Shown: in pieces, positions 1-32,351 of the stretch
How positions within the stretch are numbered: the first letter of the stretch is position 1
How the letters are laid out: every line of letters begins with the position of its first letter
NCBI GenBank assembly: GCA_021372575.1
Contig: JAJFUE010000157.1
Coordinates: 1 to 32,351, forward strand
Source of the DNA: a bacterium
GTDB lineage: Bacteria > Sumerlaeota > Sumerlaeia > MVZB01
Length of the DNA: 32,351 nucleotides
Direction: 5' to 3'
Made by a program: the position numbers and the translations under genes
Notes under the pieces: generated by a model
What the model saw: only the letters and a program-made list of their open reading frames with translations
Told to the model about the DNA's origin: nothing
Database searches by the model: none

Positions 1-1980
1 ACGCCTACGCCGACGCCCACGCCAACGCCTGATCCTCCAGTCCTCACCGGCGATTGCACGCCTTACCTCGGCACGCCGTGGCCCGTTTCGGGCCGTGTGG
101 AAGCCGAGCACTTCGACGACGGCGGCAAATACTTCGCCTACTACGACACGACCGACGGCAACGCCGATGGGCTCTCGTATCGCACCGGGGACGTGGATGT
201 CATCTACGGCACGGACGAGGACGGCAGCTTTGCGGTTGGTTACATTTACCCGACCGAATGGCTCAAATACACCGTGAGCGTCGCCACGGCCGGCCAGTAT
301 AAAATCCGCGCCCGCGTTGCATCGCCCTACGACAATCGCTATTTCACGATCGGGACCGAGAACTCGGTCACGACCGTGACCGTCTCCAACACAACCGGCT
401 TTAACACGTGGCAAACCGTCGTCTCGTCGGCGTCGATCACGCTGCCGGCCGGCGTCAAGACCCTCACGCTCAACGTCGGCCCCGGCCGCTTCAATCTGAA
501 CTGGATCGAATTCGTCAGCGTCACGCCTGAACCGACGCCCACGCCGACCCCAACCCCGACCCCAACCCCGACCCCCACTCCCACGCCGACGCCGACTCCG
601 GGCGGCACGAACTCCGTCACGGTTCCGCTCTACGACGGCGTCACGACAAGCCCGCTCGTGATCGTCGAGCGCACCGACGACCTGCCGCAGAACCAGTCGT
701 TGCACCTGCACATGGGTTATTCCGCCGAGCCGCGCCCGGCGCAGGGTCAGTCCATCGAGCTGCCCGGCAGCAAGTTCCCGCTCACGATGATCACCGCGGC
801 CGAGTGCGATCCCCAGATCAACTTCGGCGGCACGGGTCTGGACCGCGGGTATTTCCCCGGCTACAGCCGCTACCCGTGCGTCTCGCCCGACGGCAAATAC
901 GTGATCGCCTATTCGACCCAGGGCGGCTGTTCCACGGTGTGGGACCTCGCCAAGCTCAAGCGCATCCGTTACCCGCAGGTCAAGGTCGGCAGCAAATACT
1001 ACGACCTCGGCGAGACGAACCAGTTGCGCTGGGACTATTCGCAGCCCACGAAGCACGTCCTCGTCGCGGTGGTCAGGAACCTCGGCCTCGTCTATGAGGA
1101 CGTCGATAATCCGTCCGACGCCGGGCTTCTCCCGAACAGCCCGTCCGACGTCTCGAGCGACGATCACCAGGGCTCCTCCGAGCGCTTCATCTCGTTCCAG
1201 ACCACGACCTACAAGGGCCTTTACGACCTGCAAAAACGCGAAGTGAGCCCCTGCAAGTGGCCCGTCGGCGCGCAGCTCAACATCCCCGACGTCTTCAAGA
1301 ACTGGGCGCGCATCGAGCGCTGCCCCGGCGACGTCAGCACCAGCTATTTCTTCAACCTCGACTCCGCCGACCCGACGACGACCGACAGCGTGCTGACCCT
1401 GACCGGCACGCACGGCCACGAGGCATGGTGCATCGATTCCAAGGGCAACCCGTGCTGGTTCTACCAGGACAACAAGCTCGATGGATACGTCATGTATTCG
1501 CCGGTCGAGAAGAAAACCCAATGGGTCATCGGCATGAACCGCCTCGGCTACCCCAACTACCACCCGACTAGCATGTGGGACCTGAAAATGAAGGGCTGGA
1601 TGCTGCTATCGACCTATGACCCCGTCGAATACACGGCGCAGTGGACGGCCAACCAGTGGATCATGATCCAGCTCGACGCGCCGCACTTCGCCGGGCGCAT
1701 CGGCCACAACCAGACGCTGTCGTTCGAGAGCCTGACGGCCGGCAAGACGTATTTCGCCGAGGCCCACACCTCGATCAGCCCCGACGGGCGCTACCTCTAC
1801 ACCGGCACGAATTTCCATCGCGACACGCCGACGTCGGTGCCCCTGCTTGCGCTGGCGCGCCTCGACCTTGGAGCGGAGTACTTCGACCGGCTGAATTTCG
1901 CGGCGCAGAAGTTGCTCGCGTTGCCGCCCGGCCTCGAAGGCAAAAACGCCGCCGCCCCGGTCTGGCGCCGCTACGAGTGA
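1..1980 (+). CDS. Secreted CBM6-like / propeller-like protein, 5'-truncated
   Basis: The reading frame is open from base 1, so the true start lies upstream; 659 residues are visible. It opens with a Thr-Pro linker (TPTPTPTPTP), then a beta-sandwich module of about 130 residues (roughly residues 30-175) starting GRVEAEHFDDGG and ending near LNWIEFV, which looks like a CBM6/CBM35-type carbohydrate-binding module. A second Thr-Pro linker is encoded at about 525-600. The remaining roughly 460 residues are not a family I can name. They contain SPDGKY and SPDGRY turns, a GHEAW motif and many aromatic residues, which suggests a beta-propeller. Extracellular location and polysaccharide binding are inferred from the linker-CBM layout. 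No catalytic residues are identified. The repeated linker suggests more modules upstream. It could be a lyase-like propeller or a purely binding protein. Confidence 0.75.
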   Translation, partial: TPTPTPTPTPDPPVLTGDCTPYLGTPWPVSGRVEAEHFDDGGKYFAYYDTTDGNADGLSYRTGDVDVIYGTDEDGSFAVGYIYPTEWLKYTVSVATAGQYKIRARVASPYDNRYFTIGTENSVTTVTVSNTTGFNTWQTVVSSASITLPAGVKTLTLNVGPGRFNLNWIEFVSVTPEPTPTPTPTPTPTPTPTPTPTPTPGGTNSVTVPLYDGVTTSPLVIVERTDDLPQNQSLHLHMGYSAEPRPAQGQSIELPGSKFPLTMITAAECDPQINFGGTGLDRGYFPGYSRYPCVSPDGKYVIAYSTQGGCSTVWDLAKLKRIRYPQVKVGSKYYDLGETNQLRWDYSQPTKHVLVAVVRNLGLVYEDVDNPSDAGLLPNSPSDVSSDDHQGSSERFISFQTTTYKGLYDLQKREVSPCKWPVGAQLNIPDVFKNWARIERCPGDVSTSYFFNLDSADPTTTDSVLTLTGTHGHEAWCIDSKGNPCWFYQDNKLDGYVMYSPVEKKTQWVIGMNRLGYPNYHPTSMWDLKMKGWMLLSTYDPVEYTAQWTANQWIMIQLDAPHFAGRIGHNQTLSFESLTAGKTYFAEAHTSISPDGRYLYTGTNFHRDTPTSVPLLALARLDLGAEYFDRLNFAAQKLLALPPGLEGKNAAAPVWRRYE

Positions 1981-2049
1981 TGCCAGGTTGAACGTGTGCA
2001 TGCAGTAGCCCGAGCGTGAGCGAGGGACAACCTTTTCGATAACTATTTG

Positions 2050-2078
2050 CCAATGTGGGGCCGGCGCCTCGCCGGCGA
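2050..2078. repeat. GC-rich palindromic repeat, copy 1 (intergenic)
   Basis: This stretch begins CCAATGTGG and continues into a GCCGGCG...CGCCGGC palindrome. It matches the reverse complement of 21022-21051 at about 28 of 30 positions, including the non-palindromic CCAATGTGG flank, so the two are copies and not merely similar GC-rich hairpins. It lies between the stop of the CBM6 gene and the stop of the minus-strand FemAB-like gene, where it could also act as a terminator-like hairpin: it is followed by AT-rich sequence with a run of five T. Confidence 0.7.
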
Positions 2079-2099
2079 CCAGAATTTTTAAATATTTTC

Positions 2100-3179
2100 T
2101 CAGTTCGATTCGTCGTTGCGCGCGCGCTTCAGTTTGCCCGCCGCGGCCTGAAGCCACTGGGCCGACGCCAGCTTGAGCGGGCTCAGGCAGAGCTTGCAGC
2201 CCAGCGTGCGGTACACCTTCCCGCCGAAGCTGCGCTTGAAATTCGCGATGTTGTGCTGGCGCGGATCGTCAAAGTCGAGCGACCCCAGTTCGCACCAGCG
2301 CACCCCGCGCGACCGCATGTCCTCGAGGTCCTTGCCGATGAGCAGGTTGGTGGAGCCCTGCAACCTCCTCGGCCGCTCGTTGAAGATCATCCAGATGTAT
2401 TCGGAGAAATTCGTCCCCGCCCGCACGCACGCGGAGATGTAGCGGCCCTCGTGCTTGAGCGCCGATATCTTCACAAGGCCGCGCGCCGCGAAGCGGTCCC
2501 AGATGACCTCCATCGTGTGCCGCGAATAGGCCTCGGCCTGCTCGTCGGCGAACGTCTGCTTGTTCAGATCCTCGAGCGAGAGCCACGTCGCGCGGTCGCC
2601 GATCGCCTCCCATTCGGCCCCGGCCGACAGCGCCTTCTTGTAGCTGTTGCGGCACCGCCCCTCGAAGTTCGCGACCAGGTCGTCCGTCGCCTGCAGGTCG
2701 AGCAGCATCGTGAGGTTCGGCACGTCCTTGAAGCCCAGCTCGCGAAGCGGGTTCACCTCGTAAAAATCGAGCGCGTGCGTCTGGCCGATGAAATGCGGGA
2801 GGTTGACGCGAATTTCGTCGATCCCGCGCCGCGCGCATTCGCTTTGGGCCCACTCGGCGAACGCGCGCCAGAAATCGCGCCGCGTCTTGGGCGGCATGTC
2901 CGCGGCGGGCAGCGGCCCCCCGCGCAGCGACGTTCCCGTCACCATCGCCCGGAACCGGAACACCCGCGCCACCCCGTATTCGACCAGAAACAGCGGCACG
3001 ACGCCGATCACCTGGCCGCGGGTGTCGAGCACCAGATGCGACGCCGACTCGTGCCCGAGCGACGCCTCGAAGTCGATGTGCGCAAGGTCGTGCCCCACCC
3101 ACGCGTGCGGATTCCCGGCCACGAACCGATCCCAATCGGCCCGCCGCGCCTGATCAAGGGGAATGAATTTAAATTCCAT
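2100..3179 (-). CDS. FemAB/GNAT-fold acyltransferase-like protein
   Basis: A 359-residue protein starting MEFKFIPLDQ. It resembles the FemAB-like GNAT-fold proteins (peptidoglycan bridge or exopolysaccharide-associated aminoacyl/acyltransferases). An N-terminal half reads HASHLVLDTRG-type 'convert to Val-Val-Pro-Leu' sequence (GQVIGVVPLFLV). The C-terminal half has the typical pattern LLIGKDLEDMRSRGVRWCEL and NFKRSFGG near the end, where the second GNAT fold usually finishes. Upstream in-frame starts exist, but the ATG at 3179 gives the natural domain start. No partner glycan genes are adjacent, so the substrate is unknown. Its 3' end faces the CBM6 gene. Confidence is good for the fold and low for the reaction. 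Confidence 0.75.
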   Translation of the reverse strand: MEFKFIPLDQARRADWDRFVAGNPHAWVGHDLAHIDFEASLGHESASHLVLDTRGQVIGVVPLFLVEYGVARVFRFRAMVTGTSLRGGPLPAADMPPKTRRDFWRAFAEWAQSECARRGIDEIRVNLPHFIGQTHALDFYEVNPLRELGFKDVPNLTMLLDLQATDDLVANFEGRCRNSYKKALSAGAEWEAIGDRATWLSLEDLNKQTFADEQAEAYSRHTMEVIWDRFAARGLVKISALKHEGRYISACVRAGTNFSEYIWMIFNERPRRLQGSTNLLIGKDLEDMRSRGVRWCELGSLDFDDPRQHNIANFKRSFGGKVYRTLGCKLCLSPLKLASAQWLQAAAGKLKRARNDESN

Positions 3180-3311
3180 GTTCACCACGCAACGTATGTG
3201 CTCGTAATCGTAATCGAACCAAACATCGCCCAAAATCTTATCGGTTTTTGCAGGTTGAAGCTATACGAAAGCCGTCGCCAAATCCGCGGCATCACAAGGG
3301 TCGGTTAAACT

Positions 3312-3350
3312 ATTTCGTGTATTTCGTCCGCATTTCGTGTATTTCGTGTG
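3312..3350. repeat. TTTCGTG-type short tandem repeat
   Basis: Four imperfect copies of ATTTCGTGT lie just before the GNAT gene at 3364 and between two divergent genes. Related TTTCGTG/CACGAAA arrays occur at 10249-10275, 12937-13073, 17100-17133 and 30554-30581, always between genes. The period is 8-11 nt. No known function is assigned. Confidence 0.7.
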
Positions 3351-3363
3351 TGAAGAATTTTGT

Positions 3364-3915
3364 ATGACCGATGCCAACGCCGCCACATCCATCGAAATCG
3401 TTCCGGGCAGTCCGAGCCACTGGCCCGCGCTGGCCCGCATCATCCGCCGTGACCTGAGCATGGAGCCCGGCCAGATCAGCTATTACCTGCGCCACTACAT
3501 GCCCGGGACGGCCGTCGCCCTCGTCGATGGCCGGACCGCCGGCTGCTACGTGTTCTACGAAGTTCCGCGGCCGCAGGTCGCCTGGCTCGGCATCATCGTC
3601 GTGGATGGGGCGTTCCAAAGCTGCGGCGTCGGACGCAGGCTCGTCGAGCATCTCGAGCGCCGGGCCGCCGCCGACGGATTCTCGGCGATCGAGATGAGCG
3701 TCGATCCGGACAACGCCGGCGCGCAGCGCTTCTACGAGCGCCACGGCTACAACCGCCTCGACCGCCCCGGCGACCGGCTGACCTACGCCAAGTCGATCAC
3801 CCCCACGGCCCCCCGGCAAACGGGCAATGCGTTGGCCAGGTTCATCCACTGGCTCAAATGCCGGACCATCTGGCGCCTGCGCTACGCGCTCACGATCGGC
3901 AACAACCTCGATTAG
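3364..3915 (+). CDS. GNAT family N-acetyltransferase
   Basis: A 183-residue protein beginning MTDANAATSIEIV. The central acetyl-CoA-binding motif A is visible as VDGAFQSCGVGRRLVEHLE (Q-x-x-G-x-G), followed by an asparagine-containing strand (DPDNAGAQRFYERHGY), as in RimI-like enzymes. A basic C-terminal tail of about 40 residues extends beyond the GNAT domain. I chose the ATG at 3364 because the upstream in-frame ATG at 3337 lies inside the TTTCGTG repeat and has no domain sequence. The acceptor substrate is unknown. The stop codon overlaps the stop codon of the convergent sigma-54 activator gene (shared bases 3913-3914). Confidence 0.85.
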   Translation: MTDANAATSIEIVPGSPSHWPALARIIRRDLSMEPGQISYYLRHYMPGTAVALVDGRTAGCYVFYEVPRPQVAWLGIIVVDGAFQSCGVGRRLVEHLERRAAADGFSAIEMSVDPDNAGAQRFYERHGYNRLDRPGDRLTYAKSITPTAPRQTGNALARFIHWLKCRTIWRLRYALTIGNNLD

Positions 3916-5477
3916 ACCGGCTTTTGCCTGCCGAAGGTTTTGACGCATTCCTTGTCCAGGCGCTGCTTGACCGTGCGGTGATCGACGCCGAGCCGCCGCG
4001 CCGTCTCCTGGTACGACCCGCACTCCGCATACACCAGGCTGCAATATTTTGCCAGCAGCTCCTCGATGGTCAGTTTTCCTTCGGTGACGGCCCTCCCCAA
4101 CGCCTCCCTTGCATTCTCATTCGTCCGATCCTCCGCCACCGCCGGCCGGTACTGCCGCCGGATCATCAGGTTGCGCACGCACTGCTCGAGCTCCCGGAAA
4201 TTGCCCGACCACGCATAATCCTCGGGCAGGTTCGTGCGGATCCAGCCTTCGACCTCGCCGGTGAAATCGGCCAGTTCGTCGGCCGGCACGAGCCGCCGCG
4301 CGATGAACGCCACGAAGGCGCCCAGGTCCTTCGGCGCGTCGTCGAGCTGCTCGCGCAACGTCGGCGTGCGCAACTGGTCGGCGCACAGCCGGTAATACAG
4401 GTCCTCGCGGAACCGCCCCTCCTGCATCATCCGCCCCAGGTCGCGGTGCGTGGCCGTGATGACCTTGCCCTGGAACCGCAGCGGCCGGGTCTCGCCGATG
4501 CGCTGGAACGCGCGCGTCTGCAGGACGCGCAGCAGCTTGACCTGGATCCCCGTGTCCAGTTCCCCGATTTCGTCGAGGAACACCGCGCCGTGCGGCGGAC
4601 AGACTTCGAACCACCCGCGATGGTCCTCCATCGCGCCCGTGAACGCGCCGCGCCGATGGCCGAACAGTTCCGACTCGATCAGCGTCGGCGCCAGCGCGCC
4701 GATGTTGACGGGGTGAAACGCCTCGATGAAATCCTCGCTGAAGGCGCGGGTCTTCGGGTCGAACGGGATGTAGCGCGCCATGCCGATCGCGCGCGCGACC
4801 AGCTCCTTGCCGCTGCCGGTCGGCCCGGTGATGAGGCTCGGGATGTCGCCCATGGCCTCGAATATGCCGCGCCGGTAGCGCCGCATGTTGTGCGTGAAGA
4901 TCGACTCCCACGCCGCCCCGCGCAGCATCGCCATCGGCCGCGACGACCCGATCAGGTAATGGAACAGCAAATGGAACGCGCGCCGGATTTGGAAGAATGC
5001 CGCGAACGTGTGCGCCGCCGGATCGAATCCCGCCGGCGCCAACCCCGCCAGCCTGTCGCCGAACACTCCGCCCAACTCGCGCGCGAACTCCGCGAAAAAA
5101 TCGAGCTGCCGGGGCGCGCGCCCGTCGCCGAGCGCCGCCCGAATGATCTCCGAAAAACGGTGCATGGAACGGTGATACAGCACGAACAGCGCGAGGTCCT
5201 CGTACAGCCGCCAATCCGATTCCGTAATCCGCGCTCCGCGACGCCGTTCGCGATTCAGCGACTCCATGAGCGCCGCGGCCTTCGCGGTCAGCGGCCCCAG
5301 GTTCGGGTTGTTCCGTTCGGCATCGGCGTGGTTGGGCAGGATGGCCGAGGGGGCGCGGTAGGCGTCGCCCAGTGCCTCACGCTCGGCGTCGGCCCGCTCG
5401 GGCCGGAACGGATTGGCATGCGCGACGCGCGAGACCGCCTGCGCGAACCGTTTTTGGGTGGGGGAGAAGAAAGCCAT
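3912..5477 (-). CDS. Sigma-54-dependent transcriptional activator (enhancer-binding protein)
   Basis: A 521-residue bacterial enhancer-binding protein. It hydrolyses ATP to open promoters bound by sigma-54 RNA polymerase. Walker A GPTGSGKE is at about 218-225, the sigma-54 contact loop GAFTGA at 277-282, Walker B GAVFLDEIGEL near 297-307, an arginine-finger region FREDLYYRL near 357, and a Fis-type helix-turn-helix (YQETARRLGVDHRTVKQRL) at about 489-507. The first 205 or so residues contain no REC, GAF or PAS signature that I can see, so the input signal is unknown. The ATG at 5477 has a good upstream AGGAG; an in-frame ATG at 5501 lacks one. It is divergent from the VIT-vWA gene, whose upstream region holds a sigma-54-like promoter, suggesting it regulates that operon. 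Confidence 0.93.
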   Translation of the reverse strand: MAFFSPTQKRFAQAVSRVAHANPFRPERADAEREALGDAYRAPSAILPNHADAERNNPNLGPLTAKAAALMESLNRERRRGARITESDWRLYEDLALFVLYHRSMHRFSEIIRAALGDGRAPRQLDFFAEFARELGGVFGDRLAGLAPAGFDPAAHTFAAFFQIRRAFHLLFHYLIGSSRPMAMLRGAAWESIFTHNMRRYRRGIFEAMGDIPSLITGPTGSGKELVARAIGMARYIPFDPKTRAFSEDFIEAFHPVNIGALAPTLIESELFGHRRGAFTGAMEDHRGWFEVCPPHGAVFLDEIGELDTGIQVKLLRVLQTRAFQRIGETRPLRFQGKVITATHRDLGRMMQEGRFREDLYYRLCADQLRTPTLREQLDDAPKDLGAFVAFIARRLVPADELADFTGEVEGWIRTNLPEDYAWSGNFRELEQCVRNLMIRRQYRPAVAEDRTNENAREALGRAVTEGKLTIEELLAKYCSLVYAECGSYQETARRLGVDHRTVKQRLDKECVKTFGRQKPV

Positions 5478-5505
5478 CGTTTGCTCCTGTACCGAATTCA
5501 AGGAC

Positions 5506-5584
5506 GGAATTCCTGTTCGGAGTTCAAACTTTAGTTTGCCGATTCAAAGAGCAAGCTGAAGCTTGAACTCCTGACAGAAATTCC
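5506..5584. repeat. Full-length inverted dispersed repeat (two 34-bp arms)
   Basis: Left arm 5506-5539 and right arm 5551-5584 are inverted copies (28 of 34 positions identical) separated by 11 nt. Each arm starts GGAATT at its outer edge and carries an internal mini-hairpin: CAAACTTTAGTTTG in the left arm and, read in the same sense, CAAGCTTCAGCTTG in the right arm. The two changes in the stem compensate each other. Single arms occur at 14397-14430, 17047-17080 and 20451-20484. The element sits between the sigma-54 activator gene and the VIT-vWA gene. Confidence 0.85.
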
Positions 5585-5609
5585 ATCCTCGCGATTGAAT
5601 GGGCGGCAC

Positions 5610-5670
5610 GCATGTGCATGCAAAAAATGTCATAGTATATACAAAAAAAGTCAACATGAATCACATCATG
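5610..5670. promoter_or_regulatory. Possible activator-binding dyads in the 5478-5799 intergenic region
   Basis: The 322-bp divergent region between 5477 and 5800 holds the inverted repeat above, this AT-rich segment and a sigma-54-like promoter. Two CATG-centred dyads occur here: GCATGTGCATGC at 5610-5621 and CATGA-N6-TCATG at 5655-5670. They lie roughly 90-150 bp upstream of the predicted start of transcription, a usual distance for enhancer sites of sigma-54 activators. Assignment is by position and symmetry only. Confidence 0.3.
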
Positions 5671-5729
5671 CCAGCCCGTCAAATACGTATATATCTTATC
5701 AATATTGAAGTTAACAGTATCCCGCCCGG

Positions 5730-5746
5730 TTGGCCCGCTCTTCGCT
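5730..5746 (+). promoter_or_regulatory. Candidate sigma-54 (-24/-12) promoter of the VIT-vWA gene
   Basis: TTGGCCCGCTCTTCGCT matches the sigma-54 consensus TTGGCACG-N4-TTGCT with two differences. The invariant GG (5732-5733) and GC (5744-5745) have the exact 10-nt spacing. Transcription would start near 5757, leaving a short leader before the ATG at 5800. The neighbouring divergent gene encodes a sigma-54 activator, which strengthens the call. Confidence 0.5.
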
Positions 5747-5799
5747 CTGGCTTTTCCCGTCGGGCGTCACGCCCGCAATCCTTCGACGGAGAGCAGACC

Positions 5800-7800
5800 A
5801 TGAAACGCATCATCCCCATCCTGATCGCCGGCATCCTCCTCGCCGCGCAGGCTTTGGCCGCGGGCACGCTCACGCCCGTCGGCGCCGATTATGCCCCGAT
5901 CCAGATCATGGACCACCACCTGGACGTGGTCATCAACAACGGCTTTGCGCGCACCGAGGTCACGCAAACGTTCTCGAACCCCAACGACAAGGCCCTCGAG
6001 GCCATTTATTCGTTCCCGCTCCCCAAGAGCGCCTCACTGTCCGAGGTCACGATCACGATCGGCGAAACAAAAATGGACGGCGAGGTCGTCGAGGCCCAAA
6101 AAGCCAAGCAGATCTATGAGGAGGAACGCGATCAGGGCCGCGATGCCGGCCTGACGACCAAGAACGAATACAAGACGTTCGAGTTTCGCGTTGCGCGCAT
6201 TCAGCCCCATGCCGAAATAAAGATTCGCTTCCTTTACTACCAGCCGCTGCCGATCGACACCGGCGTCGGCCGCTACGTGTATCCGCTTCAGGAAGGCGGG
6301 GTTGATGAGCAGGCCCTGGCGTTCTGGACGACGAACGACAAGATCTCGTCGGGCACGTTGTCGGTCGATCTCGAGCTCAAGAGCGCGTGGCCGATCGACA
6401 AGGCGCGCGTTCCCGGCCTCGACCAGGACACGAGCATCACGCGCATCGACGACGGCCACTACAAGGTGCATTTCGAAAAAGCCGGCGCCGCGCTCAACCG
6501 CGATTTCGTCTTCTACTACATGCTCAAGCCGAACCTGCCCGGCCGCGTCGAACTGCTGACGTTCCGCGACAAGGCCGACGCCAACGGCACGTTCATGATG
6601 GTCCTCACGCCGGGCCTGGACCTCAAGCCGCTCACCAACGGCAGCGATTACCTGTTCGTGCTCGACATCTCGGGCAGCATGGACAGCAAACTGGCGACGC
6701 TCGCGCGCGGTGTGAACCAGGCCCTCGGCAAGCTCAGCGCCAGGGATCGCTTCATGATCGTCACGTTCAACGACCGCGCGAAGCAACTCACAAGCGGCTG
6801 GACGGTCGCGTCGCCCGAGAACGTGAAGGCCGCCGCCGACCAGGTTTCGCAAATCAAATCCGGCGGCAGCACCAACATGTACGAAGGCGTCGAGCTCGGT
6901 CTCAAGAGCCTCGATGCCGACCGCGCGACCTGTTTCATCCTCGTCACCGACGGCGTGACCAACACGGGCGTGCTCGAGCCGGCCGCGTTCCACAAGCTCA
7001 TGAAGGCCTACGACGTGCGCTTCTTCGGGTTCCTGCTGGGCAACAGCGGCAACTGGCCGCTCATGCGCACGCTGTGCGACGCCAGCGGCGGCTACCTCAA
7101 GGAAGTCTCCAACGACGACGACATCATCGGCCAGATCCTGCTCGCCAAGGAAAAGATCGTGAACGAGTGCCTGCACGACGCCAGCTTGTCGATCGACGGC
7201 GTCAAGGTCTCGGGCACGACCGACCTGTTCATCAACAAGATCTACTACGGCCAGCAGCTCGTGTTCTTCGGCCGCTACGAGGGCGCGGGCAAGGCGCGCT
7301 TGACGCTCAAGGCCCGCAAGACAGGCCAGGACCTGACCTACTCGACCGAGGTCGATTTCCCGGCCGCCAACCCCGACAACCCCGAGCTCGAGCGCTTGTG
7401 GGCGCTCAACCAGATCGAGCAGGTCCAACTCGCGCAGGACATCGGCAAGATGAACGCCGACGAGGCGAGGGGAGCCATCGTGAACCTCGGCCTGCAATAC
7501 CAGCTCGTGACCGACCACACCTCGATGCTGATCCTCAGCGACCAGAAGTTCCAGGAGAAGGGGATCAATCGCCTGAACCAGCAGATGATTGCGCGCGAGC
7601 GTGACGCGCGCATCCGCCAGGCGCAGGGCGGTGGCCAGATCGTGCAGGCCGACAAGTCGCAGCCGATGTTCAACATGCCGGCCCCGTCGCTTGGCCACGG
7701 CGGCGGCGTGTTGGATCCGCTCACCGTGGCGTTCATGTTGTCTGCCTCCGCAGCCGCGTTGGCCACCCGACGCCGCCGCAACCGCCGCGAAGACCGTTGA
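5800..7800 (+). CDS. VIT and vWA domain protein with GlyGly-CTERM-like sorting tail
   Basis: A 666-residue exported protein. An N-terminal signal peptide (MKRIIPILIAGILLAAQALA) precedes a VIT domain (about 25-155; ALEAIYSFPLPKSASLSEV and EEAxxIYEEE-like region) and a von Willebrand A domain with the MIDAS motif DISGSM near 288-293 and TDGVTNTG. A C-terminal domain of about 170 residues follows. The last residues read GHGGGVLD, a hydrophobic stretch, then RRRRNRRE: glycine-rich, transmembrane, then basic. This is the layout of GlyGly-CTERM signals recognised by rhombosortase, which is what the next gene appears to encode. The ATG at 5800 follows a GGAGAG. In other bacteria similar VIT-vWA proteins are paired with dedicated sortases. 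Surface location and metal-dependent ligand binding are inferred. Confidence 0.9.
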   Translation: MKRIIPILIAGILLAAQALAAGTLTPVGADYAPIQIMDHHLDVVINNGFARTEVTQTFSNPNDKALEAIYSFPLPKSASLSEVTITIGETKMDGEVVEAQKAKQIYEEERDQGRDAGLTTKNEYKTFEFRVARIQPHAEIKIRFLYYQPLPIDTGVGRYVYPLQEGGVDEQALAFWTTNDKISSGTLSVDLELKSAWPIDKARVPGLDQDTSITRIDDGHYKVHFEKAGAALNRDFVFYYMLKPNLPGRVELLTFRDKADANGTFMMVLTPGLDLKPLTNGSDYLFVLDISGSMDSKLATLARGVNQALGKLSARDRFMIVTFNDRAKQLTSGWTVASPENVKAAADQVSQIKSGGSTNMYEGVELGLKSLDADRATCFILVTDGVTNTGVLEPAAFHKLMKAYDVRFFGFLLGNSGNWPLMRTLCDASGGYLKEVSNDDDIIGQILLAKEKIVNECLHDASLSIDGVKVSGTTDLFINKIYYGQQLVFFGRYEGAGKARLTLKARKTGQDLTYSTEVDFPAANPDNPELERLWALNQIEQVQLAQDIGKMNADEARGAIVNLGLQYQLVTDHTSMLILSDQKFQEKGINRLNQQMIARERDARIRQAQGGGQIVQADKSQPMFNMPAPSLGHGGGVLDPLTVAFMLSASAAALATRRRRNRREDR

Positions 7801-7816
7801 ACCCTTCGCGGCACGG

Positions 7817-7855
7817 CCGGGGAATCGGTCCCACCCCCGATTCCCCGGTCTTTTC
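7817..7855 (+). terminator. Intrinsic terminator or attenuator between VIT-vWA gene and rhombosortase
   Basis: A perfect 12-bp stem (CCGGGGAATCGG at 7817-7828 with CCGATTCCCCGG at 7837-7848), an 8-nt loop, then TCTTTTC. It starts 17 bp after the VIT-vWA stop. It would make the protease either a read-through product or the product of its own promoter, giving more target than enzyme. Confidence 0.7.
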
Positions 7856-7900
7856 AATCGTGCTCGCGCTCGTAATCGTCGTTGTAATCGGGAGCCGATC

Positions 7901-8545
7901 ATGAAGAATCAACCGCGCCACATTCCGTATCTAACCCTCGTGATCGCCCTGGCGGCCGTGACCATCCAGTTTTTTCCATCGCTCGCCGGTTTTCTCGCGT
8001 TCGACCGCGCCACGATCCTTTCCGGCCGGCTTTACCCGCTCTGGTCGGGCCACCTGACGCACTGGTCGTGGAATCATCTTGGCTGGGACCTGATCGTTTT
8101 CGTTGCCCTCGCGGGCTATTGCGAGCTTCGCAACCGCCGCCGGCTTCTTTTCCTGTTTGCCGCCGCACCGCCGGCGATTTCGTTGGCGGTCTTCATCGGT
8201 TCGCCGCATCTGGCGGCCTACCGCGGGCTTTCCGGCCTCGACTCGGCCCTGTTCGCTCTGGTGCTTGGCGGTTTCGATCGGTCGAGCCGGAAGATTCATG
8301 CGGAATGCCCGCGGACGATCGTCCTCATCGCCGCCGCGGCGTTTCTCGCGAAGCTCATCTATGAAACCGCCACCGGTGCGACGCTTTTCGCCGCCCCATC
8401 CGCCGAATACCTCGTCGTCCCGTCCGCCCATCTGGCCGGTTTTATTTGCGGGTTATGGGTCTCGACGCTCCCGCCGCGCCGCGTGGCCCGTAGTTCAAGC
8501 TTCAAGATTCCATTCTTCCGAATTCCCCCCCGCCTTGGAGCTTGA
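7901..8545 (+). CDS. rrtA: Rhombosortase-like intramembrane serine protease
   Basis: A 214-residue, multi-helix membrane protein of the rhomboid fold. Motifs in order are WSGHLTHWSWNHLGWD (near 48-62, the rhomboid H-x-x-x-N-like loop/helix region), RGLSGLDSALFALV (about 108-121, GxSG nucleophile Ser111) and SAHLAGFICG (His177, the catalytic dyad partner). Length and motif spacing fit rhombosortase, the protease paired with GlyGly-CTERM tails (established for that family). The gene directly follows a protein bearing such a tail, so this tail is the likely substrate. The start at 7901 has GGAG 6 nt upstream. The last 20 or so residues, after TLPPRR, look unrelated to the fold and may derive from a degraded copy of the 34-bp repeat. 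Confidence 0.82.
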   Translation: MKNQPRHIPYLTLVIALAAVTIQFFPSLAGFLAFDRATILSGRLYPLWSGHLTHWSWNHLGWDLIVFVALAGYCELRNRRRLLFLFAAAPPAISLAVFIGSPHLAAYRGLSGLDSALFALVLGGFDRSSRKIHAECPRTIVLIAAAAFLAKLIYETATGATLFAAPSAEYLVVPSAHLAGFICGLWVSTLPPRRVARSSSFKIPFFRIPPRLGA

Positions 8546-8570
8546 CTTGAAGGCCGACTGCGGCAATAAA
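8542..8570 (+). promoter_or_regulatory. Possible carA promoter
   Basis: TTGACT at 8542-8547 is followed after 17 nt by AATAAA (8565-8570), or after 18-19 nt by ATAAAT/TAAATA. It overlaps the rhombosortase stop codon. The -35 is good and the -10 mediocre. Confidence 0.4.
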
Positions 8571-8592
8571 TATGTAGTTTATGCTGCCGCAG
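8558..8592 (+). promoter_or_regulatory. Hairpin immediately before the carA ribosome-binding site
   Basis: CTGCGGCAATAAA (8558-8570) pairs with TTTAT (8578-8582) and TGCCGCAG (8585-8592), with a 2-nt bulge and 7-nt loop. The right arm runs into the AGGGAG Shine-Dalgarno at 8591-8596. As RNA it could mask the ribosome-binding site; as DNA it is a 13-bp dyad over the proposed -10 and might be an operator. carA genes are commonly regulated by pyrimidine or arginine status, but no specific regulator site is recognised. Confidence 0.45.
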
Positions 8593-8604
8593 GGAGTCCC
8601 GCGC

Positions 8605-9723
8605 ATGACCCACAATCCGCACCACGCCGTCCTGATGCTCGAGGACGGCACTCGTTTTGACGGCCGCTCGTTCGGCGCGGCGGGCGAAGTCGCCGCCGAG
8701 GTCGTTTTCAATACTTCGATGACGGGTTACCAGGAAATTCTGACCGACCCCAGCTACGCCGGCCAGATCGTCACGCTGACCTACCCGCTGATCGGCAACT
8801 ACGGCACCACGCGCGAGGACAACCAATCCGCCTGCGTCCAGAGCGCCGGCCTCATTGTTCGCGAGCTCTCCGGCATCGAGTCCAACTTCCGTTCCGCGCA
8901 GGACCTGCAGGACTACATGACGGCCGCCAACATCGTCGGCCTCGAGGGCATCGACACCCGCGAGCTGGTCCTGAAACTGCGCACCATCGGCGCGATGAAC
9001 GGCATCATTTCGACGACCGATTTTGATTCGGCGTCGCTCCTTAAGAAGGTGAAGGCCGCCCCGTCCATGAGCGGCCTCGACCTCGCGAAGACCGTCACCT
9101 GTAAGGCCGCCTATCACTTCGAGCCGCAGGAAGGGTATCCGCGGCGCGAGGGACCGGTCCGCCGCGTCGTCGCGTTCGACTTCGGCATCAAGCGCAACAT
9201 CCTCGAGATGCTGTGGGCCGAGGGCATGGACGTGACGGTCGTCCCGGCGCAGGCCACCGCCGCCGAGGTCATGGCCATGGAACCCGACGGCATCTTTTGC
9301 AGCAACGGCCCCGGCGACCCGGCCGCCGTGACATATGCGATTTCAACGCTGAAGGAACTCGTCGGCAAGAAGCCGACGTTTGGCATCTGCCTCGGCCACC
9401 AGCTTCTGGGGCTTGCGCTTGGGGCCAAGACCTTCAAGCTCAAGTTCGGCCATCGCGGCGCCAACCACCCCGTTCGCGACGAGCAGACCGGCCGCATCGA
9501 AATCACCAGCCAGAACCACGGCTTCTGCGTCGATCCGGCGAGCCTTCCTTCCGACCTTGAAATCACGCACTGGAACCTGAACGACAAGACGGTTGAGGGC
9601 TACCGGCACCGCGAGCTGCCGCTGTTCGCCGTCCAGTATCACCCCGAAGCCAGTCCCGGCCCGCACGACAGCGCGTATTTGTTCCCGCGTTTCAAAGAAA
9701 TGATCGAGGCGTCGAAGAAGTAA
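8605..9723 (+). CDS. carA: Carbamoyl-phosphate synthase small (glutaminase) subunit
   Basis: A 372-residue glutamine amidotransferase subunit that supplies ammonia to CarB for carbamoyl phosphate, feeding arginine and pyrimidine synthesis in the cytoplasm. The N-terminal CPSase small-chain domain shows [20 protein letters not shown]. The C-terminal class-I amidotransferase domain has the nucleophile Cys262 in [10 protein letters not shown] and His346/Glu348 in [10 protein letters not shown], plus SNGPGDP as oxyanion-loop signature. The ATG at 8605 follows AGGGAG. Length is typical. carB is not adjacent: a GNAT gene begins 2 nt after the stop. Confidence 0.97.
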
Positions 9724-9725
9724 CG

Positions 9726-10244
9726 GTGAACATCGCGATCCACACCACTCGGCTCGAGTTGATCGCGGCCACCACGGAACTGCTCCAGTCCGAAAACGAT
9801 CACAACCAACTCGCTGCCGGGTTGCAGGCCGATGTTCCCGAAAACTGGCCGATGCCTTTATACGACAGCAACGCGCGTTCTTATTTCACCAGCGTTCTGA
9901 CCGAGAACCCAGACGCGCTCGGGTGGACATCCTGGTATATTCTTCTTCTCGAACCCGATCAAAAGACTCTCATCGGTGCCGTCGGCGCGTGTGGCTTGCC
10001 GGATGATGAGGGCAAAATCGTCATCGGCTACTCGATTCTGGATCAGTTTCAGCGCAAAGGTTACGCCACCGAGGCGCTGCGCGGATTTCTGAATTGGGCC
10101 AAATCCAATCCGCGCCTTCGCGTTGTCGCCGCGGATACATATCCTCATCTCCTCGCATCGATTCGCGTCCTCGAAAAGAGCGGCTTCATTTCCTGCGGCC
10201 ATGGTATCGAAGAAGGCTCGATCGGATTCAGGTTTCTGGTCTGA
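9726..10244 (+). CDS. GNAT acetyltransferase, RimJ/RimL-like
   Basis: A 172-residue protein starting at GTG, 2 nt after the carA stop, so probably co-transcribed with it. It has the RimL-type layout: TTRLELIAAT at the N-terminus, motif A DQFQRKGYATEAL near 118-130, and RVLEKSGFISCG at the C-terminal strand. The acceptor is unknown. The link to carA is only positional. Its stop codon is followed immediately by a TTTCGTG repeat. Confidence 0.85.
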   Translation: MNIAIHTTRLELIAATTELLQSENDHNQLAAGLQADVPENWPMPLYDSNARSYFTSVLTENPDALGWTSWYILLLEPDQKTLIGAVGACGLPDDEGKIVIGYSILDQFQRKGYATEALRGFLNWAKSNPRLRVVAADTYPHLLASIRVLEKSGFISCGHGIEEGSIGFRFLV

Positions 10245-10248
10245 AAAC

Positions 10249-10275
10249 TTTTTCGTGTCTTTCGTGTTTTTCGCG
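10249..10275. repeat. TTTCGTG-type short tandem repeat
   Basis: Three imperfect 9-nt units (TTTCGTGTC, TTTCGTGTT, TTTCGCGAC) lie a few bases after the GNAT stop codon. They belong to the same family as 3312-3350. Confidence 0.65.
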
Positions 10276-10303
10276 ACCCGCATTTTCATTCCGCATTCTA
10301 TTC

Positions 10304-10332
10304 TTGATCTTCCCTTCGCCGATGGCTAAGGT
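10304..10332 (+). promoter_or_regulatory. Weak candidate promoter for the small ribosomal protein gene
   Basis: TTGATC (10304-10309), a 17-nt spacer, then TAAGGT (10327-10332). Spacing is ideal and the -10 is poor. It is the best sigma-70-like pair that I found in the 172-bp gap before the gene at 10417. Confidence 0.3.
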
Positions 10333-10416
10333 GTTGGGGATTGCCGTGGACGACCACGACACGTTGGCCACGCCTGACAGGCACGGCCACTACTTCAGAG
10401 CAGAGGCGAGGGACGC

Positions 10417-10506
10417 ATGGGTAGCGTGATCAAGAAGCGCCGGAAGAAAATTCGCAAGCATAAATATAAGAAACTCCGCAAGAGCATGCGCCATCGCAAC
10501 AAGTAA
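10417..10506 (+). CDS. Small ribosomal protein, bS22 / AURKAIP1-COX24-like
   Basis: A 29-residue protein, MGSVIKKRRKKIRKHKYKKL then RKSMRHRNK, preceded by GCGAGGGA. The opening MGSVIKKRRK and the very basic composition match the short AURKAIP1/COX24-domain ribosomal proteins, such as the actinobacterial 30S protein bS22 (family knowledge), which bind the small subunit near the decoding centre. It is short enough to be missed by most gene finders. It stands alone, with a stable stem-loop after it and a promoter-like pair before it, consistent with a monocistronic, highly expressed gene. Confidence 0.85.
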   Translation: MGSVIKKRRKKIRKHKYKKLRKSMRHRNK

Positions 10507-10515
10507 CCTTTGACC

Positions 10516-10555
10516 CGCGAACCCGGGGGCGGCACCGCCGGCCCTCGGGTTCGCG
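10516..10555 (+). terminator. Stem-loop downstream of the bS22-like gene
   Basis: CGCGAACCCG (10516-10525) pairs perfectly with CGGGTTCGCG (10546-10555), and the loop holds a further GGCGG/CCGCC helix. There is no T-run after it, so it may be a U-less terminator or an mRNA 3'-end stabiliser. Confidence 0.5.
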
Positions 10556-10599
10556 CATACCCGCCGGCGCACCCACACGCCTTGCCGCAAGCAGCCGGT

Positions 10600-10628
10600 T
10601 TGACTTTCCCCGCCGCCGATTCTATAAG
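10600..10628 (+). promoter_or_regulatory. Sigma-70-type promoter of the PcrA/UvrD helicase gene
   Basis: TTGACT (10600-10605), exactly 17 nt, TATAAG (10623-10628). Five of six bases match in each hexamer. Transcription should begin near 10635, about 50 nt before the ATG at 10685. Confidence 0.7.
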
Positions 10629-10684
10629 AAAATGGTAGGTCGGCTCTTCGAGCCCGACACCCGTATCCGGTCGCGGACTCCGTC

Positions 10685-12922
10685 ATGCCTGACTTCCAGC
10701 AACTCATTGACAATCTGAACCCCGCCCAGCGCGAAGCGGTCACGACCGCCGATGGCCCCCTGCTGGTCATCGCCGGCGCCGGCTCCGGCAAGACGCGCGT
10801 CATCACGCACCGCATTGCGTGGCTCGTGCGCACGATGGACATCGAGCCGTGGCGCATTTTTGCGGCAACCTTTACCAACAAGGCCGCCGAGGAAATGCGC
10901 CTGCGCGTGGCCAAACTCGTCCCCGGCTCGGACGTCGCGCGCCTTTCGATTTCGACCTTCCACTCCCTTTGCGTCGGCATCCTGCGCCGCGAGGCCCAGC
11001 ACGCCGGCTTGTCGCCGCGCTTCACGATCTGCGACGACGCCGACCAGCTCGCGCTCATCAAGGACTGCCTGCGCGGCATGAGCGTCCCGTCCGGCTCGAT
11101 CAAGCCCGAGCAGATCCGCAACTACATCGCGGCCGCCAAGATCCTGATGCTCGACCCGGACGAGGCGCGGCGGGAGCTGCGCTGGGAGGTCGGCCCGATC
11201 GCCGCAGATGTCTATGACATGTATCAGAAGCGGCTCATGGCCGGCGACGGCGTCGATTTCGACGACCTCATCCTGCACGTCGTGCGCATTTTCCAACGCG
11301 AGCCGGAAGTCCTCGCGCATTACCAGCACCGCTGGCGCTACGTGCTCGTCGATGAATACCAGGACACGAACCGCGTGCAGTTCGAGTTCGTGAAGTTGCT
11401 GGCGGCCGCGCACGGCAACCTGTGCGTCGTCGGCGACGAGGACCAGTCGATCTACTCGTGGCGCGGCGCCGAAATCGAGAACCTCCTCAAATTCCCCGAG
11501 ATTTTCCCCGGCACGCGCATCGTGCGCCTCGAGCAAAACTACCGCTCGACCGAGACGATCCTGCGCGCCGCGAGCGCCGTCATCGCCAACAACCGCCAGC
11601 GGCTCGGCAAGGACCTGTGGAGCGAGCGCGGCCTCGGCGAGCGCATCACAATGATCTCCGGCTACAACGAACGCGACGAGGCCGCCATCGTCGTGCAGAC
11701 GATCCAGTGGCTGAGCCGCGTGCGCGGCCTGCCCTTGTCCGAGATCGCCGTTTTCTACCGCGTCAACGCGCTGTCGCGCGTCGTCGAGGATCAGCTGCGC
11801 CAGGCCGGCATCAACTACCGCGTCATCGGCGGCATCAAGTTCTACGACCGCGCCGAGGTCAAGGACCTGCTTGCGTACCTGCGGCTCGTGGTCAATCCGC
11901 GCGACGGCGCGGCGCTGGCGCGCGTCATCAACAAGCCCGCGCGCGGCATCGGCGACAAGTCCGTCTCCGCGCTGTTCCAGGACGCGGCGGCGAAGAACGT
12001 TTCGCTTTACGACGCGCTTGTCGCGCACAAGGACGACAAGGCCGGCGCGCTTTCGGGCAAGGCCCGCGCCGGCGCCAACGGCTTCATCACGCAGCTCGCG
12101 CAGTGGTCCGAATACGCCGAGAACCACGCCCCGCACGAGGTGCTCGACCGCATCCTGCGCGACACGGCTTATGAAGAAGCGCTCGGCGGCGACCGGGACC
12201 TGGAGGCGATCACGCGCCGCGAGAACGTCGCCGAACTTGTTTCCGCGCTCGAGCAGTTTGCCGAGACTGATCCTGACGCCACGCTCTCCGATTTCCTCGA
12301 GCGCGTGGCGCTCGTGAGCGCGCAGGACGAAATGACCGAGGGCGAGGCCGTCTCGCTCATGACGATGCACTGCGCCAAGGGCCTCGAGTTCCGCGCCGTG
12401 TTCATCATCGGCATGGAAGACCCGATTTTCCCCAGCCAGCGCGCCGTCGAGGACCAGGGCAACTTCGAGGAGGAGCGCCGCCTGTTTTACGTCGGCATCA
12501 CGCGCGCCCGCGACCTGCTCTTTCTTTCGCGCGCCGACAGCCGCACGCTTCACGGACGGCCCTGCTACAACACGCCGTCGCTGTTCCTGCGTGAGGTCCC
12601 GACCGAGCTGCTGCGCACGATCGACGACGCCCGCCGCGAGTGGGCCGAGCTGAACCGCCAGCGCGCCGAGCGCCCCGCGATGCGCGAGCCCGCGCCGAGA
12701 AGCGAGCCTGAACCCGAGATCGAGCGCATCGCCTCCGGCGGCAAGTTCAGCCTCGGCATGCGCGTCACGCACGAGCGGCTCGGCGAGGGCGAGATCGTCG
12801 GCATCAGCGGGGAAGGCGAGCGCCGCAAGATTTCCGTCAAGTTCGACGCCGGCCTCGAGATGGAAATCCTCGAGCGCTACGGCGGCCTGCAACCCGTCGA
12901 GTCGGGCGACTTGCCGTTTTAA
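10685..12922 (+). CDS. pcrA: ATP-dependent 3'-5' DNA helicase PcrA/UvrD
   Basis: A 745-residue superfamily-1A helicase used in nucleotide excision repair and for clearing RecA and RNA polymerase. Motifs in order: Q-motif LNPAQREAV (11-19), Walker A AGAGSGKT (30-37), TFTNKAAEEM, motif II DEYQDTN, motif III VVGDEDQSIYSWRGA, motif IV QNYRSTETIL, motif V MTMHCAKGLEF, motif VI EERRLFYVGITRA. The C-terminus (GMRVTHERLGEGEIVGISG) is the small Tudor-like domain of PcrA/UvrD that contacts RNA polymerase. Length is typical. The start codon has no clear Shine-Dalgarno sequence. Choice between PcrA and UvrD names is arbitrary here. Confidence 0.95.
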   Translation: MPDFQQLIDNLNPAQREAVTTADGPLLVIAGAGSGKTRVITHRIAWLVRTMDIEPWRIFAATFTNKAAEEMRLRVAKLVPGSDVARLSISTFHSLCVGILRREAQHAGLSPRFTICDDADQLALIKDCLRGMSVPSGSIKPEQIRNYIAAAKILMLDPDEARRELRWEVGPIAADVYDMYQKRLMAGDGVDFDDLILHVVRIFQREPEVLAHYQHRWRYVLVDEYQDTNRVQFEFVKLLAAAHGNLCVVGDEDQSIYSWRGAEIENLLKFPEIFPGTRIVRLEQNYRSTETILRAASAVIANNRQRLGKDLWSERGLGERITMISGYNERDEAAIVVQTIQWLSRVRGLPLSEIAVFYRVNALSRVVEDQLRQAGINYRVIGGIKFYDRAEVKDLLAYLRLVVNPRDGAALARVINKPARGIGDKSVSALFQDAAAKNVSLYDALVAHKDDKAGALSGKARAGANGFITQLAQWSEYAENHAPHEVLDRILRDTAYEEALGGDRDLEAITRRENVAELVSALEQFAETDPDATLSDFLERVALVSAQDEMTEGEAVSLMTMHCAKGLEFRAVFIIGMEDPIFPSQRAVEDQGNFEEERRLFYVGITRARDLLFLSRADSRTLHGRPCYNTPSLFLREVPTELLRTIDDARREWAELNRQRAERPAMREPAPRSEPEPEIERIASGGKFSLGMRVTHERLGEGEIVGISGEGERRKISVKFDAGLEMEILERYGGLQPVESGDLPF

Positions 12923-12936
12923 CAACAAATGCAGGT

Positions 12937-13073
12937 CACGAAAGGCACGAAATTTATACGCGAAATTTCACGAAAATGATTTGACGCCCCGTTTGGGTAT
13001 GATCAAAAAGAGCTGATCGAGTTTTGTTCTCATTTTCGTGTCTTTCGGGATGTTCTTTCGTGTCTTTCGTGAT
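12937..13073. repeat. Inverted pair of CACGAAA / TTTCGTG arrays
   Basis: In the 279-bp gap 12923-13201, CACGAAA units at 12937-12977 are mirrored by TTTCGTG units at 13034-13071, giving an imperfect inverted repeat around a roughly 55-nt centre. The rest of the gap (13074-13201) shows nothing that I can assign. Confidence 0.6.
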
Positions 13074-13201
13074 AATGAATTTCTCTGTTCTCTCCGTTTC
13101 CTCCTGTTCAAAATTCTTCGCGGACGGATAGCACTGGACCTTCCGCGCGATTTTCTTTAACGTGATCAGCGAATTTGTTCCATTCGGAGTTTTTCGCCGG
13201 C

Positions 13202-14107
13202 ATGTCGAACCTTCGTTACGCGCAACAGGTGCAGTTCGTCAAAAGCCGCTGGCCGGAGATCGGACGATATGTTGATCACCCGCTCGGCGAATGGTTTTAT
13301 GAGCGCGTGCAATCGCAGCCGTGGCGCCGCCGCTATCGCCCCCGCCGATCCACCAGCATTGTGCTGCTCATCCTGCTGTTATTCTTGATCAATATTTTCG
13401 GCCTGATTTTGTATTTCATCCTCCGTTGCGTCGTCAGTTCGAAACGCGCTTTTCGCCATATGACCCAGCCCGCGGCGTATGTGAACGGGCGCGAACGCGC
13501 CTTGCTGCCGGAACTGTGGCTGACCGGAATCGGGTTTCGCGACCTCGCGGCGATCGAAATCCTGCTGTCGATCGCGACGCCCCTGCGAAATGCCCTCTGG
13601 TGGATCGGCCAGATTGTGTGGGCCGCGATTCCATGCGTGCTGCTCTATACTGTTTTTATCGCCAATTCGGTGAAATTCGGGGGGACGAATGCGGCGCTGG
13701 CCGTTTCCGCGACCGTGTTCTGGATCGAGCTTTATCCATTTGTCAACAACGCCGACCGAACGGCGCAGCGCGCGATTCGCGATTTGCTTCAGGATATGCG
13801 GGAGCGGCACATCGGCAAGGTGGGCATGGCGGCGCGGCAATTCGGCAAAAGCGTGCTGGGTTGCGCGGGCGTGGTGATTTTACTGGTCATGGTTGCCATG
13901 CTCACTCAAGAACCAAAGCTGTTCTCGTGGGTTCTGATCTGCTTTTTCATTTATGGCTCCGTCTTTATTCCTTTTTATATACTGAAAATCATGCCGCAGA
14001 AGACGCAGGAACTGTTTTTGAGCGGCTGCGAAACGGGAGAGGAAGCTTACGCGAACGCGATTCTTTCCGAATGCGAGCACGACCTGGCCCTTCGACGCAA
14101 ATCATGA
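13202..14107 (+). CDS. Multi-pass membrane protein of unknown family, paralogue A
   Basis: A 301-residue protein with an N-terminal cytoplasmic-looking segment and about six hydrophobic stretches (first at roughly 50-75, last near 255-270). The segment FVKSRWPEIGRYVDHPLGEW is closely echoed in the gene at 14457 (SLFKKRWPAIGRRLDHPLAEW). A second shared block is RERALLPELWLTGIGFRDLAAIE versus KDKRLLHDLWQTPIDYSHLAAIS. This second block faintly recalls ABC-2 type permeases (ER..LL..L..TPLS..EI), an inference only. The start at 13202 is chosen because the paralogue also begins a few residues before this block (MSNL / MSKE). Its stop overlaps the next start (ATGA). Confidence 0.7.
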   Translation: MSNLRYAQQVQFVKSRWPEIGRYVDHPLGEWFYERVQSQPWRRRYRPRRSTSIVLLILLLFLINIFGLILYFILRCVVSSKRAFRHMTQPAAYVNGRERALLPELWLTGIGFRDLAAIEILLSIATPLRNALWWIGQIVWAAIPCVLLYTVFIANSVKFGGTNAALAVSATVFWIELYPFVNNADRTAQRAIRDLLQDMRERHIGKVGMAARQFGKSVLGCAGVVILLVMVAMLTQEPKLFSWVLICFFIYGSVFIPFYILKIMPQKTQELFLSGCETGEEAYANAILSECEHDLALRRKS

Positions 14108-14391
14108 ATTACACCTGCGACTACTGTCACCAGCCGATCCCCGAGGGCGTTTACCCATTCACGCTCCGGCTCGAGCTGTTTCCCGCGATCGAGCCTTCGC
14201 TCGAGATCAGCCAGAAGGACCTCGAGATCGACTTCGAGGCCGAAATGAAGCGCCTCATCGAGCAGATGGAGAAGATGACTGAGAGCGAAATGATTGAGCA
14301 GGAGAAGATTCAGTTCGTCTCGCACAAGTTCACGCTCTGCCCCACGTGCCGCAACCGCATCGCCGAACAGCTCGAGCGCCTCGGCAAATAG
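14104..14391 (+). CDS. Small four-cysteine, probably zinc-binding protein
   Basis: A 95-residue protein translationally coupled to the membrane protein before it (ATGA overlap at 14104-14107). Two CxxC pairs, CDYC near residue 5 and CPTC near residue 79, flank an acidic, helical middle (FEAEMKRLIEQMEKMTESE). This is consistent with a zinc ribbon or rubredoxin-like knuckle closed across a coiled-coil insertion. I do not recognise the family. It is probably cytoplasmic, as it has no signal peptide. A role as an accessory factor to its membrane neighbours is an inference from coupling. Confidence 0.75.
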   Translation: MNYTCDYCHQPIPEGVYPFTLRLELFPAIEPSLEISQKDLEIDFEAEMKRLIEQMEKMTESEMIEQEKIQFVSHKFTLCPTCRNRIAEQLERLGK

Positions 14392-14396
14392 GAGTT

Positions 14397-14430
14397 GGAA
14401 TTTCGGCCGGGAGTTCAAACTTTGGTTTGC
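14397..14430 (+). repeat. Single-arm copy of the 34-bp dispersed repeat
   Basis: It starts GGAATTTCGG and ends with the mini-hairpin CAAACTTTGGTTTGC; the stem change A to G leaves a G-T pair. It sits 6 nt after the stop of the four-cysteine gene and before the second membrane paralogue. Confidence 0.8.
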
Positions 14431-14456
14431 TCTGGCGATATGACCTGATCTGTCCA

Positions 14457-15377
14457 ATGTCAAAAGAATATGAACAGTTCGTGAGCTTGTTCAAAAAACG
14501 CTGGCCGGCGATCGGCCGGCGGCTCGATCATCCGTTGGCCGAATGGTATTTCGAGAAGAGCCGCAAACATTCCGCGATATGGGCGCTGGCATATCGCTGC
14601 CTCATCCTGATTGCGTGCCTGGCATTCATCGTTATGGCCATGCCCAATCCACAAATCATGATCATCTTGTTTTATGCTGGTATTCTGGCGCGTTTTAAGT
14701 TTGCTCCGGGAAAATCCAATCCAGCCCGCCTGTTTGCGGCGAAAGACAAGCGGCTTCTTCATGATTTGTGGCAAACGCCCATCGACTACAGCCATCTTGC
14801 GGCGATCTCGGCGATGGTGAGGATGAAAGGCTTGCTGTCGGGCTGGTTTCGCAACATTGCATTGGTTTGCGTCAACCCCGTATTTGTCTATCTGTATTGG
14901 AATTATTATTTGAAATCCAATTTCTTGTCGATCGCCGCATGGTTTCTTCTCGTTTCAGGCTTGATTTTCCTGAACAGTGTAACAGTTGTGATCACGGATC
15001 CAGAGCGGCAGCTTCAGGCCGCCCTCAAGGAATTCGAGCAGGTTGTGGACAAGCGTGCCCTATCCGGCGAACAGATGTACGATTCGTTTGGGTCGGGTTG
15101 TGGCATAGTCGCCATGATGCTGACGTTGGGAGGAGCCTATTTCGTGATCTGCGCTTCCGTGTACATCCTTTTCAAGCTCGAGGCCACGGCTGAATTCTTC
15201 CTCAATTGTATTTCATGCGCCCTCCTGGCGTTCTCCGCTTTCTGGGTTTGGTTTCTGGTCAAGTCGCAGCCATTCCGCACACGGGCGAAGTTCAGGGAGA
15301 TGTGCCGTTCGGGCCGGCGCAAATATGCCGGGATTATTGCGGCTGAAATGGACAATAATGTGAACGCGGAAAATTGA
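14457..15377 (+). CDS. Multi-pass membrane protein of unknown family, paralogue B
   Basis: A 306-residue protein beginning MSKEYEQFVSLFKKRWP, with about six hydrophobic segments (LILIACLAFIVMAM near 50, IAAWFLLVSGLIFLNSV near 155-175, two more near 220-265). It is a divergent relative of the protein encoded at 13202-14107 (shared RWPxIGRxxDHPLxEW and LLxxLWxT blocks, and an acidic/basic C-terminal tail with YAxxI). Codon usage looks less GC-rich than in carA or pcrA. Function is unknown; a duplicated membrane component with an ABC-2-like ancestry is one possibility. No strong Shine-Dalgarno is seen; the start follows paralogue A. Confidence 0.7.
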   Translation: MSKEYEQFVSLFKKRWPAIGRRLDHPLAEWYFEKSRKHSAIWALAYRCLILIACLAFIVMAMPNPQIMIILFYAGILARFKFAPGKSNPARLFAAKDKRLLHDLWQTPIDYSHLAAISAMVRMKGLLSGWFRNIALVCVNPVFVYLYWNYYLKSNFLSIAAWFLLVSGLIFLNSVTVVITDPERQLQAALKEFEQVVDKRALSGEQMYDSFGSGCGIVAMMLTLGGAYFVICASVYILFKLEATAEFFLNCISCALLAFSAFWVWFLVKSQPFRTRAKFREMCRSGRRKYAGIIAAEMDNNVNAEN

Positions 15378-15395
15378 CATGGGCGGAGGCATCGA

Positions 15396-15821
15396 ATGGA
15401 AGAGCAGCAATCAGGCAGGGTCTATACGTCGAACTGGCGCGTGACGTATCGCATGAGCGACCAGATGGGAGTCGTTTATTACGGGAATTATTTCGAGATG
15501 TTCGAGTTCGGCCGGACCGAATTGCTGCGCGGAACCGGATTCAGCTATGCGCAGATGGAGACCGACGGATTCTATCTTCCCGTGACGCGCGCGACGGCCG
15601 AGTATCTCGCCCCCGCGCGCTACGACGACCTGCTCGAAATTCAGACCGTGATCTCTCGTCTCGACCGCCTGCGCATCGAATTCGAATATGAAATCCGGCG
15701 CGCCGGCGAACCGGGCCTGATCTGTCGCGGCGCCACCACCCACATCTTCACCAGCGCCGACGGCCGCCCCCGCCGCCTCAACCCCCAATGGCTCAAGCGC
15801 ATCCAGTTGTTGATGGAATGA
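15396..15821 (+). CDS. Acyl-CoA thioesterase, 4HBT/YbgC-type hotdog fold
   Basis: A 141-residue single hotdog domain. The active-site signature reads RMSDQMGVVYYGNYFEMFEF then GR, matching Y-x-D-x-D/Q-x-x-G-V-V-x-x-x-x-Y of the 4-hydroxybenzoyl-CoA thioesterase/YbgC group, with the catalytic Asp in SDQ. The C-terminal strand GLICRGATTHIFTSADG is also typical. GGCGGAGG at 15382-15389 supports the ATG at 15396. It presumably hydrolyses short or medium acyl-CoA; the tol-pal genes that often accompany ybgC are absent here. Confidence 0.88.
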   Translation: MEEQQSGRVYTSNWRVTYRMSDQMGVVYYGNYFEMFEFGRTELLRGTGFSYAQMETDGFYLPVTRATAEYLAPARYDDLLEIQTVISRLDRLRIEFEYEIRRAGEPGLICRGATTHIFTSADGRPRRLNPQWLKRIQLLME

Positions 15822-15879
15822 ATGGCGGATGGAGGATTGCCGACGGCTTGAATTCTGTTTTTGTGGCCTCGCGATCTGT

Positions 15880-15885
15880 TATGAT
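15880..15885 (+). promoter_or_regulatory. Possible extended -10 element before the ABC ATPase gene
   Basis: TGTTATGAT contains an extended -10 (TG-N-TATGAT). No good -35 is found at 16-18 nt. It is the only promoter-like site that I see in the 96-bp gap. Confidence 0.3.
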
Positions 15886-15917
15886 GGCATCAACGATTTG
15901 ACCGGTTGAGGAGCATG

Positions 15918-17045
15918 ATGGCCGCACCGAACGATTCGAATCAGACCCGGATGCCTCCGGTCGAGAAGGAACCGACGGGGATTGAGTGGGCCGCGCCGGA
16001 CGGCGCGCTGCTTCAAATCCGCGAGCTCAAGACTCATTTCATCACGCGCGACATGGTGCGGCGCGCTGTGGATGGCGTGAGCTTCTCGATCGAGCGCGGG
16101 CGCAGCCTCGGACTCGTCGGCGAGAGCGGGTGCGGCAAGTCAGTCACGGCGCTTTCGATCATGCGGCTGGTGCCGGTGCCTCCCGGGCAGATCGTCGGCG
16201 GCGAGATTCTCTACAAGGGCACCAACCTTCTCGATTTGCCCGAAAAGCAGATGCGGCGCGTGCGCGGCGCGGAAATCTCGATGATCTTTCAGGAGCCGAT
16301 GACGTCGCTCAACCCGGTGTTCACGGCCGGATCGCAGGTCGCCGAAGTCTATCGCATTCACCGCAGCATGTCGCGGCGCGAGGCGATGGACCGCGCCGTC
16401 GAGATGCTCAAGCAGGTGCGCATCCCCGACCCCGCGCGCCGCGCCCGCGAATACCCGCACCAGATGAGCGGCGGCATGCGCCAGCGCGTCATGATCGCGA
16501 TGGCTCTGGCGTGCAACCCCGACCTGCTCATCGCCGATGAGCCGACGACCGCGCTCGACGTGACCGTGCAGGCGCAAATATTAAAATTGATGAACGAACT
16601 GCAGGATGAGTTCCGCTCGTCGATCATCATGATCACGCACGACCTCGGCGTCGTGGCCGAGACGTGCGACGACGTCGCGGTGATGTATGCGGGCCAGATC
16701 GTCGAGGAGGCCAAGACGGCGGAGCTCTTCGACCGGCCGTTGATGCCTTACACGCAGGGGCTCATGCGCTCGGTGCCGCGTCTCGAGTGGGTCGCCGAGC
16801 AGCATCAAATCCACCCGATCCCCGGCTCCGTCCCCGACCCCGCGCACTTCCCGACCGGATGCCGCTTCCACCCGCGCTGTCCGTTCGCGACCGACGGCTG
16901 CCTCCAGGCGCAAACGCTCGCCGAAGTCATCCCCGGCCACTCCGTGCGCTGCCACCGCTGGAAGGAAATCCAGGAAGACCCGACCCGCGCCGCCGAAACC
17001 GCCACGATCGCCCGCAAACGCGATATCCACGCATTCGCCGGATAA
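15918..17045 (+). CDS. Oligopeptide/dipeptide-type ABC transporter ATP-binding protein
   Basis: A 375-residue OppD/DppD-type ATPase that would energise import of peptides or similar solutes. It shows Walker A GESGCGKS, the Q-loop [10 protein letters not shown], the signature MSGGMRQR, Walker [13 protein letters not shown] and the H-loop MITHDLG. The C-terminal oligopeptide-type extension carries the conserved [14 protein letters not shown] cysteine cluster. GAGGAG at 15908-15913 sits before tandem ATGs at 15915 and 15918; I chose the second for spacing. No permease, binding-protein or partner ATPase gene is next to it, so it is either an orphan or works with subunits encoded elsewhere. Confidence 0.93.
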
Positions 17046-17046
17046 C

Positions 17047-17080
17047 GGAATTTCGGTCAGGAGTTCAAACTTCAGTTTGC
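17047..17080 (+). repeat. Single-arm copy of the 34-bp dispersed repeat
   Basis: It starts GGAATTTCGG and ends CAAACTTCAGTTTGC. It begins 1 nt after the stop codon of the ABC ATPase gene. Confidence 0.85.
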
Positions 17081-17099
17081 TTTAACACGCAAGATCATT

Positions 17100-17133
17100 C
17101 ACGAAACGCACGAAATCACTCACGAAACCCACT
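17100..17133. repeat. CACGAAA-type short tandem repeat
   Basis: Three units (CACGAAACG, CACGAAATC, CACGAAACC) lie directly before the ATG of the EEP gene. It is the reverse complement of the TTTCGTG family. Confidence 0.65.
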
Positions 17134-17136
17134 AAA

Positions 17137-18201
17137 ATGATGATTACTCAATCGCGCCGTGAACGATTGATCCAGATCTGCCGGAGCGCAATTTTCTGGA
17201 TGACGTTGGTGACGATCATCATTCTGCTGATATTTTATTGGTTCGTGAGCGACCGCACCCCGTTCGGAGAATGGCTCACGATTTGGCCGCCTTTCTTTTA
17301 TGTGTTCGGTCTCATACCGCTGGCCATGATCAGTTATAACCGAAAGCAATGGCGCAGGAGCGTCGTCCTGTTCGGTGCAATCGTATTCTTCGTCATCGCC
17401 ACAACCGAAACGCGCTCACTTATGAGGTGGCCGGATTCCTCGTTGATGACGGAGTTCGCCAGGCTTCATCAAGGCAAGCCAGCGCCGAAAAATCCGATTG
17501 CAATCCGCCTTGTCAGTTGGAACATCAGCAACGGCTCCGGCGGGCGCGAGGCCATCCTTGAGAAACTCGCCGGCTTTGAGCCCGACCTGTGTTTTCTTCA
17601 AGAAACTCCAGATGGGAACGAGTCATTTCAAAGCGCCGATCTGAGCGGCTACTGGTCCGGGTTCACGTGGCGCGACGAAGGCGATTGCGGACTGTTGAGC
17701 CGGTATCCGTTGAAACAGATCGAATCGGGCCGGATCGGTCCCTGGTCGAAGCCGCAGCTTTTTGAGGTTGAGCCGACCACCGGGACGCGGTTGCTGCTAT
17801 GCAACGTGCGGATGATGCTGCCTTCTCTGTCGCTCAACCCTTTTTCCGCCGATGCACGCCGCTCACTCGTCAGTGACCACGCGGCGCGACTCGCCCAATT
17901 TCGAAATTTAAGCGGGCTCATCCGCGATTCCATGCGTAATCACGGGATCGGCAATGTTATTTTGTCCGGCGATTTCAATTCCCCTGCAACGATGGCCTCG
18001 CTCGCGCCATTGCGAGAAATTTTAATCGATGCATGGCTCAAAGCCGGGCGCGGCCGGAGCGCGACAATGACGAACCAATTTCCTGTCTCGCGAATTGATC
18101 AATGCTGGGCGACGCCGGAAATGCGCATCGCCGACGCGCGCGTGGTCGATGGCGCGCCCTCCGACCACCGAATCCTCATCGTGGATATTTTGATCCCGTA
18201 A
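17137..18201 (+). CDS. Membrane-anchored endonuclease/exonuclease/phosphatase-family protein
   Basis: A 354-residue protein. Three N-terminal hydrophobic segments (about 18-36, 45-65, 72-88) anchor it in the inner membrane. The rest is an EEP domain with LVSWNISNG (metal-binding Asn), FLQETPDGN (catalytic Glu), LSGDFNSP (Asp/Asn) and the C-terminal PSDHRILIVD (catalytic His). These metal-dependent phosphodiesterases act on nucleic acids, lipids or phosphoesters; the anchor and likely periplasmic domain favour a non-DNA substrate, which is inference. ATGs at 17137 and 17140 are both possible. The gene ends 4 nt from the convergent ispG stop. Confidence 0.85.
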   Translation: MMITQSRRERLIQICRSAIFWMTLVTIIILLIFYWFVSDRTPFGEWLTIWPPFFYVFGLIPLAMISYNRKQWRRSVVLFGAIVFFVIATTETRSLMRWPDSSLMTEFARLHQGKPAPKNPIAIRLVSWNISNGSGGREAILEKLAGFEPDLCFLQETPDGNESFQSADLSGYWSGFTWRDEGDCGLLSRYPLKQIESGRIGPWSKPQLFEVEPTTGTRLLLCNVRMMLPSLSLNPFSADARRSLVSDHAARLAQFRNLSGLIRDSMRNHGIGNVILSGDFNSPATMASLAPLREILIDAWLKAGRGRSATMTNQFPVSRIDQCWATPEMRIADARVVDGAPSDHRILIVDILIP

Positions 18202-18205
18202 ACGA

Positions 18206-19348
18206 TTATGATTCGTCATCCACGGCCGCGATCAGCTCGCCCAGCCGCGCGATTACGTTTTCGTATGGCACCTGGCTCTCGATCAATTCGCCCTTGCGAT
18301 AAATGCGCGCCGCTTTCCCGGCGGCGATGACACCGAAGTCGGCGTCGGCGGCTTCGCCCGGGCCGTTTACGATGCAGCCCATGACGGCCACGCGCAGCGG
18401 CTTGGTGCGGCCGGCGTGGATCCGCTCGATCTCGCGCGCGATTTTCGCCGTATTGAAGCCCTGGCTTTCGCGGCCGCACGTCGGGCAGCTGATGACCTCA
18501 ATGCCGAACCGCCGCAGCCCGAGCGCCTGCAGGATCTTGAACCCGGTGCGAACCTCTTCGACTTTTTCGTCGTTGGCGCGCGCGGCGATCGACACGCGCA
18601 GCGTGTCGCCGATGCCGTCCAGCAGCAGCGCGCCGATCCCAATGGAACTCTTAATATTGCTATTATCTTTCACGCCGGCCTCGGTGACGCCGAGGTGCAG
18701 CGGGTAGTCGCACGCCTCGGCAAGCAGCCGATACGCGCGCACCATCAGCGGCACGTTCGAGCTCTTGACCGAAATGATCGTGCGCGTGAAACCGTGCCGC
18801 TCCAGAATTTCGATATTCCGCAGCGCCGATTCGACGAGCGCCTCGGCGGAATAACCTGCCTCCGGCGGCGAAATCAAATTCCCGTTCTCGCGCCCGCCGA
18901 ACTTCAACGCGATATCGCGTTCCAACGATCCCTGATTGACGCCAACGCGGATCGGAAGATCAAATTCGTTGGCGCGCTCGACGACCGCGCGGATATTCTC
19001 CTCGTCGCCGATATTGCCGGGATTGATCCTGATTTTATCGACGTACGGCGCGGCCTCGATCGCCAGCCGCGCGTTGAAATGGATGTCGGCCACGAGCGGG
19101 ATCCCCGCCGTCGCCTTCCGGATTTCCGGCAGCGCCTGCGCGGCCGCAGGCGTGTTGACGGTAAGCCGAACGATCTCGCAGCCCGCGTCGGCAAGGGCGC
19201 GGATTTGCGAAATCGTCGCCGCGGCATCGGCCGTGTCGGTCGCCGTCATCGATTGCACGCGGATCGGTTCGCCGCCGCCAATCACAAACGGGCCGACCTT
19301 GACCTGGCGGGTTTTGCGCCGCGGCGCTGGAAGAAGCGGAATGGCCAT
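18206..19348 (-). CDS. ispG: 4-hydroxy-3-methylbut-2-enyl diphosphate synthase
   Basis: A 380-residue IspG (GcpE), the [4Fe-4S] enzyme of the MEP isoprenoid pathway that reduces methylerythritol cyclodiphosphate to HMBPP in the cytosol. An N-terminal TIM barrel (IRVQSMTATDTADAAATISQ, DIHFNARLA, INPGNIG) is followed by the cluster domain with Cys288 and Cys291 in CPTCGR and Cys325 in MGCIVNGPGE. This is the short bacterial form without the insert domain. The ATG at 19348 is preferred over the GTG at 19351. No other MEP gene is in the window. Confidence 0.97.
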   Translation of the reverse strand: MAIPLLPAPRRKTRQVKVGPFVIGGGEPIRVQSMTATDTADAAATISQIRALADAGCEIVRLTVNTPAAAQALPEIRKATAGIPLVADIHFNARLAIEAAPYVDKIRINPGNIGDEENIRAVVERANEFDLPIRVGVNQGSLERDIALKFGGRENGNLISPPEAGYSAEALVESALRNIEILERHGFTRTIISVKSSNVPLMVRAYRLLAEACDYPLHLGVTEAGVKDNSNIKSSIGIGALLLDGIGDTLRVSIAARANDEKVEEVRTGFKILQALGLRRFGIEVISCPTCGRESQGFNTAKIAREIERIHAGRTKPLRVAVMGCIVNGPGEAADADFGVIAAGKAARIYRKGELIESQVPYENVIARLGELIAAVDDES

Positions 19349-19369
19349 CACACAATACCTCGCCCCAAC

Positions 19370-19398
19370 ATTCTAGTAGCCGTGCAACCCCGCCGCAA
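19370..19398 (-). promoter_or_regulatory. Candidate ispG promoter
   Basis: On the minus strand, TTGCGG (19398-19393), 17 nt, TAGAAT (19375-19370). The -10 matches at five of six positions and the -35 at three. Transcription would start about 15 nt before the ATG. Confidence 0.45.
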
Positions 19399-19418
19399 GC
19401 ACAACGAAATTCTAATTT

Positions 19419-19540
19419 ATTGAACCGCGAAGCGGTTCGATCTCAAAGCCGTGGGTTGGTTCGGAGAACTTGTTCGACGAACCTACCCACGGACAGATTG
19501 TGTGAAATCAGAACCGGTTTACCGGTTCGATCATTTGATC
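19419..19540. repeat. Compound cluster of four hairpins (REP/BIME-like)
   Basis: Hairpin 1: GAACCGC-GAA-GCGGTTC at 19422-19438, extendable to 19419-19441. Hairpin 2: arms 19449-19463 and 19478-19492, 14 of 15 pairs, with a nested GAAC-TT-GTTC in the loop. Hairpin 3: GAACCGG-TTTA-CCGGTTC at 19511-19528. Hairpin 4: GATCA-TT-TGATC at 19529-19540. Hairpins 1 and 3 are related (GAACCG...CGGTTCGATC) and flank hairpin 2. The cluster occupies the divergent ispG / larE-like intergenic region (19349-19621). No tRNA or known RNA is recognised. Confidence 0.75.
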
Positions 19541-19621
19541 AAACGATGCTCAATCCAATGCGAAAGATTCCGATTCCGGCATCCACGAATATCATTTAGA
19601 ATGTCATGGGGGAATGGATGG

Positions 19622-20479
19622 ATGAACATCGACCGCAACAGCCTGCCGCACCGCGATCAATTCGATCTCGTTTTCAATCGCTTCCGCGGGCTGAAACGCG
19701 TCCTCGTCGCCTATTCCGGCGGCGTCGATTCGTCGCTGCTGCTCAAGATCGGCACGCTCGCGCTCGGCGAAAACTGCATCGGCATCATCGCCAATTCCGC
19801 GATCATGACCCCCGAGGAAATCGAAGCCGCCCGCAAGCAGGCCGCCGAGCATCGCTTCGCCCTGCGCGTGGTTCACTACAGCGAACTCGACATCGAAGAT
19901 TTCGCGTCCAATCCACCGGACCGGTGTTATTACTGCAAGCGCGAATTATTCACTCGTTTCACTGAAATCGCGCGCGAGTTGGGCGCCGCGGCCGTGATTG
20001 AAGGCTCGAACGCCGACGACGCAGCCGACTGGCGGCCGGGCTTCAAGGCCGTCACGGAGCTTTCGGTCGTCTGCCCGCTGCGCGAGGCCGGCCTGCGCAA
20101 GCAGGAAATCCGCGACCTCGCCCGCGCGCTCGGCCTCGCCAGTTGGGACAAGCCGTCGAATCCGTGCCTCTCCTCGCGCATCGCGTATGGCGTCACGATC
20201 GACCGCGAGAAGCTGGCGCAGGTCGCCGACGGCGAGCGTTTCATCCGCGCCAAGGGCTTTCGCCAGGTTCGCGTGCGACACCACGGCGACTCGGCGACGG
20301 TCGAGGTCGGCGCGGACGAATTGCACCGGCTCAACGATCCGGCGCTTCGTCAGGCCGTGATTGATCACCTGCTTTCCCTGGGATTTCCGAAGGTTGAGAT
20401 CGACCCGAACGGTTACCGCATGGGCAGCCTCAATGCCGCGATTCGTGGCCGGAATTCCGGTTCGGAGTTCAAACTTTAG
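19622..20479 (+). CDS. larE: LarE-like ATP-dependent sacrificial sulfur transferase
   Basis: A 285-residue PP-loop ATPase of the LarE family. LarE adenylates a nicotinate dinucleotide and donates sulfur from its own cysteine when making the nickel-pincer cofactor of lactate racemase (family knowledge). Seen here are the PP-loop YSGGVDSSLLLK at 31-42, RCYYCK near 100-105 and WDKPSNPCLSSR with the candidate sacrificial Cys182. larB, larC and larA are not in the window, so a different sulfur acceptor is possible. ATG 19622 follows GGGGGA; earlier in-frame starts lie in the hairpin cluster. The last residues (RNSGSEFKL) and the stop codon are encoded by a copy of the 34-bp repeat. Confidence 0.85.
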   Translation: MNIDRNSLPHRDQFDLVFNRFRGLKRVLVAYSGGVDSSLLLKIGTLALGENCIGIIANSAIMTPEEIEAARKQAAEHRFALRVVHYSELDIEDFASNPPDRCYYCKRELFTRFTEIARELGAAAVIEGSNADDAADWRPGFKAVTELSVVCPLREAGLRKQEIRDLARALGLASWDKPSNPCLSSRIAYGVTIDREKLAQVADGERFIRAKGFRQVRVRHHGDSATVEVGADELHRLNDPALRQAVIDHLLSLGFPKVEIDPNGYRMGSLNAAIRGRNSGSEFKL

Positions 20480-20484
20480 TTTGC
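20451..20484 (+). repeat. Single-arm copy of the 34-bp repeat, overlapping the larE-like stop
   Basis: It starts GGAATTCCGG and ends CAAACTTTAGTTTGC. It is the closest match to the left arm at 5506-5539. It supplies the final nine residues and the TAG stop (20477-20479) of the larE-like gene. Confidence 0.85.
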
Positions 20485-20535
20485 CGAATCGCCGCGCTCA
20501 TTTAAGATTGCTGAGACCTGTGGCGGAGACCGCGC

Positions 20536-22194
20536 TTGGATGATTCAAACAAATTCCGGCGATTGTGTGCCGCGGCAATCGGCCTTGCCGCCGTTCTGGC
20601 GTTCCTCCCCGCGCTGCGCAACGGCTTCGTCCACGACGACCGGATTCAGGTTCAGGAGCTTGCGGTCCCGCGTTCCTTTGCCGAATGGGTGGCTTCCCCC
20701 GCGCAGCCATGGTGGCCGCCGTCCCATCACAAGAACCTTTGGCGTCCGGTCACGCGCGTCACGATCCTGATTCAAAAATCGATTCACGACAACACCGGCT
20801 GGCCGTTTTACGCGGTGAACATCCTTTTGCATGCCGCGGCGAGCGTGCTGCTGTGGTTGCTTGCGCTGCGGTTGGGGTTCAGCCCCATGGCGGCTTTCTT
20901 GGCCGGGTTGATGTTCGCGATCCACCCGATTCATGCCGAGGCCGTCCACCAGATCGTCGGCCGCGCCGAGATTCTTTCAGCGATTTTCATCCTGGCGGGC
21001 TTGCTCTTGTCTTTTAAACAATCGCCGGCGGGGGCGCCGGCGCCACATTGGACAATAGCGATCGTTCAGATGACTTGTTTCGCGCTGGCTCTCGGCTCGA
21101 AGGAAAGCGCCGTGATCTATCCGTTTTTGCTGGCGTGCGTCATGATCGCGCAAGACGGTTTTGCCGTGCTTCGCCGTCCCGCGTTCTGGCTGCGGATGGT
21201 TTTGCTCGGCGTCGTCCTGGCGCTGTTTCTCGCGTGCAAGGCCGCGATCACGGGCGGCCTGATCGAGCCCGCAGCATCCGTGCCGTATCATGAAAATCCG
21301 CTCGCGCACATGCCGTTCTTCTCGCGCCTGCCCGCCGGCCTCGGCATTCTCCTCTACGCCGTGTTCCAGCTTGTCCTGCCGCTCGGCCTGAGCCCCGACT
21401 TCTCCGCGATCTCGTTGCCGATCGAAACCGGCTGGCGCTGGCCGCTGGCGTGGCTGGGCGCGCTGTTCGCGCTTGCGCTCATCGCGTGGGCGATCCGGAA
21501 CGCGCGCCGGGGCAGGCGAGCGTGGCTCATCCCGGCCGCCGCTCTCGGCGCATGGCTGCCGCTGTCCAACATTGTCTTTCCCATCGGCGTCGTCACCGCC
21601 GAGCGGCTGTGGTATCTGCCCTCGACCGCCGCGTGCCTCGGCATGGGCATGCTTCTGTCGAAGCTCTGGTCGTTGAAGCCGGAGCTCAGCCGAATCCGTT
21701 CGGCGCGCATCCTTTCCGTCGCGCTTCTGGGCTCATGGTTCCTGACAAGCCTCGTTTATGCGCGCGCATGGCGCGATCAGGCCGGTTATGCCGAGTGGAC
21801 GATCCGCCGTTTTCCCGAAAGCTGGCGCGGCCACGTCGGCCTGGCGCGCGAGGATTTCGTTTCGTTCGGCGCCGCGCGCATCAGTCGCTTCAACGAAGGC
21901 ATGGCCGAGGCGCGCCGCGCGATCGAAATCATGCCGCAGCTCGCGGCCGGGTGGTATTGGCTCGGCGCGAACGCCACGTTTGCCGGCGCGGATTACTGGA
22001 AGGAAGCCGAATCGTCACTCATGCGCGCGCTTGCCCTCGACCCGAATTTCGCCGAGGCCCATCAGCAACTCGCGACGCTCTACGAGATGCAGGGCCGCAA
22101 GGCCGAAGCCATTCACGAGCTCGAGACCTATCTCGCGTCGGGCCAGGCAATGCGCGTCGATGTGATCAGGAAACGCATCGAAAGATTAAAATGA
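20536..22194 (+). CDS. TMTC-like TPR membrane protein (putative glycosyltransferase)
   Basis: A 552-residue protein with about ten hydrophobic helices followed by a C-terminal TPR region (about 455-545; ALALDPNFAEAHQQLATLYE). The N-terminus has GFVHDDRIQVQE and LMFAIHPIHAEAVHQIVGRA, closely resembling TMTC-type proteins (DUF1736), whose eukaryotic members are O-mannosyltransferases; bacterial function is mostly unproven. Conserved DD in the first loop fits a GT-C fold. The start is TTG at 20536, supported by GGAGA 7 nt upstream; no in-frame ATG gives the full first helix. Residues about 163-172 (SPAGAPAPHW) are encoded by a dispersed palindrome. The gene converges on the FliL-like gene. Confidence 0.8.
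   Translation: MDDSNKFRRLCAAAIGLAAVLAFLPALRNGFVHDDRIQVQELAVPRSFAEWVASPAQPWWPPSHHKNLWRPVTRVTILIQKSIHDNTGWPFYAVNILLHAAASVLLWLLALRLGFSPMAAFLAGLMFAIHPIHAEAVHQIVGRAEILSAIFILAGLLLSFKQSPAGAPAPHWTIAIVQMTCFALALGSKESAVIYPFLLACVMIAQDGFAVLRRPAFWLRMVLLGVVLALFLACKAAITGGLIEPAASVPYHENPLAHMPFFSRLPAGLGILLYAVFQLVLPLGLSPDFSAISLPIETGWRWPLAWLGALFALALIAWAIRNARRGRRAWLIPAAALGAWLPLSNIVFPIGVVTAERLWYLPSTAACLGMGMLLSKLWSLKPELSRIRSARILSVALLGSWFLTSLVYARAWRDQAGYAEWTIRRFPESWRGHVGLAREDFVSFGAARISRFNEGMAEARRAIEIMPQLAAGWYWLGANATFAGADYWKEAESSLMRALALDPNFAEAHQQLATLYEMQGRKAEAIHELETYLASGQAMRVDVIRKRIERLK
21022..21051. repeat. GC-rich palindromic repeat, copy 2 (inside a coding sequence)
   Basis: The reverse complement begins CCAATGTGG and continues with GCCGGCGCCCCCGCCGGC. 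It is nearly identical to 2050-2078 but lies in frame within the TMTC-like gene, in a loop between two hydrophobic helices. Confidence 0.75.
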
Positions 22195-22207
22195 TTCGGC
22201 GCGCGCT

Positions 22208-22753
22208 CTACCGGATCGTCGCCAGGTGGATTTCGGTGAAATAGACCTGCCGCACGCGCGCGGTCTGGAAGGTCGCGTTGAACATCGAGATGAGCTGGTG
22301 CTTGAACCGGATCTTACCGGCCGTGGTCAGCAGTTGCTGTCCGGACTGGTCCATCAGGACGGTGCGGATCGTGTCGCGCAGTTTCGCTTCCTCGTTCTCG
22401 CACTCGGCGACGCCGGTTCCGGCGCCGAATTCCAGCGCGATGCTGAGTTGGACCGCCCAGTTCGTCGCGCGGCCGACGCCCGAGCGCACGTCGTTGATTT
22501 CGTATTGGAACGGGCTGACGCGTTCGTTCGACAGCAGCACGCTGATGTCATAGCGGCCCTTGAGCGCCTGCCCGAGCCGATACTGCGGCCTGGGCGTTGC
22601 CGTGGCCTCGGTTTCGGCGCTTTTACCGGCCGATTCACCCTTTTCAGAATTCTTTTCGGCGCTGCCGAAACCCGGCGCGGTCGCCATGGCGAACATGGCC
22701 GCCAGGATCCAGGCCGCAAGCGGCGAAAACCGGCGTTGATGGCGATGCGGCAT
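22208..22753 (-). CDS. FliL-like membrane protein
   Basis: A 181-residue protein: a short basic N-terminus, one hydrophobic segment (LAAWILAAMFAMATAPG, about 10-28) that may be a signal peptide or anchor, a low-complexity Ser/Glu/Thr linker, then a domain ending QLLTTAGKIRFKHQLISMFN and VRQVYFTEIHLATIR. The pattern LRDxIxxxL...GKxxFKxxLxxxFN...VxxVYFT is that of FliL, the flagellar basal-body-associated stomatin-like protein. No flagellar gene is nearby, so it may serve another envelope complex. The ATG at 22753 has AGGAG 9 nt upstream; an upstream in-frame start at 22804 lacks one. Confidence 0.65.
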   Translation of the reverse strand: MPHRHQRRFSPLAAWILAAMFAMATAPGFGSAEKNSEKGESAGKSAETEATATPRPQYRLGQALKGRYDISVLLSNERVSPFQYEINDVRSGVGRATNWAVQLSIALEFGAGTGVAECENEEAKLRDTIRTVLMDQSGQQLLTTAGKIRFKHQLISMFNATFQTARVRQVYFTEIHLATIR

Positions 22754-22893
22754 GCGGATGCGCTCCTTCGGGCCCCGTGCGCGAGGCGCGGGCTTTACTT
22801 TCACTCATCGACGGCAAGTGGAGAAAAATTAATATCCCGAACCGTCAAGTAACGCTTAAGCCGGCCCCTTGTCCGGACGATAAGACGAACGAC

Positions 22894-23121
22894 ATGGACG
22901 CGAAGGCCCAAATCGTCGAGGCAATCGAGGAGCGCTCCCGGAACGGGTCGCGCTACATCCAGCGCATGGTGATTCAGAAGTTTTCGGAAAAGCAGAACCT
23001 CGACGCGGCCGCGAGGCCGCTCATGCTGACGTATGACCCCAGGATCGGCCGGTTCAACGGGTTCATCAAGATGGCCGAGCACAGGAAGCGCCAGATGCTG
23101 GAAAAGATGTTGATGGAATAG
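22894..23121 (+). CDS. Hypothetical 75-residue protein
   Basis: Begins MDAKAQIVEAIEERSRNGSR and ends KMAEHRKRQMLEKMLME. It looks largely helical and soluble, with many Arg and Lys, no cysteines and no signal peptide. It is divergent from the FliL-like gene and ends 19 nt before the response-regulator gene, so it probably belongs to that signalling operon. The middle (MLTYDPRIGRFNGFIKMAE) may be a short structured motif. I do not recognise a family. The weak ribosome-binding site lowers confidence. Confidence 0.6.
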   Translation: MDAKAQIVEAIEERSRNGSRYIQRMVIQKFSEKQNLDAAARPLMLTYDPRIGRFNGFIKMAEHRKRQMLEKMLME

Positions 23122-23140
23122 ACGCAACCGGCGGGATGGC

Positions 23141-23878
23141 ATGGCGGACAACTTGATTCATATCCTGGTCCTGGACGACGACCCGGCGCTGCTCGCGGTG
23201 CTCGAGATCACGCTGTCCAGGCTTGGCGGCAACGAGGTGACGGCGGTCTCGACGGCCGACGCCGCGTTGACGGCCTTGCATCGCCAGCCGTTCGACCTGT
23301 TCGTCACCGACTACTCGCTCGACGACACGCGCTACAACGGCCTCGACATGCTGCGCGAGTCGCAGACGCTGCCGTCGAAACCGCTCGTCATCATCATCAC
23401 GGCGTTCGCCACGCTGGAGATCACGCTCGAGGCGATCAAGCTCGGCTCGTACGATTTCCTCACCAAGCCGTTCCAAGTCGAGGAACTCCAGCTGGTCGTG
23501 CGCAACGCGATGGAGCAGATCCGGCTCGACCGCAGCAACCGCGAGCTGCGCCTGCAGGTCACGACGCTCGCCGACGCCATCGACCAGCTCGCCGTCCGCC
23601 AGACCGAGCTCATCGAGCGCCTGCGCCAGCTTGCCGAAAGCTTCGGCGCGCCGCGCGAAGAGCTGCCGCAAATGGCGCAGTCGCTCAACGGCGCGGCCGT
23701 ATTCGGACTGCAGCGGCGCCAGGCCCGCGAAAAACTTTCCGGCTACGCACGCGTGGCCGAAACGCTTCTGGACGAGGTCCGCAAGCAGCAAAGCCAGATC
23801 CGCCTTCTTTACGAATGCGGCTGCCTGGGCGAGGACGATTACAGGCGACTGATGGCCGGCAAGACGGCCCGCAGCTGA
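23141..23878 (+). CDS. Response regulator: REC domain with coiled-coil output
   Basis: A 245-residue protein. The REC domain (about 5-125) has the acidic pocket LDDD (12-14), phospho-acceptor Asp57 in VTDYS, Thr in IITAF and Lys in TKPF near 108. The remaining 120 residues are predicted coiled coil (RSNRELRLQVTTLADAIDQL...) with a short C-terminal segment containing CGCLG; there is no DNA-binding domain. Signalling is therefore likely through protein contact. It is followed 51 nt downstream by REC-GAF-HD-GYP. No histidine kinase gene is in the window. Confidence 0.92.
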   Translation: MADNLIHILVLDDDPALLAVLEITLSRLGGNEVTAVSTADAALTALHRQPFDLFVTDYSLDDTRYNGLDMLRESQTLPSKPLVIIITAFATLEITLEAIKLGSYDFLTKPFQVEELQLVVRNAMEQIRLDRSNRELRLQVTTLADAIDQLAVRQTELIERLRQLAESFGAPREELPQMAQSLNGAAVFGLQRRQAREKLSGYARVAETLLDEVRKQQSQIRLLYECGCLGEDDYRRLMAGKTARS

Positions 23879-23929
23879 TCCAGGCCCGCGCCGCGGCCTG
23901 AATCCATACCGGCAAACGAAAGAGAAGTC

Positions 23930-25595
<1,666 letters not shown>

Positions 25596-25618
25596 ACTCA
25601 GGACTCAGGACTCAGGAC
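25596..25618 (-). repeat. ACTCAGG heptamer array (three copies) directly after a minus-strand stop codon
   Basis: Three ACTCAGG units end 1 nt from the stop of the nucleotidyltransferase gene. Read on its coding strand they are CCTGAGT, giving TGA at 25614-25612, 25607-25605 and 25600-25598, one per frame. Confidence 0.9.
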
Positions 25619-25619
25619 T

Positions 25620-26531
25620 TTAATCCCACAGCTTCTTCGGGTAAACCCCGGCCTCGACCAGCTCTTTCAGTTTCTGGGTCACGACCGGCTTGTCGGCGGC
25701 GTAGGTGACACCGAACCACGTCTCGGGCGTCGGCAGGACCTTGACCGTGCCAAGGCCTTCGTGAAGGATGCGATCGACCTCGGTCGTGACGTAGAACTCC
25801 TGCTTGAGCGGGTTCGTCATCGTGGCCATGAACTCGCGGAAATAAACCTCGAGGTGCTTGAACAGCGACGGCTCGAAGCCCCAGATGTTCATCGACGTGA
25901 CTTCGTCGCCGGTCAGTTCGGTCTGCTTGCCGGTCTCGTCGATCGAGACGGCGCCGCGGCCGCGCATTTCAACCTTGGTGTGCTCGACGACGCCCTTCAT
26001 GAAGCCCTCCGGCGTGACATCGCAGATGCCGCGCGCGCACGAACCGTGCGGCGTCAGTGTGTTGCGCAGCACGAACCCCAGCGAGGCGTTCTTGCCGGTG
26101 CCATTGCCGTCGCAGTTGCGCAGAAAGTCGCCGATGATCTGGTAGGATTTGCGGCCGTAGAAATCGTCGGCATTGATGACGGCGAACGGGCCATCGACGA
26201 CATTGCGCGCGATCCAGATCGCGTGGCCCGTGCCCCACGGCTTCTGGCGCCCCTCGTGGATCACCACGCCCTCGGGGACGATTTCCATCTCCTGGAAGGC
26301 GAAATCGACGTCGATCTTGTGCTGGAACCGGCTCGTGATCAGGTCCTTGAAGTCCTGCTCGAACCAGTGCCGGATAATGAACACAACCTTGCCGAAGCCG
26401 GCCTGAATGGCGTCATAGATGGCGTATTCAATGAGATATTCGCCGCTGGGGCCGAACGTGTCCATTTGTTTCAGGCCGCCGTAACGGCTCCCGATTCCAG
26501 CGGCCATGACAAGCAAAGTTGGTTTCATCAT
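25620..26531 (-). CDS. Sugar-phosphate nucleotidyltransferase-like protein
   Basis: A 303-residue NTP-transferase-fold protein. The N-terminal nucleotide-binding signature is LLVMAAGIGSRYGGLKQM, then GPSGEYLIEYAIYDA, with AVINADDFYGR as the metal-binding Asp motif and PWGTGHAIWIA. It resembles the roughly 300-residue nucleotidyltransferases found in many Bacteroidota and candidate phyla, whose substrates are not well established; they are distinct from classical RmlA. It is presumably involved in making an activated sugar or polyol for envelope glycans. ATG 26531 or 26528 are both possible after AGGA. Its promoter is at 26584-26611. Confidence 0.88.
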   Translation of the reverse strand: MMKPTLLVMAAGIGSRYGGLKQMDTFGPSGEYLIEYAIYDAIQAGFGKVVFIIRHWFEQDFKDLITSRFQHKIDVDFAFQEMEIVPEGVVIHEGRQKPWGTGHAIWIARNVVDGPFAVINADDFYGRKSYQIIGDFLRNCDGNGTGKNASLGFVLRNTLTPHGSCARGICDVTPEGFMKGVVEHTKVEMRGRGAVSIDETGKQTELTGDEVTSMNIWGFEPSLFKHLEVYFREFMATMTNPLKQEFYVTTEVDRILHEGLGTVKVLPTPETWFGVTYAADKPVVTQKLKELVEAGVYPKKLWD

Positions 26532-26583
26532 CGCGTCCTGTCGGTTTCTTCATATGCGCACAGGCGGTCCAGCGCGCGGTCAA

Positions 26584-26611
26584 AGTTTAACATCTCGCGC
26601 AGAACTGTCAA
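26584..26611 (-). promoter_or_regulatory. Promoter of the nucleotidyltransferase gene
   Basis: On the minus strand, TTGACA (26611-26606, a perfect -35), 16 nt, TAAACT (26589-26584). The start of transcription would be near 26577, about 45 nt before the ATG. Confidence 0.6.
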
Positions 26612-27026
26612 GAAGTTGGTTGGGATCGGGGCGGCCGTTGTGATAACCGCCTCCACAATTTGGAAACGCTTCAATGCCGATCAAGTAAAGAACGATCGCG
26701 ATTAGGTCTTTTTGCGTCCGCCTCGCCGCGATGGCATCCGAATATCACACCGCCATGTCCGCAAATCGGCTTTCTGAATCGGCACGGGAAAATATGAAAA
26801 TGCAAAAAAAAATATCGGCTGATTTCGGGTCATATAAAACTCAAATAAAATCAATAATGTAAAATGTTGAAACGAGCTATTCCCATTTGAAAATATTTCT
26901 ATACAAAAAGGCGTTTTCGTGATAGCGTTGCAATAGTTTTTAAAGCTCAAAAGGGAAAAAACGGCCAAAGTCGCGCCGCATGAAAAGTCTGAATGGCATA
27001 TTCAGATTATTTCCACATCTCTGAAA
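26612..27026. other. AT-rich intergenic region upstream of the pseudopilin gene
   Basis: About 415 bp without a convincing gene. From about 26750 to 26960 the sequence is strikingly AT-rich for this genome, with A-runs (AAAAAAAAATAT) and TATAAA-like words. A long leader or regulatory region for the pseudopilin is likely, but I could not place a -35/-10 pair, and no sigma-54 GG-N10-GC pair fits. A weak minus-strand open frame here (26702-26968) is not credible. Confidence 0.5.
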
Positions 27027-27033
27027 GAGGAGG
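27027..27033 (+). promoter_or_regulatory. Strong ribosome-binding site of the pseudopilin gene
   Basis: GAGGAGG, 7 nt before the ATG at 27041. It decides this start over the in-frame ATG at 26993 and predicts high translation. Confidence 0.85.
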
Positions 27034-27040
27034 TAGAGAA

Positions 27041-27727
27041 ATGACCCGTCGTGGCTTTACACTGATCGAGTTGTTGATCGTGGTGGCCATCATCGCGATC
27101 CTTGCCGCGATCGCTGTGCCAAACTTCCTGGAGGCGCAAACACGTTCCCGTGTCTCGCGCGCGCAAAACGATTTGCGCACGATTGCCTTGGGCATGGAAT
27201 CGTATCGCGTGGACAACAACGGCTACCCGGCCGGCCAGAATGCGTCGCCGCTGCAGCCCACGGCTGCCCGTGACGAGCTTGACCTGCGCCTGCTGACCAC
27301 GCCGCTTTCCTATATCGCCTCGGTTCCGGGCGACATCTTCCGCCTGGTTGCCGGCCGCGATGTGGAAGCGCACTTGGGCTATATCGTTCCCGGTCAATAC
27401 CGCGTCTATGGCGTGTCGTATCCGACCGCCCGTCGCAGCTACAGCGTCTATCCCAAGACCGCGTGGATGACTTGGAGCATTGGCCCGGACCTGCTGACCA
27501 ACTGCGGCGGCTATCGCTGCTACCAAGCCGTCACCGACAACGAAGGCGGCACCGATTCGCGCGCCCCGGGCCAGCCCCCAGGGATCGGCGTGGACAAGAA
27601 CGGCAACTGGATCACCTCGCACACCGGCGATTACTGGGGGATGCGTTACGATCCGACGAACGGCACCGTCAGCTACGGCGACATCTACCGGTTCGAGGGT
27701 GAAGCGATCACCCGCCCGAACGTGTAA
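27041..27727 (+). CDS. Type II secretion / type IV pilin-like pseudopilin (GspG-like)
   Basis: A 228-residue prepilin. The leader MTRRG is cut before FTLIELLIVVAIIAILAAIA, with Glu5 of the mature protein present, followed by VPNFLEAQTRSRVSRAQNDL, the usual N-terminal helix of GspG-like proteins in planctomycete-like and candidate-phylum genomes. The C-terminal globular domain has SIGPDLLTNCGG, a cysteine pair (near 157 and 162) and a final DPTNGTVSYGDIYRF, which is common in this group. It would be assembled in an inner-membrane pseudopilus or pilus. It is isolated from other secretion genes, with its own strong RBS and terminator, so a highly expressed single-gene unit. Confidence 0.92.
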   Translation: MTRRGFTLIELLIVVAIIAILAAIAVPNFLEAQTRSRVSRAQNDLRTIALGMESYRVDNNGYPAGQNASPLQPTAARDELDLRLLTTPLSYIASVPGDIFRLVAGRDVEAHLGYIVPGQYRVYGVSYPTARRSYSVYPKTAWMTWSIGPDLLTNCGGYRCYQAVTDNEGGTDSRAPGQPPGIGVDKNGNWITSHTGDYWGMRYDPTNGTVSYGDIYRFEGEAITRPNV

Positions 27728-27748
27728 GCTCTGATCGAGAAAACAACT

Positions 27749-27785
27749 TCGGCCCGGCCGCTCCCAGCAGCCGGGCCGATTTTTT
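27749..27785 (+). terminator. Intrinsic terminator of the pseudopilin gene
   Basis: TCGGCCCGGC (27749-27758) pairs perfectly with GCCGGGCCGA (27770-27779), followed by six T (27780-27785). Confidence 0.92.
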
Positions 27786-27847
27786 GATCGCCTTGATGAT
27801 GGTTTTTCTGTTCGTGCCCGCAGTCATCCAAAGCACCGATGCCCCAG

Positions 27848-27894
27848 CACTCAGCACTCAGGACTCAGGACTTAGCACTCAGGACTCAGGACTC
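27848..27894 (-). repeat. ACTCAGG-type heptamer array (six copies) directly after a minus-strand stop codon
   Basis: Six heptamers abut the TAA at 27897-27895. On the coding strand they give stops exactly every 7 nt, at plus-strand starts 27886, 27879, 27872, 27865, 27858 and 27851. The 27872 unit reads TTA in place of TCA, changing TGA to TAA and so keeping a stop. Confidence 0.9.
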
Positions 27895-28752
27895 TTATTC
27901 CGCCACTTTGCCGCGCGTGACGCGGCCGGGCATGGGGGGCTCGTCCTCGAGCGTGCTCAGCAACTGAACGTTCTCGTTCATCCACTGATTCGTCTCCTGA
28001 AGTGACTTGACGACGCCATCGAGCCGCGTCGAGAGGACCTGCGGGTCCTTGCAGACGCCGATTTCCTCCTGGATGAGCGCGATCTGTTTTTCGATCCGGT
28101 AGAGCTCGGCCTCGGTGACGCGCAGGCCCTCGCTGGCCTTGGCCTGGTTGTCGAGCCGGCGCTGCTGGATCTCCAGCGTTCCGCCCAGCGACTTGGCGAC
28201 CGCCGACTCGGGTTTTTCGCGCGCAAGCTTCTGCTTGATCTTGTCGATTTCGCCCTGAAGGTCTTCCTGAAGGGTTTTATCCAGGTTTTCGCGGATGCGC
28301 TGGCGCGTCAGCAGCAGGTTCAGGAAAATCCACAGCATGTGGTTCAGGTCGCCGGCCTTGAGCTGGTCCATGCCGGCCATCGCCGAGGCCGCGCTTTCGC
28401 CGGCGCGCAGAATTTGCTGGCAGCGGTCGGCGAGTTGCTTGTAGCGAAGTTGCGCGTCGCGCGTGAGCCGTGCCAGGATCTGCCCCTCGCGTTCCTCCCA
28501 CTGCTCCTCGACCTGTCCGGCCATCGTTGCCTGCACCAGCCGCTGAAAACGCGGGTTGCCCGGCAGCCAGACGAGGTAGGCGGTTTCATACGCCAGCCCC
28601 AGAAGCCAGAACGCTGGGTGCCCGAATCCCAGGATCGCGAAGCCTCCAAGAATCAGCTTGTTCAGCGGCATCGCGCCCATCAGCGGCAGCTTGACCGGCC
28701 AGCCGAACGCCGCCTTCACGTAATCCCAGTAGCTGAGCGCCGCCTTCTCCAT
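27895..28752 (-). CDS. Membrane-anchored coiled-coil protein of a transporter operon
   Basis: A 285-residue protein starting MEKAALSYWDYVKAAFGWPV. One or two hydrophobic segments (about 27-62; LNKLILGGFAILGFG and FWLLGLAYETAYLVWL) are followed by about 200 residues of charged helix (LQEDLQGEIDKIKQKLARE, RVTEAELYRIEKQIALIQEE), probably a long cytoplasmic coiled coil. It begins 5 nt after the ATPase stop behind GGAGG, so it is the last gene of the transporter cluster. I do not recognise a named family. A structural or regulatory partner of the ABC transporter is inferred from position. Confidence 0.75.
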   Translation of the reverse strand: MEKAALSYWDYVKAAFGWPVKLPLMGAMPLNKLILGGFAILGFGHPAFWLLGLAYETAYLVWLPGNPRFQRLVQATMAGQVEEQWEEREGQILARLTRDAQLRYKQLADRCQQILRAGESAASAMAGMDQLKAGDLNHMLWIFLNLLLTRQRIRENLDKTLQEDLQGEIDKIKQKLAREKPESAVAKSLGGTLEIQQRRLDNQAKASEGLRVTEAELYRIEKQIALIQEEIGVCKDPQVLSTRLDGVVKSLQETNQWMNENVQLLSTLEDEPPMPGRVTRGKVAE

Positions 28753-28757
28753 CGTTC

Positions 28758-29639
28758 TCACTTTCCTCCGCCGCGCTGCACTTTGGCGAATTCGTCGGCC
28801 ACGTGATCGACGACCTTGAGGAAATCCGCATCTTTCTGCGATTCGAGCGGCGATTTGCCCGGCACGCGCGGCGGCAGGTCCTTGAACTCCTTGACGATCC
28901 GCCCCGGCCCTTGCGAGAACAGCCACACGCGGTCGCCAAGATAGACCGCCTCCACGATCGAGTGCGTGACCATGATGACCGTCGCCTCGACCTCGGTCCA
29001 AAGATCGACGAGCAGCCGCTGCATCTCGATGCGCGTCGGCTCATCGAGCGCCGAGAACGGCTCGTCCATCAGCAGGATCCGCGGTTTGAGCGCCATCGTG
29101 CGCGCGATCGCCACGCGCTGCTGCTGGCCGCCGGAAAGCTGGTGTGGATATTTTTGCTCGTGGCCGCCGAGCCCGACTTTCTTGATCCACTCGCGTGCCT
29201 GCGAGTCGATCTGCGTCTCCGAAATCCCGAGCCGCTCCCGATTGATCTCCAGCCCGAACCTCACGTTCCTGAGCACCGTCCGGTTCGGGAACGAGCTGTA
29301 TTTCTGGAAGATCATGCCGCGGTCGATGCCGGGCCCGTCGATGCGCCTGCCGCGCACGAGGATTTCGCCGCTCGTCGGTGGGTAGGTTCCCTGGAATGCG
29401 GCAATCAGGTTCAACACGGTCGATTTGCCGCAACCGCTCGGGCCGATCAGCGTGACCATCTCGCCGACGTTCGGCAGGTCCTCGATGCAGAACGTGACGT
29501 CCCTGATCGCCGTGCATTCGCGCGGCGTGCCGGGCTCCCAAACCTTCGTCACGGAGCGGAATTCCACGACCGGCGGCTGACTTTCGGTCGCGGCCGCGGC
29601 GGCCTGTTCGGGGGCGCTTGCGGAGGCGGAGGAACTCAT
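28758..29639 (-). CDS. NitT/TauT-type ABC transporter ATP-binding protein
   Basis: A 293-residue ATPase of the nitrate/sulfonate/taurine importer group. After an Ala/Ser-rich lead of about 30 residues it shows Walker [12 protein letters not shown], the Q-loop [10 protein letters not shown], the signature [16 protein letters not shown], Walker [13 protein letters not shown] and the H-loop [14 protein letters not shown]. The start ATG at 29639 overlaps the permease stop (ATGA) and has AGGAG before it, indicating translational coupling. The C-terminal 60 residues ([17 protein letters not shown]) extend beyond the core. The substrate cannot be told from sequence. Confidence 0.94.
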
Positions 29640-30466
29640 GTCGTCTCCTGGTATGGGAAGAGCACGCTGCCGAGCCATGCCCAGATTTTATCGGTGATGA
29701 ACGCGATCAGCACGATCGCCACCAGCGTCAGGTAGATATTCTCACGCGGGCCGATGCGCTGCGCGACGGATATGATGTGCCCCAGCCCGCGCTCGGCGAC
29801 GACCAGCTCGGCCAGGATAATGTAACTCCACCCGACGCCGAATCCCATGCGCATCGACTGGAAGATCTGCGGCCACGCGATGCCCAGTAGCACGTGCCAC
29901 ACGGTCTGCCGCTTGTTCGCCCCGAGCGTGTAGGCCGTGTGAAGAAAAATGTCATCGACGTCGTCGATCGCCTTCACGATCAGCGGCAACAGATAAACGA
30001 GGAACGCGAGCGCCAGGAAAATCACCTTCTGCATTTCATCGACGCCGAACAGGCTCATCGTCAGCGGAATCAGCACCGGGATCGGCATGTAGGCGCCGAA
30101 CAGCGACAGCGGCTGAAACATCGCCTTGACCTTCGAGAACGCGCCCATCAGCACGCCCAGCGGCAGCGCGATCGCGATCGCCAGCGCGAACCCCTTCACG
30201 ATGCGCCACGTGCTGACGAGCGCGCTGCGGCTGAATTCCTGGTCGAACCAGAACGACTTGAATGACAGCACGACTTCTCCCGGCGAGGGGAGGATCGTCG
30301 GTGAAATCAGCCGGTCCTCGGGGATGGCGCCGCTTGTCGCGAACGCCCACGCGCCGATGATCGCCACGATCGGCGCCGTGCCGAGCGCAAGCCGGAGCAT
30401 CCAGTCCAGCGGTTCGCGGATCCTCAGCATGCGCCCGAACAGATGGCCGGCGCCCCCGCCGGCCAT
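29636..30466 (-). CDS. NitT/TauT-type ABC transporter permease
   Basis: A 276-residue inner-membrane permease of the binding-protein-dependent type with about six helices. It has [15 protein letters not shown] after the first helix, as in SsuC/TauC, and the EAA loop [20 protein letters not shown] with the conserved Gly. The start is uncertain: the ATG at 30466 lies inside a perfect 12-bp hairpin (30441-30468) and has no good ribosome-binding site; TTG 30496 and ATG 30430 are alternatives. It is coupled to the ATPase. It is separated from the binding-protein gene by 170 bp of repeats. Confidence 0.9.
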
Positions 30467-30468
30467 CT
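30441..30468. repeat. GC-rich palindromic repeat, copy 3 (over the permease start)
   Basis: A perfect 12-bp inverted repeat with a 4-nt loop; arms are AGATGGCCGGCG and its complement. The core GCCGGCGCCCCCGCCGGC is identical to the core of the copy at 21022-21051. It encodes MAGGGAGHL if the ATG at 30466 is used. Confidence 0.7.
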
Positions 30469-30553
30469 CACGCGTTTTATTTTGTGTTTTGTCCAACTCT
30501 CAAACACCTATTCAAATTCAATTTACGATCCGCGATTCACGATCCACAAATTG

Positions 30554-30581
30554 CTTTCTTTGTGCCTTCGTGTCTTCGTGG
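30554..30581. repeat. CTTCGTG-type short tandem repeat
   Basis: CTTTGTGC, CTTCGTGT and CTTCGTGG in tandem, in the gap between the binding-protein gene and the permease gene. It is related to the TTTCGTG arrays. Confidence 0.55.
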
Positions 30582-30610
30582 TTCAATCAAATTCCGCACT
30601 CCGCATTTTC

Positions 30611-30638
30611 TTTCATCTTTCATATTTCATCTTTCATC
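30611..30638 (-). repeat. TTTCATC heptamer array (four copies) at a minus-strand stop codon
   Basis: TTTCATC, TTTCATA, TTTCATC, TTTCATC; on the coding strand GATGAAA. It overlaps the TGA stop of the substrate-binding protein gene (30639-30637). Further TGA triplets follow every 7 nt (plus-strand starts 30634, 30627, 30620, 30613), in all frames. Confidence 0.88.
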
Positions 30639-32351
30639 ATTTACTTTCCGGCGGATACACCGAGATTTCCACGCGCCGGTTGAGCGCCTGGTTCATCGGG
30701 TCGGCCGGGTCGGCCGGCTCGTTCCAGCCCTTGCCCGACGACACGAATTTGTTCCGGTCGAATTTGTATTTGTCCATCAGGGCATTGACGACGGCGCTCG
30801 CGCGGTCGTTCGACAGGCGCTGCACTTCGCGCTCGGGAACGCGCCCGCGCATCGAGCTGTCGGTGTGGCCGACGACGGCGATCACCGCCCGCTCATACTG
30901 CCCCGCGAGCCGCGCGACCTTCTCCAGCGTCGCCGAGGCGTTCGGGTCGTAAAGCGTGTTGGCCAGCGCCAACCCGACGTCGTCGTGCGCGGGCTCGAAG
31001 ATGTTCGACGAGTTCGGGTAGAAGTTGATCCGGATCGTCTGCGTGAGGATCGGCTTTTCGGCCTGCACCTTCTGGTATGACGTCGGCGCGAAGCTCGTCA
31101 CGTATTCGTTTTTGTCGCCGCTGAACTCGCCGGTCTTGTCGATGTTGGCGATGACCGAGAAGTCCATGACCTCGTCGAAGCGGACCGGCGTGTCGATGAT
31201 GCGCAGCTCCTTATACACATACGTGATGTTCTTCCACGTGCGCTCGAAGTTGGTCGGCGAGTTGGCGTTCATGAAGAAGTCTTTGTTCTCGGCGAAGTTC
31301 GTCGAGTGCGCGTCGTTGAGCATGCCGCGCACCTGGTCCGGCGCGAGCCCGTAGAGCTCGGCCATCGACGCCACCGCCTTCGTCTTTTCGGCCTCGTTCT
31401 TCAGCATCCGCATGCCTTCGAAGATGCCCGCGCAAAGGCCCTGGATGATTTCCGGGTGGTCCTTGGCGAAGTCGGCGCGCGCGGCCCACACGTCCGCGAT
31501 CAGCCGCGTGGCGTCGCCCGTCGTCGTCAGGATGCGCGTCCCCTTGACCTTTTCCGGGATCACGTAAATATCGGGCGCCCACGACACGCACGCGTCGATC
31601 GACGGGTCGGAGACGAACGCCGTCGCCGCCTCGAACGCCGTCGCCGTGTATTTATGCGTCACTTCGCCCGGCTGGATGCCCGCGTTCAGCAGCAGGTTGT
31701 TCACGAAATACTGCGACGGGCTGTTCTGCGCATAGACGATCGTCTTGCCCTTGAGGTCCTTGACCGTCGCGATCTTGCTGCGGACGACGATGCCGTCGCC
31801 GCCGCTCGACCAGTCGATCTGCTGGTAAATGCGCGGCGCCGTGCGCGAGTCCTTCATCAGCCCCGGCGCGAACAGCACCATCATGTCGAGCGTGCCCCAC
31901 AGGATGTGGCTGTTGCCGGAGACGAACGCGTCGCGCGCCATCACTGGGTCGTCGATCAGCTTCAGGTTCAGCTTGAAGCCGTATTTCTTGTAGAAAACGC
32001 TGTCCTCGTTCGGCGCGAAGCCGTGGTTGGCCGCGATGATCGGCAGCCACCCGATCCACACGTTGATCGGGAACTGGACAATCTTGTCCTTGTCGTCCCA
32101 CGTGTATTTGCTCGCCCCCTGGACCGGCTTGAGCCGTTCGGCGGGAACATATTTGTACGTGGCGACGGTGGTGATCCCCTTGGGATCGACCGCCTCGATG
32201 CCGGGTGTCGCGGCCGGCTTCGGCGCCTCGGTGGTTTCCTGCGTCTGAACGTTCGGTTCGTTCACCGTGACCTGCGGCCCGCGGTTCGCGCCGCGCTGCG
32301 GCAGCAGCACGCCCTTGAACAGGTATCCGGCCGCGGCAAGGCAGCACAGGA
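30637..32351 (-). CDS. ABC substrate-binding protein fused to an OmpA peptidoglycan-binding domain, 5'-truncated
   Basis: The frame stays open to the window edge, so the N-terminus is missing; about 570 codons are present. The visible start LCCLAAAGYLFKGVLL is hydrophobic and could be the end of a membrane anchor or lipoprotein signal. A Thr/Pro-rich linker leads to a NitT/TauT-type (NMT1/SsuA-like) binding domain (VWIGWLPIIAANHGF, AFVSGNSHILWGTLD, DLKGKTIVYAQNSPSQYF). The last 140 or so residues are an OmpA-like domain: INFYPNSSNIF, VVGHTDSSMRGR, QRLSNDRASAVVNAL and NRRVEISVYP, including the Asp and Arg usually contacting diaminopimelate in peptidoglycan. Permease, ATPase and coiled-coil genes follow on the same strand. 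A wall-tethered receptor is implied; the substrate is unknown. Confidence 0.9.
   Translation of the reverse strand, partial: LCCLAAAGYLFKGVLLPQRGANRGPQVTVNEPNVQTQETTEAPKPAATPGIEAVDPKGITTVATYKYVPAERLKPVQGASKYTWDDKDKIVQFPINVWIGWLPIIAANHGFAPNEDSVFYKKYGFKLNLKLIDDPVMARDAFVSGNSHILWGTLDMMVLFAPGLMKDSRTAPRIYQQIDWSSGGDGIVVRSKIATVKDLKGKTIVYAQNSPSQYFVNNLLLNAGIQPGEVTHKYTATAFEAATAFVSDPSIDACVSWAPDIYVIPEKVKGTRILTTTGDATRLIADVWAARADFAKDHPEIIQGLCAGIFEGMRMLKNEAEKTKAVASMAELYGLAPDQVRGMLNDAHSTNFAENKDFFMNANSPTNFERTWKNITYVYKELRIIDTPVRFDEVMDFSVIANIDKTGEFSGDKNEYVTSFAPTSYQKVQAEKPILTQTIRINFYPNSSNIFEPAHDDVGLALANTLYDPNASATLEKVARLAGQYERAVIAVVGHTDSSMRGRVPEREVQRLSNDRASAVVNALMDKYKFDRNKFVSSGKGWNEPADPADPMNQALNRRVEISVYPPESK

Follow-up and report, generated by a model that had tools for sequence, protein, structure and literature searches.

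A two-gene locus in a Sumerlaeota bacterium most probably (roughly 80%) encodes a dedicated rhombosortase system, in which a secreted VIT-vWA protein would be cut by the enzyme encoded next to it. The locus lies within the window, the whole stretch of 32,351 nucleotides that was analysed. It contains the following features:

3912..5477, minus strand: sigma-54 activator, AAA+ with GAFTGA and a C-terminal helix-turn-helix (PF00158, 2.3e-46)
5731..5746, plus strand: sigma-54 (-24/-12) promoter-like site, TGGCCCGCTCTTCGCT, with GG-N10-GC spacing
5800..7800, plus strand: secreted VIT-vWA protein, predicted rhombosortase substrate, 666 aa (PF08487, PF00092)
7690..7797, plus strand: C-terminal sorting tail, with Gly-Gly-Gly (7699-7707), a hydrophobic helix and an Arg-rich end
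7815..7850, plus strand: terminator-like 14-bp hairpin with TTTTC after it, in the gap that separates the substrate and protease genes (z -5.3)
7901..8545, plus strand: rhombosortase, 214 aa (TIGR03902), with a dyad of Ser111 and His177, Asp63 where GlpG has Asn154, and Ser115 at Ser+4

The tailed, predicted substrate and its neighbouring protease

The substrate contains VIT and VWA domains (Pfam; PF08487, 1e-30, and PF00092, 6e-11), and the MIDAS motif of the vWA domain, DISGS, is intact. Its N terminus, starting from the ATG at 5800, resembles a signal peptide (MKRIIPILIAGILLAAQALAAG). At the C terminus (GHGGGVLDPLTVAFMLSASAAALATRRRRNRREDR), GHGGG is followed by a hydrophobic helix and then by RRRRNRREDR, as the original prediction had described for a secreted protein with a Gly-Gly-Gly, helix and arginine tail. 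This is the tripartite GlyGly-CTERM architecture: a glycine-rich motif without cysteine, a helix, and a basic end, here on a protein with a signal-peptide-like start. Among all window open reading frames of at least 100 aa, five end in a helix plus basic residues; only the VIT-vWA protein has Gly-Gly before the helix, which bears out the claim that no other such tail occurs in the window.

The tail escapes the published model. TIGR03501 gave no match to it at E<=10 in a genome search, and NCBIfam scans of the whole VIT-vWA protein and of the tail alone gave no GlyGly-CTERM match. (The authors of TIGR03501 noted that true cases escape their model.) The GlyGly-CTERM label is thus a proposal based on architecture and gene context, and TIGR03501 is shown to overlook tails of this kind. 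Orthologous VIT-vWA proteins in a second genome of the same class (G008) and in a Prosthecobacter MAG also carry tripartite tails (HTGGGSGAGAFDPITAMIVALLTGAGVTGARSRKQQG and SSGGGGGAGALSPLSAVAIALFAALAFGLTGRSKQKNA, respectively). The tail of the present locus is Ala-rich, and all three share a proline, within DPLT, DPIT or SPLS (pattern GxGx[LF][DS]P[LI][TS]).

Judged by profile, motifs and phylogeny, the 214-aa neighbour is a true rhombosortase, in keeping with the motifs first noted in this gene. It matches the Rhomboid family (Pfam PF01694, 2.7e-8) and the NCBIfam rhombosortase model TIGR03902 (96.9 bits, 1.1e-27), the latter over the curated cut-off of 84 bits. The predicted dyad is confirmed by alignment: Ser111 (GLSGLD; in TM4, GLSG) and His177 (SAHLAG; in TM6, AHxxG) fall in the columns where 18 other rhomboids have their invariant Ser and His. 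Ser111, His177, His54 and His59 are invariant among the 19 aligned rhomboids. A maximum-likelihood tree unites the TIGR03902 members apart from ordinary rhomboids (100/99), and the three VIT-paired enzymes cluster as a subclade (95/91). These three proteases are 33-35% identical; that of G008 scores 116.7 bits against TIGR03902, and that of Prosthecobacter 74.1, below the 84-bit cut-off. Structure prediction from a two-sequence alignment gave a mean pLDDT of 43, too low to be informative.

Two positions near the active site deserve attention. In GlpG, Asn154 and His150 contribute to the oxyanion hole. The position of Asn154 is occupied by Asp (Asp63 here) in all three VIT-paired enzymes, versus Asn in all 16 others, and a profile match to GlpG structures backs the register that places Asp63 there. 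The other position is Ser+4, where a His (SGMLH type) is reported for virtually all rhombosortases. It is Ser115 here, Ser in G008 and Thr in Prosthecobacter. The histidine is typical rather than defining, because two of four other TIGR03902 matches also lack it (Glu, Cys). As read from the alignment, Asp for Asn and Ser or Thr at Ser+4, in all three VIT-paired enzymes, appear to be new details.

Adjacency of the pair and the number of targets

Substrate and rhombosortase genes lie side by side in each of three lineages, represented by the window, by G008 and by the Prosthecobacter MAG, the sole relative found in the genome_contigs collection. In G008 the rhombosortase gene lies downstream of the VIT-vWA gene, as in the window; in the Prosthecobacter MAG (L004) the VIT-vWA gene (4102-6204) overlaps the rhombosortase gene (6204-6863). 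Searches of plasmid and viral collections yielded no relatives. Within a 40-genome sample of the phylum, an above-cut-off rhombosortase occurs in two genomes, the window's and G008, and both adjoin a tailed VIT-vWA gene; conversely, the only two tailed VIT-vWA proteins in this sample both stand beside a rhombosortase. The three VIT-vWA orthologs share 55-57% full-length identity. About 20 further VIT-vWA matches in the phylum, at about 24-29% identity, all lack the tail. The paired occurrence of the two genes, together with the absence of the tail from these other VIT-vWA proteins, shows that the cassette is sporadic, yet that its two genes travel together.

Several other candidates were set aside. 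The two VIT-vWA paralogs in the same genome (C55 and C66), which belong to those roughly 20, end without the tail and were rejected as targets. Further TIGR03902 matches in this genome (C12, C139 and C100), and those below the cut-off elsewhere in the phylum, are ordinary rhomboids, flanked by unrelated genes; the ones placed in the tree fall outside the rhombosortase clade. Separately, a rhombosortase cut off by a contig end, with the motif GLSGVICS, follows a 299-aa open reading frame ending in GYTGLGSLDISFAIIVLLICGTCWLKRETNA (L048 in G195:C77, minus strand, 3-488 and 492-1388), and is perhaps part of another dedicated pair.

Does the enzyme serve one target or many? The genome, a 214-contig draft that is 95.6% complete, was searched for a second C-terminal Gly-Gly tail with TIGR03501 and with a profile built from the window, G008 and Prosthecobacter tails; within the sensitivity of these models, none was credible. 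The three-tail profile recovered the VIT tail, a member of its training set, at 1e-16, and its next three matches fall within other proteins, on internal transmembrane segments. (Rejected matches, to TIGR03501 on contig C100 (L002 and L003) and to the three-tail profile on C87, C15 and C133, were not GlyGly tails but membrane segments of another kind or improbable short frames.) On these searches the VIT-vWA protein is likely to be the single target, as first proposed, although the point is not proven because TIGR03501 misses even the VIT tail.

The same blindness leaves room for a general enzyme with more divergently tailed targets elsewhere, for which the VIT-vWA protein would merely be the adjacent one: divergent tails could go unseen, and some contigs may be missing from the assembly. 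This reading is unlikely, however. The profile passes directly from the VIT tail to internal transmembrane segments, genomes that lack a rhombosortase yield similar noise, and adjacency was the mark of single-target genomes in a published survey (PMC3237569). Alternatively, the rhomboid may be catalytically impaired or altered, so that the tail chiefly serves the VIT-vWA protein as an inner-membrane anchor. Its activity could indeed be altered, because Asp replaces the oxyanion Asn and Ser the histidine at Ser+4; the consistent Asp among VIT-paired enzymes, and a Ser+4 residue that is neither His nor aromatic, both favour this view. Against it, all three enzymes retain Ser111 and His177 as well as His59, the second oxyanion residue, and each has been kept beside a tailed substrate over the large distances that 33-35% identity implies. 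An impaired enzyme is therefore quite improbable, and a dedicated, active enzyme and its neighbouring substrate remain the preferred reading.

Possible regulatory sequences around the pair

The activator open reading frame (3912-5501, minus strand, with an ATG at 5477) is divergent from the VIT-vWA gene, and its PF00158 match and GAFTGA motif agree with its first description as a sigma-54 activator. The promoter-like site at 5731-5746 is correctly oriented, ends 54 bases ahead of the VIT-vWA start codon, and is the sole match in the window, on both strands, to TGGCACG-N4-TTGCW at up to two mismatches. The chance of such a site is about 1% for an intergenic stretch, a value on which simulation and observed background agree. 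It is suggestive of a sigma-54 site. (A -24/-12-like site at 5604 was dropped, with four mismatches.)

The original prediction went further, placing the pair under sigma-54 control. That the pair and the divergent activator form one unit, turned on by a specific signal, is doubtful. In its favour, the best site in the window points toward the VIT-vWA gene, the activator retains GAFTGA, and G008 has a two-mismatch site (TGGCACACGCCTTGTA, L024 3582-3597) that precedes its VIT gene by about 70 bases. But the -12 GC is missing from the G008 site, both activator and sigma-54-like site are absent from the Prosthecobacter locus, and the 1% chance applies to each locus, in a test made post hoc. Moreover, activator orthologs, found in five of 39 other phylum genomes at 43-52% identity, all stand beside unrelated genes; that of G008 is on a different contig from its pair. 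The activator probably does not belong to the core of the system. Because the activator is unlinked, the G008 site incomplete and the Prosthecobacter site absent, sigma-54 control, while possible in this genome, would lie outside the conserved system. What stands of the claim is the adjacent pair, with its probably sole target.

A second candidate regulatory element separates the two genes themselves. The hairpin at 7815-7850 sits in a 100-base intergenic gap and folds far better than shuffled sequences. G008 has a counterpart of unrelated sequence, a perfect 13-bp hairpin without a T run (L024 5709-5743, z -5.6); in Prosthecobacter the genes overlap, leaving no gap. A strong hairpin in two of three loci is a further new detail. 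Co-transcription of the pair is not assured, because the terminator-like hairpin separates the genes. The hairpin may act as a partial terminator or transcript stabiliser that holds substrate above enzyme.

The window also contains repeats. One repeat, roughly 50 bases long (core GGAGTTCAAACTTTAGTTTGC), is interspersed in five copies, mostly between genes (5496-5589, 14387-14436, 17037-17086 and 20441-20490); two inverted copies, 5519-5539 and 5551-5571, lie between the activator and VIT-vWA genes. The repeat looks REP-type, and none would be expected by chance. By eye, the rhombosortase gene ends (about 8490-8545, GTAGTTCAAGCTTCAAGATTCC) in a stretch that resembles this repeat, and the final 15-20 residues of the enzyme (SSSFKIPFFRIPPRLGA) may stem from a degenerate copy; a pattern search at up to three mismatches gave no match there. 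Short tandem-like repeats of CACTCAGGACT occur in intergenic gaps at 27849-27908 and 25596-25634.

Proposed mechanism and relation to known systems

These features suggest a model for the pair. After export through Sec, the VIT-vWA protein would stay anchored in the inner membrane through its C-terminal helix. The adjacent rhombosortase, through Ser111 and His177, would then cleave at the glycines or directly behind them. On the precedent of VesB from Vibrio cholerae, the glycine that now forms the C terminus may be transferred to an ethanolamine-containing lipid, or it may be hydrolysed. Finally, the protein would cross the outer membrane via a type II-like system to reach the cell surface, where its vWA domain could bind an extracellular, metal-dependent ligand. 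The genome does contain a GspD secretin gene above the cut-off. (Many GspD-like secretin matches, one over the cut-off, are spread over contigs C171, C114, C132, C180, C175, C86 and C147 of this genome, G000, and suggest several type II or type IV pilus-like systems.) In the case of VesB, rhombosortase cleavage lays bare the second glycine, a glycerophosphoethanolamine-containing moiety is attached to that residue, and type II secretion then carries the protein to the surface (PMC6219818). In addition, tail and rhombosortase suffice for membrane association (PMC13393428).

The concept of a one-target rhombosortase is not new. Haft and Varghese described adjacent, one-target pairs in 2011, in Opitutus terrae (Verrucomicrobia), Rhodopirellula baltica (Planctomycetes) and Anaeromyxobacter (PMC3237569). 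The present pair resembles theirs in having one rhombosortase and one adjacent target with a signal peptide, C-terminal glycine motif, helix and basic end. (The comparison with Opitutus terrae concerns adjacency and single target, not the domain family of the target.) It differs in its tail, which is Ala-rich, has a conserved proline and escapes TIGR03501, and in its enzyme, with Asp for the oxyanion Asn and Ser or Thr at Ser+4.

The parallel with dedicated sortases, also part of the original prediction, stands but was likewise published in 2011, when GlyGly-CTERM, LPXTG or PEP-CTERM tails were reported on VIT-vWA proteins (PMC3237569). As in the TIGR03784 sortase and TIGR03788 target pairs, a homologous VIT-vWA target has a dedicated neighbouring sorting enzyme; the present protein scores 210 bits against TIGR03788, under its cut-off of 551.65 (NCBIfam). 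There the partners are a sortase and LPXTG, whereas here they are a rhomboid serine protease and a Gly-Gly tail. The Vibrio cholerae rhombosortase, RssP, also acts on a Gly-Gly tail with type II secretion available, but it has six targets, and VesB is a trypsin-like protease. In the rhombotarget lipoprotein pairs (TIGR04179), a dedicated rhombosortase again lies beside its target; that target is a lipoprotein rather than a VIT-vWA protein. The truncated pair in G195 resembles this last type, with a weak tail family assignment (E 0.024).

Might the VIT-paired rhombosortases form a distinct subfamily, with Asp for the oxyanion Asn and proline-sharing tails? The altered active site could favour transfer onto lipid or another acceptor over hydrolysis, and the hairpin could set substrate and enzyme levels unequally. 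The idea is a speculative one with the odds against it, and provisional because it draws on three sequences only.

Together, these results add, with good support, a further rhombosortase system outside the Proteobacteria in which one enzyme serves one target, and hint at a small subfamily of enzymes whose active site is altered. Moreover, such a minimal, single-substrate pair would be a convenient model for the action of rhombosortase on its product.
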